Below are positions 1 to 64,000 of a stretch of DNA of 64,000 nt, in pieces. The notes beneath the pieces were generated by a model. That model had not been told where the DNA came from. It saw only the letters and a list, made by a program, of their open reading frames with translations, and did not search any database. The stretch is taken from NCBI RefSeq assembly GCF_016916835.1, contig NZ_JAFFIX010000028.1, forward strand, positions 1 to 64,000. The letters run 5' to 3'. A program made the position numbers and the translations under genes. Position 1 is the first letter of the stretch. Each line of letters begins with the position of its first letter. This DNA comes from Actinacidiphila bryophytorum. Its GTDB lineage: Bacteria > Actinomycetota > Actinomycetes > Streptomycetales > Streptomycetaceae.

Positions 1-911
1 TCCACCGCGGGCATCGCCGCGGTGTCGAAGGGCGAGCCCGCGCCGAAGGGCGGGGCGTCCGCGGCGACCTGGGGGGTGGAGCCGGTGTCGAAGGGGGAGC
101 CGGCGCCGAAGGGCGGGGCCTCGTTCGCGAAGGGCACGGCGAAGCCGCCCGCCGGGGTGTCGTGCGGGCCGCGCGCGGCCTCGCCGTCCCCGGGCGCGGA
201 GCCGACCGGCGGCGGCAGGTACGGCGCCGTGGCGCCCTGCTGCTCGCCAGGCGCGACGCCGAAGAGCGACCCGGGCGTGGACGTGCCGCCCGTTGCCCCT
301 GCCCTGCTGCCGCCGGGGTTGCGCACCGGCAGCGGGGCGGTCCCCGCCGCCTCCTCGGGGCCGAAGCCGGGGCCGCCGTCGCCGAAGGGCGTCGCGGGGG
401 GCCCGGCGGGCGCGCCCCCGTCGCCGAACGGCGGCAGCGGCATCCCGCCGGTGGACTGCTCGCGCCCGTAGGGCGGGGCGGCCGGCGGCGCGGCGGGGGG
501 CGGCGTCGGCGCGGACTTGCGGGGCGCGAACCAGTCGCTGGTCTTCTCCGGCTCCGGCTCCGCCGGAGCCTCCGGCTCGGGTTCCGCCGGGGCTTGCGCG
601 GCGGACTCGGCGGCGGCGGCGCCGTCGTCGACGGTGGTGCGCACGACGACCGGCGGGATCGGGCGGGAGCCGGGGATGTTGATGCGGATCCGGGTGGTCA
701 GCGTCGTCTCGGTCCTGGGCTCGTCGGCCGGGGGCGCGGCGGCCTCCGCCGCCTCCTGCGCCCCGTCGTCCGGCGCCCCTGGCGGCCGCGTCCGCTCCTG
801 CGGGTGCAGGGAGGGGAAGGGGCGGCTGCCGTACGGCGGGGTCCCCGAGGGGTACGCGGCACCGCCGCGGCCCTGGGGGCCGGAGGACGAACTGTCTGTT
901 TCACGAGTCAA
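1..911 (-). CDS. Pro/Gly/Ala-rich hypothetical protein, C-terminus outside window
   Basis: Reading leftward from a TTG at 911, the frame stays open to base 1, so at least 303 residues are visible and the C-terminus is missing. The TTG is chosen because GGGAGAG lies about 7 bases upstream and no ATG or in-frame GTG has a comparable ribosome site. The visible part is low complexity. An N-terminal Ser/Gly/Pro stretch is followed by a more ordered segment (TTLTTRIRINIPGSRPIPPV, about residues 75-94), then acidic Pro/Glu repeats, DWFAPRK, and Pro/Gly-rich sequence with a repeated PPFGAGSPFDT motif. No membrane segment or catalytic motif is visible, and I do not recognise a function. A secreted or membrane domain could lie beyond the edge. 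Frame and codon bias support a real gene. Confidence 0.6.
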   Translation of the reverse strand, partial: MTRETDSSSSGPQGRGGAAYPSGTPPYGSRPFPSLHPQERTRPPGAPDDGAQEAAEAAAPPADEPRTETTLTTRIRINIPGSRPIPPVVVRTTVDDGAAAAESAAQAPAEPEPEAPAEPEPEKTSDWFAPRKSAPTPPPAAPPAAPPYGREQSTGGMPLPPFGDGGAPAGPPATPFGDGGPGFGPEEAAGTAPLPVRNPGGSRAGATGGTSTPGSLFGVAPGEQQGATAPYLPPPVGSAPGDGEAARGPHDTPAGGFAVPFANEAPPFGAGSPFDTGSTPQVAADAPPFGAGSPFDTAAMPAV

Positions 912-1063
912 AGCAGGCTCTCCCGGTTAGCTTCGCCGCCCGACACTGTTCTCCGCTTGCGGCTCGCCGGCGGCCCCACCATACCGACCTGCCGGTGACC
1001 GCGACCCTGGTCGGTCGGAACGCTCGCGCTCAGCCAACCATGTGCCCGCCCCTGCCCGCCAAG

Positions 1064-1432
1064 TCAGGCGGTATTCGCCCCCGAAGACGTGAGTTGGGGC
1101 AGAGTGGCGCAGATCACCGCCGCCAGTGCGCCGCCGAGGAGGTAGAGGTAGGCGCCGGCGCCCGCCGCGAAGAGGAAGTCGCCCTCGGGCCTGGTGGAGC
1201 TGAGCAACAGCACCGAGATGAGCCAGAAGGCCGCGGGCACCGCGACCCCGACCCGGCTCCCGGTGGCCTTGAGCCCGCCGTAGAAGAGGGCGGCGCAGCC
1301 CGCGAGGGCCAGCAGCAGCCCGCCGGGGAAGAGGCCGGCCTGGATGAGCGCGCCGGCGAGCGCCACGAGGGCGCCGAGGACGGCGAGGCCCAGGTAGCCG
1401 AGGATGCGGCCGAGGGTGATCGGGGTGGTCAT
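1064..1432 (-). CDS. DUF6113-type small integral membrane protein
   Basis: A 122-residue hydrophobic protein starting [20 protein letters not shown], with about four predicted transmembrane segments covering nearly its whole length. The start is the ATG at 1432, which overlaps the mshB stop codon (ATGA), so translation is probably coupled to mshB. A longer upstream frame exists but runs into the end of mshB. The sequence resembles the DUF6113 proteins found beside mshB in streptomycetes; this rests on recall, not a search. Biochemical role is unknown. Its place in the mshB transcript suggests a membrane function linked to, or merely co-transcribed with, mycothiol synthesis. Confidence 0.75.
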
Positions 1433-2376
1433 GACGCGCTCCCTTCGGCGCCGGGGTGCTCTCCCGGGGCGGCGCCGTCCGGGAGGTCGGCGGCGAACAG
1501 GCCGCTGGCGAACAGGTCGGTCGCGCGGCCCTCGCCCGGCAGTGCCGCGCCGCGCACCTGCCGGTAGCACTCGGTTGCGAAGAAGGGCTGCCCGAGGTCG
1601 TTCGACAGCGCGAAGAAGGGGCCGTCGACGGCGATCTGGGTGGCGTGCGCGCGCATCGCGGCGGTCTTCCGCTCGGCGTAGGCGCTGCCGTCGACCGCGA
1701 CGCTGACGAGGTCGTCGTCGATCACGCCGGGGACGTCGTCGGGGGTGGCGACGCCCTCGAAGGGGAAGTCCCGGCCGGCTGCCGCGAGCCGCGCGAAGCC
1801 CTCCTCGACCACCGAGCGCGGGGTGCAGATCTCGAAGACCCTGTCGATCCGGTGGCCCTGGTCGGCGGCCAGTTCGTAGCCGCGCAGGGCGACCCGGTGG
1901 GCCTGGATGTGGTCGGGGTGGCCGTAGCCGCCGTTGTCGTCGTAGGTGACCAGGGCCTGCGGGCGTACGTCCATGATGACCTCGGCCAGGTGGCCCGCCG
2001 CCTCGTCCACGTCGGCCTGCCAGAAGCAGCCCGGCACCTCGTTCTCCGCGACGCCCATCATCCCGGAGTCGCGGTAGCGGCCCGCGCCGCCGAGGAAGCG
2101 GTGGTCGGTGACGCCCAGTTCGGCCATCGCCGCGGCCAGTTCGCCGATCCGGTACTCGCCCAGGGTGTCGTCCCGGTCGGAGGCCAGGTGCGCCAGCTCC
2201 GGCGGGATGACCTCGCCCTCCTCGCCGAGGGTGCAGGTGACGAGGGTGACGAGGGCACCTTCCGCCGCGTACTTCGCCATGGTGGCGCCGTTGTTGATCG
2301 TCTCGTCGTCCGGGTGGGCGTGGACGAGCAGCAGGCGGCGCTCGGGTGGTGCGGGCGGGGTGGGTCGGTCGGTCAT
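1429..2376 (-). CDS. mshB: N-acetyl-1-D-myo-inositol-2-amino-2-deoxy-alpha-D-glucopyranoside deacetylase MshB
   Basis: A zinc-dependent cytosolic deacetylase of the PIG-L/LmbE family that removes the acetyl group from GlcNAc-inositol, the second step of mycothiol synthesis. At 315 residues it has family length. The N-terminal motif HAHPDDET supplies predicted zinc ligands H21 and D24 and the general base D23. YGHPDH near residue 151 supplies the third ligand H153. The family feature EVPGCFWQ-(A/V)-D lies between them. The start is ATG at 2376; the upstream ribosome site is weak. The gene overlaps the downstream DUF6113 gene by 4 bases. Mycothiol is the actinobacterial low-molecular-weight thiol, so this gene also supports the taxonomic call. 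Confidence 0.95.
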
Positions 2377-2407
2377 GACGGAAGCCTACGGCCCCCGCCG
2401 GGGACGC

Positions 2408-2602
2408 TCAGAACTTGATGTCGGAGATCATTCCCGCGACGTTGTTGGTGAGGTCGGTGATCTGTGGCGCCCATGACGAACTCGCCAGGTAGAAGCCCAG
2501 AAGCGTACAGGCGACGGCATGGCCGGTCTTCAGGCCGGACTTGCGGATCAGCAGGACCACGATGATCAGCAGCAGCAGCACCGCCGAAATCGAGAGTGCC
2601 AC
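2408..2602 (-). CDS. 64-aa single-pass membrane protein, unknown function
   Basis: A short protein with one strongly hydrophobic N-terminal helix (LSISAVLLLLIIVVLLI), a positive RKSGLK stretch just after it, a second weaker hydrophobic region, and a polar tail ending DIKF. The GTG at 2602 is preceded by GGAGGTGA about 9 bases upstream, a near-ideal ribosome site that argues for real translation. It lies 31 bases upstream of mshB on the same strand and may head that transcript. No family is recognised with confidence. It could be a small membrane regulator or a phage-holin-like protein, but nothing in the sequence decides this. Confidence 0.7.
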   Translation of the reverse strand: MALSISAVLLLLIIVVLLIRKSGLKTGHAVACTLLGFYLASSSWAPQITDLTNNVAGMISDIKF

Positions 2603-2861
2603 AGCGGCTCACCTCCAGGTACGCAGGGTTCATGTCAGTTGCCACATGCTTATACCCACCCACGGCAACGGATCATAACTTTCCGTGCCACCGCATATGT
2701 CGGAGCACGGAAGCACGCGGGGGCGCATGACCAGATCCGGCCACCGGCAGGCCCGGGCCTGAATTCGACGCCGGGTGCTGCGGTGCTGGTCGGAGGGCTC
2801 GCGGCGCGGCCGGGCGGTTATTCGGAGGCGGTTGTCGGTGGCAGCCCCTACTGTGCCAGGT

Positions 2862-5036
2862 ATGACGTACCTCTCATTCCCGCGGCAGCACGCGCGAACT
2901 CAGCGGTTCACCCTCGGCGCACCGCGGTCCTTCGCCGTCGCGCCGGGCGGTGAGCGGGTCGCCTTCCTGCGCTCGCGGTCGGGTACGGACACCGCCCACC
3001 TGCTGTGGGTGCTGGACCTGCCGGCGGACGGGGGGACGCCGAGCGAGCGGATCGCGGCCGACCCGGCGGAGCTGCTGGGCGGTTCGCAGGAGGACCTGCC
3101 GGCCGCGGAGAAGGCGCGCAGGGAGCGCAGCCGCGAGGGCTCGGCGGGCGTGGTGGCCTACGCGGTGGACGGCGCCGCGGAGACGGCCGCCTTCGCGCTG
3201 TCGGGGCGGCTGTTCACCGCCTCGCTGCTGCCCGGCGGGGGCGGGGCGCGCGAACTGGCGGTGCCAGGCCCCGTGGTGGACCCGCGGCCCTCGCCCGACG
3301 GGCGCTGGGTGGCCTACGCGGCGGGCGGCGCGCTGCGGGTGGTGGCGGCGGCCGACGGCAGCGGCGAGCGAATCCCCCTGGACGGAGTCCGGGGGAGGGC
3401 GCTGGCCGAGCCGGACGGCGAGCAGGTGACGTGGGGCCTGGCGGAGTTCGTCGCCGCCGAGGAGATGGGCCGCGACCGCGGCTTCTGGTGGGCGCCGGAC
3501 AGCTCCGCGCTGCTGGCCGCCAGAGTGGACGAGTCGGCGGTCCAGCGGCGCTGGATCAGCGAGCCCTCGCGCCCCGAGCAGGCGCCGGTCGAGGTCGCCT
3601 ACCCGGCGGCGGGCACACCCAACGCGGACGTCTCGCTCGCGCTGCTCGGCCTGGACGGCAGCCGCCTGGACATCGAGTGGGACCGGGAGCGCTTCCCGTA
3701 TCTGGCGGCGGTGCACTGGACGGCGGCGGGGCCGCCGGTGCTGCTGGTCCAGGCGCGCGACCAGCGCACCCAGCACTACCTGACGGTGGACCTCGCGACC
3801 GGTGCGACCAGCACCGCGGTGGTCGAGGAAGATCGAATTTGGCTTGATCTTTTCCCCGGGGTGCCCGCCCTGCGGCCCGACGGGACGCTGCTGCGGATCA
3901 CCGACACCGGCGGCGCCCGGGTGCTGACGGCCGGTGAGAAGGCGCTCACCGGCGGCGAGTTGCACATCCGCGCGGTGCTGGACGCGGGCGGTGACGACGT
4001 CCTGGTCAGCGCCTCGGCGGGACCGGAGGCGGCCGACCCGGAGACCGGGCAGATCCACGTCCACCGGGTGACCGCGGACGGCACGGTCCGGGTCACACAG
4101 GAGCCCGGCGTGCACGTCGCGGTGCGCGCGGGCGAGGTCACCGTGCTGGTCTCCACGGCGCCCGACTCCCCCGGCGCGACGGCCCGGGTGCTGCGCTCGG
4201 GGCGCGAGGTCGCGCGGATCGCCTCGTATGCGGAAAAGCCGTCGCTGACGGCGCGGGTGACGTTCACGGAGGCCGGCAAGCGGGGCATCCCGTGCGCGGT
4301 CCTGCTGCCCACCGGTTACGCGGAGGGCGACGGCCCGCTGCCGGTGCTGATGGACCCCTACGGCGGTCCGCACGGCCAGCGCGTGCTGGCCGCGCACAAT
4401 GCGCACCTGGTCTCGCAGTGGTTCGCCGACCAGGGCTTCGCGGTGGTCGTCGCCGACGGCCGCGGCACACCGGGGCGCTCCCCGGAGTGGGAGAAGGGCA
4501 TCGCCGGCGGGCGGCTCGCCGAGGTGGTCCTGGAGGACCAGATCGACGCGCTGCACGCGCTCGCCGGGGCCTTCCCGCTCGACCTCGGCCGGGTCGCGAT
4601 CCGCGGCTGGTCCTTCGGCGGCACCCTGGCCGCGCTCGCGGTGCTGCGGCGGCCCGACGTCTTCCACGCGGGGGTGGCCGGCGCCCCGCTCACCGACCAG
4701 CGGCTGTACGACACGCATTACACCGAGCGCTATCTCGGGCACCCGGCGGAGCAGGCCGCGGCTTACGACCGCAATTCGGTGGTCACCGCCGACGGGATTC
4801 CCGAACTCGCGGAGCCCGCACGGCCTTTGATGATCGTTCACGGTTTCGCCGACGACAATGTTCTGGTGGCGAATACGCTGCGCCTGTCGACGGCACTGCT
4901 CGCCGCGGGCCGGCCGCACGAGGTTCTGCCGCTCTCGGGCGGCATCACGCACATGACTCCCCAGGAGCAGGTGGCGGAAAACCTCCTCCTGCTCCAGGTC
5001 GCCTTCCTCCGGCGCACCCTCACCCCCTCGACCTGA
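2862..5036 (+). CDS. S9-family serine peptidase (dipeptidyl peptidase IV-like)
   Basis: A 724-residue protein with an N-terminal beta-propeller region of DPP IV type and a C-terminal alpha/beta-hydrolase peptidase domain. The catalytic triad is visible: Ser584 in GWSFGG, Asp664 in HGFADDNV, and His697 in GGITHM. A segment around EEMGRDRGFWWAPD matches the double-Glu region that binds the substrate N-terminus in DPP IV relatives. No signal peptide is evident, so it is probably cytoplasmic. The start is the ATG at 2862 (MTYLSFPRQ). An upstream extension is in frame but reads as intergenic sequence. It lies directly before the oligopeptide transporter operon, so trimming of imported peptides is a plausible role (inference). 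A palindromic repeat lies inside the gene at 3373-3396. Confidence 0.9.
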   Translation: MTYLSFPRQHARTQRFTLGAPRSFAVAPGGERVAFLRSRSGTDTAHLLWVLDLPADGGTPSERIAADPAELLGGSQEDLPAAEKARRERSREGSAGVVAYAVDGAAETAAFALSGRLFTASLLPGGGGARELAVPGPVVDPRPSPDGRWVAYAAGGALRVVAAADGSGERIPLDGVRGRALAEPDGEQVTWGLAEFVAAEEMGRDRGFWWAPDSSALLAARVDESAVQRRWISEPSRPEQAPVEVAYPAAGTPNADVSLALLGLDGSRLDIEWDRERFPYLAAVHWTAAGPPVLLVQARDQRTQHYLTVDLATGATSTAVVEEDRIWLDLFPGVPALRPDGTLLRITDTGGARVLTAGEKALTGGELHIRAVLDAGGDDVLVSASAGPEAADPETGQIHVHRVTADGTVRVTQEPGVHVAVRAGEVTVLVSTAPDSPGATARVLRSGREVARIASYAEKPSLTARVTFTEAGKRGIPCAVLLPTGYAEGDGPLPVLMDPYGGPHGQRVLAAHNAHLVSQWFADQGFAVVVADGRGTPGRSPEWEKGIAGGRLAEVVLEDQIDALHALAGAFPLDLGRVAIRGWSFGGTLAALAVLRRPDVFHAGVAGAPLTDQRLYDTHYTERYLGHPAEQAAAYDRNSVVTADGIPELAEPARPLMIVHGFADDNVLVANTLRLSTALLAAGRPHEVLPLSGGITHMTPQEQVAENLLLLQVAFLRRTLTPST

Positions 5037-5342
5037 CCGCCGGCGCGTACCGCCGGGCGTACGACCAGCAAGACCCGCGGTCCGTATATCGGGCATACGT
5101 CCGCCAAGTTGCCCCCGTGTTAACGCGTTTGGTCCGGACAAGTCCGACAAGCCCACCTCACCCGGAAGCTGTCAAGCACATCCGGAAGACGATCTGCTCA
5201 ATGTTCGCTCAAGAAGCAGTCGATCACGCTTTCTTCCTTCCGCACCCTCTTGACTGGAAGTTGCTTTCATTGCGACAGTCCGGGCAACTCGCGACGCGTC
5301 AGCCCGTCGCGGCGTCCCAATCGAGTTGCGGGGGCAATCGCG
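5037..5342 (+). promoter_or_regulatory. Upstream region of the bldK-type operon
   Basis: This 306-base gap holds no convincing gene. It contains an inverted repeat CGTAT-N7-ATACG (5083-5099), which could be an operator. A promoter-like pair, TTGACT (5250-5255) and GACAGT (5274-5279) with 18-base spacing, ends about 63 bases before the first permease start. Base composition is visibly more A/T-rich than the flanking genes, as expected for a regulated promoter. Bound regulators cannot be told from sequence alone. Confidence 0.4.
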
Positions 5343-6368
5343 ATGACGAGTTCCACCGAGACCACGGTCTCCGGTCCGCCCGGTGAGCCGGACGAGATCA
5401 CCACCGCCGCACCCGAAGCGGCGGCCGAGCTGGTCGGACGTTCGCCCGGCCAGTTGATGTGGCTGCGGTTCAAACGGGACCGCACCGGGGTCATATCGGC
5501 CTACGTGGTCGGCTTCTTCTTCGTGGTCGCGATCCTCGCGCCGTTGATTGCGAAGCTCTACGGCAAGAACCCGTACACCCTGTACGGGACCAACGAACCG
5601 GGCCTGCTGGACGACTTCGGCTATCCGATCGCGCCGAACGGCGGGATGAGCGGGCGGTTCTGGTTCGGCATCGAGCCGAACCTCGGGCGTGATGTGTTCA
5701 CGCAGCTGATCTACGGCATCCGCACGTCACTGGGCATCGCGCTCGCGGTGACGATCGCGGTGACGATCACCGCGATCCTGCTGGGCATCTCGGCCGGCTA
5801 CCTCGGCGGCAAGGTGGACTACTTCATCGGCCGGATCACCGACCTGCTGATGGCCTTCCCCGCGCAGCTGTTCTTCGTCGCCGTCATGCCGGTGGTCACC
5901 GCGGTCTTCGTGAGCCCGGTGGACGAGACGCCGACGTACCTGCGGGTCGTGGCGCTGATCACCGTGCAGTGGTTCCTCGGCTGGATGGGCCTGGCCCGTC
6001 TGCTGCGCGGCCAGGTACTGAGCCTGCGCGAGCGGGAGTTCATCGAGGCGGCCCGGGTGACCGGCGCGTCCTCGTGGCGGATCGTGCGCCGGGAGCTGCT
6101 GCCGAACCTGGTGACGCCGATCCTTGTGCAGAGCACGTTGATGCTGCCGACCTTCGTGACCGCGGAAGCCGGACTGTCCTTCCTCGGTGTCGGGCTCGTG
6201 GAGCCGACGCCGGACTGGGGCCGGATGTTCGCCCGCGGCGCCGAGGTCTACCAGAACGACATCACGTACATGTTCTTCCCGGGTATCGCGATGGTGATCT
6301 TCATCGTCGCCTTCAACCTGCTCGGGGACTCGGTCCGGGACGCATTCGACCCGAAGGCCGCGCGTTAA
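5343..6368 (+). CDS. bldKA: Oligopeptide ABC transporter permease, DppC/OppC type (bldKA position)
   Basis: A 341-residue inner-membrane permease with an N-terminal OppC-type segment, a periplasmic loop, and five further membrane helices. The EAA coupling loop that contacts the ATPases reads EFIEAARVTGASSWRI. The C-terminus LLGDSVRDAFDPKAAR is typical of DppC. The start is ATG at 5343 (MTSSTETTV); the upstream extension in the same frame lacks membrane or family sequence. It is the first gene of a five-gene plus-strand set: permease, lipoprotein, permease, ATPase, ATPase. That is the order of bldKA-bldKE in Streptomyces coelicolor, where the system imports an extracellular peptide signal needed for aerial growth. 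The name rests on gene order and family, not on a search. Confidence 0.85.
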   Translation: MTSSTETTVSGPPGEPDEITTAAPEAAAELVGRSPGQLMWLRFKRDRTGVISAYVVGFFFVVAILAPLIAKLYGKNPYTLYGTNEPGLLDDFGYPIAPNGGMSGRFWFGIEPNLGRDVFTQLIYGIRTSLGIALAVTIAVTITAILLGISAGYLGGKVDYFIGRITDLLMAFPAQLFFVAVMPVVTAVFVSPVDETPTYLRVVALITVQWFLGWMGLARLLRGQVLSLREREFIEAARVTGASSWRIVRRELLPNLVTPILVQSTLMLPTFVTAEAGLSFLGVGLVEPTPDWGRMFARGAEVYQNDITYMFFPGIAMVIFIVAFNLLGDSVRDAFDPKAAR

Positions 6369-6454
6369 CGACACCGTTGTGGGGGCGGCGTCGCCCCGCA
6401 CCGGACCGATTCAGGCAGCTCACAGCATCAACGGACAGGGGTGCAACAACCGAT

Positions 6455-8269
6455 ATGAGACTCTACGTGCGTAGAACCCGGGCCGCGCTCGTGGCGGTCG
6501 CCGCCGGCGCGCTGGTCCTCACCGCATGCAGCAGTGGCGGGGGCGGTAACAGCAAGACCACCGAGAACAAGGACGCCAGGGCGAAGCAGAGCAAGAGCGC
6601 CCAGCAGCTGGCGTCGCAGATCACCTTCGGTGACGACGCCGCATCGAAGGGTCCGGCCGAGCCCGTACCGGGCGCGGTGAGCGGCGGCACGATGAACGTG
6701 CTGGAGCGCGACAGCTACACCCACCTGGACCCGGGACAGATCTACGTGTCCAACGAGGGCCAGCTGGCGACGCTGATCCACCGCGGCCTGACGTCGTACA
6801 AGCTGGACAACGCCGGCAAGTACACCGTGGTCGGCGACCTCGCGACCAACAGCGGCGAGGAGTCGGACGGCGGCAAGACCTGGACGTTCCACCTCAAGGA
6901 CGGCATCAAGTTCTCCGACGGTACGCCGATCACGTCCAAGGACATCCGGTGGTCGGTGGAGCGGATGTTCGCCCCGTTCATCACCAACGGCCCGGCCTAC
7001 CTGCAGCAGTGGCTGGCCAACGTCAGCGGCACCGACTACCGCAAGCTGCTGCCGGACGGCCCGTACAAGGGCCAGCACCTGCCGGACACCCTGCTGGCCA
7101 CGCCGGACGCGAAGACCGTCGTCTTCCACTTCCCGAAGCCGCAGACCGACGTGCCCTACCTGTTCGCGATGCCCGGCTACTCGGTGGTCGACTCGGCGAA
7201 GGACACCCAGCAGAAGTACGACAAGGCGCCGGTGTGCAGCGGCCCTTACATGATCAAGAGCTTCGACCCGGGCAAGTCGATGACCCTGGTGAAGAACCCC
7301 AACTGGGACCCGGCGACCGACTCAGCCCGGCACCAGTACGTGGACACCTTCGCGATCACGTTCAACCACCAGAACGAGGACTCCACCAAGCGGCTGATGT
7401 CCGACTCGGGTGAGAACCAGACCTCGGTGAGCTTCGACAACACCGTCGACACCGACAACACCCCGGCCGTGGTGGGCAACCCGGCGATCTACAAGCGGAC
7501 GGTGGCCGGCTACCAGCCCTTCGTCGGCCAGGTCGCCTTCAACATGAAGAAGCTCACCGACTTCAACGTCCGCAAGGCGCTCGCGCTGGCGATCCCGACC
7601 AAGTCGGTCTACCAGGCGCTCGGTGCGTCCTACGGTGCCGAGTACGCGGGCGGCTTCATCAGCCCGGCCCTGTCCGGCTACCAGAAGGCCGACCCGCTGG
7701 GCAAGATCGCCAACCCCAACGGTGACGTGGTCGCGGCCAAGAAGATCCTCACCGACGCGGGCAAGCTGAACACCAAGATCACCTACGCGTACGCCAACAG
7801 CTCGGCGGGCCAGCAGTACTCGGTCACCATCGCCGCCGCCCTGAAGGCCGCGGGCTTCGACGTGCAGCGCAAGGAACTGCCCGCCGACACGTACTACGAC
7901 CTGATCGGCAAGGTCGACAACCCGTACGACATCTACGCCTCCGCGTGGGGTGCCGACTGGCCCAGCGCCCTGACCGTGATCCCGCCGGTCTTCGACGGCC
8001 GGACCATCTCCGACCAGGCGCCGAACTACGGCCACGTCAACGACGCCCACGTCAACAGCGAGATCGACCGGATCGAGGGGCTCACCGACCCGGCGGCCGC
8101 CGCGAAGGCCTGGTTCGACCTGAACACCTACCTGCTGACCAAGGTCATCCCGGGTGTTCCGACCGTCTACTACAAGGAGCTGCAGCTGTTCGGCTCCAAG
8201 ATCGGCGGTGCCGTGTACAACAACATGTCCGCCGGCATCGACGCCACCAAGCTCTACCTCAAGCCGTAG
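6455..8269 (+). CDS. bldKB: Oligopeptide-binding lipoprotein (bldKB position)
   Basis: A 604-residue extracellular solute-binding protein of family 5 (SBP_bac_5). The N-terminus has a positive start (MRLYVRRTR), a hydrophobic core and a lipobox LVLTACSS, so it should be lipid-anchored on the outer face of the membrane after the Cys. Family features include WTFHLKDGIKFSDGTPITSKD and a C-terminal segment on binding-domain closure. It captures oligopeptides and delivers them to the two permeases. The start is ATG at 6455; AGGGG lies rather far upstream (about 14 bases), so initiation may be moderate. The gene is followed by a strong hairpin (8285-8319) before the next permease gene. Confidence 0.9.
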   Translation: MRLYVRRTRAALVAVAAGALVLTACSSGGGGNSKTTENKDARAKQSKSAQQLASQITFGDDAASKGPAEPVPGAVSGGTMNVLERDSYTHLDPGQIYVSNEGQLATLIHRGLTSYKLDNAGKYTVVGDLATNSGEESDGGKTWTFHLKDGIKFSDGTPITSKDIRWSVERMFAPFITNGPAYLQQWLANVSGTDYRKLLPDGPYKGQHLPDTLLATPDAKTVVFHFPKPQTDVPYLFAMPGYSVVDSAKDTQQKYDKAPVCSGPYMIKSFDPGKSMTLVKNPNWDPATDSARHQYVDTFAITFNHQNEDSTKRLMSDSGENQTSVSFDNTVDTDNTPAVVGNPAIYKRTVAGYQPFVGQVAFNMKKLTDFNVRKALALAIPTKSVYQALGASYGAEYAGGFISPALSGYQKADPLGKIANPNGDVVAAKKILTDAGKLNTKITYAYANSSAGQQYSVTIAAALKAAGFDVQRKELPADTYYDLIGKVDNPYDIYASAWGADWPSALTVIPPVFDGRTISDQAPNYGHVNDAHVNSEIDRIEGLTDPAAAAKAWFDLNTYLLTKVIPGVPTVYYKELQLFGSKIGGAVYNNMSAGIDATKLYLKP

Positions 8270-8284
8270 CCGTCGGCGCGCAGT

Positions 8285-8319
8285 CCCGGTGGGGCCGGAC
8301 ACCGTCCGGCCCCACCGGG
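8285..8319 (+). terminator. Perfect 16-bp hairpin after bldKB (attenuator or mRNA stabiliser)
   Basis: Left arm 8285-8300 (CCCGGTGGGGCCGGAC) and right arm 8304-8319 pair perfectly across a 3-base loop, starting 15 bases after the bldKB stop. There is no T tract. Inside an operon such a hairpin usually ends part of the transcripts or protects the upstream message, which favours binding-protein expression over the permeases. Confidence 0.75.
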
Positions 8320-8368
8320 GCGCACCACCGTCCACCACCGCCGCCGTCCCAAGAGAGCTGCGACCGCC

Positions 8369-9346
8369 ATGCTTCGATTCCTCGTCCGCCGGACGCTCGG
8401 CGCTGTGGTCATCCTGTTGTTCATCAGCGCCTTCACGTTCTTTCTCTTCTTCGCGATACCCCATGACCCGGCGCTGCTGTCCTGCGGCAAGAACTGCACA
8501 CCGGACAACCTCAAGATCATCCACCACAACCTGGGCCTCGACCACCCGGTGCCGGTGCAGTACTACAACTTCATGGTCCGGATCTTCACCGGTTACCACT
8601 ACAGCGCGGGCAACTGCCCGGCACCCTGCTTCGGTTACTCCTTCGCCAACAGCGAGCTGGTCTGGCCGACCCTGATGGACCGGCTGCCCACCACGCTGTC
8701 GCTGGCCGCCGGTGGTATGGCCGTCTTCCTGCTGATCGGCCTGGCCACGGGCATGCTCGCCGCCTGGAAGCGCGGCACGATGGTCGACAAGGTCTTCAGC
8801 TCCGCGTCGCTGGTGCTCAGCTCGATGCAGATCTACTTCATCGGCCCGCTCGCCCTGGCCCTGCTGGTCTACAACAACCAGATCCTCGACCAGCCCAAGT
8901 ACGTGCCGATCACCGACAACCCGGTGGCGTGGTTCAACGGACTGCTGCTGCCGTGGTGCGTGCTGTCGATCATCTTCACCGCCAACTACACCCGTATGGC
9001 GCGCTCCACGATGATCGAGCAGCTGCAGGAAGAGCATGTGCGCACCGCCGTGGCCAAGGGCATGTCGGGACGCTACGTCTTCTTCCGCTACGCCTGGCGG
9101 GGCTCGCTGATCCCCATCGTCACCATCCTCGGCATCGACCTCGGCTCGCTGCTCGGCGGCGCGATGATCACCGAGTGGACCTTCCAGCTCGCCGGGCTCG
9201 GGCGGCTCGCGCTGGACTCGGTGCTGCACGCCGACCTGCCCATGCTGATGGGCGTGATGCTGTTCAGCGCCACCATGATCGTCCTTTTCAACATCATCGT
9301 GGACGCCGCCTACGCGTTCATCGACCCGCGCGTGCGGCTGTCCTAG
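8369..9346 (+). CDS. bldKC: Oligopeptide ABC transporter permease, DppB/OppB type (bldKC position)
   Basis: A 325-residue permease with an N-terminal membrane helix in the usual DppB position (MLRFLVRRTLGAVVILLFIS), an extracytoplasmic region holding two cysteine pairs (SCGKNC and NCPAPCFG), and five further helices. The EAA loop is read as HVRTAVAKGMSGRYVFFRYA. The C-terminus AAYAFIDPRVRLS is the standard DppB end. The ATG at 8369 has GAGAG about 12 bases upstream. The stop codon lies inside the ribosome site of the next gene, so the ATPase genes are probably translated from the same message. Confidence 0.88.
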   Translation: MLRFLVRRTLGAVVILLFISAFTFFLFFAIPHDPALLSCGKNCTPDNLKIIHHNLGLDHPVPVQYYNFMVRIFTGYHYSAGNCPAPCFGYSFANSELVWPTLMDRLPTTLSLAAGGMAVFLLIGLATGMLAAWKRGTMVDKVFSSASLVLSSMQIYFIGPLALALLVYNNQILDQPKYVPITDNPVAWFNGLLLPWCVLSIIFTANYTRMARSTMIEQLQEEHVRTAVAKGMSGRYVFFRYAWRGSLIPIVTILGIDLGSLLGGAMITEWTFQLAGLGRLALDSVLHADLPMLMGVMLFSATMIVLFNIIVDAAYAFIDPRVRLS

Positions 9347-9356
9347 GAGACCGTCA

Positions 9357-10418
9357 GTGACCACCTTGACCAAACCGGTGGAGGACGCCGCCCCCGCCGC
9401 ATCCGGCGCCTTCTTGTCCGTACGCGACCTGTACGTGCGCTTCTCCACCGAGGACGGCATCGTCAAGGCCGTCGACGGGCTGTCGTTCGACCTGGAGCGC
9501 GGCAAGACGCTGGGCATCGTCGGCGAGTCGGGCTCCGGCAAGTCGGTGACCAACCTGACCGTGCTCGGGCTGCACAATCCGCGCACGACCGAGGTCGCCG
9601 GCGAGATCGTGCTGGACGGCCAGGAGCTGACGGGGGCGAGCAACCGCACCCTGGAGAAGCTGCGCGGCGACAAGATGGCGATGATCTTCCAGGACTCGCT
9701 GACCGCGCTGTCGCCGTACTACACGGTCGGCCGGCAGATCGCCGAGCCGTATGTGAAGCACCGCGGGGTCAGCAAGCGCGAGGGCCGGGCGCGGGCCATC
9801 GAGATGCTGGAGAAGGTCGGCATCCCGCAGCCGAAGCTGCGGGTCGACGACTACCCGCACCAGTTCTCCGGCGGTATGCGGCAGCGCGCGATGATCGCGA
9901 TGGCCCTGGTGTGCAACCCCGACCTGCTGATCGCCGACGAGCCGACCACCGCGCTCGACGTGACCGTGCAGGCGCAGATCCTCGACCTGCTCAAGGACCT
10001 GCAGCAGGAGTTCGGCTCGGCGATCATCCTGATCACCCACGACCTGGGCGTGGTGTCCAACATCGCCGACGACCTGCTGGTGATGTACGCGGGCAAGGCC
10101 GTCGAGCGCGGTTCGGTGCGGCAGCTGATCAACGAGCCCCAGCACCCGTACACCTGGGGCCTGCTGGGGTCGATGCCGCGGCTGATGTCGGACGTCACCG
10201 AGCAGCTGACCCCGATCCCCGGGGCGCCGCCGAGTCTGCTCGCCCCGCCGCCGGGCTGCTCCTTCCACACCCGCTGCGGCTTCACCGACCTGGTCGGCGG
10301 CGGGCGCTGCTCGGCCGAGCGGCCGGTGCTGCCGGAGGGCCGCGGCTCCGCGTGCCATCTGACGGACGAGCAGAAGCGGTCCGTGTTCATCGAGACGATT
10401 CAGCCCCGGCTCGGCTGA
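9357..10418 (+). CDS. bldKD: Oligopeptide ABC transporter ATP-binding protein, DppD/OppD type (bldKD position)
   Basis: A 353-residue nucleotide-binding subunit. Walker A is GESGSGKS, the signature is [10 protein letters not shown], and Walker B is [13 protein letters not shown] with a downstream switch His in ITHDLG. The C-terminal oligopeptide-transporter extension contains the Cys-bearing motif [10 protein letters not shown]. Translation starts at GTG 9357, with AGGAGA overlapping the stop of the preceding permease gene. It pairs with the next ATPase to power the two permeases from the cytoplasmic side. Confidence 0.9.
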
Positions 10419-10453
10419 GCGGTCGGCCCGAGAGAAAAGTGGCAGGCATCCAC

Positions 10454-11584
10454 ATGAGCAACGACATCTCACTGTCCAAGGCGCCGGCCGGGGCCGCCGC
10501 CGCGGAGCCGGCCGGCGAGACCCTGCTGGAGGTCAGCGGGCTCACCAAGTACTTCCCCGTGATGGGCGGTTTCCCGTTCAAGCGGCAGGTCGGCTCGGTG
10601 CAGGCGGTGGACGGCATCGACCTGGCGGTACGCGCGGGCGAGAGCTTCGGCCTGGTCGGCGAGTCCGGCTGCGGCAAGTCCACCACCGGGCGGCTGATCA
10701 CCCGGCTGATGGAGCCCACCGCGGGCACCATCAGCTACCGCGGACAGGACATCTCGCACGCCGACCGCAAGGCGCTCGCGCCGATCAGGTCCGAGATCCA
10801 GATGATCTTCCAGGACCCGTACTCGTCGCTGAACCCGCGGCAGACGGTGGGCACGATCATCGGCGGCCCGATGGAGATCAACGGGATCAACCCGCCGGGC
10901 GGCCGGGAGAAGCGGGTCCGCGAGCTGCTGGAGACCGTGGGCCTCAACCCCGAGCACTACAACCGCTTCCCGCACGAGTTCTCCGGCGGCCAGCGGCAGC
11001 GCATCGGGGTGGCCAGGGCGCTGGCGCTGGAACCCAAGCTGATCGTGGCCGACGAGCCGGTCTCCGCACTCGACGTGTCGATCCAGGCGCAGGTGGTCAA
11101 CCTGCTCCAGCAGGTGCAGCGCGAGCTGGGTATCGCCTTCCTCTTCATCGCCCACGACCTGGCGATCGTGCGGCACTTCTCGCAACGGGTCGCGGTGATG
11201 TACCTGGGCAAGATCGTCGAGGTCGGCGACCGCGACTCGATCTACCAGCGCCCGCGCCACCCGTACACCCACGCGCTGCTGTCCGCGGTGCCCGAGGTGG
11301 AACTGGAGGGCGAGGAGCGCGAGCGGGAGCGTATCCGGCTGGCCGGTGACGTGCCCTCGCCGATCAACCCGCCGTCCGGGTGCCGCTTCCGCACCCGGTG
11401 CTGGAAGGCGCAGGACAAGTGCGCGGCCGAGGAGCCGCCGCTGATCCACCTGGGCGGCCCGGACGAGGGGCACCTGACCGCGTGCCACTTCCCCGAGGAG
11501 CCGACGATCGCCGCCCGCGGCGAGGACATCGTGTTGGACCCGGCGCTGGCCGCGATCGAGGACGTCGCAGAACGTCCGGAGTAG
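10454..11584 (+). CDS. bldKE: Oligopeptide ABC transporter ATP-binding protein, DppF/OppF type (bldKE position)
   Basis: A 376-residue ATPase with an OppF-like N-terminus (LTKYFPVMGG...KRQVGSVQAVDG), Walker A GESGCGKS, signature [16 protein letters not shown], Walker [13 protein letters not shown], and a C-terminal [15 protein letters not shown] motif. The start is the ATG at 10454 (MSNDISLSK). A longer upstream reading in this frame is antisense to the bldKD sense and was discarded. This is the last gene of the operon and is followed within a few bases by a perfect bidirectional terminator shared with the convergent dpp-type operon. Confidence 0.9.
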   Translation: MSNDISLSKAPAGAAAAEPAGETLLEVSGLTKYFPVMGGFPFKRQVGSVQAVDGIDLAVRAGESFGLVGESGCGKSTTGRLITRLMEPTAGTISYRGQDISHADRKALAPIRSEIQMIFQDPYSSLNPRQTVGTIIGGPMEINGINPPGGREKRVRELLETVGLNPEHYNRFPHEFSGGQRQRIGVARALALEPKLIVADEPVSALDVSIQAQVVNLLQQVQRELGIAFLFIAHDLAIVRHFSQRVAVMYLGKIVEVGDRDSIYQRPRHPYTHALLSAVPEVELEGEERERERIRLAGDVPSPINPPSGCRFRTRCWKAQDKCAAEEPPLIHLGGPDEGHLTACHFPEEPTIAARGEDIVLDPALAAIEDVAERPE

Positions 11585-11587
11585 CCG

Positions 11588-11629
11588 CCGTACGGACCGC
11601 GCCGAACGGCCCCGGCGCGGTCCGTACGG
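11588..11629. terminator. Bidirectional terminator between convergent transporter operons
   Basis: A perfect 16-bp stem (11588-11603, CCGTACGGACCGCGCC, with 11614-11629) and a 10-base loop lie 3 bases after the bldKE stop and 20 bases beyond the stop of the convergent ATPase gene. It can serve both strands. Confidence 0.85.
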
Positions 11630-11649
11630 CTCGCGGTCCGCACCTGCGG

Positions 11650-12735
11650 TCAGTCCTCGGGCCGCACGACCTGCTTCTCCTCCGCGAAGTGGCACGCCGA
11701 GTCGTGCTCGGCGGGACCCGCGGTGCCGCGGAAGACCTCCGGCACCGCCAGCAGCGGCTCCTCGACCACGCAGCGCTCCTGCGCCTTCCAGCAGCGGGTG
11801 CGGAAACGGCACCCTGACGGCGGGTCGGCCGGCGAGGGCACGTCGCCCTGCAGGATGATGCGCTCCCTGTACTCGCGCGCCTCGGGGTCCGGCACCGGCA
11901 CCGCCGACAGCAGCGCCTGGGTGTACGGGTGGGTGGGGTGGGAGTAGATCTCCTCGTCGGCGCCGATCTCCACGATCTTGCCCAGGTACATCACCCCGAC
12001 CCGGTCGGAGATGTGCCGCACGATCGACAGGTCGTGCGCGATGAACATGTACGACAGGTTGAACTCGTCCTGCAGCCGCTCCATCAGGTTGACCACCTGC
12101 GCCTGCACCGACACGTCCAGCGCCGAGACCGGCTCGTCGGCCACGATGACCTCGGGGCGCAGCGCCAGGCCCCGGGCGATGCCGATGCGCTGCCGCTGGC
12201 CGCCGGAGAACTGGTGCGGGTAGCGGTTGATGTACTCCGGGTTCAGACCGACCACGTCCAGCAGGTCCTGCACCCGCTTGCGCCGGTCGCCCTTGGGGGC
12301 GACGTCCGGGTGGATCTCGTACGGCTCCCCGATGATGTCGCCGACCGTCATGCGCGGGTTCAGCGAGGTGTAGGGGTCCTGGAAGACCATCTGGATGTTG
12401 CGCCGGACGGCCTTGAGCGCCCGCCCCGACAGCTTGGTGATGTCCTCGCCGCGGTAGATGATCTCCCCCGCGGTGGGCTGCTCCAGGTTCATCAGCAGCT
12501 TGGCCACGGTGGACTTGCCGCAGCCTGACTCGCCGACGATGCCCAGCGTCTCGCCGGGGAAGAGGTCGAAGGAGACGCCGTCGACCGCCTGGACCGCGCC
12601 GACCTGCCGTTTGAAGATGATGCCCTGGGTCAGCGGGAAGTGCTTGACCAGGCCCCGCACCTGGAGGATCGGCTCGCGGTCCGCGGGCTGCCCGTCTGAC
12701 GGCTCAGGCCTTGTCGGCTGGGGCGCTGTCGTCAC
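11650..12735 (-). CDS. Peptide ABC transporter ATP-binding protein, DppF type (operon copy 1)
   Basis: A 361-residue ATPase, the last gene of the first minus-strand peptide-transport operon. It has Walker A GESGCGKS, signature [16 protein letters not shown], Walker [13 protein letters not shown], and the C-terminal Cys motif [15 protein letters not shown]. The GTG start at 12735 lies inside the end of the DppD gene, a 32-base overlap. It is preceded by GGAAGGAGGT about 5 bases upstream, one of the strongest ribosome sites in the window, so this start is well supported. The closest relative in the window is the DppF-type gene at 17638-18759; both share nearly all of the central domain. Confidence 0.9.
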
Positions 12736-13753
12736 CGACGACCTCCTTCCAGAAGTGGCAGGCGCTGGCCCGGTCCCGGCTGACCCGGTAGAGCGGGGGC
12801 ACCTCGGTGCGGCACACGTCCTGCGCCAGCGGGCAGCGCGGGTTGAAGGCGCAGCCCGGCGGGATGTGCAGCAGGTTCGGCGGCAGGCCCTTGATCGCGT
12901 ACAGCTCCTGGCCCTTCTGGTCCAGCCGCGGGATCGAGTCGAGCAGGCCCTTGGTGTACGGGTGGGCGGGCTTGGCGTAGATGTCGTGGACCGGCGAGGT
13001 CTCCACGATCCGGCCCGCGTACATCACGGCGATCTTGTCGGCGACGTCGGCGACCACGCCGAGGTCGTGGGTGATCAGGATCAGGCCCATGTTGTACTCG
13101 CGCTGCAGGTCCGCCAGCAGGTCCATGACCTGGGCCTGCACGGTGACGTCGAGCGCGGTGGTGGGCTCGTCGGCGATGATCAGCTCGGGCTCCAGCGCCA
13201 TCGCCATGGCGATCATCACGCGCTGCCGCATACCGCCGGAGAACTGGTGGGGGTAGCTGCGCACCCGCTCCTTGGCGGCCGGGATGCGCACCCGCTCCAT
13301 CAGCTCGACCGCCTTGGCCCGGGCCTGTTTGCGCGACAGTCCGCGGTGCACGGTGAACATCTCGCCCAGCTGCTCGCCGACGTTGAGCACCGGGTTGAGC
13401 GAGGACAGCGCGTCCTGGAAGATCATCGCCATCCGGGCGCCGCGCACCTTGCGGCGCTCCTCGCCGCTCAGCTTGAGCATGTCCCGGCCCTGGAAGATGA
13501 TCTTCCCCTGGGTCACGAAGCCCGGCGGCGAGTCCAGGATGCCCATGATCGCCTGGGCGGTCACCGACTTGCCGGAGCCGGACTCGCCCAGCACCGCGAG
13601 GGTCTCCCCCGCGTCGACGGAGTAGTCCACGCCGTTGACGGCCCTGGCGACCCCCTCCCTGGTGCGGAACTCCACGTGCAGGTTGCGCACGTCGAGCAGC
13701 GGTCCGCCCTCGGTGCCGCCTTCTTCCGTGCTCAGCTCGACACTTGTGGCCAT
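12704..13753 (-). CDS. Peptide ABC transporter ATP-binding protein, DppD type (operon copy 1)
   Basis: A 349-residue ATPase with Walker A GESGSGKS, signature [14 protein letters not shown], Walker [13 protein letters not shown], and a C-terminal [15 protein letters not shown] motif. The ATG start at 13753 follows GAGGAGCC. It lies 13 bases after the permease stop and overlaps the next ATPase gene. It is strongly similar along its whole length to the copy at 18752-19780, including [14 protein letters not shown] and [11 protein letters not shown] segments, consistent with duplication of the operon. Confidence 0.9.
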
Positions 13754-13766
13754 ATCGGCGGGCTCC

Positions 13767-14759
13767 TCAGCGCAGCTTGGGGTCGAGGGCGTCGCGCACC
13801 GCGTCGCCGAGCATGATGAACGCCAGGACGGTCAGGCTCAGCGCCCCTGCGGGCCACAGCAGCATGTGCGGGGCGTTGCGGATCTGGTTGGACGCGTCGG
13901 AGATGTCGATCCCCCAGGAGACGGTGGGCGGTTTGAGGCCGACGCCGAGGTAGGACAGCGTGGCTTCGAGGGCGATGTAGGTGCCCAGCGCGATGGTGCC
14001 GACGACGATGACCGGCGCGACCGCGTTGGGTGCGATGTGCCGCAGCAGCATCCGGGAGTTGCCGGCTCCCAGCGCCCGGGCGGCCTGGACGTAGTCGTTC
14101 TGCCGGGCGGTGATGACCGAGCCGCGGGCGATACGGGCGATCTGCGGCCAGCCCAGCAGCACCATGAAGCCGACCACCGGCCACACCGTGCTGTTGGTGA
14201 CCACCGAGAGGAAGACCAGGCCGCCGAGCACCACCGGGATGCCGAAGAAGACGTCGCTGATCCGGGACAGGATCGCGTCCCACCAGCCGCCGAAGAAGCC
14301 GGCAAGACCGCCCAGCACACTGCCGAGCAGCACCACGCCCAGCGTCGCGCACACGCCGACGGTCACCGAGGCGCGGGCTCCGTAGACCACCCGGGTGTAG
14401 ACGTCGCGGCCCTGCTGGTCGAAGCCGAACGGGTGACCCGCCTCCGGGCCGGCCTGCGCCTTCTGCAGGTTGGCCTGCAGCGGGTCCTGGGTGGCGATGG
14501 TGCCGGGCCACAGCGAGATGAAGACCAGGAAGAGGATGATCAGCACCGAGATGATGAAGACGGGGTTGCGCCGCAGGTCGCGCCACGCGTCGGACCACAG
14601 GCTGCGCGGCTTGCCCGCGGGGCCGCCCGGCTCCTGGCCGTGGCTCTCGGGGTACTCCAGGGTGTCGGCGTCGGACGCCGCCAGGTCCATCCCGGCGCCG
14701 TAGCCGCCGCCTGGGGCGATGGGCCCCTGCTCGGGGTCCAGCGGATTGCGTTCAGGCAT
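13767..14759 (-). CDS. Peptide ABC transporter permease, DppC type (operon copy 1)
   Basis: A 330-residue permease with a cytoplasmic N-terminal extension rich in Gly and Pro, then six membrane helices. The coupling loop is read as DYVQAARALGAGNSRMLL, and the C-terminus LGDAVRDALDPKLR is typical of DppC. The ATG at 14759 overlaps the end of the DppB gene by 8 bases, so the two permeases are probably translationally coupled. The copy-2 counterpart is 19792-20730. Confidence 0.9.
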   Translation of the reverse strand: MPERNPLDPEQGPIAPGGGYGAGMDLAASDADTLEYPESHGQEPGGPAGKPRSLWSDAWRDLRRNPVFIISVLIILFLVFISLWPGTIATQDPLQANLQKAQAGPEAGHPFGFDQQGRDVYTRVVYGARASVTVGVCATLGVVLLGSVLGGLAGFFGGWWDAILSRISDVFFGIPVVLGGLVFLSVVTNSTVWPVVGFMVLLGWPQIARIARGSVITARQNDYVQAARALGAGNSRMLLRHIAPNAVAPVIVVGTIALGTYIALEATLSYLGVGLKPPTVSWGIDISDASNQIRNAPHMLLWPAGALSLTVLAFIMLGDAVRDALDPKLR

Positions 14760-15675
14760 AACGGATCCTCGGGTCCAGGACCGCGTAGAGCAGGTCGACC
14801 AGCAGGTTCGCGATCAGGAAGACCAGCACCAGGATGGTGACGAAGCCGACCACGGTCGGCGCGTTGTTGCGCAGGATGCCCTGGTAGAGCTGGTAGCCGA
14901 CACCGTGGATGTTGAAGATCCGCTCGGTGACGATGGCGCCGCCCATCAGGAAGCCGACGTCGGTGCCGATGAAGGTGACCACCGGGATCAGCGAGTTGCG
15001 CAGCAGGTGCCTGATGATGATCCGGTGCCGGGGCAGGCCCTTGGCGACCGCGGTGCGCAGGTAGTCGGCGCGGGTGTTCTCCGCGATCGAGGTCCTGGTC
15101 AGCCGGGTGACGTAGGCCAGCGAGACCAGGGCGAGCACGAGTCCTGGCAGGATCAGCTCGTTGAAGGGCGCCTCGGGCGAGACCGACGGGCTGACCCACC
15201 CCCACTGCACGCCGAACAGGTACTGCAGTACGTAGCCGGTGACGAAGGTCGGCACCGAGATCACGATCAGGGTCAGCAGCAGCACCCCGGTGTCGTCGGG
15301 CTTGCCGCGCCGCATGCCGGTGAGCACCCCCAGCGAGATGCCGATGACGATCTCGAAGAGGATCGCCACGATGGTCAGCCGGATCGTGACAGGGAAGGCG
15401 CTGCCCATCAGGCTGGTGACGGACTCCCCGTTGAAGGCGGTGCCGAAGTCACCGGTGAAGATGTTCTTCATGTAGATCAGGTACTGCTTCCACAACGGGT
15501 CGTTGAGGTGCAGGTCGTTCCGGATCTGGGCGGCGGTCGCCGGGTCGGGCGCACGGTCGCCGAAGAGCGCGGCGACCGGGTCGCCGAGCGCGTAGACCAT
15601 GAAGAAGATCAGGAACGTGCTGCCGATGAACACCGGGATCATCTGGAGCAGCCGCCGGATCACATAGCGTCCCAT
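14752..15675 (-). CDS. Peptide ABC transporter permease, DppB type (operon copy 1)
   Basis: A 307-residue permease beginning MGRYVIRRLLQMIPVFIGST, the standard DppB first helix, and ending YAVLDPRIRYA. The coupling loop reads DYLRTAVAKGLPRHRIII. The copy-2 protein (20723-21646) has the same length and nearly the same first 20 residues. The start is ATG at 15675. It lies downstream of the binding-protein gene with a strong hairpin between the two. Confidence 0.9.
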   Translation of the reverse strand: MGRYVIRRLLQMIPVFIGSTFLIFFMVYALGDPVAALFGDRAPDPATAAQIRNDLHLNDPLWKQYLIYMKNIFTGDFGTAFNGESVTSLMGSAFPVTIRLTIVAILFEIVIGISLGVLTGMRRGKPDDTGVLLLTLIVISVPTFVTGYVLQYLFGVQWGWVSPSVSPEAPFNELILPGLVLALVSLAYVTRLTRTSIAENTRADYLRTAVAKGLPRHRIIIRHLLRNSLIPVVTFIGTDVGFLMGGAIVTERIFNIHGVGYQLYQGILRNNAPTVVGFVTILVLVFLIANLLVDLLYAVLDPRIRYA

Positions 15676-15709
15676 GCGGAGCCTTCCGGGGAGTTCCGGG
15701 GAATGTGGG

Positions 15710-15763
15710 GGCCGGGGGCCGCCGCTGCCGGTGCTGCTCCGTCCGGTGCGGCGGCCCCCGGCC
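15710..15763 (-). terminator. Perfect 16-bp hairpin after binding-protein gene (copy 1)
   Basis: Arms 15710-15725 (GGCCGGGGGCCGCCGC) and 15748-15763 pair perfectly around a 22-base loop, directly after the binding-protein stop at 15770 and before the DppB gene. It is the counterpart of hairpins at 8285-8319 and 21671-21699. It probably reduces read-through or protects the lipoprotein message. Confidence 0.75.
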
Positions 15764-15769
15764 GCGGTG

Positions 15770-17422
15770 TCACTTGACCTTGATCTCGTTGTAGACCGGC
15801 ACGCTGAAGGGGTTCAGCGCGACGTTCGAGAGGTTGGAGGAATAGCCGGCGCTGCCGTTCTGGTACCACAGCGGGATCGCGGGCATGTCGGTGACCAGCT
15901 GCTTCTCGGCGTCCTGGAACTTGCTCACCGAGTCGGAGGTGGAGGAGGCGGCGTTGGCCTCGTTGACCAGCTTGTCGAAGTTGGCGTTGCTGTAGTGCGA
16001 GTCGTTCGACGAGGCGCCGGTGTAGTACTGCGGCTGCAGGAAGTCCTGGATCAGCGGGTAGTCCATCTGCCAGCCGGCCCGGAAGGGGTCGTTCATCTGC
16101 TTGCTGGTGATGCGGTTGCGGAAGTCGGCGAAGGTGCCGATGGGGGCGCCGACGCACGCCTTGTTGTTGCCCAACGCGTTGTTGATGCTGTTGCAGAGCG
16201 CGTCGACCCACTCCTTGTGGGAGCCGGTGTCCGCGTTGTAGGAGATGGTGATCTTGCCGCCGGGCAGGCCGCCGCCCTCGGAGATCAGCTGCTTGGCCTT
16301 GTCGGGGTTGTACGTGCACTCCTCGCCGCACAGCCCCTTCTTGAAGCCGCCCGCGTCACCGAGCACCGGTGAGGTCCAGTCGCTGGCCGGGGTGCGGGTG
16401 TTCTGGAAGATCTGCTGGGTGATCTGCTCGCGGTTGATCGCCATCGACAGGCCCTGCCTGACCTTGGCGGCGTTCGGAGACGACCAGCGCGAGCTGTACA
16501 GCGGGAAGGCGATGGTCTGGATGATGCCGGCCGGCACGTTGATGTACCGGCTGCCCAGGTCGCTCTTGACGTTCTGCAGCTGGGAGACCGGCACGTCGTC
16601 GACCAGGTCGATGTTGCCGGCCTGCAGGTCGGTGTAGGCGGTGTTGTTGTCGGTGTAGACCCGCAGCTCGACCCCGCCGTTCTGCGCGGGGTCGGGACCC
16701 TTGTAGCCGTCCCACTTCTTCAGCTCCATCTTGGAGCCCTTGGTGTACGAGGAGATCTCGTACGGCCCGTTGCCGATCGGCTTGGCCAGCCACGACTGGC
16801 GGTTGCTGAAGAAGGCCTGCGGCAGCGGGTAGAAGGCCGCGTAGCCCAGGGTGTCGGGGAAGAGCGCGAACTTCTGGTTCAGCTTGACCTTGAACTCGGT
16901 GTCGGACACCTTCGTCAGACCCGACAGCGTGGTGGCGCTGGGCTTGGCCCCCGGGGTGTCGGGGTGCACCTTGTCGTAGCCGTCGATGTAGCTGAAGAAG
17001 CTGGCGTTGAGCTGGGCGTTCTTCAGCTGGGTGTCGTAGTTCCAGGCGTTGATGAAGGAGTCGGAGTTGACCGGCTCGCCGTTGCTGAAGGTCCAGCCGG
17101 ACTTGAGCTTGATGTCGAAGTTCTGCGAGTCCGAGGAGGTGATCGACTGGGCGATCATGTTCTCGGCCTTGGCGGTCTTCGGGTTGTAGATCTTCAGCCC
17201 GCGGAAGATCATGTCGAGCACCTTGCCGCCCTGCACCTCGTTGGTGTTGGCCGGCTCCAGCGGGTTCTGCGGGTCGCCCCAGGAGGCCCGTACGATGCCG
17301 CCGCCGCTGCCGCCCGTCGAGCTGCCGCTCCCGCCGCTGTCACTGCTGCTGCCGCAGGCGGCGGCCGTCAGGGCGACGACTGTCACGCCGACGGCCCACT
17401 TCACGCGCGTGGCTCCGCGCAT
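15770..17422 (-). CDS. Peptide-binding lipoprotein, SBP family 5 (operon copy 1)
   Basis: A 550-residue extracellular binding protein. The N-terminus MRGATRVKWAVGVTVVALTA leads to a lipobox ending AAACGS, so it is a predicted lipoprotein, followed by a flexible Ser/Gly linker. Family-5 landmarks include WTFSNGEPVNSDSFINAWNY and the C-terminal PLWYQNG. An ATG five codons further upstream is in frame, but it overlaps the GAGGAGG ribosome site. The second ATG at 17422 has ideal spacing and matches the start of the paralogue at 23453. It is the first gene of the operon; the promoter should lie between 17423 and about 17585. Confidence 0.92.
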   Translation of the reverse strand: MRGATRVKWAVGVTVVALTAAACGSSSDSGGSGSSTGGSGGGIVRASWGDPQNPLEPANTNEVQGGKVLDMIFRGLKIYNPKTAKAENMIAQSITSSDSQNFDIKLKSGWTFSNGEPVNSDSFINAWNYDTQLKNAQLNASFFSYIDGYDKVHPDTPGAKPSATTLSGLTKVSDTEFKVKLNQKFALFPDTLGYAAFYPLPQAFFSNRQSWLAKPIGNGPYEISSYTKGSKMELKKWDGYKGPDPAQNGGVELRVYTDNNTAYTDLQAGNIDLVDDVPVSQLQNVKSDLGSRYINVPAGIIQTIAFPLYSSRWSSPNAAKVRQGLSMAINREQITQQIFQNTRTPASDWTSPVLGDAGGFKKGLCGEECTYNPDKAKQLISEGGGLPGGKITISYNADTGSHKEWVDALCNSINNALGNNKACVGAPIGTFADFRNRITSKQMNDPFRAGWQMDYPLIQDFLQPQYYTGASSNDSHYSNANFDKLVNEANAASSTSDSVSKFQDAEKQLVTDMPAIPLWYQNGSAGYSSNLSNVALNPFSVPVYNEIKVK

Positions 17423-17585
17423 CGCGTGCCTCCTCATGGGTCACAAATGACACTTCGTTACCCATGACACAGCAATTGCGGCAAAGCCGCACTTCTACTC
17501 CTGCGTGTCGCGTACCCAATGCGTTGGCCAGAGCGCGACGCACAGCGCCGCCCGCGGTGCGGCCGCCGCGGGCGCGGAACGCCGA

Positions 17586-17612
17586 AGGGGCGCCCCCGGC
17601 GGGGGCGCCCCT
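17586..17612 (-). terminator. Terminator of transport operon copy 2
   Basis: A perfect 12-bp stem (AGGGGCGCCCCC at 17586-17597, with 17601-17612) and a 3-base loop, 26 bases after the stop of the DppF-type gene at 17638. A second GC-rich dyad (CGCCCGCGG/CCGCGGGCG) lies just beyond it. Together they separate copy 2 from the copy-1 promoter region. Confidence 0.8.
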
Positions 17613-17637
17613 GGTGGGACTGCTGCGGACGGACCGG

Positions 17638-18759
17638 TCAGGCCGCGCCCACCACGTCCTTCTCCTCGGCGAAGTGGCACGCGGACTCGTGCCGGGCCGG
17701 GGTGTCGACCTCGGCGAACCGGGTCGGGATCGCCAGCAGCGGCTCCTCCTCCGCGCAGCGCGCCTCCGCCTTCCAGCAGCGGGTGCGGAAACGGCACCCG
17801 GACGGCGGGTTCGCCGGCGAGGGCACGTCGCCCGACAGGATGATGCGCTCGCGGTGCTCGCGCGCCTCGGGGTCCGGCACCGGCACCGCGGACAGCAGCG
17901 CCTGGGTGTACGGGTGGGTCGGGTGCTCGTAGATCTCGGCGTCCGTGCCGATCTCCGCCATCTTGCCCAGGTACATCACGCCGACGCGGTCGGAGATGTG
18001 CCGGACGATCGACAGGTCGTGCGCGATGAAGATGTAGGACAGGTTGAACTCGTCCTGCAGCTTCTCCATCAGGTTGATGACCTGCGCCTGCACCGACACG
18101 TCGAGCGCGGAGACCGGCTCGTCGCAGATGATGATCTCCGGGTTGAGCGCGAGGCCGCGGGCGATGCCGATGCGCTGGCGCTGGCCGCCGGAGAACTGGT
18201 GCGGGTAGCGGTTGATGTACTCCGGGTTGAGCCCGACGACGTCGAGCAGCTCCTCGACCCGCTTGCGGCGGTCGCCCTTGGGCGCCACCTCCGGGTGGAT
18301 GTCGAAGGGCTCGCCGATGATGTCGCCGACCGTCATGCGCGGGTTGAGCGAGGTGTAGGGGTCCTGGAACACCATCTGGATGTTGCGGCGGACGGCCTTG
18401 AGCGCCCGCCCCGACAGCTTGGTGATGTCCTGGCCCTTGTAGAAGACCTCGCCCGCGGTGGCCTGCTCCAGGCTCATCAGCAGCTTGGCCACGGTGGACT
18501 TGCCGCAGCCGGACTCGCCGACGATGCCCAGCGTCTCGCCCGCGTGCAGGTCGAAGGAGACGCCGTCGACGGCCTTGACCGCACCGATCTGCCGCTTGAC
18601 GACGATGCCCTGGGTCAGCGGGAAGTGCTTGACCAGGTTGCGCACCTGCAGGATCGGCTCACGGTCGGCGAGCTTGGCGGCGGCGGCCTCGGCCACCTCC
18701 ACGACGGGCGCGTCGGCCGCGGCGGCCCCGGGGTCCTTGGGGAGGCTGGATTCACTCAC
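17638..18759 (-). CDS. Peptide ABC transporter ATP-binding protein, DppF type (operon copy 2)
   Basis: A 373-residue ATPase with the same motif set as 11650-12735: [36 protein letters not shown] and [15 protein letters not shown]. Copy 2 has a longer Ala-rich N-terminal extension before [18 protein letters not shown]. Walker B has Cys in place of Ala (IICDEP), a conservative change outside the catalytic residues. The ATG at 18759 overlaps the end of the DppD gene by 8 bases. It is the last gene of the copy-2 operon. Confidence 0.9.
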
Positions 18760-19780
18760 CGAGGGTCTCCTTCCAGAAGTGGCAGGCGCTGCCGCGCGCG
18801 GTGCCGACCGGGTGCAGCGCCGGCACGTCGGTGCGGCAGACGTCCTGCGCCATCGGGCAGCGCGGGTTGAAGGCGCAGCCCGACGGGATACGCGTCAGGT
18901 TGGGCGGCAGGCCCTTGATCGCGTACAGCTCCTGGCCCTTCTGGTCCAGCCGCGGGATCGACTGGAGCAGGCCCTTGGTGTACGGGTGCGCCGGCTTGGC
19001 GTAGATGTCGTGGACGGGGGCGTCCTCGACGATCCGGCCGGCGTACATCACGGCGATCTTGTCGGCGACGTCGGCGACCACGCCGAGGTCGTGGGTGATC
19101 AGGATCAGGCCCATGTTGTACTCGCGCTGCAGCTCCGCGAGCAGGTCCATGACCTGCGCCTGGACCGTCACGTCGAGAGCCGTGGTGGGCTCGTCGGCGA
19201 TGATCAGCTCGGGCTCCAGGGCGAGCGCCATGGCGATCATGATGCGCTGGCGCATACCGCCGGAGAACTGGTGCGGGTAGTCGCCCACCCGCTCCTTGGC
19301 GGCCGGGATGCGCACCCGGTCCATCAGCTCGATGGCCTTGGCCTTGGCGTCCTTGCGGGACAGGCCCTGGTGCACCCGGTACATCTCGCCGAGCTGGTAG
19401 CCCACGCTCAGTACCGGGTTGAGCGAGGACAGCGCGTCCTGGAAGATCATCGCGATCTTCCGGCCGCGGATCTTCCGCCGCTCCTCCCCGGACATCTTGA
19501 GCATGTCGCGGCCCTGGAAGAGGATCTCGCCCTTGGGGATGCGGGCCGGCGGCATGTCGAGGATGCCCATGACGGCCTGCGCGGAGACCGACTTGCCCGA
19601 TCCGGACTCGCCGAGCACCGCGAGCGTCTCACCGGCGTTCACCGAGTAGTTGACGCCGTTCACGGCCTTGGCGACACCGTCACGGGTGTGGAACTCCACG
19701 TGCAGGTCGCGTACTTCCAGCAGCGGCGCCAGCGGCGCGTCAGGTGCAGGAACGTCCGATATATCGTCGATGACAGTCAA
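18752..19780 (-). CDS. Peptide ABC transporter ATP-binding protein, DppD type (operon copy 2)
   Basis: A 342-residue ATPase: [36 protein letters not shown], and [15 protein letters not shown]. The open frame continues upstream through the DppC gene in the wrong sense, so the start has to be chosen. TTG at 19780 ([10 protein letters not shown]) has AGGAGGG six bases upstream, overlapping the stop of DppC, and is the only candidate with a good site. The rare TTG start is the main oddity. Confidence 0.88.
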
Positions 19781-19791
19781 CGTACGCCCTC

Positions 19792-20730
19792 CTAGCGCAG
19801 CTTGGGGTCGAGGGCGTCGCGGACCGCGTCGCCGAGCAGGATGAAGGCCAGCACCGTCACGCTGAGCGCGCCCGCGGGCCACAGCAGCATGTGCGGCGCG
19901 TTGCGGATCTGGTCGGCCGCCGCGGAGATGTCGATGCCCCACGACACGGCCGGCGGCTTGAGGCCGACGCCGAGGAAGGACAGTGTCGCCTCCAGCGAAA
20001 TGAAGGTGCCCAGTGCGATGGTGGACCATACGATGACCGGAGCCAGCGCGTTCGGGGCGATGTGCCGCAGCATGATCCTGCCGTGGCCCGCGCCGAGCGC
20101 CTTGGCGGCCAGCACGTAGTCCTGCTCCTTCGCGGTGATCACGGCACCGCGGGCGATACGGGCCAGCTGCGGCCAGCCCAGCAGGATGATGAAGGTCGAC
20201 ACGGTGAGCACCGAGCCGCCCTTGACCGCCGAGAGGAAGACGACACCGCCGAGCAGGATCGGGATGCCGAAGAAGATGTCGCTGACGCGCGAGATGATCG
20301 CGTCCAGCCAGCCGCCGAAGTAGCCCGACAGGCCGCCGAGCAGCGCGCCCAGCACCGCGACGCCGAGCGTCGAGAAGATGCCGACCTCGACCGAGGCGCG
20401 GGCACCGTACACGGTGCGGGTGTAGACGTCGCAGCCCTGCTGGTCGTAGCCGAACCAGTGGCCCGAGCTGGGGCCGTTCTGCGAGTTGATCAGGTTGCAC
20501 TGCAGCGGGTCCTGGCTGGCGATCAGACTGGGCCAGAACGAGATGACGATCAGGAACAGGATGACCAGCGCCGATATGTAGAAGATCGGCTTGCGGCTCA
20601 GGTCGTGCCAGGCGTCGTTCCACAGGCTGCGCGGCTTGTCGCGCTTGTCCATGGGGACGGCCGTGCCGTCCGGCGTGGTGGCCGGGGCGCCGCCGGCGTC
20701 GAGGATCAGGGCGTCGGTGTTCTCAGGCAT
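19792..20730 (-). CDS. Peptide ABC transporter permease, DppC type (operon copy 2)
   Basis: A 312-residue permease with six predicted helices, coupling loop DYVLAAKALGAGHGRIML, and C-terminus LGDAVRDALDPKLR, identical to copy 1 at the end. The N-terminal cytoplasmic extension differs from copy 1. The segment around DQQGCDVYTRTVYGARASV has a Cys where copy 1 has Arg. The ATG at 20730 overlaps the DppB stop by 8 bases, the same arrangement as in copy 1. Confidence 0.9.
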   Translation of the reverse strand: MPENTDALILDAGGAPATTPDGTAVPMDKRDKPRSLWNDAWHDLSRKPIFYISALVILFLIVISFWPSLIASQDPLQCNLINSQNGPSSGHWFGYDQQGCDVYTRTVYGARASVEVGIFSTLGVAVLGALLGGLSGYFGGWLDAIISRVSDIFFGIPILLGGVVFLSAVKGGSVLTVSTFIILLGWPQLARIARGAVITAKEQDYVLAAKALGAGHGRIMLRHIAPNALAPVIVWSTIALGTFISLEATLSFLGVGLKPPAVSWGIDISAAADQIRNAPHMLLWPAGALSVTVLAFILLGDAVRDALDPKLR

Positions 20731-21646
20731 ACCGGATCCTCGGGTCCAGGACCGCGTAGAGCAGGTCGACGAGCAGGTTGGCGAGCAGGAAGATGATCAC
20801 CAGGATCGTCACGAAGCCGACCACGGTCGCGGGGCTGGTGTGCACGATCCCCTGGTAGATCTGGTAGCCCACGCCGTGGATGTTGAAGATCCGCTCGGTG
20901 ACCAGGGCGCCCGCCATCAGGTTGCCGATGTCGGTACCCAGGAAGGTCACCACGGGTATGAGCGAGTTGCGCAGCATGTGGTTGACGATGACCCGGCGCC
21001 GCGGCAGGCCCTTGGCGACCGCCGTGCGGAGGTAGTCGGCGCGGGTGTTCTCCGCGACCGAGGTACGGGTCAGCCGCGCCACGTACGCGAGGGAGACGCC
21101 GGCCAGCACGAGGCCGGGCATGAGCAGGTCCTTGAAGGGCGCACCCTCACCCACCGAGGGGTGCACGATCGACCACTTGACGCCGAAGAAGTACTGCAGC
21201 ACGTAGCCGGTGACGAAGGTCGGGATCGAGACCACGATCAGCGTCATGGCCAGCACACCGGTGTCGAAGAACCGCCCGCGGCGCAGGCCGGCGAAGACGC
21301 CGAGCGCGACACCGATGACCGCCTCGATGACGAAGGCCACGATGGTCAGCCGCAGCGTCACGGGGTAGGCCGTCTTCAGCAGTTCGGTGACCGGCTGCTG
21401 GTTCCACGCCTTGCCGAAGTCGCCTTCGAAGACGTGCGACATGTAGATCCAGTACTGCTGGATCAAGGGGTCGTTGAGATGGAACTCAAGTCTGATCTGC
21501 GCGGCGGTCGCCGGGTCCGGGGTGCGGTCGCCGAACATGGCGGCCACGGGATCACCGAGACCCCATACCATCACGAAGATCAACAATGTGGTTCCGATGA
21601 AGACCGGAACCATCTGGAGCAGTCGCCTGATGACGTAGCGCCCCAT
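20723..21646 (-). CDS. Peptide ABC transporter permease, DppB type (operon copy 2)
   Basis: A 307-residue permease starting MGRYVIRRLLQMVPVFIGTT and ending YAVLDPRIRYA. The coupling loop DYLRTAVAKGLPRRRVIV is nearly that of copy 1. It lies downstream of the second binding-protein gene, with a hairpin at 21671-21699 between them. Confidence 0.9.
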   Translation of the reverse strand: MGRYVIRRLLQMVPVFIGTTLLIFVMVWGLGDPVAAMFGDRTPDPATAAQIRLEFHLNDPLIQQYWIYMSHVFEGDFGKAWNQQPVTELLKTAYPVTLRLTIVAFVIEAVIGVALGVFAGLRRGRFFDTGVLAMTLIVVSIPTFVTGYVLQYFFGVKWSIVHPSVGEGAPFKDLLMPGLVLAGVSLAYVARLTRTSVAENTRADYLRTAVAKGLPRRRVIVNHMLRNSLIPVVTFLGTDIGNLMAGALVTERIFNIHGVGYQIYQGIVHTSPATVVGFVTILVIIFLLANLLVDLLYAVLDPRIRYA

Positions 21647-21670
21647 CTGCCCTCCAGGGATCGGGCAGAC

Positions 21671-21699
21671 GTCGGCCGGGGCTTGTGGCCCCGGCCGAC
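21671..21699 (-). terminator. 12-bp hairpin after binding-protein gene (copy 2)
   Basis: Arms 21671-21682 (GTCGGCCGGGGC) and 21688-21699 pair perfectly around a 5-base loop, between the binding-protein stop (21798) and the DppB start (21646). There is no T tract; it is an intra-operon attenuator or 3'-end stabiliser. Confidence 0.75.
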
Positions 21700-21797
21700 A
21701 TCCACACCGCGAGCGGTTGTTTGTCAGTTCCCCCGCAGGCGTGCCCGAACGTCTCCCCTGTACGGACCCGCCTACTGCAGGTAGTGCGTGGTCAGGG

Positions 21798-23453
21798 TCA
21801 GTTGACCGTGATGTCGGTGAAGATCGGGTAGCTGAAGGCGTTCTCCTTGACGTTGGAGACCTTCGAGGACCAACCCGCCTGACCGTTCTGGTACCACAGC
21901 GGGACGATCGGCATGTCGGTGAGGACCTGCTTCTCGGCCTGCTGGTACAGAGCGATCGACTTCGCCGTGTCCGGCTCGGCGTTCGCCTGGTTGATCAGCT
22001 TGTCGACCGTCTTGTTGGTGTACTTCGAGTCGTTCGAGCTGCCGCCGGTGGCGTACAGCGGCGTGATGAAGTCGTCGATCAGCGGGTAGTCCATCTGCCA
22101 GCCGGAACGGAACGGCTGGGTCATCTGGCCCTTGGTGATCTGGTTGCGGAAGTCCGCGAAGGTGCCGGTGGGGGCGCCGACGCAGGCCTTGTTGTTGCCC
22201 AGCACGTTGTTGATGCTGTTGCAGACCGCGTCGACCCATTCCTTGTGCGAGCCGGAGTCGGCGTTGTAGCCGAGCTTCATCTGGCCGCCGGGGATGCCGC
22301 CGCCCTCGGTGATGAGCTGCTTGGCCTTGACCGGGTCGTACGTGCAGGCCTCACCGCACACCGAGGTGCTGTAACCGCCGGCCGCGCCCAGCACCGGGGA
22401 CGTGAGGTCCTGGGCCGGGGTGCGGGTGCCACCGAAGATCTTGTCGGTGATCGTCTTGCGGTCGATCGCCATCGAGATGCCCAGGCGGACCTTGTCCATG
22501 CCCGGCTTGGACCACTCGGGCTTGTACATCGGGAAGGAGAACGTCTGGATGATGCCGGCCGGCTGGTTGAGGTAGCGGCCGCTCAGGTCGTTCTTGACGT
22601 GCGGCAGGTCGGCGGCCGGGATGTCGTCGAGGACGTCCAGCTGGCCGGACTGCAGGTCGGCGTAGGCGGTCTCGCTGCTGGTGTAGACCTTCAGCAGGAC
22701 GCCCTTGTTCTTCGGCTTGCTCGGACCCGTGTAGTTCGGGTTCGGGACCAGCTTCATGCTCGCGCCCTTGGTGTAGGACTCGATCATGTAGGGGCCGTCG
22801 CCGATCGGCTTCTTCAGGTACGCGTCGTGGTTGTCGAAGAACTCCTTGGGCAGCGGCGCGAACGCCTTGTAGCCCAGGCGGTCCGGCCACGTGGAGAACT
22901 TCTGCGACAGCTTCACCGTGAAGGTGTGGTCGTCGACGACCTTCAGACCGCTCATGGTCTTGGCGGTCGGCGCGGCGGTCTCGTCGTCCGGGTGGACGGC
23001 CTTGTAGCCGTCGATGTCCGCGAAGAAGTACGAGTTCAGCTGCTTGTTGGTGACCAGGGCACCGTAGTTCCAGGCGTCCACGAAGGAGCTGGAGGTGACC
23101 GGGGTACCGTCGGAGAACTTCAGGTCCGGCTTGATCTTGATGGTGAAGTTCTGCTGGTCGGTCGTGGTGATCGAGTCAGCGGCCTCAAGCTGGGCCTTGC
23201 CCGTTGCGTCGTACTCCTTGAGGTTCATGAAGATCATGTCAAGGACCTTGCCGCCCTGCACCTCATTGGTGTTGGCGGGCTCGAGCGGGTTCTGGGGGTC
23301 GCCCCACCACGCTCGGACGATCCCGTCGCTCGATCCGCTGCTCGACTTGGCCTTGTCCTTGCTGCCCGAGTCGTCGCTCGAACTGCAGGCGGTCGCTGCG
23401 AGGGCGATCACGGCCGCACCTACGACCCACTTGGCGCTCTTGGCACCGCGCAT
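21798..23453 (-). CDS. Peptide-binding lipoprotein, SBP family 5 (operon copy 2)
   Basis: A 551-residue predicted lipoprotein: MRGAKSAKWVVGAAVIALAA, lipobox ending ATACSS, then a Lys/Ser/Asp linker. It aligns with the copy-1 protein from the shared IVRA-WGDPQNPLEPANTNEV segment to the C-terminal PLWYQNGQAGWSSKVSNV, including the paired-Cys segment CGEACTYDP. Substitutions are spread along the whole protein, so this is an old duplication with room for a different peptide preference. The ATG at 23453 follows GAGGAGG. It is the first gene of the operon. Confidence 0.92.
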   Translation of the reverse strand: MRGAKSAKWVVGAAVIALAATACSSSDDSGSKDKAKSSSGSSDGIVRAWWGDPQNPLEPANTNEVQGGKVLDMIFMNLKEYDATGKAQLEAADSITTTDQQNFTIKIKPDLKFSDGTPVTSSSFVDAWNYGALVTNKQLNSYFFADIDGYKAVHPDDETAAPTAKTMSGLKVVDDHTFTVKLSQKFSTWPDRLGYKAFAPLPKEFFDNHDAYLKKPIGDGPYMIESYTKGASMKLVPNPNYTGPSKPKNKGVLLKVYTSSETAYADLQSGQLDVLDDIPAADLPHVKNDLSGRYLNQPAGIIQTFSFPMYKPEWSKPGMDKVRLGISMAIDRKTITDKIFGGTRTPAQDLTSPVLGAAGGYSTSVCGEACTYDPVKAKQLITEGGGIPGGQMKLGYNADSGSHKEWVDAVCNSINNVLGNNKACVGAPTGTFADFRNQITKGQMTQPFRSGWQMDYPLIDDFITPLYATGGSSNDSKYTNKTVDKLINQANAEPDTAKSIALYQQAEKQVLTDMPIVPLWYQNGQAGWSSKVSNVKENAFSYPIFTDITVN

Positions 23454-23784
23454 GGGTTTGCCTCCTCAGGAGTCACTATCGATACGTGAAAGGAAGGCCG
23501 GACGCCCACTGACACCCCTGACAGCGACTACGGCCTTCCTGTGCTCGTGAGTCGGCGCTCCCCATCAGCGCGTGACCCATTGACCCGAGCTCAACTTCGT
23601 CCCACTATCGGGCACGTTTGAAGTCGGATCGACACAGGGTTGGTCTCGCTTTGGTCACATCGACGTCGATCTTGTTCCAGAATCCGGACATTATGGAACG
23701 TAGACAGACACCGGCGAAATGGGCAGTGTGACCTATCTAACGGTGATTGCTGTCCGGAAAGCGGACAGCGCGAGACCACGCAAA
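23454..23784 (-). promoter_or_regulatory. Upstream region and leader of transport operon copy 2
   Basis: No convincing gene lies here. Going upstream from the binding-protein start there is the GAGGAGG ribosome site, then a 10-bp inverted repeat (AGGAAGGCCG at 23491-23500 with 23531-23540, 30-base loop), which would form a hairpin in the leader. Further up the sequence becomes A/T-richer, with GATAGT-like and TTCAAA-like hexamers (around 23600-23630 on the minus strand) that are weak promoter candidates. Confidence 0.4.
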
Positions 23785-23811
23785 GAGGGGCCCAGGAAGC
23801 CTGGACCCCTC
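23785..23811 (-). terminator. typA terminator
   Basis: A 12-bp stem with one G-U wobble (GAGGGGCCCAGG at 23785-23796, with 23800-23811) and a 3-base loop, 27 bases after the typA stop, followed on the minus strand by CTTTG. Confidence 0.85.
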
Positions 23812-23837
23812 ACCGTTCCGTTGGCGGTCAGTGGGCG

Positions 23838-25703
23838 TCAGCGCTTGGCGCGGGACGCGGCACGGCCCCGCTCCTTCTGGTCGAGGACCACCTTACGGAT
23901 CCTGACCGTCTCCGGAGTGACTTCGATGCATTCATCGTCCCTGCAGAACTCCAAGGACTGTTCAAGGGAGAGCATCCGCGGCGGCACCAGGGACTCGGTC
24001 ACGTCCGCGGTCGAGGACCGCATGTTCGTGAGCTTCTTCTCCTTGGTGATGTTCACGTCCATGTCGTCCGACCTGGAGTTCTCACCGACGATCATGCCCT
24101 CGTAGACCTCGGTGGTCGGCGAGACGAACAGCACGCCGCGCTCCTGCAGGTTGGTCATCGCGAACGCGGTCACCACACCCGCCCGGTCCGCCACCAGCGA
24201 GCCGTTGTTGCGGGTGCGCAGCTCGCCGAACCAGGGCTCGTGGCCCTCGAAGATGGAGTGCGCGATACCCGTGCCGCGGGTCTGCGTCAGGAACTCGGTG
24301 CGGAAGCCGATCAGACCGCGGGACGGCACGATCCACTCCATGCGGATCCAGCCGGACCCGTGGTTGGTCATCGTCTCCATCCGGCCCTTGCGGCTCGCCA
24401 TCAGCTGGGTGATCGCCCCCAGGTGCTCCTCGGGCGAGTCGATGGTCATCCGCTCGATCGGCTCGTGGACCTTGCCGTTGATCTCCTTGGTGACCACCTC
24501 GGGCTTGCCGACGGTCAGCTCGAAGCCCTCCCGGCGCATCGTCTCCACCAGGATGGCCAGCGCCAGCTCACCGCGGCCCTGCACCTCCCAGGCGTCCGGG
24601 CGCTCGGTCGGCAGCACCCGCAGGCTCACGTTGCCGACCAGCTCGCGCTCCAGCCGGGTCTGCACCAGCCGGGCGGTGACCTTGTGGCCCTTGCCGCCCT
24701 TGCCGACCAGCGGCGAGGTGTTCGTACCGATGGTCATCGAGATGGCCGGCTCGTCCACCGTGATCAGCGGCAGCGCGATCGGGTTCTCCGGGTCGGCCAG
24801 CGTCTCGCCGATCATGATCTCCGGGATGCCGGCCACCGCGCAGATGTCACCGGGACCCGCGCTCTCGGCGGGCTTGCGGGTCAGCGCCTCGGTCATCATC
24901 AGCTCGCTGATGCGGACGCTGGAGATGGTGCCGTCGCGCTTGATCCAGGCGACGGTCTGCCCCTTCTTCAGGTGGCCCTGCTCGACCCGCAGCAGCGCGA
25001 TACGGCCGAGGAAGTTGTCCGCGTCCAGGTTGGTGACGTGCGCCTGCAGCGGGGCGTCCTCGTCGAAGGTCGGCGCCGGGACGGTCGACAGGATCGTCGA
25101 GAAGAACGGCTCAAGGCTGTCGCTGTCGGCCGGGACCGTGCCGTTCTCCGGCTTGGTCAGCGACGCGACGCCGTCGCGGGCGCACGCGTAGACGATCGGG
25201 AACTCGATCTGGTCCTCGTCCGCGTCCAGGTCCAGGAAGAGGTCGTAGGTCTCGTTGACGACCTCGTCGATCCTGGAGTCCGGGCGGTCGGTCTTGTTGA
25301 TGCACAGGATCACCGGCAGCCGGGCCGACAGCGCCTTGCGCAGCACGAACCGGGTCTGCGGCAGCGGACCCTCTGAGGCGTCCACCAGCAGCACCACCGC
25401 GTCCACCATCGACAGGCCGCGCTCGACCTCACCGCCGAAGTCGGCGTGGCCGGGGGTGTCGATGATGTTGATGGTGACCGGGTCCCCGCCGTCCTTGGGG
25501 TGGTACTTCACCGCGGTGTTCTTCGCGAGAATGGTGATGCCCTTCTCGCGCTCCAGGTCGTTGGAGTCCATCATCCGGTCGTCCAGATGCTGGTGTGCGG
25601 CGAAGGCCCCGGCCTGCTTGAGCATGGCGTCGACGAGGGTCGTCTTGCCGTGGTCGACGTGGGCGACGATGGCGACGTTACGGATATCGTGGCGCGTGGA
25701 CAT
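23838..25703 (-). CDS. typA: Ribosome-associated translational GTPase TypA/BipA
   Basis: A 621-residue member of the EF-G-like GTPases that binds the ribosome and acts in stress and cold adaptation and in 50S assembly. G1 is AHVDHGKTT (residues 14-22), the switch region has REKGITI, G3 is DTPGHADF, and G4 is NKTD. Domain II, EF-G-like domains (GRGELALAILVETMRREG), and the TypA-specific C-terminal domain ending in a basic tail follow. Length is typical. The start ATG at 25703 has GGGAGA upstream. It is a single gene with its own terminator, divergent from the next membrane-protein gene. Confidence 0.96.
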   Translation of the reverse strand: MSTRHDIRNVAIVAHVDHGKTTLVDAMLKQAGAFAAHQHLDDRMMDSNDLEREKGITILAKNTAVKYHPKDGGDPVTINIIDTPGHADFGGEVERGLSMVDAVVLLVDASEGPLPQTRFVLRKALSARLPVILCINKTDRPDSRIDEVVNETYDLFLDLDADEDQIEFPIVYACARDGVASLTKPENGTVPADSDSLEPFFSTILSTVPAPTFDEDAPLQAHVTNLDADNFLGRIALLRVEQGHLKKGQTVAWIKRDGTISSVRISELMMTEALTRKPAESAGPGDICAVAGIPEIMIGETLADPENPIALPLITVDEPAISMTIGTNTSPLVGKGGKGHKVTARLVQTRLERELVGNVSLRVLPTERPDAWEVQGRGELALAILVETMRREGFELTVGKPEVVTKEINGKVHEPIERMTIDSPEEHLGAITQLMASRKGRMETMTNHGSGWIRMEWIVPSRGLIGFRTEFLTQTRGTGIAHSIFEGHEPWFGELRTRNNGSLVADRAGVVTAFAMTNLQERGVLFVSPTTEVYEGMIVGENSRSDDMDVNITKEKKLTNMRSSTADVTESLVPPRMLSLEQSLEFCRDDECIEVTPETVRIRKVVLDQKERGRAASRAKR

Positions 25704-25890
25704 GCGGCGGCGCTTCTCCCGGAATCGTGGATGGCGTCGCGTTCCTCTTCGACGCGCTCGCCCGTGCCGGGCAGAAAGTCACGCCGCGGCCGTTTCCCAT
25801 GGTACGTGCCAGCACCCCGGGCTGCGCCCGCACGAGCCCCACCGGCGCCCCGCGTACGCCCCGACCTCGGCCCGGTGGCAGGATCTGGCC

Positions 25891-27105
25891 GTGTCCACGC
25901 CACCCGTCGTCCCGCAGGACGAGTCAGTGCCGCCGCTGCCGGCCGGCATCCCGCTCCACCCCGCCGGCTCCCCCGCCGCCGCGCACACCGCCGGGCGGCG
26001 CGCCCTGCCGAACCTGCTGATCATCGCCGTCGCCCTGGCCGTGGGAGTGCTCGGCGGCACCGGTGCCATACCCCTGGACCGCAACGGCCTCCTGCGCTTC
26101 GCCCTCGGCATGGTCGTCGGCCTGAACCTCCACATCGTCGCCTACTGGCTGCTCGGCCCCCTCTCCGGCGTCGCCACCGTCTGGACGTCCCTCGGCGTCG
26201 GCCGCTGGCTCGGCCACACCACCCGCCGCGGGCGGCTCGTCGTCTTCCGGCTGCTTCCGCTGATCCCCTTCATCGCCTGCCAGGTCATCGTCGGGCGGCC
26301 GGGGCTGCGCCGCCGCATGTGGGCATGCGCCGCCGCCACGCTCCTGGCCGAGGCGGTCGCCTCCGCCGCCCTCGTCGCCGCGGGCGGGCCGGCCGCCTCC
26401 GTCGGCTGGGGCCTCGCCGCGGTCACCCTCCTCGTGCTTGCCGCCCAGCCCGGCCGGGTCACCTCGCCCGCCTGGCGCCTCTTCCGCCTCCCCTTCGGCG
26501 ACAACGACCAGGCACTCGCCGAATGGGTCCACGACCCGGCCACCCTGGCCGCCGCCCGGGCCGCCTGCGCCGGCCGCATCGACCTGGCCCGCGCCGCCCT
26601 CGACGCGGCACCGGCCGCCCCGGGCGACGCCTCGCCCCGTCGGCTGGCCATGGAGGCGTCCCTCGCCCTCTGCGAGGGCCGCTGCGACGCGGCCGCGCGC
26701 ACCGCGGCCGAGCTGCGCGAACGGTCGCATGCGCCGGAGCTGCGGCGGGGGGCGCTCCAGCTGTACGCGTGCGCGGTCGCCGACGGGATCGCCGCCGGGC
26801 ACTGGCGTGCGGCCGACGCGATGCCGTACTTCGACGCGGCGCTCGCCGCGCTGCGGGCCGAGTCGAAGGCCGCGGCCTTGCGAGGTACTGACCTCGCCGC
26901 GATGGAGGCGCTGTTCCGGGGGCGGCCTCAGCAGGCCGTCAAGCTCGCCACTCTTGCCGCCGCCAACGCCGCTACCGTGCACGTTCGTGCCCGCGCCCTT
27001 CTCACGCTCGCTGCGGCCCACACCGCCGCGGGCCACCCCGAGCTGTCCCGCGCCCCCCGCGCCCGGGCTGCCGCCCTGTCCCCCACCTTGCACACCACCC
27101 GCTAG
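25891..27105 (+). CDS. Integral membrane protein with C-terminal helical-repeat region
   Basis: A 404-residue protein starting at GTG 25891 (VSTPPVVPQDES), with AGGAT 9 bases upstream. The in-frame extension upstream overlaps the typA promoter area and was rejected. Residues about 35-200 hold five or six hydrophobic segments (LLIIAVALAVGVLGGTGAI and others), with RRG/RRP turns that fit cytoplasmic loops. The C-terminal half is Ala-rich, regularly helical and TPR-like (about residues 210-395), without a catalytic motif. It could be a membrane-anchored scaffold. The function is not recognised. Confidence 0.75.
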   Translation: MSTPPVVPQDESVPPLPAGIPLHPAGSPAAAHTAGRRALPNLLIIAVALAVGVLGGTGAIPLDRNGLLRFALGMVVGLNLHIVAYWLLGPLSGVATVWTSLGVGRWLGHTTRRGRLVVFRLLPLIPFIACQVIVGRPGLRRRMWACAAATLLAEAVASAALVAAGGPAASVGWGLAAVTLLVLAAQPGRVTSPAWRLFRLPFGDNDQALAEWVHDPATLAAARAACAGRIDLARAALDAAPAAPGDASPRRLAMEASLALCEGRCDAAARTAAELRERSHAPELRRGALQLYACAVADGIAAGHWRAADAMPYFDAALAALRAESKAAALRGTDLAAMEALFRGRPQQAVKLATLAAANAATVHVRARALLTLAAAHTAAGHPELSRAPRARAAALSPTLHTTR

Positions 27106-27509
27106 CCCCGCGGGGGGTTGGGGGGGTGCCCCTTGCGCCGGGCGGTCGGCTTTCCCGCCGTCGTGGCTGGTCGCGCAGTTCCCCGCGCCCCCAGGTGACT
27201 GCCCCTTGCGGTGAGCTCGCACCTTCCGGTGCATCGTGATTGGGCGCGCAGTTCCCCGCGCCCCTGAAAAACGCTCACCCTCTTGCGCAGAGGGCGCCGC
27301 CTGACGGCGTCGGCTCTGCGGGAGGGGGCACCCCCAGGGGCGCGGGGAACTGCGCGCCCAGCCCGAGGAGCGGGATAGAAGCAACGCCACAGCAAGTGGC
27401 AACCACCTCAGGGGCGCGGGGAACTGCGCGACCAGCCACGACGAAGCCGCAGGCACGGGATGCACCGCAAGGGGCAGCAGCCCGGGGGTACCTGCGCGCC
27501 CCCGGAGGG
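27106..27509. repeat. Gene-free stretch with four copies of a streptomycete interspersed repeat
   Basis: Two copies of a ~25-34 bp unit lie in one orientation (27162-27191 and 27241-27264) and two in the other (27336-27360 and 27410-27443). The core is GGGGCGCGGGGAACTGCGCG, followed by MCCAGCCACGA in the longest copies. Because both orientations are present, the copies can pair into long hairpins between two convergent genes. Two more copies flank 54951-55050. I recall this motif as common between genes in streptomycetes. It may act as a terminator or be a dispersed repeat. Confidence 0.8.
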
Positions 27510-29300
27510 CTACTTGCGGAAGCCGAGGTCGGCGTAGGACGGAGTCTGGAAGCCGAATGCGCCGGCGTTGGCGACCGTGGTGCGGAGGGCGACGACGGCC
27601 GGGCGCTGGTAGAGGGGGATCGAGCCGGCGGCAGCCCAGATGCGGGCGTCGGCCTGGGCCGTCAGTGAGCGCGCGGTGGACGCGTCCAGCTCACTGCCCG
27701 CGCGGTCGAGCAGCTGGTCGATCTGGTCGGTCCCGACCCGCGTGTAGTTCTGCGCGACGGTCAGCGAACCGTCGGGCGCCGGCACGGGCTTGGCGTAGAT
27801 CGGCGTGTCGTCGGTGGCCGGGTAGGCGGTGCCGGGCCAGGAGTAGAGCGCCAGGTCGAAGTCGCCGGCGGCGATGTGGTCCTGGAAGTAGCTGGCCCCG
27901 TCGACCTTGGTGATCTCCGTGCGGATGCCGATCGCGGAGAGCATCTTGGCGATGCGCGTGCCGACGTCGTCCAGGGTGGGCGAGTCCGCGGGGAGCACGA
28001 AGCGCAGGCTGAGCTGCTTGTTGCTCTTGGTCACGGCCCGGCTGGGCTCGACGACGGTGAGCGCGCCTGAGGCGGCACTGCGGCCGGGTCCCGCCGCCTG
28101 GTCCCCGGCCTTGGCGGTGGACTGCTTCCAGCCGGCGTCGGCGAGCAGCGCCTGCGCCTGCTGGAGGTCGGTGGCGCCGAGCGCGGAGCTGTGGTCGGCG
28201 TAACCGTCCTGCGAGGGGAGGACGAGGTGGTTGCCGAGCGCCACGGCGGGCAGGCCGAGCGGTTTGAGCACCGCGGTGGCAATGGCCTTGCGGTCGATGG
28301 CGCGGGCGACGGCGTGCCGTACCCGTTCGTCGGCGAGCGGCCCGGCGCTGCCGTTGAGGGCGAGTTGCGCGTAGGCGGCGTCGGGGGCCTTGCGTACGGC
28401 CAGGCCCCTGGTCTTCTTGACGGTGGCGAGCGCGTCCGGGTCGATGTCGGCGAGGTCGAGGGTGCCGGCGGCGAGCGCGGCGGCCCGTTTGGTGCGGGGT
28501 ACCGCGGTCAGGACGAGCTGGTCGAGTTTGGCGGGCTGCCCCCACCAGGTGGGGTTGCGCACCAGCGTGACCGTACCGGCCTTGGTGTCGACGCCCTTGA
28601 CGGCGAAGGGTCCCGCGACGACGGGCAGTGCGGTGCGGGCGCCGTCGTTGAAGGCGTCGGGGGTGCCGGTGACGGACTTGGGGTAGAGCGGGCTGAACAG
28701 CGAGCGCCAGTCGGCGTAGGGGGTGCTGAAGGTGACCTCGACGTGCTGCGCGTCGGCGCCCTGCTTGACGGAGGCGATCCGGTCGTACCCGGCGTTGCGC
28801 GAGGTCCAGAAGGCGGAGTTCTTGCCGCTGAGCGCGTTCCACTGGGCGGCGAAGTCGGCGGCGCCGACGGCCCGCCCGTCGCTCCACTTGGCCTGCGGGT
28901 TCAGCTCGTAGGTGACGACCTGGCGCGGCTCCGTCTCGCTGACCTCGGCTTTCTTGAGGAAGTCGGTGTCGGCGTGCGGTTTGCCGTGGCCGTCGAGCCG
29001 GAACATGGCGGGCAGTGTGGCGCCGGCGACGGTGGCGGTGTCAACGTCCGCGTCGGCCTGGAAGGCGTTGAGGGTGCGCGGCACCTCGTCGGTGGCCCAG
29101 TGCAGGGTGCCGCCGTCCTTGACGCCCGCCCTGGCGACGGTGGCGATGTCGGTGCCCGCGGTGCCGGCGGCGTGGTTGCCGCCGCCGGAGGAGCAGGCGG
29201 TGAGGGTGAGGGTGGCGCCGGCGGTGAGCGCCACGGCGATACGCACCGCGCGCGCCCGGGGCGCCGGGGTGACAGCGGTCGGGTACGCACTGCGGTTCAT
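27510..29300 (-). CDS. Orphan ABC-transporter substrate-binding lipoprotein, SBP family 5
   Basis: A 596-residue family-5 binding protein. It starts at ATG 29300 (MNRSAYPTAVTPAPRARAVR) with GGAGGAG at ideal spacing. The frame is open further upstream but that part does not read as a signal sequence. A hydrophobic stretch and lipobox (LTLTACSSGGG) predict a lipoprotein. Family features include GGTLHWATDEVP near the mature N-terminus and a periplasmic-type SBP fold. No permease or ATPase gene is adjacent, so it must share a transporter elsewhere (perhaps the nearby peptide systems) or act in sensing. It is clearly more distant from the three operon-encoded binding proteins than copies 1 and 2 are from each other. 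Confidence 0.88.
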   Translation of the reverse strand: MNRSAYPTAVTPAPRARAVRIAVALTAGATLTLTACSSGGGNHAAGTAGTDIATVARAGVKDGGTLHWATDEVPRTLNAFQADADVDTATVAGATLPAMFRLDGHGKPHADTDFLKKAEVSETEPRQVVTYELNPQAKWSDGRAVGAADFAAQWNALSGKNSAFWTSRNAGYDRIASVKQGADAQHVEVTFSTPYADWRSLFSPLYPKSVTGTPDAFNDGARTALPVVAGPFAVKGVDTKAGTVTLVRNPTWWGQPAKLDQLVLTAVPRTKRAAALAAGTLDLADIDPDALATVKKTRGLAVRKAPDAAYAQLALNGSAGPLADERVRHAVARAIDRKAIATAVLKPLGLPAVALGNHLVLPSQDGYADHSSALGATDLQQAQALLADAGWKQSTAKAGDQAAGPGRSAASGALTVVEPSRAVTKSNKQLSLRFVLPADSPTLDDVGTRIAKMLSAIGIRTEITKVDGASYFQDHIAAGDFDLALYSWPGTAYPATDDTPIYAKPVPAPDGSLTVAQNYTRVGTDQIDQLLDRAGSELDASTARSLTAQADARIWAAAGSIPLYQRPAVVALRTTVANAGAFGFQTPSYADLGFRK

Positions 29301-29647
29301 GTGGTCGCTCCTCCGCGGCCCGGGCGGCCGGCCGGAGGCTCGGCATACGCCGGGGACATACTCATCTGGTCGGATGGGCCGTTTTACCGGTGGTCCGGTT
29401 AATCGCACCCCCACTCCAGACGACACCGCGGGCGGTGCGGTCCCGACCCGCCGAGGTGCCCGGCGCACTCCACCCGTCCGGCCCACTGCCGTACCCGCGC
29501 CGGGGCGCGGCCCGGGGGCGCCGTCCTATACCCCGCCCGCGGTATTCCGTGCAGCCGTCTTCACAAGCCGCGGTGTGACGCGCAACACTCGCATCCGCAG
29601 CACCGCCCCGTACTGCGTTCCACGGCGGCAGATGGTGAGGACTCCCC
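29301..29647. other. Divergent intergenic region, no gene seen
   Basis: This lies between the divergent binding-protein gene and the small gene at 29648. It contains a small dyad ACCGG-TGGT-CCGGT (29385-29398) and a TATACC hexamer near 29527, but no -35 partner that convinces me. It presumably holds promoters for both flanking genes. Confidence 0.35.
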
Positions 29648-29935
29648 ATGTCCCTGCACGACGACCTGACGTCGGTCCAGCGCCGGCTCGACGACCTGAT
29701 GCGCTGCGTGGCCCGCCTCGACGAGCACAGCGGCGACACCCTCGACATGCGCCGGGTGCGCAGCGCCGCGGCCCACCTGCGGGACAGCCTCGCGCTGCTG
29801 CAGGACTCGGCGCCCGCGGACGCGGGGAAGCGGCCGGTCGAGATGGTCACCGTCCCCGACGCGCCCTACGACCGCGGGCTGTGGGCGGACGCCGAGGACG
29901 AGGGGCTCGGCTCGCCGCACCGGCACGCGCCGTAA
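29648..29935 (+). CDS. Conserved-type 95-aa soluble protein of unknown function
   Basis: Starts MSLHDDLTSVQRRLDDLMRC at an ATG with GAGGA 7-8 bases upstream. The first 60 residues look like a charged amphipathic helical hairpin (RRLDDLMRCVARLDEHSGD, then RRVRSAAAHLRDSLALLQ). The tail VPDAPYDRGLWADAEDEG is acidic. There is no membrane segment or known catalytic motif. It lies 83 bases upstream of sdhC on the same strand and may be co-transcribed with the sdh genes. A regulatory or structural role is possible but unproven. Confidence 0.7.
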   Translation: MSLHDDLTSVQRRLDDLMRCVARLDEHSGDTLDMRRVRSAAAHLRDSLALLQDSAPADAGKRPVEMVTVPDAPYDRGLWADAEDEGLGSPHRHAP

Positions 29936-30017
29936 CCGCGCGCCGCCCCGCCGCGCACCCCTGGTGCGCGGCGGACCCGTCGCGCGCCCCCCGGTCCTTT
30001 CCCGTACGGAGTCCTCC

Positions 30018-30842
30018 TTGGCCACCGGAACCACTCCCACCACCCCTGCCGCCCGCGGTGTCATGACACCCGGGCGGGCCGCGATCTCCGCCCGGCACCT
30101 GCGGACCGACCGGTGGTGGCTCTCACCGCTGGTCACCGCGGTCGCCCTGACGATCTTCATCATCTACGCGACCTGGCGTGCCTTCGCCAACGGCGACTAC
30201 TACTCCACGCCCTACGTGTCGCCGCTGTACTCGCCGTGCCTCGCCTCGAACTGCACGCCGATGGACGGCGGCGCCGACTGGCACCTGTTCGGCTCGTGGT
30301 GGGGGCTGTCGCCCGCGCTGCTGGTGCTGGTCTTCCCGCTGGGCTTCCGGCTGACCTGCTACTACTACCGCAAGGCCTACTACCGCGGCTTCTGGGCGTC
30401 GCCGCCGGCCTGCGCGGTCGCCGAGCCGCACGCGAAGTACACCGGCGAGACCCGCTTCCCGCTGGTGATGCAGAACGTCCACCGGTACTTCTTCTACCTG
30501 GCCCTGCCGGTCGCCGGGATCCTGACCTACGACGTGGTGCTCGCCTTCCGCGACGAGAGCGGCGCCTGGGGCCACGCGGGCCTCGGCACCCTGGTCCTGC
30601 TGCTGAACATCGTGCTGATCTGGGCGTACACCCTGTCCTGCCACTCCTGCCGGCACATCATCGGCGGCAAGCTCCGGCACTTCTCCGCCCACCCGGTGCG
30701 CTACCGGCTGTGGGGCTGGGTGGGCGCGCTCAACGGCCGCCACATGCTGCTGGCCTGGTCCTCGCTGATCAGCGTCGGGGTCGCCGACCTCTATGTGTAC
30801 CTGGTGGCCAGCGGCGCATTCGACGATCCGAGGTTCTTCTGA
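30018..30842 (+). CDS. sdhC: Succinate dehydrogenase membrane-anchor subunit, mycobacterial Sdh1 type
   Basis: A 274-residue protein with five predicted membrane helices, the size of the single large anchor of mycobacterial Sdh1 (Rv0249c type) and unlike the two small SdhC/SdhD anchors of proteobacteria. TTG at 30018 is preferred because GGAG lies six bases upstream. An internal ATG at 30063 is the alternative. Visible Cys/His sites are PCLASNCTP in the first loop and C208-H-S-C-R-H213 at the end of a membrane helix. The mycobacterial Sdh1 anchor is reported to hold a membrane Rieske-type cluster, so CHSCRH is a candidate ligand set. It should pass electrons from SdhB to menaquinone. Its stop lies 1 base before the sdhA start. 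Confidence 0.88.
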   Translation: MATGTTPTTPAARGVMTPGRAAISARHLRTDRWWLSPLVTAVALTIFIIYATWRAFANGDYYSTPYVSPLYSPCLASNCTPMDGGADWHLFGSWWGLSPALLVLVFPLGFRLTCYYYRKAYYRGFWASPPACAVAEPHAKYTGETRFPLVMQNVHRYFFYLALPVAGILTYDVVLAFRDESGAWGHAGLGTLVLLLNIVLIWAYTLSCHSCRHIIGGKLRHFSAHPVRYRLWGWVGALNGRHMLLAWSSLISVGVADLYVYLVASGAFDDPRFF

Positions 30843-30843
30843 G

Positions 30844-32835
30844 ATGACACAAGTGGAACGGCACGCGTACGACGTGGTCGTGGTCGGCGCGGGCGGCGCG
30901 GGGCTGCGGGCGGCGATCGAGGCCAGGGAGCGCGGCATGCGCACCGCCGTGATCTGCAAGTCGCTCTTCGGCAAGGCGCACACGGTGATGGCCGAGGGCG
31001 GCATCGCGGCGAGCATGGGCAACGTCAACTCGCACGACAACTGGCAGGTGCACTTCCGCGACACCATGCGCGGCGGGAAGTTCCTCAACCAGTGGCGGAT
31101 GGCCGAGCTGCACGCCAAGGAGGCCCCCGACCGGGTGTGGGAGCTGGAGACCTGGGGCGCGCTGTTCGACCGCACCGCCGACGGCCGCATATCGCAGCGC
31201 AACTTCGGCGGCCACGAGTACCCGCGGCTCGCGCACGTCGGCGACCGCACCGGCCTCGAACTGATCCGCACCCTGCAGCAGAAGATCGTCTCGCTGCAGC
31301 AGGAGGACCACGCCGAGACCGGCGACTACGAGGCCAGGCTGAAGGTCTTCCAGGAGTGCACGGTCACCCGGGTGCTCAAGGACGACGAGCGAAGCGAGAT
31401 GGGGGCACCCCCCGACCGAAGGTCCGGGGGGAAGGTGGCCGGGGTCTTCGGGTACGTCCGCGAGTCGGGCCGGCTGTTCGTGATCGACGCGCCCGCCGTG
31501 GTGCTGGCCACCGGCGGCATCGGCAAGTCGTTCAAGGTGACGTCGAACTCCTGGGAGTACACCGGCGACGGGCACGCGCTGGCGCTGCTGGCCGGGGCGC
31601 CGCTGATCAACATGGAGTTCATCCAGTTCCACCCCACGGGCATGGTCTGGCCGCCGTCGGTCAAGGGCATCCTGGTGACCGAGTCGGTGCGCGGCGACGG
31701 CGGTGTGCTGCGCAACAGCGACGGCGAGCGGTTCATGTTCGGCTACGTCCCCGACGTCTTCAAGGAGAAGTACGCGCAGAGCGAGGAGGAAGCCGACGGC
31801 TGGTACACCGACCCGGACAACCACCGCAGGCCCCCCGAGCTGCTGCCCCGGGACGAGGTGGCCCGGGCGATCAACTCCGAGGTCAAGGCCGGCCGCGGCA
31901 CCCCGCACGGCGGGGTCTACCTGGACGTGTCGACCCGGCTGCCCGCCGAGGAGATCAGGCGCCGGCTGCCGTCGATGCACCACCAGTTCAAGGAGCTGGC
32001 CGACGTCGACATCACCGCCGAGGCGATGGAGGTCGGCCCGACCTGCCACTACATGATGGGCGGCGTCGACGTGGAGCCGGACACCGCGGCGGCCCGCGGG
32101 GTGCCGGGGCTGTTCGCGGCCGGCGAGGTGGCCGGCGGCATGCACGGCTCCAACCGGCTCGGCGGCAACTCGCTGTCCGACCTGCTGGTCTTCGGCCGCA
32201 GGGCGGGGCTCTTCGCGGCCGAGTACGCCGCCGGGCTCGGCGAGCAGCGGCCCGCGGCGTCCGAGGAGCAGATCGACGCGGCGGCGGCCGAGGCGCTGCG
32301 CCCCTTCGGGGCCGAGGAGCCGGCGGAGTCGGCGGAGTCCGCGCAGGAGGGCGCCGCGGAGAACCCGTACACCCTGCACCAGGAGCTGCAGCAGGTGATG
32401 AACGACCTGGTCGGCATCATCAGGCGCGGCCCGGAGATGGAGCAGGCGCTGGAGCGGCTCGGCGTGCTGCGGGAGCGGTCGCGGCGGGTGGCGGTGGAGG
32501 GGCACCGGCAGTTCAACCCGGGCTGGCACCTGGCCGTGGACCTGCGCAACATGCTGCTGGTCAGCGAGTGCGTGGCCCGCGCGGCCCTGGAGCGCACCGA
32601 GAGCCGCGGCGGCCACACCCGCGACGACCACCCGGGCATGGACCGCGACTGGCGCAAGGTCAACCTGGTGTGCGAACTGACCGACGAGGCGCAGGGCGGG
32701 GGCGCGGACGGCGGCAAGCAGGCGCTGATCGGGCTGCGGCAGCGTCCGATGGACCCGATACGGGCCGACCTGCTGGCCCTCTTCGAGCGGGAAGAGCTGC
32801 TGAAATACCTGACGGACGAGGAGCTTGACCGGTGA
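30844..32835 (+). CDS. sdhA: Succinate dehydrogenase flavoprotein subunit
   Basis: A 663-residue flavoprotein. The dinucleotide fold VVVGAGGAGLRAA is at residues 11-23, followed by the flavinylation region GKAHTVMAEGGIAA. Catalytic-site motifs include FHPTGM and the conserved HGSNRLGGNSL. It oxidises succinate to fumarate on the cytoplasmic face of the membrane. Length and sequence fit the Sdh1-type flavoprotein (Rv0248c class). Residues 182-196 (ERSEMGAPPDRRSGG) are an odd Pro/Gly/Arg insert encoded by a palindromic repeat that keeps the frame; relatives are expected to go from the preceding Asp directly to GKVAG. The gene starts 1 base after sdhC and overlaps sdhB by 4 bases. Confidence 0.94.
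   Translation: MTQVERHAYDVVVVGAGGAGLRAAIEARERGMRTAVICKSLFGKAHTVMAEGGIAASMGNVNSHDNWQVHFRDTMRGGKFLNQWRMAELHAKEAPDRVWELETWGALFDRTADGRISQRNFGGHEYPRLAHVGDRTGLELIRTLQQKIVSLQQEDHAETGDYEARLKVFQECTVTRVLKDDERSEMGAPPDRRSGGKVAGVFGYVRESGRLFVIDAPAVVLATGGIGKSFKVTSNSWEYTGDGHALALLAGAPLINMEFIQFHPTGMVWPPSVKGILVTESVRGDGGVLRNSDGERFMFGYVPDVFKEKYAQSEEEADGWYTDPDNHRRPPELLPRDEVARAINSEVKAGRGTPHGGVYLDVSTRLPAEEIRRRLPSMHHQFKELADVDITAEAMEVGPTCHYMMGGVDVEPDTAAARGVPGLFAAGEVAGGMHGSNRLGGNSLSDLLVFGRRAGLFAAEYAAGLGEQRPAASEEQIDAAAAEALRPFGAEEPAESAESAQEGAAENPYTLHQELQQVMNDLVGIIRRGPEMEQALERLGVLRERSRRVAVEGHRQFNPGWHLAVDLRNMLLVSECVARAALERTESRGGHTRDDHPGMDRDWRKVNLVCELTDEAQGGGADGGKQALIGLRQRPMDPIRADLLALFEREELLKYLTDEELDR
31385..31432. repeat. 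Palindromic interspersed repeat inserted in frame in sdhA
   Basis: The DNA around ACGAGCGAAGCGAGATGGGG leads into a hairpin with arms 31408-31417 (CCCCCCGACC) and 31421-31431, one bulged base, and loop GAA. The motif GAGCGAAGCGAG plus a C-run/G-run dyad is one I recall between genes in streptomycetes. Here it lies inside a conserved enzyme gene and encodes about 13-15 residues without breaking the frame. Confidence 0.65.
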
Positions 32836-33599
32836 CCCACACAGCGCACTTCAAGGTCTGGCGGGGCGACACCGACGGCGGTGACCTGCAGGACTACGAG
32901 GTCGAGGTGAACGACGGCGAGGTCGTCCTCGACATCATCCACAGGCTGCAGGCCACCCAGGTCGCCGACCTGGCGGTCCGCTGGAACTGCAAGGCCGGCA
33001 AGTGCGGGTCGTGCAGCGCGGAGGTCAACGGGCGGCCGCGGCTGATGTGCATGACCCGGATGTCGGTCTTCGAGCCGGACGAGACGGTCACCGTCACCCC
33101 GCTGCGGACCTTCCCGGTGATCCGCGACCTGGTCACCGACGTGTCCTTCAACTACGACAAGGCCCGCCAGGTGCCGGCCTTCGTCCCGCCGAAGGGCGTG
33201 CCGGCCGGCGAGTACCGCATGCAGCAGGTCGACGTGGAGCGCTCGCAGGAGTTCCGCAAGTGCATCGAGTGCTTCCTGTGCCAGGACACCTGCCACGTGG
33301 TCCGCGACCACGAGGAGAACAAGACATCCTTCGCGGGCCCGCGCTTCCTGATGCGGATCGCCGAGCTGGACATGCACCCGCTGGACGCGGCGGCCGACCA
33401 GGGCCTGGTGCGGTCCGCGTCCGCGCAGGAGGACCACGGCCTGGGCTACTGCAACATCACCAAGTGCTGCACCGAGATCTGCCCCGAGCACATCCAGATC
33501 ACCGACAACGCGCTGATCCCGCTCAAGGAGCGGGCCATCGACCGTAAGTACGACCCGCTGGTGTGGCTGGGCAGCAAGATCAGGCGCCGCCAGGACTAG
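32832..33599 (+). CDS. sdhB: Succinate dehydrogenase iron-sulfur subunit
   Basis: A 255-residue subunit with three clusters. The N-terminal plant-type [2Fe-2S] motif is CKAGKCGSC plus a later Cys in LMCM. The C-terminal ferredoxin-like domain has CIECFLCQDTC and CNITKCCTEICPEH, which ligate the [4Fe-4S] and [3Fe-4S] clusters. The GTG start at 32832 overlaps the sdhA stop (GTGA), so the two are coupled. It carries electrons from FAD to the membrane anchor. Length and motif spacing fit the Rv0247c class. Confidence 0.95.
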   Translation: MTHTAHFKVWRGDTDGGDLQDYEVEVNDGEVVLDIIHRLQATQVADLAVRWNCKAGKCGSCSAEVNGRPRLMCMTRMSVFEPDETVTVTPLRTFPVIRDLVTDVSFNYDKARQVPAFVPPKGVPAGEYRMQQVDVERSQEFRKCIECFLCQDTCHVVRDHEENKTSFAGPRFLMRIAELDMHPLDAAADQGLVRSASAQEDHGLGYCNITKCCTEICPEHIQITDNALIPLKERAIDRKYDPLVWLGSKIRRRQD

Positions 33600-33656
33600 G
33601 ACCGGGGGACCGGCCCCGGTCGTCACCGGAGCCGGTTCGCGGTGCCGCACGGCGGC

Positions 33657-33692
33657 GGTACGGCCCGGGGGCCGCCACTCCCGGGCCGTACC
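33657..33692 (+). terminator. sdh operon terminator
   Basis: A perfect 13-bp stem (GGTACGGCCCGGG at 33657-33669, with 33680-33692) around a 10-base loop, about 58 bases after the sdhB stop. A second dyad (ACCGGGG/CCCCGGT) lies between the stop and this hairpin. Confidence 0.8.
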
Positions 33693-33826
33693 GCTGGGCA
33701 GGCCCGCACGGTGCCCGGCCGCGTACGACCGGGCGCCGCACATAAGTCGCGTACCGCACATCCCGCACATAGCCTCCGATCACAGCCACGCGGTGGAGAC
33801 GTGGCGCGGGCGAAGGGCGCGGGCGC

Positions 33827-36457
33827 ATGAGGCGGCGAGTCCCACGGTGGTGCGCGGCGCTGGGTGCGCTCGCCCTCGCGGTGCTGCTCCCGCAGCCGGG
33901 CCAGGCGGCGGCCGACGACCCGATCACGCTGAGCACCGACGGCCCGATCACCGACCGGGTCGGCGCGCTCCAGGGCCGCACCGCCGAGGTCACCACCGCG
34001 CTGAACCGCCTCGACGACGCCCGGCACCTCCAGCTCTTCGTCGCCTACGTCAACGGCTTCTCCGGGCGCAGCCCGCAGGACTGGGCCAATGCCACGGCGA
34101 CCAGGAGCGGTCTCGGCCGGCAGGACATCCTGCTGGCCGTCGCCACCCACGACCGGCAGTACGCGGTCTCCGCCGACCAGGACTCCGGTCTCACCCAGGC
34201 CCAGCTGGACGAGGTCAGCTCCACGGCGATCGAACCCGCGCTCCGGCAGAACGACTGGGCCGGGGCCGCGGTGGGCGCCGCCAACGGCTACGACGCGGTG
34301 CTCGGCGGGCGCCCGGTCACCGCGCCCGCCATCACCCCGGGCACCGCGGACCCCGGCGGCGGCACCGCCGCCTCCAACGGTGCCGCCGACCTGTGGATCC
34401 CGGTCGGCGTCGTCGCCGCGGCGGGCCTGGTCGTGCTGTACGCGGTACGCCGCCGCCGCGCCGCCGCCGCTGACGGGGCCGCGCAGCCCGCGGGGCCGGG
34501 ACCGGGTCCCGGCGGGCGCCCCCGCAGGTACGCGCCCAGGCCGACACCGCTGCCCGAGCTGGACTCGCAGGCCAGGCAGCTGCTGGTGGCCACCGACGAC
34601 GCGGTGCGCACCAGCCGGGAGGACGTCGGCTTCGCGGCGGCGCAGTTCGGCGACGAGGCCGCCAAGCCCTTCGCCGAAGCTGTCGACTACGCCCACGGCG
34701 AGCTGACTGCCGCCTTCCGGCTGCGCCAGCAGCTGGACGACGCCTTCCCCGAGGACGACGCGACCAGGCGGCAGATGCTGGACGAGATCCTCTCCCGCTG
34801 CACCCAGGCCAACCGGCGCCTCGACGCGGAGTCCGAGGCCTTCGACCGGCTGCGCGCGATGGAGGCCAACGCCCCCCAGGTACTGGAGCAGGCCGAGGCG
34901 AAGGCCGCCGCCCTGCCCGGCCGGATCGCCGCCGCCGAGACCACGCTCGCACCGCTGGCCGCCGCCTACGCCGACTCGGCCGTGCAGCCGGTCGCCGGGC
35001 ACCCGGCCGAGGCCAGGGACCGGCTGGAGTTCGCCCGGTCCAGCCTCGACCAGGCCAGGGCGGCGATCGGCACGGACCACGGCAGGGCCGCGGTCTTCGT
35101 CCGCGCGGCCGAGGGCGCACTCGACCAGGCCACCACACTGGCCGACTCCGTCACCCGCCGCGCCGACGAACTGCGCACGGCGGAGGAGGCACTGCGCACC
35201 GCCCTGACCGAGACCGCCGCCGACCTCGCGGAGGCCCACGCCCTCCTGAGCACGAACGCCGCCCCGGGCACGCGCCCGGACGGCGGCGCGACGGGCGCGA
35301 TCAGCGCGGATCCCGGCGGCACCGGCGCGGGTCCCGCCGGTGCTGCGGGCGCGGGCAGCACCGGCACGGGTCCAGGCGGCGGCCCTACGGGCGCGGGCAG
35401 CGCGGGGCCGGACGGGACCGGCGCGGGTCCAAGCGGTGGCCCTACGGGTGTCGGCAGCGCGGGGCCGGGCGGCGGCGTTACGGGCGCGGGCAGCGCGGTT
35501 CCACGCGGGACCGACGCGGGCAGCACTGACGGGGGTCCGGACGGTAACGCAGCGGATCCCGGCGGGGCTGCGGGTGCTGGCAGCACCGGCAGGAGTCCCG
35601 GCGGTGGCCCTGCGGGCGCGGGCAGCGCGGGGCCGGGCGGCGGCGCTGCCGACGCGGGCAGTACCGGCGCGGGTCCAAGCGGTGGCCCTACGGGCGTCGG
35701 CAGCGCGGGGCCGGGCGGCGGCGTTACGGGCGCGGGCAGTACCGGCGCGGGTCCCGGCGGCACCGGCGCGGGGTCGGGCGGGACCCGCGCGGGTCTTGGC
35801 GGGGGGTATGCGGAGCTGCGGGGGCGGGTGGCGCGGGCGGAGGCGGTGGTCGCGGATGTGCGGGGGGAGCTGGCCGGGGGGCGCTACGACCCGATCGCGG
35901 CGCTGCGGCGGGTGGAGGAGGCGGACGCGGGGCTGGACGAGGCGCTGACCGGGGTGCGGGAGCAGGAGGTGGGCGAGCAGCGGGCCCGCGGGCTGCTCGA
36001 CCAGGCGCTGCTGGCGGCCCGCAGCGAGGTCGCCGCGGCCCGTGACCTGATCACCACCCACCGGGGCGCGATCGGCAGCCAGGCGCGTACCCGCCTCGCC
36101 GAGGCCGAGCGCAGGCTGCAGCAGGCGCAGGCCGCGGCGCCCGGCGACGCCTCCGCCGCCCTGGCGCACGCCCAGGACGCCGACCGGCTGGCGCGCGACG
36201 CCCAGCGGCTGGCCCAGCAGGACGTCGGCGGTTTCGGGCGCAGCCCCTCCTACGGCCGCCCCGGCATGGGCGGGGCGGTGCTCGGCGGGATCATCCTCGG
36301 CGAGCTGTTCGGCGGCGGGCGCATGGGCCGCGGCGGCTTCGGAAGCCTGGGCGGCAGGCGCAGCCTGGGCGGGGGCGGCGGCTTCGGCGGCGCGGGTCCC
36401 GGCAGCTTCGGCGGCGGCCAGACGCGCGGCCGCATGGGCGGCGGCGGACGCTTCTAG
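33827..36457 (+). CDS. TPM-domain membrane protein with coiled coils and Gly-rich repeats
   Basis: An 876-residue protein. Residues 1-28 form a signal peptide (ALALAVLLPQPGQAAA), and about 35-160 form a TPM (Psb32/phosphatase-like) domain outside the membrane, with RSPQDWANATATRSGL and DILLAVATHDRQYAVS. One membrane helix lies near 185-207 (WIPVGVVAAAGLVVLYAV), followed by RRRR. Residues about 245-480 are a helical coiled-coil region, 485-655 a Gly/Ser/Ala/Thr repeat tract, 660-800 a second coiled coil, and the last 65 residues are Gly/Arg-rich. TPM proteins are often found near pspA, as here, suggesting an envelope-stress role (inference). The stop TAG lies within the CTAG flank of a MITE. 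Confidence 0.85.
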   Translation: MRRRVPRWCAALGALALAVLLPQPGQAAADDPITLSTDGPITDRVGALQGRTAEVTTALNRLDDARHLQLFVAYVNGFSGRSPQDWANATATRSGLGRQDILLAVATHDRQYAVSADQDSGLTQAQLDEVSSTAIEPALRQNDWAGAAVGAANGYDAVLGGRPVTAPAITPGTADPGGGTAASNGAADLWIPVGVVAAAGLVVLYAVRRRRAAAADGAAQPAGPGPGPGGRPRRYAPRPTPLPELDSQARQLLVATDDAVRTSREDVGFAAAQFGDEAAKPFAEAVDYAHGELTAAFRLRQQLDDAFPEDDATRRQMLDEILSRCTQANRRLDAESEAFDRLRAMEANAPQVLEQAEAKAAALPGRIAAAETTLAPLAAAYADSAVQPVAGHPAEARDRLEFARSSLDQARAAIGTDHGRAAVFVRAAEGALDQATTLADSVTRRADELRTAEEALRTALTETAADLAEAHALLSTNAAPGTRPDGGATGAISADPGGTGAGPAGAAGAGSTGTGPGGGPTGAGSAGPDGTGAGPSGGPTGVGSAGPGGGVTGAGSAVPRGTDAGSTDGGPDGNAADPGGAAGAGSTGRSPGGGPAGAGSAGPGGGAADAGSTGAGPSGGPTGVGSAGPGGGVTGAGSTGAGPGGTGAGSGGTRAGLGGGYAELRGRVARAEAVVADVRGELAGGRYDPIAALRRVEEADAGLDEALTGVREQEVGEQRARGLLDQALLAARSEVAAARDLITTHRGAIGSQARTRLAEAERRLQQAQAAAPGDASAALAHAQDADRLARDAQRLAQQDVGGFGRSPSYGRPGMGGAVLGGIILGELFGGGRMGRGGFGSLGGRRSLGGGGGFGGAGPGSFGGGQTRGRMGGGGRF
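35277..35810 (+). repeat. Expanded imperfect repeats encoding a Gly/Ser/Thr/Ala tract
   Basis: The DNA here is a mosaic of short units encoding variants of GAGS-(T/A)-GAGP-(S/G)-GGPTG. A segment of about 75 bp starting at 35417 recurs almost unchanged at 35663, exactly 246 bp (82 codons) later, so the tract seems to have grown by in-frame duplication. The encoded linker joins two coiled-coil regions. Confidence 0.8.
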
Positions 36458-36634
36458 GCCGTGTTTTGGAAGTAGCGCCGTCCGCCCACAGGGCGGGCCC
36501 CGCGGCGTCTGGTACGTGCGATCGCAAGGCGGAGGGTCGTCCTCGTAGTGGGCCTACTCGGACGACTCCGACAACGCAGCGAGCGTGCGTGCCAGACGCC
36601 GCGGGGCAGGCGGGACTTCCAAAACACGGCCTAG
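36454..36634. mobile_element. MITE with perfect terminal inverted repeats
   Basis: The ends are CTAGGCCGTGTTTTGGAAGT (36454-36473) and its exact reverse complement (36615-36634). CTAG on each side is the probable target duplication, leaving an element of about 173 bp. A second pair of inverted arms lies inside (around CCCCGCGGCGTCTGG and its complement CCAGACGCCGCGGGG), so most of the element can fold on itself. No transposase is encoded. It sits exactly at the stop codon of the TPM gene, which the CTAG preserves. The size, ends and duplication suggest mobilisation in trans by an IS5-like transposase. Confidence 0.85.
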
Positions 36635-36692
36635 CCCTCACGGCCGCGAGACCCTCTCACCCGCAGCACAACCAATCACCAGGGAGCCGGCG

Positions 36693-37412
36693 ATGACCAG
36701 CAAGCAGACCGTCCTCGGCCGGGTGGCGCAGCTCGCGAAGGCGAACATCAACGCGCTGATCGACCAGGCCGAGGACCCGCAGAAGATGATCGACCAGCTG
36801 ATCAGGGACTACAGCAACAACATCGGCGATGCCGAGGAGGCGGTCGCCACCACCATCGGCAACCTGCGCCTGATGGAGCAGGACCACGCCGAGGACCTGG
36901 CCGCCGCCAAGGAGTGGGGCGACAAGGCGCTGGCCGCCAGCCGCAAGGCCGACGAGCTGCGGACCGCTGCCTCCACCGCGGAAGCGGACCGCTTCGACAA
37001 CCTCGCGAAGATCGCCCTCGGGCGCCAGCTGCAGTCCGAGCGCGAGGCGGCCGCCGCCGCCCCGGCCATCGCCTCGCAGACCGAGGTGGTCGCCAAGCTC
37101 AGGACGGGCCTTGACCAGATGAAGGCCAAGCTCTCCGACCTGCAGGCCAAACGTGACTCCCTGGTCGCCCGCGCCAAGTCCGCGCAGGCGCAGAACCGGA
37201 TGACGGACGCGGTCAAGAGCGTCGACGTGCTCGACCCCACCAGCGAACTGGGCCGCTTCGAGGACAAGGTGCGCCGCGAGGAGGCGCGGGCCAGGGGCAA
37301 GGAGGAGCTGGCGGCCTCCTCCCTCGACGCGCAGTTCGAGGCGCTGGACGCCCTCGGCGACGGCGCCGAGATCGACGCCAGGCTCGCCCGCCTCAAGGCC
37401 GGGGCGGCCTGA
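36693..37412 (+). CDS. pspA: PspA/IM30 family membrane-stress protein
   Basis: A 239-residue, almost fully helical protein of the ESCRT-III-like PspA/Vipp1 family, which binds stressed membranes. The amphipathic helix 0 region is at the N-terminus (TSKQTVLGRVAQLAKANI), followed by the family motif NALIDQAEDPQKMIDQLIRD and long charged coiled coils. The ATG at 36693 has AGGGAG six bases upstream. Only 58 bases separate it from the MITE, so its promoter either lies in that short stretch or is supplied or modified by the element. It lies downstream of the TPM-domain gene. Confidence 0.93.
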   Translation: MTSKQTVLGRVAQLAKANINALIDQAEDPQKMIDQLIRDYSNNIGDAEEAVATTIGNLRLMEQDHAEDLAAAKEWGDKALAASRKADELRTAASTAEADRFDNLAKIALGRQLQSEREAAAAAPAIASQTEVVAKLRTGLDQMKAKLSDLQAKRDSLVARAKSAQAQNRMTDAVKSVDVLDPTSELGRFEDKVRREEARARGKEELAASSLDAQFEALDALGDGAEIDARLARLKAGAA

Positions 37413-37449
37413 GAAGCGCAGGCCCGAGCGCGCAGGCGGTACCCGAGAA

Positions 37450-37526
37450 CCGGGACCCGCGTACCCGGGACCCGGGACCCGGGACCCGGGACCCGGGACA
37501 CGGGACCCGCGTACCCGGGACCCGGG
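37450..37526. repeat. GGGACCC heptamer array between convergent genes
   Basis: Runs of ACCCGGG units (about five in a row at 37473-37500) are flanked by two identical blocks CGGGACCCGCGTACCCGGGA (starting 37451 and 37501, period 50). The unit contains the palindrome CCCGGG, so the array can fold in many registers. It ends directly at the stop codon of the phosphatase gene on the minus strand and may act as a shared terminator. Confidence 0.85.
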
Positions 37527-40091
37527 TCAGAACATGCTCAGCAGCTCGTCCACGGTCGGCGTCGCCACATGGGACTGCCGCCCCGGCAGGGCGAGTTCGA
37601 ACCACACGGTCTTGCCGCGGTGGGTGCGCCTGCTGCCCCAGCTCTCGCTGAGCATGGTGACCAGCTGCAGCCCGCGCCCGCCCTCGTCGGTGTCGCGGGC
37701 GCGGCGGCGCCGCGGCTGGACCAGGGCGCTGTCCCACACCTCGCACACCAGGGTGCGGTCCAGCAGCAGCCGCAGCCTGATGTCGCCGTAGCCGTGCCGC
37801 AGCGCGTTGGTGACCAGCTCGCTGACCAGCAGCTCCGTGGTGTCGACCAGGTCGCCGAGGTCCCAGGCGAGCAGCTGGTCGCGGGCCAGTTCGCGCGCCC
37901 TGGCGACCGAGGTGGGCTGCGGCTTGAGCGTCCAGTCGCCGACCTGGTCGGCGGGCAGGCCGCGGATACGGGCCATCAGCAGCGCGATGTCGTCCTCGCC
38001 GTGTGCGGTGTCGACGGTCGCGAGCACGTGGTCGCAGATGTCCTCCAGGGGCCGCTCGGGGCCGTCGAGCGACTGCCGGAAGGCGTCGAGGCCCTCGTCC
38101 AGCGGGAGGCTGCGGGACTCGACGAGGCCGTCGGTGTAGAGGGCGAGCAGTGCGCCCTCGGGCAGTTCGACCTCGCTCTCCTCGAACGGCTCGCCGCCGA
38201 CGCCCAGCGGCACTCCCCTGGGGAGTTCCAGCAGCAGCGGCGATTCGCCGGGCTCAACGACGACCGGCGGCAGGTGGCCCGCGTTGGCGATGGTGCAGCG
38301 GCGGGTGACGGCGTCGTAGACGACGTAGACGCAGGTGGCGAGGTAGACCTCGGTGAGGTCGGAGTCGCCGCGCTCCTTGGTCCTGCGGGTGCGGCCAGGG
38401 GTGGGCGCGCCCAGGCCCCGTACGACCTCGTCCAGGGCGCTGAGCACCTCGCCCGGCTCCAGGTCGAGCATCGCCAGCGTGCGGACGGCGGTGCGCAGTT
38501 CGCCCATCGCGACGGCGGCGCGCAGGCCGCGGCCCATGACGTCGCCGACGACCAGGGCGGTGCGGTGCCCCGGCAGTTCGATGACGTCGAACCAGTCGCC
38601 GCCGACCTCGGTCTCCATGCTGCCGGGCAGGTAGCGGCAGGCGATGTCCAGGCCCGCGGCCTCCGGGTCGTCGGGCGGCAGCAGGCTGCGCTGGAGGATC
38701 AGGGCGCGCTCGTGCTCGCGGCGGTAGAGGCGGGCGTTGTCGATGAAGATGGCGGCGCGCGCGGCCAGTTCCTCGGCGAGCATCCGGTCCCGCTCGGTGA
38801 AGGGCTCGCTGCCCTTGGCGCGGGAGAACTGCACCAGGCCGAGCACGGTGTCGCGGGCGACCATCGGCACCACCAGGGTGGACTGCACCAGGGCGCCGCC
38901 CAGGTCCTGCCCGCCGTCGCCGTCGAGCACCTGCGGCTGCGCGGTGCGCAGGGCGCGGGCGCTGGCGGAGCTGAAGCGGTAGCGGTGGACGGAGCCGACC
39001 GAGACCGGCCCCGCGTCGGCGGAGACGTCGTCGTCGTCGCCGGCCATCGCCACGGGCGCGTCGGACACGGAGCTGGCGAAGGCGACCCTGCGCAGCTCGC
39101 CGCTGCCGTCGGTGGTGCCCGACAGCTCCTCGGCGCCGGACAGCAGCGCCTGGTAGAGGTCGACGGAGGCCAGGTCGCAGAAGTGCGGCACCGCCACGTC
39201 GAGCAGTTCACGTGCGGTGGTCTCCAGGTCGAGCGAGGTGCCGATACGGGCGCCCGCCTCGTTGAGCAGCGCCAGGTTGCGCCGGGCGTGTGCGGCCTCC
39301 CGCTCGGCGCGCTGCCGCCCGGTGACGTCCATGGCCAGGCCCGCGACGCCGATGGGGCGCCCCGAGGAGCTGTGCAGCCGGTAGAGCGAGATCGACCAGC
39401 GGCGCCGCCCGGGGTCGCCGGGCACGGTGCCGACCAGCGGCATGTCCAGCACCGGGTCGCCGGTCTCCAGCACCTGGCGCAGCGCGGCGGACAGCCGGTC
39501 GGCCTCGACCCGGGACAGGAAGTCGTGGGGGCCGCGGCCGCGGTGCTCCTCCGCGGGGCGGCCGAAGACGGTGGCGAAGCGGTCGTTGACCCGGATCAGC
39601 CGCAGCTGGTTGTCGAAGAGCACGAAGCCCATCGGGGACTGCCCGAAGACCGCCTGGGAGGCGGCGAGGTCGGTCTCGATCTGGCGCAGCGTGGCCACGT
39701 CGACGGCGATGCACAGGGCGCCGCGGTCGGCGGGCATGACGTACACCTCGGCCAGGCCCTCGCCGCCTGACGCGTCGTTGTACGGCACGAGCCCGGTCCA
39801 CTCGCGGCCGTTGAGGATGTCGGCGAGCCGCTCGTGGGCGCGGGTCTGGACGTGCGCGGGCGCGAAGGCGGCGACGGGGTCGCGGCCCACCGCGTCGTCG
39901 GCGGAGACGCCGAAGAACTCGGCGGCGCGCTCGCTCCACTGCTCGATGCGTCCGTCGGGGCCGAGCGAGAAGGAGGCGACTCGTATGTAGTCGTAGATGG
40001 AGCCGGGCGGACTGGACTGCCAGACGGCGGTCTGGGCAGCCGCGTCCGCATCGTCTCCTGGCGGAACCGCCCCTGCTGGCATGTCGCTCAC
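37527..40091 (-). CDS. PAS-PAS-GAF-SpoIIE phosphatase with C-terminal HATPase domain (paralogue A)
   Basis: An 854-residue signalling protein: two PAS domains (about 30-130 and 150-265), a GAF domain (about 280-450), a PP2C-type SpoIIE phosphatase domain (about 475-700; GGDWFDVIEL and GDVMGRGL supply the metal-binding Asp region), and a C-terminal HATPase_c domain of the RsbW class (about 730-850; ELVTNALRHG and DEGGRGLQLV). Such proteins usually tune partner-switching cascades that control alternative sigma factors. The GTG at 40091 has GGAGGGG 8 bases upstream. It is followed closely upstream by a second protein of the same architecture. Confidence 0.9.
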   Translation of the reverse strand: MSDMPAGAVPPGDDADAAAQTAVWQSSPPGSIYDYIRVASFSLGPDGRIEQWSERAAEFFGVSADDAVGRDPVAAFAPAHVQTRAHERLADILNGREWTGLVPYNDASGGEGLAEVYVMPADRGALCIAVDVATLRQIETDLAASQAVFGQSPMGFVLFDNQLRLIRVNDRFATVFGRPAEEHRGRGPHDFLSRVEADRLSAALRQVLETGDPVLDMPLVGTVPGDPGRRRWSISLYRLHSSSGRPIGVAGLAMDVTGRQRAEREAAHARRNLALLNEAGARIGTSLDLETTARELLDVAVPHFCDLASVDLYQALLSGAEELSGTTDGSGELRRVAFASSVSDAPVAMAGDDDDVSADAGPVSVGSVHRYRFSSASARALRTAQPQVLDGDGGQDLGGALVQSTLVVPMVARDTVLGLVQFSRAKGSEPFTERDRMLAEELAARAAIFIDNARLYRREHERALILQRSLLPPDDPEAAGLDIACRYLPGSMETEVGGDWFDVIELPGHRTALVVGDVMGRGLRAAVAMGELRTAVRTLAMLDLEPGEVLSALDEVVRGLGAPTPGRTRRTKERGDSDLTEVYLATCVYVVYDAVTRRCTIANAGHLPPVVVEPGESPLLLELPRGVPLGVGGEPFEESEVELPEGALLALYTDGLVESRSLPLDEGLDAFRQSLDGPERPLEDICDHVLATVDTAHGEDDIALLMARIRGLPADQVGDWTLKPQPTSVARARELARDQLLAWDLGDLVDTTELLVSELVTNALRHGYGDIRLRLLLDRTLVCEVWDSALVQPRRRRARDTDEGGRGLQLVTMLSESWGSRRTHRGKTVWFELALPGRQSHVATPTVDELLSMF

Positions 40092-40321
40092 TCGCCCGAC
40101 CCCTCCAGCTCAGCACACATGGACCGGTTGGAGCTGAGTATTCAGCATGCGGACCGTCCAGCACACGGTCTTGTCGATCACAGCATCATCTCGGCTCGCG
40201 GGGTACGGGGGCCGTCCCCTGGACACCTCGGTCGCACCTTTCGCTCTCGTCTCTTCGGGATACCCGGCACACGCCCTGCGAACCATTTCGGTGATCACGG
40301 CGCGGGCGCCCGTCACAGGCG

Positions 40322-42883
40322 TCACGGCAGTGCCAGTTCGAACCACACGGTCTTGCCCAGCGGCCCGTGTCTGGTCCCCCAGCGGCGCGACGCACCAGCC
40401 ACCAGCTGCAGTCCGCGGCCGCCCTCGTCCTCCGCGGTGGCGACCCGCTCGCGCGGCGGGTCGGGCAGCGGGTCGGACACCTCGACCAGCAGCGAGGCGC
40501 CGCGCACCATCCGCACCCCGATGGGTCCGTGGGCATAGCGCAGCGAATTGGTCACCAGCTCGCTGACCAGCAGCACCGTGACGTCGGTCAGCTCGGGCAG
40601 CTCCCACTCGGCCAGCGCGTCCCGCACCCGGCGGCGGGCCAGCCTGACCGCGCTGGCCTCCGCGGGGAAGGTCCACGCCGTGGTCGAACCGCTCGGCAGT
40701 GTGCCCAGGCGTGCCATCAGCAGGGCCACGTCGTCGGGCTCGCGCCCGGGTTCCATGGTGGCGAGCAGTTCGTCACAGGCGTCCTCCAGCGAGTCCAGCG
40801 GGCGGCACAAGGTGGAGCGGAGCCGTTCCAGGCCGGTGCTGATGTCGTGCCGGCGGGACTCGACCAGCCCGTCGGTGTAGAGCACCAGGACGGTGCCGTC
40901 GGGCACGTCCAGCTCGGTCGTCTCGAAGCGGACGCCGCCGACGCCGAGCGGCACCCCGGGCGGCAGGAAGTCGAGCAGCCGCGCCTCGATCGTGCCGGGC
41001 CGCTCGCCCGGCTCGACGAGCACCGGCGGCGGGTGGCCGGCCTGGGCGATGGTGCAGCGGCGCGTGGCGGGGTCGTAGACGGCGTAGACGGCGGTGGCCA
41101 TCCAGCCCTCGGCCTGGTTCTGCGCCAGGTCGTCGCCCAGTTCGCTGACCCGGCGCAGCAGTTCGTCCGGCGCCATGTCCAGGCCCGCCAGGGTGCGTAC
41201 GGCGGTACGCAGCCGGCCCATGGTCGCCGCCGCGGACAGGCCGTGGCCCATGACGTCGCCGACCACGAAGCCGACCCGGCCGCCGGCCAGCGGCAGCACG
41301 TCGAACCAGTCGCCGCCGACCTCGGCCGCGCTGCTGCCGGGCACGTAGCGGTAGGCGACGTCCACACCGGGGGCTGCGGGAGTGGATCGCGGCAGCAGGG
41401 AGCGCTGGAGCATCAGGGCGCCCTCGCGCTCGCGAACGTACAGCCGCGCGTTGTCCAGCGAGGCGCCGCCGCGGTCGGCCAGCTCCATGCCGAGCGCCAC
41501 GTCCTCGTGGTCGAACGGCTCGCGGCCGTCGGCCCGGCTGACCACCAGCAGGCCCAGCACCACCCCGTGCGCGCGCAGCGGCAGCACCAGCAGCGACCGG
41601 ATGCCCACCGCGAGGGTCGCACGCACCTTGGGGTCGTCGGGGAAGGTCATGTCGGCCAACTCGTCGCGCGAGGCGAGCAGTTTGGGCCGGCCGGTGGCCA
41701 GCACCTCGCCGAAGGGCGACTTGCGGTCGAAGGACATCGCCTGCCCCGGCCTGATCATCCGCACGACGTCGGGGCTCCAGGTGATCGCCCCGACACCGGT
41801 CTGCCGCATCGGGGTGCTGGCGCTGTACGGCGCCGTGGGCAGCTCGCCGCCGTCGGCCAGCTGGGAGTGCAGGACGACGCCGGAGTAGTCGCAGAAGGTC
41901 GGCACCAGGGACGCGGCCAGCTCCTCGGCATTGCGCCGCACGTCCAGCTGCCCCGCGATCCGCCCGCCGACGTCGTTGAGCAGCGCGAGCCTGCGCCTTG
42001 CCCGTTCGGCCTTGGACGCGGCCTCGACCCGCTCGGTCACGTCGATCACCGTCGCGCTGATGCCCAGCACCCGGCCCGCCCGGTCGGCGAGCCGGTGGTA
42101 GGACAGCGACCTGTGCCCGTGCCCGCCGGGCGCGGGCGAGACCAGGTCGATCACCGGGCGCCCGGTGACCAGGACGTCCCGCTGGAGTGCGGTCAGCGAC
42201 TCGGCGTCCCTGACGTCGAGCACGTCGGCGACGGTCCTGCCGATGTGGTCGGCCACCGTCCGGCCGTTCATCCGGGCCAGCGCCTCGTTGACGCGGACGT
42301 AGCGCAGCTCCTTGTCGAAGATCGCCACGCCCAGCGGTGAGGCGTCGAAGAGCGAGTCGAGCGCGGCCAGGTCGTGTTCGAGGGTGCGCAGCCGGCTGGT
42401 CTCCACCATCGAGGCCAGCACGAACGGCCGGCCGTCCCCGTCCACCAGCAGCGAGGCCCGCGCCTCGACCTGCACGGTGTGGCCGTCGCGGTGCCGCAGC
42501 GACAGGATGCCGTCCCAGCGCCCGCCGCGCAGCAGTTCCCCGAGGATCTGCTCGGCCTGCCCCGGCGACGGTTCCGGCCGCGACCCGGCGGCGGGCTGCC
42601 CGCCCGGCCCGAACAGACCGCCGACGCGGCGCCCGACGATGTGCTCACCCGCCCAGCCGAGCACCTCCTCGGCCAGCGGGCTCCACAGCAGCACCCGCCC
42701 CGAGGTGTCGAGCATGACCACGGCCACCCGCAGGGTGTCCATCAGGGTGCCGGCGCCGGTCCCGCCGATGTCCGGTTCCGACTCCGGCGGCTCGGACGGC
42801 TCGGACGGCTCGGGCGGGCCGGGCGGGGGGTGGTGGTCGGCGGGCGGCTGCGCGGCAGGCGGGGTGTCGCCGCTGTCGCTCAT
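40322..42883 (-). CDS. PAS-PAS-GAF-SpoIIE phosphatase with C-terminal HATPase domain (paralogue B)
   Basis: An 853-residue paralogue of the downstream gene. It has an acidic Pro-rich N-terminus (PPEPSEPSEPPESEPD), two PAS domains (about 50-270), GAF (about 290-450), SpoIIE phosphatase (VGGDWFDVLPL, VGDVMGHGL), and HATPase_c (ELVTNSLRYA, DEGGRGLQLVAGASRRWG). The ATG at 42883 is preferred over an in-frame GTG three codons earlier because GGGGG lies at good spacing. Paralogues A and B are separated by 230 bases without a strong hairpin, so co-transcription is possible. Confidence 0.9.
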   Translation of the reverse strand: MSDSGDTPPAAQPPADHHPPPGPPEPSEPSEPPESEPDIGGTGAGTLMDTLRVAVVMLDTSGRVLLWSPLAEEVLGWAGEHIVGRRVGGLFGPGGQPAAGSRPEPSPGQAEQILGELLRGGRWDGILSLRHRDGHTVQVEARASLLVDGDGRPFVLASMVETSRLRTLEHDLAALDSLFDASPLGVAIFDKELRYVRVNEALARMNGRTVADHIGRTVADVLDVRDAESLTALQRDVLVTGRPVIDLVSPAPGGHGHRSLSYHRLADRAGRVLGISATVIDVTERVEAASKAERARRRLALLNDVGGRIAGQLDVRRNAEELAASLVPTFCDYSGVVLHSQLADGGELPTAPYSASTPMRQTGVGAITWSPDVVRMIRPGQAMSFDRKSPFGEVLATGRPKLLASRDELADMTFPDDPKVRATLAVGIRSLLVLPLRAHGVVLGLLVVSRADGREPFDHEDVALGMELADRGGASLDNARLYVREREGALMLQRSLLPRSTPAAPGVDVAYRYVPGSSAAEVGGDWFDVLPLAGGRVGFVVGDVMGHGLSAAATMGRLRTAVRTLAGLDMAPDELLRRVSELGDDLAQNQAEGWMATAVYAVYDPATRRCTIAQAGHPPPVLVEPGERPGTIEARLLDFLPPGVPLGVGGVRFETTELDVPDGTVLVLYTDGLVESRRHDISTGLERLRSTLCRPLDSLEDACDELLATMEPGREPDDVALLMARLGTLPSGSTTAWTFPAEASAVRLARRRVRDALAEWELPELTDVTVLLVSELVTNSLRYAHGPIGVRMVRGASLLVEVSDPLPDPPRERVATAEDEGGRGLQLVAGASRRWGTRHGPLGKTVWFELALP

Positions 42884-43071
42884 GCGTCGCACCCCCGACC
42901 GGGTCGGGCCGGGTCCACCCGGCCTCTTCCAGGGATTTACCCCTTCTCACCCGATATTCCCCCATACGCCCGCCCGACGCGTCCGCACATCCGCCGCAAG
43001 GAGGAGGCAGCACACGGCTGACCGGCCGCGGATCCGGCGGGAGGGGGCTCCCCCGGCCCGCAGAGCGCGCC

Positions 43072-43367
43072 TCAGGCCCCGCCCAGCCGGGAGGCCACCC
43101 AGTGGACCGCCGGGCGGTCCTGGGGCAGCCAGTCGACGCTGTCGAGTTCGGCCCGGCCCAGCCAGCGCAGCTCGTCGTGGTCCTGCAGCGGCCGCGGGTC
43201 GCCCGACAGCAGCCGGGCCGTCCACACCTGCAGGACCAGTGCACCCCCGGCCACCGGCCACTGCCCCGGCACCCGCTCCAGCGGCTCCACCTCGACGCCC
43301 AGCTCCTCACGCAGCTCGCGCACCAGCGCGCCCTGTGCGCTCTCGCCGGGCTCCAGCTTGCCGCCGG
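43072..43367 (-). pseudogene. C-terminal half of split MutT-type Nudix hydrolase
   Basis: The frame carries the Nudix box from its first glycines (GGKLEPGESAQGALVRELRE, Glu and Gly in place) to a normal stop, but has no start and no N-terminal strand. At 43367 the reading passes straight into element sequence. The missing N-terminus (ending WELPG) lies 7.2 kb away at 50553-50672. Joining the two at the shared CGCCGG gives an in-frame 133-residue protein of normal MutT size. This part alone cannot fold as a Nudix enzyme. Confidence 0.9.
43362..43367. repeat. Left core attachment site CGCCGG
   Basis: Left of this core is host Nudix sequence (CAGCTTGC), right of it element sequence (TTCTCTAGGC). 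It matches 50561-50566 exactly. In the host gene the core falls in the Pro-Gly-Gly codons at the start of the Nudix box. Confidence 0.85.
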
Positions 43368-43424
43368 TTCTCTAGGCTATTCTCATCTGTCGGTTCCTTA
43401 CGCATCACTCTCGGAGCTGCGCAC

Positions 43425-45023
43425 GTGAACACCCTGGAACGCTGGACCGTCGACTTCTACGACTTCTCTGCCCCACCCTCTGTCACCGCAGATCCTCAGC
43501 TTCCCGCTCTCAGGGATCTGCACACCCGAGCCGCCCGGAACGGTGCCCGCCACGGCACCCCTGTGATCCTTCCGCCGTCCGGCCGCCCGGATTCCCGGAT
43601 CAACCTCTTCTTCCGGGAGGGGCGTATGGCCACCTCCCAGCCCGGCACCTGGCGGCGCTACGCCTACGCCCTCGTGGTGTGGCTGGACTTCCTGGACGCC
43701 GTCGGCACGACCTGGGACCGGGCCACGGTCCACGACGTCGAGGCGTTCAAGGACTGGCGCATCACCGACACCCGAAACTCCGAGCGGGTACGGGCCACCT
43801 CGTTCGACACAGATCGGGCCGGCCTCAACAGCTTCTACACCTGGGCGAGTTCCCGGTTCGGCACGACGAACCCGGTGGCGACCGTGCGTGCCGACGACGA
43901 GGCTGCTACGCGGCAGGCGTACGGACGCGGGCGACGTGACCCGCTGCGTCCGGCCGGATCGTCGAGCCGCCAGGTGAAGTGGCTCCTGCGGGGTGCGCTG
44001 GAGCAGTGGCGGGACATCGGGCTTCGCGGCTACGGCTTCGACGGTCTGCGGCGAACCGGCCGACGGACCGGCGGCTTCAACGAGGACCGGGACACCGCCT
44101 TCGTAGACGGCTTATACGGGACGGGGCTGCGGCTTCGCGAGTGGGCCAGCATCCTCGATGTGGAGCTTCCGGCCTCGGGCGGCGAGCGGATGGGCACAGC
44201 GTGGCTCGCGGCCAAGTGCGCCAAGGGCGGCCGCGACGGACGCACGTACTGGATTCCCCGGAGGGTGCTGCAGTCCGTCGAGGGCTACCTGGATCCGCTG
44301 GAGGGATCCCGGGCCGAGGTGATCCGCCGCGCGCAGCGGCAGGGGCGCTACGAGCGGCTGCCGGGCGTGCGTGTCGTCACCGGTCACGTCCCCCGCGCCC
44401 GGAGCCTGCACATGATCACCGCGGACGGCTCGGAGATCGTGGCCCTGGACGAGCTGACGCCTGACGACCGCCGCCTGTTGTTCCGCCGGACCGAGCAGGG
44501 GCTGGAGCCGCTGTGGGTGTGGCTGTCGGTCAACGGGCTGCCGAAGAAGCCGCACAGCTGGGAGGACACCTTCGACGCCGCGAACCGGCGGGTGGCCGAG
44601 GCGTGGCTGCGCAAGACCGATCCTGACGGGCGGCTGGGCGAGGAACAGCGGGAGCAGGTGCGGCGCGAGTGCCCTCTGTGGGCGACGCCGCACATGTGCC
44701 GCCATTCCTTCGCCTTGAAGTGGTTCTCAATCCTGTCGCTGCTGGAGGAACGCCGCCTGGAGGGTTTCTCCCCCGACGAGATCGAGGACTTCCGCGACCA
44801 GTTGGGCGACATCTGGCTCCAGTTGGCGGTTCTGCTCGGTCACAAGCATCCCGACACCACGCGTGACCACTATCTGGAGCCCTTCACCGGCTTGCAGGTG
44901 TGCTACCTGATGGCGCTTCTTGACGACGATGAGAAGTCGGGGGTGGACACTCTCGTGCGGATCTTCGCCCGGCACGGCGGCTCGGTCGTGGGTCCTGTTG
45001 TCGCAGCGGGGGCGGACCGATGA
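43425..45023 (+). CDS. Tyrosine recombinase 1 of the element
   Basis: A 532-residue site-specific recombinase. An N-terminal SAM-like core-binding domain (about 60-190; TWRRYAYALVVWLDFLDA) precedes the catalytic domain. Catalytic residues seen are R236 (TGLRLREW), H423 and R426 (HMCRHS), H473 (LGHKHPDTT) and nucleophile Y483 (DHYLEPF), so the set is complete. The GTG at 43425 has GGAG 8 bases upstream and lies only 58 bases inside the left border. The longer open frame upstream crosses the border and the host Nudix gene and is not real. Its stop overlaps the next recombinase start (ATGA). It is the best candidate for the main integrase. Confidence 0.88.
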   Translation: MNTLERWTVDFYDFSAPPSVTADPQLPALRDLHTRAARNGARHGTPVILPPSGRPDSRINLFFREGRMATSQPGTWRRYAYALVVWLDFLDAVGTTWDRATVHDVEAFKDWRITDTRNSERVRATSFDTDRAGLNSFYTWASSRFGTTNPVATVRADDEAATRQAYGRGRRDPLRPAGSSSRQVKWLLRGALEQWRDIGLRGYGFDGLRRTGRRTGGFNEDRDTAFVDGLYGTGLRLREWASILDVELPASGGERMGTAWLAAKCAKGGRDGRTYWIPRRVLQSVEGYLDPLEGSRAEVIRRAQRQGRYERLPGVRVVTGHVPRARSLHMITADGSEIVALDELTPDDRRLLFRRTEQGLEPLWVWLSVNGLPKKPHSWEDTFDAANRRVAEAWLRKTDPDGRLGEEQREQVRRECPLWATPHMCRHSFALKWFSILSLLEERRLEGFSPDEIEDFRDQLGDIWLQLAVLLGHKHPDTTRDHYLEPFTGLQVCYLMALLDDDEKSGVDTLVRIFARHGGSVVGPVVAAGADR

Positions 45024-46876
45024 GAGGCGGACGCCGGGCGGCGCTCCCGCCGTCCGGGTGGTCGCCCCCCGAACGGCTGCCCGACGGGGTGTCGGGGGCA
45101 GTGGTGCTGTTCCGCGAGGAGAATACGGGCCGGACCGTCCGGTTCGACTGCTCGGACCTGCCGGTCTCGCCACCGGTACGGGACTGGCTGGTCCGGCGGC
45201 TGGCCGAGCGGGCGGGTGCCCGCAGCGGCGTGAAGCGAGCGACATCCTTCCGCACCGGCTACCAGGTCGTGCGGGACTTCGCCCGTGTACTCGCTCACTG
45301 CGAACCGTCACCTGGGCGCCCGGCGGACATCACGGCCGGGCACATCAAGGCTTTCAAGGCCCGCTACGAGGACCCGCAGACCCGCCGTACCTGCGTGGCC
45401 CGTCTGCGGATCGTGTTGCGCGGCTGCACGGAGCTCCCCGAAGCTGCGCGACGCGAGCTGTTCGAGACCCGGCTGCCTGTCAAGCAGGTGTCCGAGCAGG
45501 TCACGGCATACTCCGAGGACGACTGGCAGCAGATCATGACTGCGCTGCGGCGGGATGTCCGGCTGTGCCGGGACCGGATCCGGAACGGAATCCACCTGCT
45601 TGAGCGGCTGCGTGCCGGCGACCTGGGTGGGGACAGTCCTAACGCCGAGCCAGCGCGCCTGCTGGACCTGTTCGCGCGAACCGGCGATCTGCCCCGCCAG
45701 AGTGATGGCGGAGGCACGCCTGCAGTCCAGCGATGCGGCGGCGTGACCGCGCTGGTGCGCATGCTGACGCTGTCCCAGCAAGAGGCCACCGCCTTCGCCC
45801 TGCTGCTGTCCATCCTGACGGCGGAGAACATCGGAACGGTCGCGAAGTGGCCTGCGGCACACGCGCGACCCGACGGCAGCGGCGATGGGGCCGTGGCGGT
45901 GGCTCTGGTCGAGCAGCGGAAGCCGCGGCGCGGGCCGGATCGTGAGCAGCGGGTGGCAGCGGTCGAGGACCTTCCCGTGTCTCTGCGGACGGTGCTGGAG
46001 CGGGTACAGGAAGACGAGCCCCTGTTCCACTCACCACTGCAAATCTACGAACTCCTCTTGGAACTGACCTCGCCCGCACGCCTGATCAGTGGGCTGACTG
46101 GGGCATTCGTCCACCGCCGGCTCGCCAATCCGACGAAGTCGGACGCTCTGTGGTCGGACGAGATCCGCGTAGAGCGCTGGGCCAGGACCCGCGGCTTCCC
46201 GCCGGCCAAGCTGGCCCGCGAAGACGGTCCGCCCGGCATCGACGTGCGCCGCATCCGCCAGACCGCCCTGGAGATCCAGCGCCGCCCCGTGTCGCACGCG
46301 ACGAGGACACTGCGCGACCACTACCTGCGACGTAGCCGGACGGTCCGTGACCAGAGCAAGCACGTGGTCGCCGAGGCACTGCACGAGGAGGTCGGCAAGG
46401 CGCGGGAGGCCGCGAAAGTCGTCGTACTCCCTTCCCGTCTGCTCGACCTGGCAGCCGAAGAGCTGGATACCGCAGCAGCCGAGGCCGGGCTCGAACCAAC
46501 CACTTTGAAGAACATGCTGTCGGGCGAGCTGGACACAGCCGTCGTCTCCTGCAGGGATCATCGCGACAGCCCGCATGCTCCGCCCGGCGTCGCGTGCCCG
46601 GCATCGTTCCTGCACTCCTGCCTGAACTGCCCGAACGCACGGGCTCTGCCGCACCAGTTGCCGATCCAGGTCGCATTGCACGATCGGCTGGAGGCGCTGC
46701 GGCCCAACATGGACCCGGCACTGTGGGACATGCGCTACGCGACTCCCCTGGCCCGGCTGAGCGACATCCTCGGCCACTACAGCGCGGCCGAACGCGAGCA
46801 CGCACGCGGCTCGGCCACCGACCGGCACCACACGCTGATCACCTCCCTGCTGGACGGACGGACCGACGTGCGATGA
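45020..46876 (+). CDS. Tyrosine recombinase-like protein 2 of the element, degenerate active site
   Basis: A 618-residue protein with a core-binding region near 60-140 and a recombinase-like domain to about 440. The nucleophile is kept (Y435 in RDHYL), as is R413 in the box II region (VRRIRQT), but the His of HxxR is Arg (R410). In box I, where recombinases have GLR, it reads LTAENIGTVAKW with no Arg. About 180 more residues follow, including a Cys-rich segment (CRDH to HSCLNCPNA, four Cys) that may bind zinc. It may therefore act as a structural partner of recombinases 1 and 3. The start and stop both overlap neighbours by ATGA. Confidence 0.8.
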   Translation: MRGGRRAALPPSGWSPPERLPDGVSGAVVLFREENTGRTVRFDCSDLPVSPPVRDWLVRRLAERAGARSGVKRATSFRTGYQVVRDFARVLAHCEPSPGRPADITAGHIKAFKARYEDPQTRRTCVARLRIVLRGCTELPEAARRELFETRLPVKQVSEQVTAYSEDDWQQIMTALRRDVRLCRDRIRNGIHLLERLRAGDLGGDSPNAEPARLLDLFARTGDLPRQSDGGGTPAVQRCGGVTALVRMLTLSQQEATAFALLLSILTAENIGTVAKWPAAHARPDGSGDGAVAVALVEQRKPRRGPDREQRVAAVEDLPVSLRTVLERVQEDEPLFHSPLQIYELLLELTSPARLISGLTGAFVHRRLANPTKSDALWSDEIRVERWARTRGFPPAKLAREDGPPGIDVRRIRQTALEIQRRPVSHATRTLRDHYLRRSRTVRDQSKHVVAEALHEEVGKAREAAKVVVLPSRLLDLAAEELDTAAAEAGLEPTTLKNMLSGELDTAVVSCRDHRDSPHAPPGVACPASFLHSCLNCPNARALPHQLPIQVALHDRLEALRPNMDPALWDMRYATPLARLSDILGHYSAAEREHARGSATDRHHTLITSLLDGRTDVR

Positions 46877-48996
46877 CCATCCCCGCTCACCTCCAGGTCC
46901 CGGCTGCGGACTCTCCCGTGCCCTGGCCCGACGACGACGTTCCCGTACTGCGCAATCGGCCCGTCAGGCTCGGCACGGACACCGCCGGCTTGTCCCGCTT
47001 CGGCGACGACGTATGGAACATCCGCCCCGCTCACCGTGACGCCCACACCGGCATCAGCAGCCTCAACCTCCTCGTCTTCCCGAAACCGCTCCGCCGCCAG
47101 TTCCGCACCGTCCTCCTGGCCGCGCTCGACCATCCGCAGCCGGTGGAGCCGACTGGCCTTCAACGGTCCGCCGAATACATCGGGATCGGCTCGATGCCAG
47201 GACTCCTCCGCGACCTGCAACTGTTCGCCCGCTGGATGCACAGCCGGGGCTTCAGGCACATCAGCAACATCACCGACCACGACCTCGACACGTACCTGAG
47301 CCACGTCCTCGGGACGACCATGTCGCTCGGACGGAAGGCGGACGTCCTTGGCGCGGTGCGGACCCTCTGGCTCTTCCGCGACGTGTTGCCCATCGCATGC
47401 CGCCTCAATGCGCAATTCCCGTGGCCGGGGCGGAGCGCCAACGAACTCGTCGGCCTGCGGTCGGCAGGCGGTGAGAACAAGCGTCCCCGTATCCATGACG
47501 CCACCATGGAGGCCCTGCTCGCCTGGTCGCTGCTCATGGTGGAGCAGATCGGCCCGGACGTCCGCGATGCCTGGCACGAGTACACCCAGCTGTGCCGGGG
47601 AGAACACCCTTCCCAAGCGATCTACTCCGGGACCGCGGGTCCCCGCCTGCACACCTACGTGGACTTCTGCCGCCGCACCGGCACACCGCTGCCGGGAACG
47701 CCCGGCCCCGAGGGACCCCAGATCAACTACGGCCACGTGCTGCGGCTCATCGGCCTGGACGACAAAAGCCAGTTCAGCCCGACCCAAAAGCGCTGGCTGG
47801 CCCGACAGGGTCTGGTCGTCGCCGAGCGCAGCTCGGTGGGCGCTGTCACCGGGCAGATCCAGGGACGCCCATGGCGTGACGCTCCCCTCACTGTCGGGGA
47901 GCTGCCCGGACTATGGCGTCGGCTGAACGGGGCGCTGTTCACCGTCGTCTGCTACTTGTCCGGGATGCGCCCCGGAGAGGTGCTGTCATTGCGCCGCGGG
48001 TGCCGCGGCACGGACGAGGCGACTGGGCAACTCGTCGTCCACGGTCACCGCGGCAAGGGCTACGACCGCGCGCCCGACACCCCCGATCGGGTCGAACCCG
48101 CGCGCCCCTGGGTAGTCGTCGATGCCGTGCACGACGCCATCGCGTTGCTGGAGTCGCTACACGACCAGCCCTATCTCTTCCCGGCGCAGCTTCGTGCGGG
48201 CAGCTTCCGCCCCTCCGCGACGCATGCTCGCACCTGCAGCGCAGTCAATCGGGACATCGCTGACTTCGCCGCCTGGGTGAATCAGTCCTTCCGCCGTGCC
48301 GACGGAAGCGCGCCCATCCCCGACGATCCGGCTGGAAAGCTCAACGCCAGCCGCTTCCGCCGCACTCTGGCTCGGTTCATCGTGCGCCGCCCGCGCGGCC
48401 TCATTGCGGCGGCGCTCCAATACGGCCACGTCGACACCAAGGTGACGCTCAACTACGCGGGCGCCCCCGACACCGAGTGGCTGCAGGATGTCGCTGTCGA
48501 GAAACTCGAACTCATCCTGGAGCAGATCAGCGAGGACGCCCAGAGACTTGCGGCAGGCGAGCACGTCAGTGGACCGTCTGCCGACGAGTACCGCCGCAGG
48601 GTCACCTGCGCAGCCGAATTCCCCGGCCGCACAGTCATCAGCCCTCGCAGCGCCGCGCGCCTCCTGGCAGGCACGGATCCCCAGGTGCACCACGGCGAGG
48701 GCATGACCTGCGTCTGGCGGCCCGAGACGGCCGCCTGCCGCGCCTCGCGCCTGGCCCAGGGGCTGCCAGAACCGGCAGGCCCCGAGGAGAGCGAGTGCCG
48801 GTCCAGCTGCACCAATCTCGCCTTCACCGACCGGGACATCGCCCACCGCAAGCAGGATCTCCGCGACTGGGAGGCGGCAGCATCCGACCCGCTGACACCC
48901 CGGCCCCTGCGTGACCGGGCCACGGCACAGGCCGAACGCATCACCTCGCTCATCCGCCATCACGAGCAAGACCGCACCGAAGGAGCTCCGGCATGA
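46873..48996 (+). CDS. Tyrosine recombinase 3 of the element
   Basis: A 707-residue recombinase. The core-binding domain is near 110-200 (LLRDLQLFARWMHSRGF), followed by an insert, then the catalytic domain with R366 (SGMRPGEVLSL), R497 in SRFRRT (the usual His is R494), H519 (YGHVDTKVT) and Y528. The tail of about 150 residues contains Cys-rich pieces (GMTCVWRPETAACRAS, ESECRSSCTN) that may bind a metal. Unlike recombinase 2 it keeps both Arg and Tyr residues, so it is probably active. It starts at the ATGA overlap with recombinase 2 and overlaps the next small gene in the same way. Confidence 0.85.
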   Translation: MTIPAHLQVPAADSPVPWPDDDVPVLRNRPVRLGTDTAGLSRFGDDVWNIRPAHRDAHTGISSLNLLVFPKPLRRQFRTVLLAALDHPQPVEPTGLQRSAEYIGIGSMPGLLRDLQLFARWMHSRGFRHISNITDHDLDTYLSHVLGTTMSLGRKADVLGAVRTLWLFRDVLPIACRLNAQFPWPGRSANELVGLRSAGGENKRPRIHDATMEALLAWSLLMVEQIGPDVRDAWHEYTQLCRGEHPSQAIYSGTAGPRLHTYVDFCRRTGTPLPGTPGPEGPQINYGHVLRLIGLDDKSQFSPTQKRWLARQGLVVAERSSVGAVTGQIQGRPWRDAPLTVGELPGLWRRLNGALFTVVCYLSGMRPGEVLSLRRGCRGTDEATGQLVVHGHRGKGYDRAPDTPDRVEPARPWVVVDAVHDAIALLESLHDQPYLFPAQLRAGSFRPSATHARTCSAVNRDIADFAAWVNQSFRRADGSAPIPDDPAGKLNASRFRRTLARFIVRRPRGLIAAALQYGHVDTKVTLNYAGAPDTEWLQDVAVEKLELILEQISEDAQRLAAGEHVSGPSADEYRRRVTCAAEFPGRTVISPRSAARLLAGTDPQVHHGEGMTCVWRPETAACRASRLAQGLPEPAGPEESECRSSCTNLAFTDRDIAHRKQDLRDWEAAASDPLTPRPLRDRATAQAERITSLIRHHEQDRTEGAPA

Positions 48997-49427
48997 CCGC
49001 CCGCCGCCCCCGCGACCTAAGCGCCGAACGCTCCACGCTCCGAGCTGCCGCCGACCGCCTTCTGGAAGGCACCCCACTGCACTCGGAGTCCGGCCGTCTC
49101 ACCGTCACCGAGCTACTGCGTGAATCCGGCCTGCGGCGAGACGTCGCCTACAGCGACCACAAGGACCTCGTCGAGGAGTTCCAGGCACGCGCGCGAGCCC
49201 GGCAGCACACACCTGCCCTCGCCCAGTCGTTGGCCGATGAGAACGCCGGGCTGAAGGAGAGACTCACGGCAGCCCTGTCCGCACTCGCCAGGGAACGCGA
49301 GATCACCGCGGCCCTCCGCCGTCTCGTTGCCGAACTGGACCTGGAACTGTACGCGGCTCGCGAAGAACCCGGGCCCTCTCGGGTCACAGCCCTGCCGCCC
49401 CGCAGGCGTCCCGGGCCGCGTGCCTGA
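48993..49427 (+). CDS. Small HTH/coiled-coil accessory protein (TnpC/DUF6262-like)
   Basis: A 144-residue protein. Residues about 35-65 look like a helix-turn-helix (RLTVTELLRESGLRRDVAYS), followed by a long charged coiled coil (about 65-125; ADENAGLKERLTAALSALAR) and a basic Pro-rich tail. Position and build match the small last gene of Tn554-type recombinase sets (TnpC), which influences orientation and efficiency of transposition, and resemble DUF6262 proteins. The assignment rests on context and shape. Translation is coupled to recombinase 3 by ATGA. Confidence 0.7.
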   Translation: MTARRPRDLSAERSTLRAAADRLLEGTPLHSESGRLTVTELLRESGLRRDVAYSDHKDLVEEFQARARARQHTPALAQSLADENAGLKERLTAALSALAREREITAALRRLVAELDLELYAAREEPGPSRVTALPPRRRPGPRA

Positions 49428-49468
49428 GCCGCCTCGCCGAGGGCAGCATCCTCCGTAGGATCGCGGGC

Positions 49469-49957
49469 ATGCCAGCTGACGAAAGCGTTACCCGAGCTAC
49501 TTTTGCCGATCGCCTCCAGGCAATCGTCGCCCCTCATCCGATGCCGCTCCTCCCGCGCCGTATCTGGTCAGACGAGAACTGGGGCCGCATCCAGATCGGT
49601 TACCGCTCTCGGGGCATGGACGAGAAGTGGGACGTCTTCGCCGAGGGCGCTGTTGTCTTCCTGCATCGGAGCTGGACAGGCCGTGGGATCTTCGAAGCGA
49701 TCTTTTCCCCGGCCGACGGCGGTGGCTGGCGGATCGCCGAGGCCATGGTGGAACGTGACCCGGAGCGCTACCGCAATCAGGACGATGAGTACGACTGCCT
49801 CATGCTCGAACTGGTGCTCAGTACGATCGTTCTCGGAGAACCTTCGCCAGAACTCCGCTCGCAATTCGTGGACCTGGCTCGCAAGAGGTCGGGAAACGCG
49901 GACGTTCCCGCCGGGGTCGTGCAGCACAGCGCTCTCGGCCTGAGGACGGATTCCTAA
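49469..49957 (+). CDS. Element cargo: 162-aa protein with HRSWTG motif, function unknown
   Basis: A soluble protein with no signal or membrane segment. The central region reads RGMDEKWDVF (48-57), then an E/G turn and FLHRSWTGRG (64-73), which looks like two beta strands carrying a strongly conserved-type motif, followed by an acidic helical half (AMVERDPERYRNQDDEYD). I recall HRSWTG-type motifs in unassigned bacterial proteins but cannot name a family. The ATG at 49469 has TAGGA 8 bases upstream; this site can pair with ATCCT at 49449, so translation may be dampened. It is convergent with the cargo Nudix gene. The codon bias is less G/C-extreme than the host genes. Confidence 0.7.
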   Translation: MPADESVTRATFADRLQAIVAPHPMPLLPRRIWSDENWGRIQIGYRSRGMDEKWDVFAEGAVVFLHRSWTGRGIFEAIFSPADGGGWRIAEAMVERDPERYRNQDDEYDCLMLELVLSTIVLGEPSPELRSQFVDLARKRSGNADVPAGVVQHSALGLRTDS

Positions 49958-50029
49958 GTGCCGCCTGCCCCTGTCGGGCTCCCCAACCCCACCGTGGCAG
50001 GCGAGTTCGCCGGAGCGCGGCCCGGCACT

Positions 50030-50434
50030 TCAGGAAGGCGCCACCAGGTGGCCCGCGGCCCTCAGATCATCGAAGAGCAGCTGGTCGACGGGGGGCACAA
50101 GATCCCGAGCCGCGTAGGAGTACCAGGCGACCTCTGCGATCTCGCTACTCGGGACCAACTCCCCCTGGTAGTCGGCGGTGTAGCAGGCCATACGCACCAC
50201 CGTGGCCTCTGACAGCCCCGGCACCTGCGCCTCGTACGTGCCCACATGGACGGCTGTCCCTGGGTCGAGGAACACCGTCAGCTCCTCCTCGATCTCTCGC
50301 ACCAAGGTCTCCAGGTCGGTCTCGGCACCCTCACGCTTGCCGCCCGGGATGAAAAAGACGTCCTTCCCGCGCGGGCGGGCGCACAAGATGTGGCCGTTCT
50401 CGATCCGCACCCAGGCCACCGTGTCGATCAGCAC
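50030..50434 (-). CDS. Element cargo: Nudix hydrolase
   Basis: A 134-residue Nudix protein with the complete box GGKREGAETDLETLVREIEE-EL (catalytic REIEEE), N-terminal strand VAWVRIENGHILCARPRGKD, and a C-terminal part with EVAWYSY. It hydrolyses a nucleoside diphosphate linked to another group; the substrate is not evident. The GTG at 50434 has GGGG 7 bases upstream. It differs clearly from the host Nudix gene that the element interrupts (VFFIPGGKREGAET versus WELPGGKLEPGES), so it is not a leftover copy. Lying inside the borders it belongs to the element. Confidence 0.88.
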   Translation of the reverse strand: MLIDTVAWVRIENGHILCARPRGKDVFFIPGGKREGAETDLETLVREIEEELTVFLDPGTAVHVGTYEAQVPGLSEATVVRMACYTADYQGELVPSSEIAEVAWYSYAARDLVPPVDQLLFDDLRAAGHLVAPS

Positions 50435-50552
50435 GGGAACGCCCCATTTCCCTCTCGCTCAGCACCGCCGCAAGAGACCCTATCTGGCGGCAGAAGGTCG
50501 ACCAGCAACCCGGATGTCCTGGCGACAACACGCATCCCGACAACCGACTTGC

Positions 50553-50672
50553 CTAATGAACGCCGGGCAGCTCCCAGCGCCCGGCGAGCGCCGCGGGGGC
50601 GGTGCGGCGGGCGGCCAGCAGCCGCCCGGCGGACAGCACGGCGCCGCCCACCACCAGCGGGGCCTGGCTCAC
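50553..50672 (-). pseudogene. N-terminal half of split MutT-type Nudix hydrolase
   Basis: The GTG at 50672 overlaps the stop of the upstream small gene (GTGA). It reads VSQAPLVVGGAVLSAGRLLA to GRWELPG, the usual MutT beginning just before the Nudix box, then enters the element at the core CGCCGG and stops after two foreign residues (VH). With the C-terminal half (43072-43367) it forms a full 133-residue ORF. Confidence 0.88.
50561..50566. repeat. Right core attachment site CGCCGG
   Basis: Left of this core is element sequence (GCCTAATGAA), right of it host Nudix sequence (GCAGCTCCCAG). It is identical to 43362-43367. The last 10 bases of the element, read inward, are TTCATTAGGC, matching TTCTCTAGGC at the left end in 8 of 10 positions. 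Confidence 0.85.
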
Positions 50673-50875
50673 GCCTGGGCCATCCGCGGGGCGATGCGCT
50701 CGATGACGTAGCGCCGCTCCCGGTCGGCGCCCTGCTCCTGGCCGCGCTGCCGGGTGCGGCCGTCGAGCTGGTCGGCGATCCGCTCGGCCTCGGCCCGGGT
50801 CGCGTACCGGCCGACGCGGTAGCGGTTGGCCCCGTCGTCCTGGCGTATGAGGACCCACACGAGGTCGGACGTCAT
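50669..50875 (-). CDS. 68-aa small protein, SPOR-like
   Basis: Starts MTSDLVWVLIRQDDGANRYR at ATG 50875, with AAAGG 9 bases upstream. The in-frame GTG and ATG before it overlap that site. The pattern VGRYATRAEAERIADQLDG looks like a short SPOR or similar beta-alpha unit, but without signal or membrane segment. It lies 4 bases after the RpiB-like gene and overlaps the split Nudix gene by GTGA, so the three were one operon before the element arrived. Function unknown. Confidence 0.75.
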   Translation of the reverse strand: MTSDLVWVLIRQDDGANRYRVGRYATRAEAERIADQLDGRTRQRGQEQGADRERRYVIERIAPRMAQA

Positions 50876-50879
50876 CGGC

Positions 50880-51425
50880 TCATGACCTTTCACTTGCGCC
50901 GCCGGCGGACGGGCCGGCGGCGGGGGCGCTCTTCACGGTGGGGGCGGGCGGCGCATCGGGGGCGCCCGGCGCGGAGGGGGCGGACTCGATCGCGCCGAGG
51001 TGCGCGATGTTCGCGCGGTCCTGGGCGTCGCGGTCCCCGTCGGCCGCCGCGTCGAACCAGGCGTCGAGGATCTCGCCCAGGAGTCCGCCGGACAGCAGGC
51101 GCAGGCTGAGCGCCAGCGCGTTGGCGTCGCTCCACACGCGCGCCCCGCGCGCCGAGTAGGCGTCGCCGCACAGCGCCGCGCGGACGCCGGGCACCTTGTT
51201 GGCCGCCATCGACGCGCCGGCGCCCGTCCAGCAGCACACGACCGCCTGGTCGGCCGCTCCGGACGCGACGGCGCGCGCCGCGGCCTCGGCGCTCCAGGCC
51301 CAGTCGGCCCGGTCGCCGTCGCGGAGCGCGCCGAAGACCTCCACCGCGTGGCCGCGGCGGCGCAGCTCTTCGACGGCCTGCCGGGCGATCGGCTCATCCA
51401 TGTCCGAGGAAACGGCGATGCGCAT
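50880..51425 (-). CDS. RpiB/LacA/LacB family sugar-phosphate isomerase
   Basis: A 181-residue protein starting MRIAVSSDMDEPIARQAVEE, as in RpiB. The active-site segment VVCCWTGAGASMAANKVPGV carries the catalytic Cys and the anion-binding Gly-rich turn, and RAALCGDAYSARGARVWSDA follows as in the family. It should interconvert aldose and ketose phosphates such as ribose-5-phosphate. The last 35 residues are a Pro/Ala-rich tail not needed for the fold. The ATG at 51425 is the family start; an earlier ATG adds 16 unrelated residues. Confidence 0.88.
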   Translation of the reverse strand: MRIAVSSDMDEPIARQAVEELRRRGHAVEVFGALRDGDRADWAWSAEAAARAVASGAADQAVVCCWTGAGASMAANKVPGVRAALCGDAYSARGARVWSDANALALSLRLLSGGLLGEILDAWFDAAADGDRDAQDRANIAHLGAIESAPSAPGAPDAPPAPTVKSAPAAGPSAGGASERS

Positions 51426-51526
51426 ATGCCCGACCCTACGCCCGAGGTTCACAGCGCGGGTACGCATTGACACGAAGAGGAACCGATCAGGCCATCCGTT
51501 CGACCAGAAGTCGACGCCCCGTCAAC

Positions 51527-52279
51527 TCACCGTACGGGCAGGTGGTAGACCGCCCGGTACTTCTCCGCCGGGATGATCACGTCGGCGGTCTCCACCGGCA
51601 GCCCCGAGGCGTAGTACGTGCGCCGGATCTCGATGACCAGGTGCCCCGGCACCCCGCCGAGCGCCGCGGTCTCGGCCGCCAGGCCCGGCCGCGCGCCGAC
51701 CTCCTCGGCCATGTGGTCCACCGTCACGTCGATGGCCGCCATCCTGGCCACCACGCCCTGCCCGCCGACCGGCCCCTCCTCGGGCAGCAGCACCGGGGTG
51801 CGGCCGGTGAGCGCCAGCGGCTCCCACGAGGTCGACAGCAGCGCGGGCTCGCCCTCGGTGCGGAAGAGGTAGTGGGTGCGCATCACCCGCTCGCCCGGTT
51901 CGATCCGCAGCCGCTCGGCGACGTCGAGCGTCGCCGTGTCCTGCACGCTGCGCGACTCCCAGCTGCCCTTGCTGCCCTCGTCCGCCTGCTCCTGCCGGTA
52001 GGGCGTGGACGGCCCCGCCGGCCGGTAGCCGCTGCGGACGACACGGCGGGGCCGCGGGCGCTCGCGCACGTACGTGCCGGACCCCGAGCGGCCCTCGACG
52101 AAGCCCTCGGCCATCAGCACCTTGCGCGCTTCGAGCGCGACGGTGTCCGAGACGCCGTACTCGGTGCGGATTCTCGCCTGCGACGGGAGCCGGGCGTGCG
52201 GGGGAAGCGTGCCGTCGAGGATCTTGCGGCGCAGATCGTCGGCGACGCGCAGGTACGCGGGCTGCTCACCGAATGCCAC
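51527..52279 (-). CDS. GntR-family regulator, HutC/UTRA type
   Basis: A 250-residue DNA-binding regulator. The N-terminal winged helix (about 5-72) has YLRVADDLRRKILDGTLPP and LPSQARIRTEYGVSDTVALE as the recognition helix. The C-terminal effector-binding UTRA domain (about 95-245) contains PGERVMRTHYLF and LVIEIRRTYY. The GTG at 52279 has GGGAGGGG 5 bases upstream, so the five extra in-frame residues are unlikely. Members of this class usually respond to a small metabolite and control neighbouring or remote catabolic genes. No target is obvious here. Confidence 0.9.
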   Translation of the reverse strand: MAFGEQPAYLRVADDLRRKILDGTLPPHARLPSQARIRTEYGVSDTVALEARKVLMAEGFVEGRSGSGTYVRERPRPRRVVRSGYRPAGPSTPYRQEQADEGSKGSWESRSVQDTATLDVAERLRIEPGERVMRTHYLFRTEGEPALLSTSWEPLALTGRTPVLLPEEGPVGGQGVVARMAAIDVTVDHMAEEVGARPGLAAETAALGGVPGHLVIEIRRTYYASGLPVETADVIIPAEKYRAVYHLPVR

Positions 52280-52391
52280 GGGCGCCCCTCCCAAGGGGTT
52301 GACTGTCCGCGACAGCTTCGCAACCCTTAGTACTCGACCGCAAGCCCTGCCCCGAGCGTCACACTCCGCGCACGCCGGCCCCGGCGCCGGC

Positions 52392-53381
52392 TCAGACCCC
52401 GACGCCCGAGCCGCCCGAGTCCCCGCCGTCGGAGCCGTCGTCCGAGCCGTCGCTGCCGCCGGAGTCGCCGGCCGACGGGCTGTGGCCGCCCTTCACCGAG
52501 CCGGTCACCTTGCCGTCGGGCCAGCCGAAGAAGCAGGTCACCGAGCGCTCGTGGTGCGCCCAGTTGTCGGGCGAGGGCAGGTAGAGGTAGAGCCGGTCGT
52601 CGGTCGTCGGCTTGCCGTCCAGGTACGTGCGGGCGTACTTGGTGCAGTTGCTCTCCGCGTCCCGGCTGACCCCGTCGACCCCGGGGTAGGGGTCGTCGGA
52701 ACCCGACTGGATCTCGTAGACCGCGAAGGCCTCGGCGTCGTGCGCCTCGGTGCAGTCCACGACGTCCACCGTGGAGGAGCGGGTGTCGTTGTCGGTGCCG
52801 AAGTCCGACAGGCTCGCGTCGACCGTGTTGAAGCACTGGCCGGCCTTGACGTCCACGACCCGGGTGTTGCCGTCGCCGATCACGCCGACCGCGGCCAGCA
52901 CGATGATCGTGGCGAGCCCCGCAGTCCACAGGCTGGACAGCGTGATGCCGGCGACCGCCATGCCCTTGCCGCGCTCGCCGCGCCGTTTGACCTGCTTGAG
53001 CCCGACCAGGCCGAAGATCAGCCCGAGGAAGGGGATGCAGGGCAGGATGCCGACGACCAGCGCGGCGATCGACATGCCGTTGGTCGAGCGCTCCTGCGCG
53101 TACCAGCCCTGCTGCCCCGGGTACATCGCGGGACCGGCGGGCGGGTAGCCGTACGCCGGCTGCTGCGGCTGCGCGCCGGGGTAGGGGGTCGCGTACGGGT
53201 TCTGCGCCGCGTACGGGTTCTGGGCCGGCTCCGCTTGCGCGTACGGGTTCGCCGGCTGCTGGTACCCGGGCTGCGGATACGGCGGCGGCTGGTACGGCGG
53301 GGTGTCCTGGTACGACGGCTGGCCGGGCGGCGGCACACCGTCGGGCGACGGCGGCGGCGGAGGCGGCGGGGGTATGTCCAC
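52392..53381 (-). CDS. Membrane protein with DUF4190 and septum-formation-type domain
   Basis: A 329-residue protein. The first 100 residues are Pro/Gln/Tyr-rich and disordered (PPPYPQPGYQQPANPYAQAE). Two membrane helices follow in a DUF4190-like unit (about 105-170; GLVGLKQVKRRGERGKGMAV between them). The outer part has four spaced Cys residues (AGQCF, VDCTEAHDAE, ESNCTKY, VTCFFG) typical of the septum-formation domain. The C-terminus is Ser/Gly/Asp repeats. The GTG at 53381 lacks a ribosome site but has TAAACT about 7 bases upstream on the minus strand, fitting a leaderless message. Confidence 0.8.
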   Translation of the reverse strand: MDIPPPPPPPPSPDGVPPPGQPSYQDTPPYQPPPYPQPGYQQPANPYAQAEPAQNPYAAQNPYATPYPGAQPQQPAYGYPPAGPAMYPGQQGWYAQERSTNGMSIAALVVGILPCIPFLGLIFGLVGLKQVKRRGERGKGMAVAGITLSSLWTAGLATIIVLAAVGVIGDGNTRVVDVKAGQCFNTVDASLSDFGTDNDTRSSTVDVVDCTEAHDAEAFAVYEIQSGSDDPYPGVDGVSRDAESNCTKYARTYLDGKPTTDDRLYLYLPSPDNWAHHERSVTCFFGWPDGKVTGSVKGGHSPSAGDSGGSDGSDDGSDGGDSGGSGVGV

Positions 53382-53498
53382 CCGGGGAGTTTACGGTCCG
53401 CAGGTGACAGCCGGAGGGCGGGACCGGCGACGGTTCCGCCACGACCCTGCAACGGTCCCGCAGGCGCACAACCGGCGGAAAGCGTTCCGTCGTTCCCC

Positions 53499-53527
53499 TT
53501 GACCGTTATTGGTCCAGACCAATACTT
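53499..53527 (+). promoter_or_regulatory. Chitinase promoter with DasR-type operator
   Basis: ATTGGTCCAGACCAAT (53508-53523) is a perfect palindrome and matches the dre consensus recognised by DasR, the GlcNAc-responsive GntR regulator. It lies between TTGACC (-35, 53499-53504) and ATACTT (-10, 53522-53527) at 17-base spacing. The chitinase ATG follows the -10 by 8 bases with no ribosome site, so the transcript is probably leaderless and bound DasR would block the polymerase. Confidence 0.85.
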
Positions 53528-53535
53528 TCTGCGCC

Positions 53536-54888
53536 ATGCGTCGACGAATTCTCGGCCGTATGGCCGCCACGGCCGCCACACTCTCGCTGGTCGCCGTCCT
53601 GCCCGCCGTCACCGGCGGCAGCACCGCGCAGGCCCACGGCGGGCACTCCCCCGCCAAACCCTCCTACAAGAGCGTCGGTTACTTCACCCAGTGGGGCATC
53701 TACGCCCGCAACTACCAGGTGAAGAACGTCCAGACCTCCGGCACCGCAGGCAAACTCACCCACCTCAACTACGCGTTCGCCAACATCGGCGCCGACGGCA
53801 AGTGCTTCGAGGCGAACGTCGCGGGCGAGGGCGACGCCTGGGCCGACTACCAGCACCCGGTCGACGCCGCCACCTCCGTCGACGGCACCGCCGACACCGC
53901 GGACCAGCCGCTGGCAGGCAACTTCAACCAGCTGCGCGAACTCAAGGCCAAGAACCCCAAGTTGAAGGTGCTGATCTCGATCGGCGGCTGGGGCTGGTCC
54001 ACGCACTTCTCCGACGCCGCCAGAACCCCCGCCTCCCGCCAGGCATTTGTCTCCTCCTGCCTGGACATCTTCATCAAGGGCGACCTCCCGCTGCTCGACG
54101 GCAAGGGCGGCCCCGGCTCCGCCGCCGGGATCTTCGACGGCGTCGACATCGACTGGGAGTGGCCCGGCTCCTCCGGCGACACCGACACCGTCTACCGGCC
54201 CGAGGACAAGCAGAACTTCACCGCGCTGGCGGCCGAGTTCCGCAAGCAGCTGGACGCCTACGGGCGGCACACCCGCAAGCACTACGACCTCACCGCCTTC
54301 CTGCCGGCCGCGCCGGCGAAGATCGACGCCGGGTTCGAGGTGAAGAAGATCTTCAAGTACCTGGACTTCGGCACCGTCCAGGGCTACGACTTCCACGGCC
54401 CCTACGAGACCGGCACCAACCAGCAGTCCGCGCTGCGCGCGCCGCGCAACTCGCCGGTGCCGAACGACTTCAGCGACACGCAGGCCATCGGGGACTGGCT
54501 GCACCGCGGCGCCCCCGCGCGCCGGCTCGTCCTCGGCGTGCCCTTCTACGGCCAGGGCTGGACCGGCGTCCCCGACGGCGGCACGGCGGGCCTCTTCCAG
54601 CCCTCCACCGGGCCGGCCCCCGCCACCTGGCAGGCCGGCAACGAGGACTACCACGCGCTCAAGGCTCTCGCCGAGTCCGGGACGTACGCGGTCCACCGCG
54701 ACACCAGGAACGGTTTCGCGTGGCTGTACGACGGTACGAACTTCTGGACCTACGACGATCCGCAGGTCCTTGCCGCCAAGGCCGCGTACATCAGGTCCGC
54801 GCACCTCGGCGGTGCGATGGCCTGGTCCCTGGACGGCGACACCCCCGACGGCGAACTCATCTCCACCCTCCACCACGGCTTGAGCTAG
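53536..54888 (+). CDS. Secreted GH18 chitinase
   Basis: A 450-residue secreted endochitinase-type enzyme. Residues 1-33 form a signal peptide ending in an AQA site before HGG. The catalytic domain carries SIGGWGWS and FDGVDIDWEWP, with proton donor E208 in DxxDxDxE, plus an insertion domain region (GQGWTGV) and the C-terminal GGAMAWSLDGD. There is no carbohydrate-binding module, so it may act on short or amorphous chitin. The ATG at 53536 follows the -10 element closely and fits leaderless translation. Regulation by chitin breakdown products through the dre site is expected. Confidence 0.95.
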   Translation: MRRRILGRMAATAATLSLVAVLPAVTGGSTAQAHGGHSPAKPSYKSVGYFTQWGIYARNYQVKNVQTSGTAGKLTHLNYAFANIGADGKCFEANVAGEGDAWADYQHPVDAATSVDGTADTADQPLAGNFNQLRELKAKNPKLKVLISIGGWGWSTHFSDAARTPASRQAFVSSCLDIFIKGDLPLLDGKGGPGSAAGIFDGVDIDWEWPGSSGDTDTVYRPEDKQNFTALAAEFRKQLDAYGRHTRKHYDLTAFLPAAPAKIDAGFEVKKIFKYLDFGTVQGYDFHGPYETGTNQQSALRAPRNSPVPNDFSDTQAIGDWLHRGAPARRLVLGVPFYGQGWTGVPDGGTAGLFQPSTGPAPATWQAGNEDYHALKALAESGTYAVHRDTRNGFAWLYDGTNFWTYDDPQVLAAKAAYIRSAHLGGAMAWSLDGDTPDGELISTLHHGLS

Positions 54889-54900
54889 CCGCCTGGCTCA

Positions 54901-54944
54901 GGGGAGAAGGCGATTGCCCCTTGCGGTGGCGTCGCCTTCTCCCC
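54901..54944 (+). terminator. Chitinase terminator
   Basis: A perfect 13-bp stem (GGGGAGAAGGCGA at 54901-54913, with 54932-54944) and an 18-base loop, 12 bases after the chitinase stop. Confidence 0.85.
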
Positions 54945-54950
54945 ACCGCC

Positions 54951-55050
54951 GTGGCTGAGCGCGCAGTTCCCCGCGCCCCTGGGGGTGCCCTCTCGGAGGA
55001 GGGTGACCGTTTTTAGGGGCGCGGGGAACTGCGCGACCAGCCACGACGGC
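54951..55050. repeat. Facing pair of GGGGCGCGGGGAACTGCGCG repeats
   Basis: The copies at 54951-54980 and 55015-55050 are inverted relative to each other and can pair over about 30 bases (GTGGCTG-GCGCAGTTCCCCGCGCCCCT with its complement). They belong to the same family as the four copies at 27162-27443 and likewise sit between convergent genes. Confidence 0.85.
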
Positions 55051-55082
55051 GGGAGAGTCGACAGCTCACCGCAGGTGGCTGT

Positions 55083-55910
55083 TCAGGCGTCGAACCCCGT
55101 GGAACGGGCTCGCTTCTCCCAAGGGGCGACGTCGTCGCGGACCTGGTCGAGGTGCGTCAGGACGGCGGTGACGCCGTCGTCGCCGAGGGGGAGGCGGAGC
55201 GGCGCGTCCGGGGAGGCGACGGCCTCAAGGATGAGGGCCGCGGCCTTGGCGGGGTCACCGGGCGCCGAGCCCTCACTGCTCGCGGCCATGGCACGCGTCC
55301 CCCCGACGGTCGAGTCGTAGTCGGCGATCTCCGGGCTGGCCGTCAGATTGGCCAGCAACGACGTCCGGAAGGCCCCCGGCTCGACGATCAGCGTCTTGAT
55401 GCCCAGCGGGCCGACCTCCTGCGCCAGCGCCTCCGTCATGCCTTCAAGGGCGAACTTCGTGCCGCTGTAGGCGGAGAAGCCCGCGAAGGACATCTGGCCG
55501 CCCATGCTGCTCATCTGGACGATGGCCCCCGACCTGCGCGCCCGCATCGACGGCAGGACGGCGCGTACCAGTGCCGCGGGCCCGAAGACGTGGACGTCGA
55601 AGAGGTCGCGCAGCTCGGCGTCGCCGGTCTCCTCGAAGGCCCCGATGTGGCTGCGGCCCGCGTTGTTGACCAGGACGTCGATCCTGCCGTGCCGGGCGAG
55701 CACGTCGGCGACGGCCGCGTCGACGGCCGCGGTGTCGGTGACGTCCAGCGCCAGCGCCTCGACCTGGTCGGGGTGCGCGGCGACGAGGTCGTCGAGTGCC
55801 GCGACCCGGCGTGCGGCGCCGACCACCACGTCGCCCGCGGCCACCGCGGCCTCGGCGATGGCCCGCCCGAACCCGCTGTTCGCACCGGTGACCAGCCACA
55901 CCTTGTTCAT
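55083..55910 (-). CDS. Short-chain dehydrogenase/reductase
   Basis: A 275-residue classical SDR. The cofactor motif is VTGANSGFGRAI (TGxxxGxG), the NNAG motif follows near residue 87, and catalytic Ser is in QMSSMGGQ with Tyr and Lys in YSGTK. The Arg pair in GAARRV after the second strand favours NADP(H). Substrate is unknown. The ATG at 55910 has GAGGAGC upstream. The gene is divergent from a LysR regulator 99 bases away, the usual setting for a regulator and its target. Confidence 0.92.
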   Translation of the reverse strand: MNKVWLVTGANSGFGRAIAEAAVAAGDVVVGAARRVAALDDLVAAHPDQVEALALDVTDTAAVDAAVADVLARHGRIDVLVNNAGRSHIGAFEETGDAELRDLFDVHVFGPAALVRAVLPSMRARRSGAIVQMSSMGGQMSFAGFSAYSGTKFALEGMTEALAQEVGPLGIKTLIVEPGAFRTSLLANLTASPEIADYDSTVGGTRAMAASSEGSAPGDPAKAAALILEAVASPDAPLRLPLGDDGVTAVLTHLDQVRDDVAPWEKRARSTGFDA

Positions 55911-56002
55911 TGCCCGCTCCTCATGCTCACTTGCGGCGGTGTCTCCCGCCCGCATCACCAACCTTGCGGCCGGGGCGGCTTGCCCGTCCAAGACCCTTCG
56001 TG

Positions 56003-56017
56003 ATAGCCGATGGTTAT
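56003..56017. promoter_or_regulatory. Candidate LysR operator overlapping the LysR start
   Basis: ATAGCC-GAT-GGTTAT is an imperfect dyad (5 of 6 positions) with LysR-box character. It covers the first codons of the regulator gene, a place suited to autorepression and, from the other side, SDR activation. Confidence 0.45.
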
Positions 56018-56915
56018 GGACGTCCACTGCCGGGACCTGCGCTACTTCGCCGCGGTCGCCGAGGAGCTGCACTTCACCCGGGCCGCCGAGCGGCTCTTCG
56101 TCTCGCAGCCCGCGCTGAGCAAGCAGATCAGGGCGCTGGAGCGGCAGTTGGGGGCGCCGCTCTTCGACCGGGACCGGCAGGGCGTCGCGCTGACCGCGGT
56201 CGGCGCGGCCCTGCTGCCGCACGCCCAGCGGGTGCTGGCCGAGTGGGACGCGGCCTGGGCGGCGGTCGGCAGCGCCAAGGCCGCGCAGGGCAGCACCCTG
56301 GTGGTGGGAATGAGCACCAGCCCGGGCCGCGGCGGGCTGCTGCCCGCGGTCCGCTCGCGCTTCACCGCCGCCCACCCGGAGGCGGCGCTGCGGCTGCGGC
56401 AGGTGAGCTGGGAGGACCCGACGGCGGGGCTCGCGGACGGCACGAGCGGTGTGGCGTACGTATGGCTGCCGCTGCCCGACCAGGACCGCTACGACCTGCT
56501 GGTGGTCGCGGAGGAGCCGCGACTGGTAGCGATGCCCGACGGCCACCGGCTCGCGGCCCGCGACAGCGTCGACTTCGCGGAACTGCTGGACGAGCCCTTC
56601 CTCGCACTGCCCGCCGCCGCGGGGCCGCTGCGGGACTACTGGCTGGCCACCGACGCCAGGGCGGGCCGCCCGGCCCGGGTCGGCGCGGAGGTCGCGAGCA
56701 CGGAGGAGACGTACGAGGCGCTGGTCGCCGGGCTCGGGGTGGTCGTGGTCGCGGCGGGCAACGCCCCGCTGATCATGCTGGGCGGTGTCACGACCCGGCC
56801 GGTTCGCGGCATCAGCCCGAGCCGTTTCGCGCTGGCCTGGCCGCGCGGCAGCGCGGACCCGCTGGTGCGCGGCTATGCGGCCGCCTGCCGGGAGGCCCGC
56901 GACGCGCGGGCGTAG
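56010..56915 (+). CDS. LysR-family transcriptional regulator
   Basis: A 301-residue regulator. The HTH lies at about residues 8-67 (LRYFAAVAEELHFTRAAERL and LFVSQPALSKQIRALERQLG), followed by a linker helix and a two-lobed ligand-binding domain. The start may be ATG 56010 (MVMD) or ATG 56016 (MDVHCRDLRYF, the more usual family start). Neither has a ribosome site, so leaderless translation is possible. It probably controls the divergent SDR gene. Confidence 0.92.
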   Translation: MVMDVHCRDLRYFAAVAEELHFTRAAERLFVSQPALSKQIRALERQLGAPLFDRDRQGVALTAVGAALLPHAQRVLAEWDAAWAAVGSAKAAQGSTLVVGMSTSPGRGGLLPAVRSRFTAAHPEAALRLRQVSWEDPTAGLADGTSGVAYVWLPLPDQDRYDLLVVAEEPRLVAMPDGHRLAARDSVDFAELLDEPFLALPAAAGPLRDYWLATDARAGRPARVGAEVASTEETYEALVAGLGVVVVAAGNAPLIMLGGVTTRPVRGISPSRFALAWPRGSADPLVRGYAAACREARDARA

Positions 56916-56924
56916 CAGGCCCGC

Positions 56925-57335
56925 TCAGTCGTCCTCGACGGGCATGCGGCGCCGCTCCCGCCTGGCCCTGCGCTCGGCGGCCTTCGCCTCCTTCGCCGCC
57001 TGCTTCCGCGCCGCGGCGGCCTTCTTCGCGTCGTCGGTGTCGCTGATCAGCTCGCCGACGGAGAAGCGGGCGCCGCGGGCGCGCAGGCCGCCGCGGTCGC
57101 GCATGGAGAAGAAGCCGTCGGCAGTGCGGTAGATCCTGATCCTGGCGGTGTCCTGCGGGTTGTACGCCAGGAATTCCCGCAGGTGCTCCTCCAGCCGGGC
57201 CAGCGCCTCCTGCCGGGTCCCGGTGAACTCCGAGAGCTCGCGCGGCTCGTAGCGGTTGTGCATCACCGTCGTCTCCTCGACGAACAGCCCCCACCGCACG
57301 ACCCGCGCCTCCCCGTCCGCTGCCTCCCCGGTCAT
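56925..57335 (-). CDS. 136-aa protein with basic helical tail, unknown function
   Basis: Residues 1-90 form a compact region (ARVVRWGLFVEETTVMHNRY and ALARLEEHLREFLAYNPQDT). The C-terminal 40 residues are Lys/Arg/Ala-rich (KKAAAARKQAAKEAKAAERR), a long basic helix suited to nucleic-acid or ribosome binding (inference). The ATG at 57335 has GGGGAGGA upstream. It is convergent with the LysR gene at a 9-base gap. I do not recognise the family. Confidence 0.75.
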   Translation of the reverse strand: MTGEAADGEARVVRWGLFVEETTVMHNRYEPRELSEFTGTRQEALARLEEHLREFLAYNPQDTARIRIYRTADGFFSMRDRGGLRARGARFSVGELISDTDDAKKAAAARKQAAKEAKAAERRARRERRRMPVEDD

Positions 57336-57558
57336 CCGGTCCTCCCCTTGCGTCCGTCGCCTGCGCCGCCGGTGGTCCCCCAGGTGACGACGAGGGCAGG
57401 CCCGGGTGTGGTTCCCGGGCGGGCGGCCGGGCCGACGGGCGGCGACAACCCGTGGTTGTCGCCGGCGCCCGACAAGCTGTTGGACGGGCCGCGGGCCGCG
57501 GTATTGGCTGGTCGCAAGGGCCGCAGGGCCGTCCGCCACCGTTCAGGGGAGCACCGCA

Positions 57559-57978
57559 GTGAGCACCGCACCGCTCGATCCGAAGGCCGTCGTCGTCCGC
57601 TACGTGGAGGCCGTGCGCGACGGCGACCTCGACGTGGTCCGCGCCAGTTTCGCGCCCGACGCGACCTGGGACTACCCGGGCAGCCTGCCGATATCGGGGG
57701 TCTGGAAGGGCCGCGACAGCATCGTGGACGACTTCCTCGGCGGCATGGGCGCCCGCTTCGCGCCCGGTGTGCCGCTGGTGATCGCGCTGACCGGCGTCGT
57801 CGCCGAGGGCGCCCAGGTCGTCGCCGAGTGGACCTCGCAGGGCACCACGGCGGCCGGAGCCGCCTACCGCAACCGCTGCCTGGGCGTCTTCACCGTCGAG
57901 AACGGGCTCATCACCGCGATCCGGGAGTACGCCGACACCCACCACGTGGCCGAGGTGTTCTTCCCCGCCGGGGAGTGA
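57559..57978 (+). CDS. SnoaL-like / NTF2-fold protein
   Basis: A 139-residue protein of ketosteroid-isomerase-like fold: VVRYVEAVRDGDLDVVRASF (first helices), APDATWDYPGSLPISGVWKG with the pocket entrance, VVAEWTSQGTTAAGAAYRNR strand pair, and FTVENGLITAIREYADTHHV at the end. The pocket contains Asp and His residues, but the chemistry is open: such proteins can be isomerases, cyclases or binding proteins. The GTG at 57559 has AGGGGAGC upstream. It stands alone. Confidence 0.85.
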   Translation: MSTAPLDPKAVVVRYVEAVRDGDLDVVRASFAPDATWDYPGSLPISGVWKGRDSIVDDFLGGMGARFAPGVPLVIALTGVVAEGAQVVAEWTSQGTTAAGAAYRNRCLGVFTVENGLITAIREYADTHHVAEVFFPAGE

Positions 57979-57993
57979 GGCCGGCCCCGGGAC

Positions 57994-58752
57994 CTACGAG
58001 CGGCGGCGGGGCTTGCCGCGTTTGGCGGGGCGGGGGGCGCCGGACCTGGCGGGCTTCTGCTGCGGCTTCCGCGGCTTGGCCTGCGCCTTGGGCTTCGGCT
58101 TCGGCTTCTGCTTCTGCTCCCTCTCCGGCTCGGGCGCCCGGGAGCGGCCGCGGGTGCTGTTGGGGGTGCGGCCGCGCACGATGCCGATGAAGTCGTCGAC
58201 CCGGTCGGTGGTCGCGTCCTCGGGCCAGGACAGCGCCACCTGGGACTGCGGGGCGTCGGTGAGCGGGCGGTAGGTGAGGTCCCTGCGGTGGTGCAGCCGG
58301 GCCAGCGACTGCGGGACGGCCAGCAGGCCCACCCCTGCGGCGACCAGCTCGATCGCGTCGGCGGTGGTCGCCGGGCGCTCCAGCGCGGGGCGGCCAGGGG
58401 GCCGCTCCCAGCCGAGGGTGTCGTCCAGCGGGTGCAGGACGACCTCGTCTGCCAGGTCGGCCGCCGCGACCTCCTCGACGGCCGCCACCAGGTGGTCCTT
58501 GGGGGCCACGACGACCGTCGTCTCGGTGTAGAGCGGGATCGCGCTCAGCTGCGTCCGGTCGACCGGCAGCCGCAGGAACCCGGCGTCGGCGCCCCGGGCG
58601 CGCAGCAGCTCCGCCGCCTCGCCCGCGGGCACCGGCACCAGGTCGAGCGGGACGTCGGGCAGCCGCTCCTGCCAGATCCGCACCCATTTGGCGGGCGTCA
58701 CGCCGGGTACGTAGGCGAGCCGGAAGGGGGAGGGTGCCTGCGAGCCTGTCAC
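57994..58752 (-). CDS. LysR-type ligand-binding domain protein lacking HTH, with basic tail
   Basis: A 252-residue protein starting MTGSQAPSPFRLAYVPGVTP, which enters directly into the effector-binding fold of LysR regulators (RIWQERLPDVPLDLVPVPAG, VVAPKDHLVAAVEE, ELVAAGVGLLAVPQSLARLH). No winged helix is present and no HTH-coding sequence lies upstream in any frame. From about residue 195 the chain is a Lys/Arg/Pro/Gln-rich tail that might bind nucleic acid. The GTG at 58752 is 58 bases from the divergent DUF5997 gene, a pairing I recall from other streptomycetes. It may sense a ligand and act through a partner. Confidence 0.82.
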   Translation of the reverse strand: MTGSQAPSPFRLAYVPGVTPAKWVRIWQERLPDVPLDLVPVPAGEAAELLRARGADAGFLRLPVDRTQLSAIPLYTETTVVVAPKDHLVAAVEEVAAADLADEVVLHPLDDTLGWERPPGRPALERPATTADAIELVAAGVGLLAVPQSLARLHHRRDLTYRPLTDAPQSQVALSWPEDATTDRVDDFIGIVRGRTPNSTRGRSRAPEPEREQKQKPKPKPKAQAKPRKPQQKPARSGAPRPAKRGKPRRRS

Positions 58753-58810
58753 CCGCCAAGGCTATCCGCGATGGTCGGGGCCGCCGTACGCGCTCGTTAC
58801 CCTTGACGGC

Positions 58811-59200
58811 ATGACGTCGCAGAAGACCACCCAGACGATGAAGCCCGCGACCGCGGCGAAGAAGCTGGGTGTGTACCTCCAGGCCACCCCCGCGGAGTTC
58901 CAGGAGGGTGTCGTGTCCCGCAGCGAGCTGAACGCGCTGCAGGCCGACCCGCCGCAGTGGCTGCAGGACCTGCGCAGGGAAGGCCCGCACCCGCGTCCGG
59001 TCGTCGCGGCGAAGCTGGGCGTGTCGATCGCGGGCCTGGCCCGCGGCGGCGTCACCGAGCCGCTCACCACCGCGCAGATCGACGAGCTGAAGCAGCGCAG
59101 CCCCGACTGGCTGCGGCGCGAGCGCGCCACGCAGGCCGAGGTGCGCAAGGAGGCGGCCCGGATCAGGGACAAGCACGCAGGGCGCGACGCCGGGCGGTAG
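58811..59200 (+). CDS. DUF5997 family protein
   Basis: A 129-residue soluble helical protein: KPATAAKKLGVYLQATPAEF near the N-terminus, RSELNALQADPPQWLQDLRR, and a repeated-looking segment later (VAAKLGVSIAGLARGG, with LTTAQIDELKQRSPDWLRRE). The halves share an AAKLGV...PxWL(Q/R) pattern, suggesting internal duplication. The family has no known function. It is divergent from the HTH-less LysR-like gene. ATG at 58811. Confidence 0.85.
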   Translation: MTSQKTTQTMKPATAAKKLGVYLQATPAEFQEGVVSRSELNALQADPPQWLQDLRREGPHPRPVVAAKLGVSIAGLARGGVTEPLTTAQIDELKQRSPDWLRRERATQAEVRKEAARIRDKHAGRDAGR

Positions 59201-59374
59201 TCCCCTGGCCGTCGAGCCGGGCAGGGCCGCCCACCCGACGTAATCTGGCGTAATCCGGCCGACTCGCGACGCCGATAGTGACGCGCGGCCCGACGCGCTG
59301 CATCCTGGCTCAATGGTGCCTCCTGGTCTGAGAGGATTTCGGCACCTACGACGCAGGTGGACTGGAGGCCGGGC

Positions 59375-60271
59375 GTGGCGAGTACGGCACTCACCGCGGA
59401 CAAGCGGAAACTCGTCTTCGACTCCTGGGGCGACCCGCAGGGACACCCCGTGTTCCTGCTGCACGGCACCCCCGGCAGCCGCAAGGGTCCGCGCCCGCGC
59501 TCGATGGTGCTCTACCAGCTCGGCATCCGCCTGATCGCCTACGACCGCCCCGGCTACGGGCAGTCCACCCGGTTGGCGCACCGCTCCGTGGCACATGCCG
59601 CGGACGACGTCGTGGCCATCGCCGACCACCTCGGGCTCGGCGGCTTCTCGGTCGTGGGCCGCTCGGGCGGCGGACCGCACGCGCTGGCCTGCGCCGCGCT
59701 GCACCCCGAGCGGGTGCTGAGCGCCGGCGTCCTGGTGAGCCTGGCGCCGCCGGACGCCCCCGAGCTGGACTGGTTCGAGGGCATGACCAAGTCCAATGTG
59801 CGCGAGTACCGCAACGCCCGGGAGAACCTCGAAGAGCTGCAGACCACGCTGGTGCAGAACGCGGACGCCATCAAGGCCGACCCGGGTTCGCTGCTGTCGG
59901 GCCTCGACGAGGAGATGCAGGCGGTCGACCGGCGGGTGGTGGCGGACGCCGGCATCCGGGGCATGCTCAAGCAGAACTTCCTGATGGGCGTCGGCGAGAG
60001 CGCCGACGGCTGGATCGACGACGCGGTGTCCTTCTGCAAGCCGTGGGGCTTCGACCCGGCCGGCATCACCGTGCCGACGCTGCTGTGGCACGGCGAGCGG
60101 GACGTGTTCTCGCCCGTCGGGCACTTCCAGTGGCTGGCCGGCCGCATCCCGCGGGCCACGGTCATCCTGCAGCCCTCGGCGGCGCACTTCGACGCCGTCT
60201 CCGTGCTGCCGCGGGTGCTGGGCTGGCTCAAGGACCAGGCGCGCAAGGACGCCGCCGCCAGGACGGCCTGA
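59375..60271 (+). CDS. Alpha/beta-fold hydrolase
   Basis: A 298-residue hydrolase. The oxyanion region is FLLHGTPGSRKG, nucleophile S97 lies in VGRSGGGPHA, acid D243 in HGERDVFSP and base H271 in SAAHFDA. A cap region lies between about residues 120 and 215. An in-frame GTG six codons earlier is less likely because GGAGG (59364-59368) is correctly spaced for GTG 59375. The substrate is unknown; an esterase or lactonase is most plausible. Confidence 0.88.
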   Translation: MASTALTADKRKLVFDSWGDPQGHPVFLLHGTPGSRKGPRPRSMVLYQLGIRLIAYDRPGYGQSTRLAHRSVAHAADDVVAIADHLGLGGFSVVGRSGGGPHALACAALHPERVLSAGVLVSLAPPDAPELDWFEGMTKSNVREYRNARENLEELQTTLVQNADAIKADPGSLLSGLDEEMQAVDRRVVADAGIRGMLKQNFLMGVGESADGWIDDAVSFCKPWGFDPAGITVPTLLWHGERDVFSPVGHFQWLAGRIPRATVILQPSAAHFDAVSVLPRVLGWLKDQARKDAAARTA

Positions 60272-60284
60272 CCCGTACCGCGTG

Positions 60285-60311
60285 ACCCGCCCCCGGCGCC
60301 GGGGAGCGGGT
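60285..60311. terminator. Bidirectional terminator
   Basis: ACCCGC and GCGGGT flank the perfect 14-base palindrome CCCCGGCGCCGGGG, between two convergent genes. A second dyad (CGTGCC/GGCACG) follows at 60312-60328. Confidence 0.75.
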
Positions 60312-60328
60312 CGTGCCGCGGGGCACGG

Positions 60329-63300
60329 TCACACCGGGTGCGGGTCCAGCTCCAGGCCCACCCGCTGGCCGCTGCGCAGCCGGGCCACCCGGGGGTGCTT
60401 GGGGCCGAGCTTGCGGGCGATGGCGTCCAGCCCTGCTCCGGCCAGCTGCTCGGCCTCCGCCGCCCGGTCGGTCTCCAGCAGCAGGATCGACAGGTTGGCC
60501 ACGCAGGTGAGCGTCGAGGGGTGGTCGCCCCCGAGGCTGGCGTGCAGGGCGGCGTGCGCCTCCCGGTAGTGGGCCTCGGCCTGCTCGGAATTGCCCAGCG
60601 CCGCATTGGCGTTGCCCAGGTTCACCAGGCAGTTCATGCTGAACGGGTGCTCGGCGCCGAGCAGTTTCTTCAGCGAGGCGCTGGACTGCTCGCACAGCGC
60701 CAACGACTCGTGGACGCGGTCGGTGTTGAGCAGGTTGATGCCGTGGTTGACCGCGCAGGCAAGGGTGTTGGGGTGGCTGTCGCCGAGCGCCCTGCGGAAC
60801 TTGCCGAGCAGCTCCGCGGTCTCCTGGTAGGCCTCGTCGTGGCGTTCGGCCGCGGCCAGGTGCCCGGCCAGGCCGAGGCGCACCACCAGCGTCTCCGGTG
60901 AGTCGTCGCCGAGCCTGCGGCGGCAGTTGTCCAGCACTCCCTGGCTCAGCTCGATCGCCTCGTTCAGCATGCCGAGCCGGCGCAGGGTGACCGCGAGCGC
61001 CTTCGCCGCCTCCTGCGCCGAGGGCGACTCGGGGCCGAGGTTGGGCTGCGCGCACGCGGTGTTGTAGGCGCTGCGCAGGGTGTGCGCGGAGGACTCGTAG
61101 TCACCGCAGGAGCGCTGGTCGCGGCCGAGGTTGATCACCGACGCGAGTGTGTAGGGGTGGTCGTGGCCCAGCGTCTCGGAGCGGTAGTCCCGGTTGCCGC
61201 TGTCGACGTCCAGGGCCGAGTAGCAGTCGCCGGCCATCCGCATGGACACCGCGAGGTTGTTGGCGGCGACCAGGCTGCGCGGGTGGTCCTCGCCGAAGAG
61301 GTCCACGGACCGGTCGAAGGTCTCGCGGTCGATGTCCAGCGCCTCGCGGACCCGGCCGACGGCCCGCAGGTCGGCGGTGAGGCTGCCGGCGGTCATCAGG
61401 GTCTGCGAGTCGTCGTCGCCCAGGGTGGCGCGCTGCCGGGCGATCACGTCCCGGTCGATGTCCAGGGCGCGTTCGTACCAGCCCTGGGAGCGCAGCACGT
61501 TGGCGATCTGGAAGCGCAGGTGCAGCGTCCACCGGTCGTCGGGTCCTGCCTCCTTGTCCCAGCGCACCAGCAGTTCCTCGCCCAGCTCGACGGCCTCGTC
61601 GTACTCGCCGCGGGTGCGCAGGTAGCGCAGCCACTCGGTCATCAGGCGGCGGATGCGGTCGTCCAGCGACAGGCGCATCCACGGGGTCTTCAGGTGCGGC
61701 CAGATGGTGTTGTAGCGCGGCCAGTTCTCCGGGCGCTCCACGTCGCCCTCCGAGGGCCTGGCGCCGCTGAGCACGTTGCGTACGGTGCCGCGGGCCGCGG
61801 ACTGCTCCTCCTCGGTCATCGAGGCGCGGACGGCGGCCTGCACCAGCCGGTGGACCTGGAGGCTGCGGCTCTTGCGGTCGACCTTGGCCAGGGCGTAGCG
61901 GCTGAGCTGCTGGGTGGCGCGGGAGACCAGGGCGGTGCCCTCGCTGGCGGGCTGCAGCGCGCTGAGCGCGTCGGTCATCTCCCTGCCGTGCAGCAGGTCC
62001 AGCGAGATCGGGTCGGCGCCGAAGTGCGCGCAGATCTGCAGCAGCCGGTGCGCCACCGGCGAGTTGAGCTGCTGGACCGACAGGTTCCAGGTGGCGCCGA
62101 TCTGCAGCGGGTAGGTGTCGGCCGCCGCCTGCCCCGCGGTCAGGTCGGCGAGCTGCTGTTCCAGCAGGCTGAGGTAGACCGCCGCCTCCTCGCCGGTCTC
62201 GTTGAGCCAGGCCGCGGCCTGGTCGATGGCCAGCGGCAGGTCGCCGAGCGCGTCGGCGACGGCGTCGGCCTCCTCGGCGCTGATCGCGGAGACCCGGTGC
62301 GAGAGGTGGTCGACGCTCTCGGCGCGGGTGAAGACCTCGACCTCGACGCGGGCGGCGATCTGCGCCCAGCCCTCGTTGCGGGTGGTGATCACCACGTGCC
62401 CGCCGGGCCGGTTGACCAGCAGCCGTTCGATCGACTCGGGCGTGGTGGCGTTGTCGAAGATCAGCAGCCACCGGTCGTACACCTCGCCGCGGCGCAGCAC
62501 GTCGCGTACGGCGTCGGCGGTGGCGCTGATGCTGTCCCGGTCGGCGAGGCCGAGCGGTCCGGCCAGCTCGGAGTACTGGCGCAGCGCGAGGTCGCCGAAC
62601 TCGGCCTCGATCCACCACACGACGTCGTAGTTGGCGCGGTAGCGGTAGGCGTACTCGATGGCCAGCTGGGACTTGCCCACACCGCCCATGCCGTGCAGCA
62701 GCGTCGCGGTGCCGGCCTCGGTGAGCCGGTCGCGCAGGCTCTCCAGCAGCTCCTCGCGGCCGGTGAAGGCGGGGTTGCGCACCGGCGCGGCCCACACCGG
62801 TGGTTCCGCGCCGGGGTAGCGGGGCCGGCCCTCGGTGGCGTCGGCGGGGTGCTCGCGCTGCTCGGTCGGCGCGTCCATCGCCCGCAGCAGCGCCTTGCGG
62901 GCCGAGTCCTCGTTGAGGGCGCTCAGGTCCACCGGGGTGCGGTCGGAGAAAGGGTGGTCGAGCCGGATGTTGCCGACCTTGATCGGGACCAGCGCGCGCC
63001 GCGACCCCATCGGGTCGGTGGCCGCCACCGCCTCCCACACCGCCCTGGCCTGCGGGGACTTCTGGTAGGTCGCGGACAGGATCGCGACGGTGCGCGAGGC
63101 GGCCCGCACCTTGCTGTCGGTGTCGTCGCGCAGCGGCACCCCGGCCCCCGCCCCGTCCTGGGAGCGGGCGTCGCCGACGGTGAAACCGGCCTCGCTGAGC
63201 ACCCGGGTGATCCAGTCCGCCCACATCTGGTCCTCGGGCACATGGCTGAGGAAGACATGCGTGGGGTCCGGCGGCCGGCGCCGCACCACCGTCTTGAGGT

Positions 63301-64000
63301 AGTGCTGCCGCTCCTCCTCGCTCATCGGCGCCAGCGCGGTGACCTCGCCCTCGGTGATGACCTCGGTCAGCCGCTCGCAGGCCGCCAGCAGCGAGGCGGG
63401 GGTGCCCTGTTCGTCGCGGAAGGTCGCCAGGATCTCCTCGTAGGCGTACGTCGGCTTGTACGGCACCTCGACCTGGCCCCAGTAGCGGCGCAGGTCCACC
63501 CCGCCGGTGCGGGCCAGCAACTGGTCGAAGGTCAGCCGCACCTTGGCCCTCGCCGCCTCCAGGCGCTCGGCCTCGGAGTCCTCCACCCGCATCGGCACCG
63601 GCAGGATGCGGATCCTGCGGTCGCCGTAGGTGTCCTCGACCCGGCGGGCGACCGCGGCGGCGCCCTCGATGCTCTGGTCGTTGTGCGTGAAGCAGTTCAC
63701 CAGGACGTCGGGGAAGTGGATGGTGCAGATGTCGGAGATGTCGCTGAGGCCGGTCCTGCTGTCGACCAGCACGTAGTCGTACTCGCGGCGGAACTGCCGG
63801 CACAGCGCGTCGAGGAACTGCCCGCCGAACTGGTCCTCGTAGAAGACGTTCCAGTTGAACTGCGAGAAGATCGACGAGTAGTTGCGGTCCTGGCGGCCGG
63901 CCGAGATGAAGTCCAGCAGGCCGCCGCCGGCGAAGCTCCAGTTCACCGGCGAGACGGCCTGGGTGATGTCGGCCTGGCTGGTGATCCAGGCCTCCAGGCG
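60329..64000 (-). CDS. fxsT: FxsT-type TIR/NB-ARC/TPR protein, N-terminus outside window
   Basis: The visible 1223 residues begin inside a ParA/SIMIBI-like ATPase domain (FRREYDYVLVDSRTGLSDIS); its P-loop would lie beyond 64000. Next is a TIR-like region (about residues 243-370; HVFLSHVPEDQMWADWITRV), then an NB-ARC STAND ATPase with P-loop GMGGVGKS (about 433-441) and LLIFDNATTP as Walker B. About ten TPR units of the D-x-HP-x-T-L type run from about 790 to the end. This layout matches the FxSxx-COOH peptide system TPR protein of actinobacteria, whose genes include a peptide precursor and a radical-SAM enzyme. Those partners would lie right of the window. A role in sensing or defence is plausible. 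Confidence 0.82.
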   Translation of the reverse strand, partial: RLEAWITSQADITQAVSPVNWSFAGGGLLDFISAGRQDRNYSSIFSQFNWNVFYEDQFGGQFLDALCRQFRREYDYVLVDSRTGLSDISDICTIHFPDVLVNCFTHNDQSIEGAAAVARRVEDTYGDRRIRILPVPMRVEDSEAERLEAARAKVRLTFDQLLARTGGVDLRRYWGQVEVPYKPTYAYEEILATFRDEQGTPASLLAACERLTEVITEGEVTALAPMSEEERQHYLKTVVRRRPPDPTHVFLSHVPEDQMWADWITRVLSEAGFTVGDARSQDGAGAGVPLRDDTDSKVRAASRTVAILSATYQKSPQARAVWEAVAATDPMGSRRALVPIKVGNIRLDHPFSDRTPVDLSALNEDSARKALLRAMDAPTEQREHPADATEGRPRYPGAEPPVWAAPVRNPAFTGREELLESLRDRLTEAGTATLLHGMGGVGKSQLAIEYAYRYRANYDVVWWIEAEFGDLALRQYSELAGPLGLADRDSISATADAVRDVLRRGEVYDRWLLIFDNATTPESIERLLVNRPGGHVVITTRNEGWAQIAARVEVEVFTRAESVDHLSHRVSAISAEEADAVADALGDLPLAIDQAAAWLNETGEEAAVYLSLLEQQLADLTAGQAAADTYPLQIGATWNLSVQQLNSPVAHRLLQICAHFGADPISLDLLHGREMTDALSALQPASEGTALVSRATQQLSRYALAKVDRKSRSLQVHRLVQAAVRASMTEEEQSAARGTVRNVLSGARPSEGDVERPENWPRYNTIWPHLKTPWMRLSLDDRIRRLMTEWLRYLRTRGEYDEAVELGEELLVRWDKEAGPDDRWTLHLRFQIANVLRSQGWYERALDIDRDVIARQRATLGDDDSQTLMTAGSLTADLRAVGRVREALDIDRETFDRSVDLFGEDHPRSLVAANNLAVSMRMAGDCYSALDVDSGNRDYRSETLGHDHPYTLASVINLGRDQRSCGDYESSAHTLRSAYNTACAQPNLGPESPSAQEAAKALAVTLRRLGMLNEAIELSQGVLDNCRRRLGDDSPETLVVRLGLAGHLAAAERHDEAYQETAELLGKFRRALGDSHPNTLACAVNHGINLLNTDRVHESLALCEQSSASLKKLLGAEHPFSMNCLVNLGNANAALGNSEQAEAHYREAHAALHASLGGDHPSTLTCVANLSILLLETDRAAEAEQLAGAGLDAIARKLGPKHPRVARLRSGQRVGLELDPHPV

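What the first reader, a model, noticed from the sequence alone, without database searches (positions are those of the whole stretch)
60329..64000. Large TIR-STAND-TPR protein with ParA-like front end at the window edge
Combining a ParA-like ATPase, TIR, NB-ARC and about ten TPRs in one protein is unusual. The layout matches FxsT of the FxSxx-COOH peptide system, whose biology is largely unknown and which resembles STAND-type immune sensors. Partner genes are predicted just right of the window.
Basis: partly seen in the sequence, partly recalled or inferred. Interest (0 to 1): 0.55.

Follow-up and report, generated by a model that had tools for sequence, protein, structure and literature searches.

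The report
Immune-receptor-like bacterial sensor tied to peptide
A soil bacterium carries a large immune-receptor-like protein encoded next to genes that make a small ring-modified peptide; comparing related gene clusters suggests which of its enzyme parts are live or dead and adds a hydrolase gene as a likely extra partner.

Summary
The gene is FxsT of the FxSxx-COOH system (NF040586, 884.8 bits, cut-off 300), 60329-64300 on the minus strand, 300 bases beyond the window. Upstream lie FxsC, a second TIR protein, an AAC(3)-fold protein, radical-SAM FxsB, and a 63-aa precursor ending FNSSI. The system is described in outline (eLife 2020); I found no study of its function.

Comparison of 135 loci adds four points. 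(1) FxsT's TIR lacks the catalytic Glu; the Glu sits in FxsC or, as here, in the second TIR while FxsC has Gln. (2) A convergent alpha/beta-hydrolase (window 59357-60271) accompanies 61 of 82 non-redundant four-domain systems and 0 of 18 FxsT genes without the ParA part. (3) The HExxH site of FxsB is lost here; loss goes with a changed core peptide (V[A/S/Q] before the motif: 37 of 39 kept, 0 of 17 lost; only two independent losses). (4) 22 loci, not this one, carry a SLATT membrane protein.

Best reading: a peptide-licensed NLR-like switch. That mechanism is inferred, not shown.

The parts
60329..64000 (-). fxsT, the part inside the window; the full gene runs to contig C21 position 64300 (1323 aa). 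ParA-like (Walker A Lys replaced by Arg) + TIR without the catalytic Glu + intact NB-ARC + TPRs
59357..60271 (+). alpha/beta-hydrolase (304 aa), convergent to fxsT, conserved Ser-Asp-His; newly proposed linked component
60272..60328 (.). 57-bp spacer between the two convergent genes; window 60262-60340 folds as a strong hairpin (-48.5 kcal/mol, z -2.16, 1 of 200 shuffles as good); terminator role is inference
   Evidence: Parts beyond the window (contig C21 coordinates, all minus strand): fxsC 64297-65559, second TIR 65563-66213, AAC(3)-like 66206-67063, fxsB 67070-69223, fxsA 69243-69434

Best explanation
Identity (near certain, about 0.97): FxsT of a stand-alone FxsA-B-C-T system. Mechanism (inferred): FxsB builds a cyclophane on the F-x-S motif at the C-terminus of FxsA; the modified, free C-terminus is a ligand for the TPR superhelix of FxsT and sets its ATP-driven NB-ARC switch. 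On activation FxsT oligomerises, and its TIR without Glu acts as an adaptor that gathers the TIR proteins FxsC (here a Gln pseudo-enzyme) and TIR2 (Glu present). TIR2 then acts on NAD+ or a related nucleotide, and downstream effectors respond: SLATT membrane proteins in some relatives and, more speculatively, the linked alpha/beta-hydrolase. So it works like a bacterial NLR whose catalytic TIR is a separate subunit and whose ready state is licensed by a home-made RiPP. Shown here: gene content, domain state, conservation and linkage. Inferred: cyclophane chemistry in this strain, peptide-TPR binding, oligomerisation, NADase activity, effector role.
For: FxsT, FxsB and the FxsC C-terminal domain score far above curated cut-offs. 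NB-ARC switch residues near invariant over 96 FxsTs. Catalytic TIR Glu: four-domain FxsT 3 of 80 rows; FxsC 63 E, 18 Q, 2 D of 83 and second TIR 52 E, 1 D, 1 gap of 54; at least one Glu TIR in FxsC/TIR2 in 72 of the 74 non-redundant systems where either was assigned, 8 more unassigned. FxsT genes without ParA, at loci where no FxsC was detected, keep the Glu in 14 of 19 rows; of the other five, 3 have no residue there, 1 has Gln and 1 is a frame-split four-domain gene. Gln in FxsC occurs only where a Glu-bearing second TIR is present, 14 of 14 non-redundant. FxsC model residues 12-194 match TIR folds, plant and animal tied (4c6t chain B, RPS4/RRS1 entry, Z 11.1, rmsd 3.2, 135 aligned; TLR15 10.7; RUN1 10.2-10.6). 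SLATT proteins linked in 22 loci; [quoted passage not shown] No single exporter family was seen to be conserved in a crude look at flanking genes, which mildly favours an intracellular peptide.
Against: No biochemistry. Glu presence does not prove NADase activity. The Gln change is one clade, hence one event. In FxsT a Glu stands two residues past the catalytic column in 23 of 80 rows, this one included, so a shifted register is not fully excluded, although the following Trp is in place. SLATT is absent from this locus. PADLOC gives only partial domain hits (PDC-M28B 76.6 bits over aa 7-61 of FxsT; pVip 29.2 bits on FxsB). TPR-peptide binding was not tested. ABC-transporter genes of mixed kinds do lie near the cluster in up to 28 of 73 loci, so export is not excluded.
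Confidence: 0.4

Rival explanations
1. FxsA/B make a secreted RiPP (toxin or signal) and FxsT/FxsC are its self-immunity or production-control proteins.
For: [quoted passage not shown] An acyltransferase-fold protein closest to FrbF (3sma, 160.4 bits; a natural-product enzyme by recollection) and a hydrolase would suit tailoring of a product. Mixed ABC-transporter genes lie near some clusters.
Against: No single exporter or leader-peptidase family was seen to be conserved in the flanking-gene look (crude). The precursor's last residues are nearly fixed: in 59 cores found with an F.S.. filter, position 2 is N 38 or Q 12 and the last is I, L or V in 54.
Confidence: 0.25
2. A developmental or stress regulator: FxsT is a non-immune STAND regulator with the peptide as an internal metabolic or redox gauge (FxsB should need SAM and Fe-S).
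For: The FxsT family (all forms) is over cut-off in 75 of 100 relatives, often in several copies; eLife 2020 notes occasional linkage to CRP-like regulators.
Against: TIR, STAND and SLATT together are typical of conflict systems (eLife 2020, passages). No regulator was among the ten flanking-gene representatives tested, a weak point.
Confidence: 0.2
3. The alpha/beta-hydrolase is the peptide-processing enzyme (aminopeptidase or esterase that trims FxsA or removes an acyl group), not an effector. This concerns the hydrolase alone and can hold together with the best explanation.
For: It goes with the fused rSAM-HExxH form of FxsB: 58 of 62 non-edge systems, 0 of 9 split or rSAM-only systems, 3 of 7 non-edge systems without a detected FxsB. 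Its profile resembles esterases and, weakly, prolyl aminopeptidases.
Against: It is present in 18 of 18 systems that lost HExxH (one search read), and 20 of 58 hydrolase-bearing fused systems lack the AAC(3)-like gene.
Confidence: 0.45
4. The hydrolase is a chance or inherited neighbour.
For: Actinobacteria hold many alpha/beta-hydrolases; 6 of 48 high-scoring hits in genomes first met are not near an FxsT, and 1 of 42 in the first sample is not either.
Against: 42 of those 48 are within 9 kb of an FxsT ParA domain, 5 of them at the other end of the cluster (3 of the 5 inspected). The gene beyond it here (DUF5997) was found in 1 of 135 loci (most loci reach only 2-3 kb beyond). 6 of 6 sampled lower-scoring homologues have no Fxs gene within about 6 kb.
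Confidence: 0.08

Closest known systems
FxSxx-COOH (FxsA-B-C-T) stand-alone peptide system, NCBIfam NF040586 / TIGR04269 / TIGR04276; described in outline in eLife 2020 (PMC7159879)
   Same: Precursor with FxSxx end, rSAM/SPASM FxsB, TIR-like FxsC, AP-ATPase-TPR FxsT with a MinD/ParA-like domain that the paper predicts inactive
   Different: This locus adds a second TIR carrying the Glu that its FxsC lacks, an AAC(3)-fold protein, a degenerate HExxH domain, and the convergent hydrolase. In the parts of the paper that I saw (section 24 in full; passages) hydrolase and SLATT are named only for other systems
VMAP ternary conflict systems with FxSxx peptides (same paper)
   Same: A TIR-AP-ATPase-TPR protein near rSAM and HExxH genes; my loci of FxsT without ParA look like this, and this genome has further FxsT-family genes at C18 and C11. 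VMAP genes themselves were not looked for
   Different: No ParA front, FxsB mostly split, TIR Glu mostly kept in FxsT, no linked hydrolase
Plant TIR-NB-LRR receptors / bacterial STAND sensors
   Same: TIR + NB-ARC + repeat sensor; FxsC's TIR fold matches plant (and animal) TIRs
   Different: The sensor's own TIR lacks the Glu; the catalytic-type TIR is a separate protein; coupled to a RiPP
ChlB rSAM enzyme (PDB 9gm3)
   Same: FxsB rSAM part 269.5 bits; PMC12636437 cites ChlBH as an rSAM-HExxH fusion (passage)
   Different: HExxH motif replaced by EGVQQ here
FrbF (3sma) and AAC(3) enzymes
   Same: Antibiotic_NAT fold; His of an HLAEY-like segment conserved in 43 aligned copies
   Different: Below the cut-off of all five NCBIfam AAC(3) models it matched (160.5 of 270 at best), so not called a resistance gene

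Membership tests
FxSxx-COOH (Fxs) system | FxsT equivalog NF040586 over cut-off | tested here: met
   884.8 vs 300 bits
FxSxx-COOH (Fxs) system | FxsB rSAM/SPASM TIGR04269 over cut-off | tested here: met
   549.9 vs 370
FxSxx-COOH (Fxs) system | small precursor ending F-x-S-x-x | tested here: met
   63 aa, ends FNSSI, 19 bp before fxsB; the protein itself matched no NCBIfam model
FxSxx-COOH (Fxs) system | FxsC with TIGR04276 C-terminal domain over cut-off | tested here: met
   150.5 vs 55
FxSxx-COOH (Fxs) system | FxsC N-terminal TIR-like NF040588 over cut-off | tested here: inconclusive
   FxsC 119.8 (below 130); second TIR protein 156.7 (above)
alpha-KG HExxH hydroxylase domain of FxsB | HExxH motif | tested here: not met
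   EGVQQ at the site; the 'lost' model NF040587 gives 92 bits, under its cut-off 225
NADase TIR enzyme (FxsT and FxsC) | catalytic Glu | tested here: not met
   FxsT Val, FxsC Gln; column checked against plant TIR alignments
NADase TIR enzyme (second TIR protein) | catalytic Glu | tested here: met
   Glu; activity itself not testable with these tools
ParA/MinD ATPase | Walker A lysine | tested here: not met
   KGGTGRT; Arg in 95 of 96 FxsTs, with DWDLE and DSRTG mostly kept
STAND/NB-ARC switch | Walker A and B, VHR motif | tested here: met
Thoeris or other catalogued defence system | PADLOC or NCBIfam model match for its proteins | tested here: inconclusive
   Partial domain hits to PDC-M28B and pVip; ThcB4 16 bits vs 220
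Anti-phage defence | protection in a plaque assay | not testable with these tools
   none

The most novel reading that the evidence does not exclude
A bacterial NLR-like immune switch licensed by its own cyclophane peptide, in which the catalytic TIR glutamate sits in different subunits in different lineages (FxsT, FxsC, or a second TIR with FxsC kept as a Gln pseudo-enzyme), and in which a dedicated serine hydrolase, and SLATT membrane proteins in relatives, are the executing parts.
Probability: 0.25. Interest if true: 0.85.

Novelty: new variant of a known kind. Interest (0 to 1): 0.55.

Why it matters
The FxsT family is common among relatives (over cut-off in 75 of 100), yet my ten paper searches turned up no study of what the system does. 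The comparison turns it into testable statements: which TIR should be active, which should be a pseudo-enzyme, which peptide residues the HExxH domain may act on (Val-Ala just before the FxS motif), and that a serine hydrolase gene belongs with the rest. If the peptide does set an NLR-like switch, it would be a case of an immune-type receptor controlled by a self-made modified peptide.

Tried and rejected
FxsT as a typical ParA or as the NADase: not supported by residues. AAC(3)-like gene as a drug-resistance gene: not called, under all five AAC(3) cut-offs matched and closest to FrbF. HExxH loss explained by the AAC(3)-like gene: 16 of 18 lost systems have it, but so do 27 of 51 kept ones, so no clean link. 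Gln in FxsC as repeated parallel evolution: rejected, one clade (97/93 support).

HExxH loss versus core change: the tree (quick method) needs two changes for HExxH and four for the core trait, so the sign test cannot reach significance (median p 0.5) in spite of 37 of 39 versus 0 of 17. Dropped before that count: 8 of 64 fused systems with no F.S.. end found. Six of them (L050, L054, L091, L106, L107, L108; HExxH kept) show by eye F-x-A or extended ends, five of the six with Val-Ala before the F; L120 (kept) and L128 (lost) showed no clear core. Conservation of F and S is by construction of the filter. The two kept-HExxH exceptions are L137 and L049.

FxsC C-terminal domain: receiver/flavodoxin-like model (pLDDT 92.9), best Z 9.0 to arginine decarboxylase wing domains and 8.9 to the StyR receiver (tied), no Foldseek E under 0.001: no homology claimed. 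Foldseek on whole FxsC also gave none under 0.001. Mirror-tree correlation of hydrolase with FxsT 0.90, with FxsB 0.85, FxsT with FxsB 0.85 (58 systems) fits co-inheritance, but species history was not removed. 'Second TIR alone' (7 of 82) may include FxsC proteins whose C-terminal domain my profile missed. Conserved exporter: none seen, in a look at the 14 largest flank clusters and 10 representatives only; ABC ATPases of mixed kinds in up to 28 of 73 loci and permeases in 12 and 9. SLATT was confirmed by Pfam in 2 loci (L062, L120), the rest by a profile built from L120. Paper searches: 10, seen as listings; I opened only PMC7159879 (one section and passages) and PMC12636437 (passages). Viral, phage, plasmid and E. 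coli collections were not searched.
Full report
What is there. The window's last gene on the right is fxsT. With the rest of the contig (L009 = C21:56001-76000) the locus reads, on the minus strand from 69434 down to 60329: fxsA (63 aa, ends FNSSI), fxsB (717 aa), an AAC(3)-fold gene (285 aa), a TIR-only gene (216 aa), fxsC (420 aa), fxsT (1323 aa), with short gaps or overlaps between genes. NCBIfam names FxsT, FxsB and the FxsC C-terminal domain above cut-off. The genome is most likely a Streptomyces in NCBI's naming: FxsB's nearest named relatives are Streptomyces, and a 'same genus' genome (G016) has a contig of the same length, with an identical FxsC, as Streptomyces sp. SPB162.

Comparison set. 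135 loci: this one, 80 stretches from 'own' and relative genomes around FxsT or FxsB hits (three are of this genome, and some genomes give several), and 54 from a scan of named genomes with FxsB. Domain profiles were made from this locus and run on all six-frame ORFs. I call 'type I' the FxsT with ParA+TIR+STAND+TPR (detected by ParA, STAND and TPR; 96 ORFs, 82 after removing copies 95% alike), 'type II' those without ParA (19, one of them, L130, a frame-split type I), 'type III' STAND+TPR only (19). The names are mine.

State of the enzymes. ParA part: Arg replaces the Walker A Lys in 95 of 96, while the DWDLE and DSRTG motifs are mostly kept (Glu of the first 79 of 96, otherwise Asp), so the domain is constrained but may not hydrolyse ATP normally (eLife 2020 also predicts it inactive). 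NB-ARC: intact. TIRs: the Glu column was set by the second TIR protein and agrees with alignments to plant TIRs. Type I FxsT: Glu in 3 of 80 rows, with a Glu two residues further on in 23 of 80; type II rows: Glu in 14 of 19. FxsC: E 63, Q 18, D 2 of 83; second TIR: E 52, D 1, gap 1 of 54. By system (FxsC residue / second TIR): E without second TIR 33, E with 18, Q with 14, second TIR alone 7, D alone 2, unassigned 8, of 82. The Gln form is one clade. So 72 of the 74 assigned systems keep a Glu-bearing TIR, but in different subunits.

The peptide and FxsB. HExxH is lost in this FxsB (EGVQQ). Over 56 non-redundant fused systems with a found precursor, V[A/S/Q] just before the FxS motif is present in 37 of 39 with HExxH and 0 of 17 without. 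The rSAM tree needs two changes for HExxH, both with the core change; two events are suggestive only. Known HExxH relatives hydroxylate or oxidatively cut peptides, small residues such as Ala favouring cutting in PflC (PMC12636437, passages). Hence my guess that the Val-Ala site is the target, and that this lineage has dropped that step.

The hydrolase. In 75 of 96 type I genes an alpha/beta-hydrolase lies convergent within 2.5 kb of the end of fxsT; 0 of 18 true type II and 0 of 19 type III have it. Non-redundant: 61 of 82, with 4 of the 21 others at a contig or stretch edge. Ser in GRSGG is kept in 76 of 76, Asp and His in 75 of 76 with one gap. In this genome plus relatives 42 hits score 366 bits or more: by comparing coordinates by hand I count 38 next to an FxsT on the same contig, 3 within about 0.6 kb of a contig end with no Fxs gene left on the contig and 1 away from Fxs genes; the next hit is 312 bits. 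In genomes first met, 37 of 48 hits are convergent to an FxsT ParA domain, 5 lie at the head of the cluster on the same strand (3 of these inspected), 6 are not linked. One relative (G036 C99) has it in tandem behind fxsT. None of the 23 NCBIfam models it matched is over its cut-off or bears an Fxs name.

Other linked genes. Tandem SLATT_3-SLATT_1 proteins occur in 22 of 135 loci: 9 convergent within 3.5 kb of fxsT, 12 upstream of fxsA on the other strand, 1 (L170) at a fragmented locus. Not here.

How it likely works. See Best explanation. The parts resemble a resistosome split over several proteins: a sensor with a TIR lacking the Glu, a TIR enzyme in trans, and a peptide ligand made on site. 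The free carboxyl end of the FxSxx motif, two residues after the expected cyclophane, would suit binding in a TPR groove (inference). What starts the system, and whether the peptide holds it off or turns it on, is open.

Verdict. The added value is in the Glu's changing place, the linked hydrolase, and the paired loss of HExxH and core residues.

Noticed in passing
22 loci incl. L107, L120, L062, L105, L138: SLATT_3+SLATT_1 two-TM proteins linked to type I Fxs clusters, at either end of the cluster.
   Followed up: partly
G000 C18:86012-88492, C18:91115-92197, C18:111857-112957; C11:117305-119788: This genome holds at least two more FxsT-family genes over cut-off and two more FxsB genes over cut-off.
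   Followed up: partly
L050, L054, L091, L106, L107, L108: Likely precursors with F-x-A instead of F-x-S (first three), or with extended ends such as FQSFSSK (last three).
   Followed up: no
L113 and L184 (G036 C113); L144, L149: Tandem arrays of FxsT/FxsC modules and tandem FxsT genes; the G036 array has two adjacent hydrolase genes.
   Followed up: no
L148, L150: Two Actinoplanes systems have Asp at the FxsC TIR column and no TIR detected in FxsT.
   Followed up: no
window 58811-59200: DUF5997 protein next to the hydrolase; not found at the other 134 loci.
   Followed up: yes
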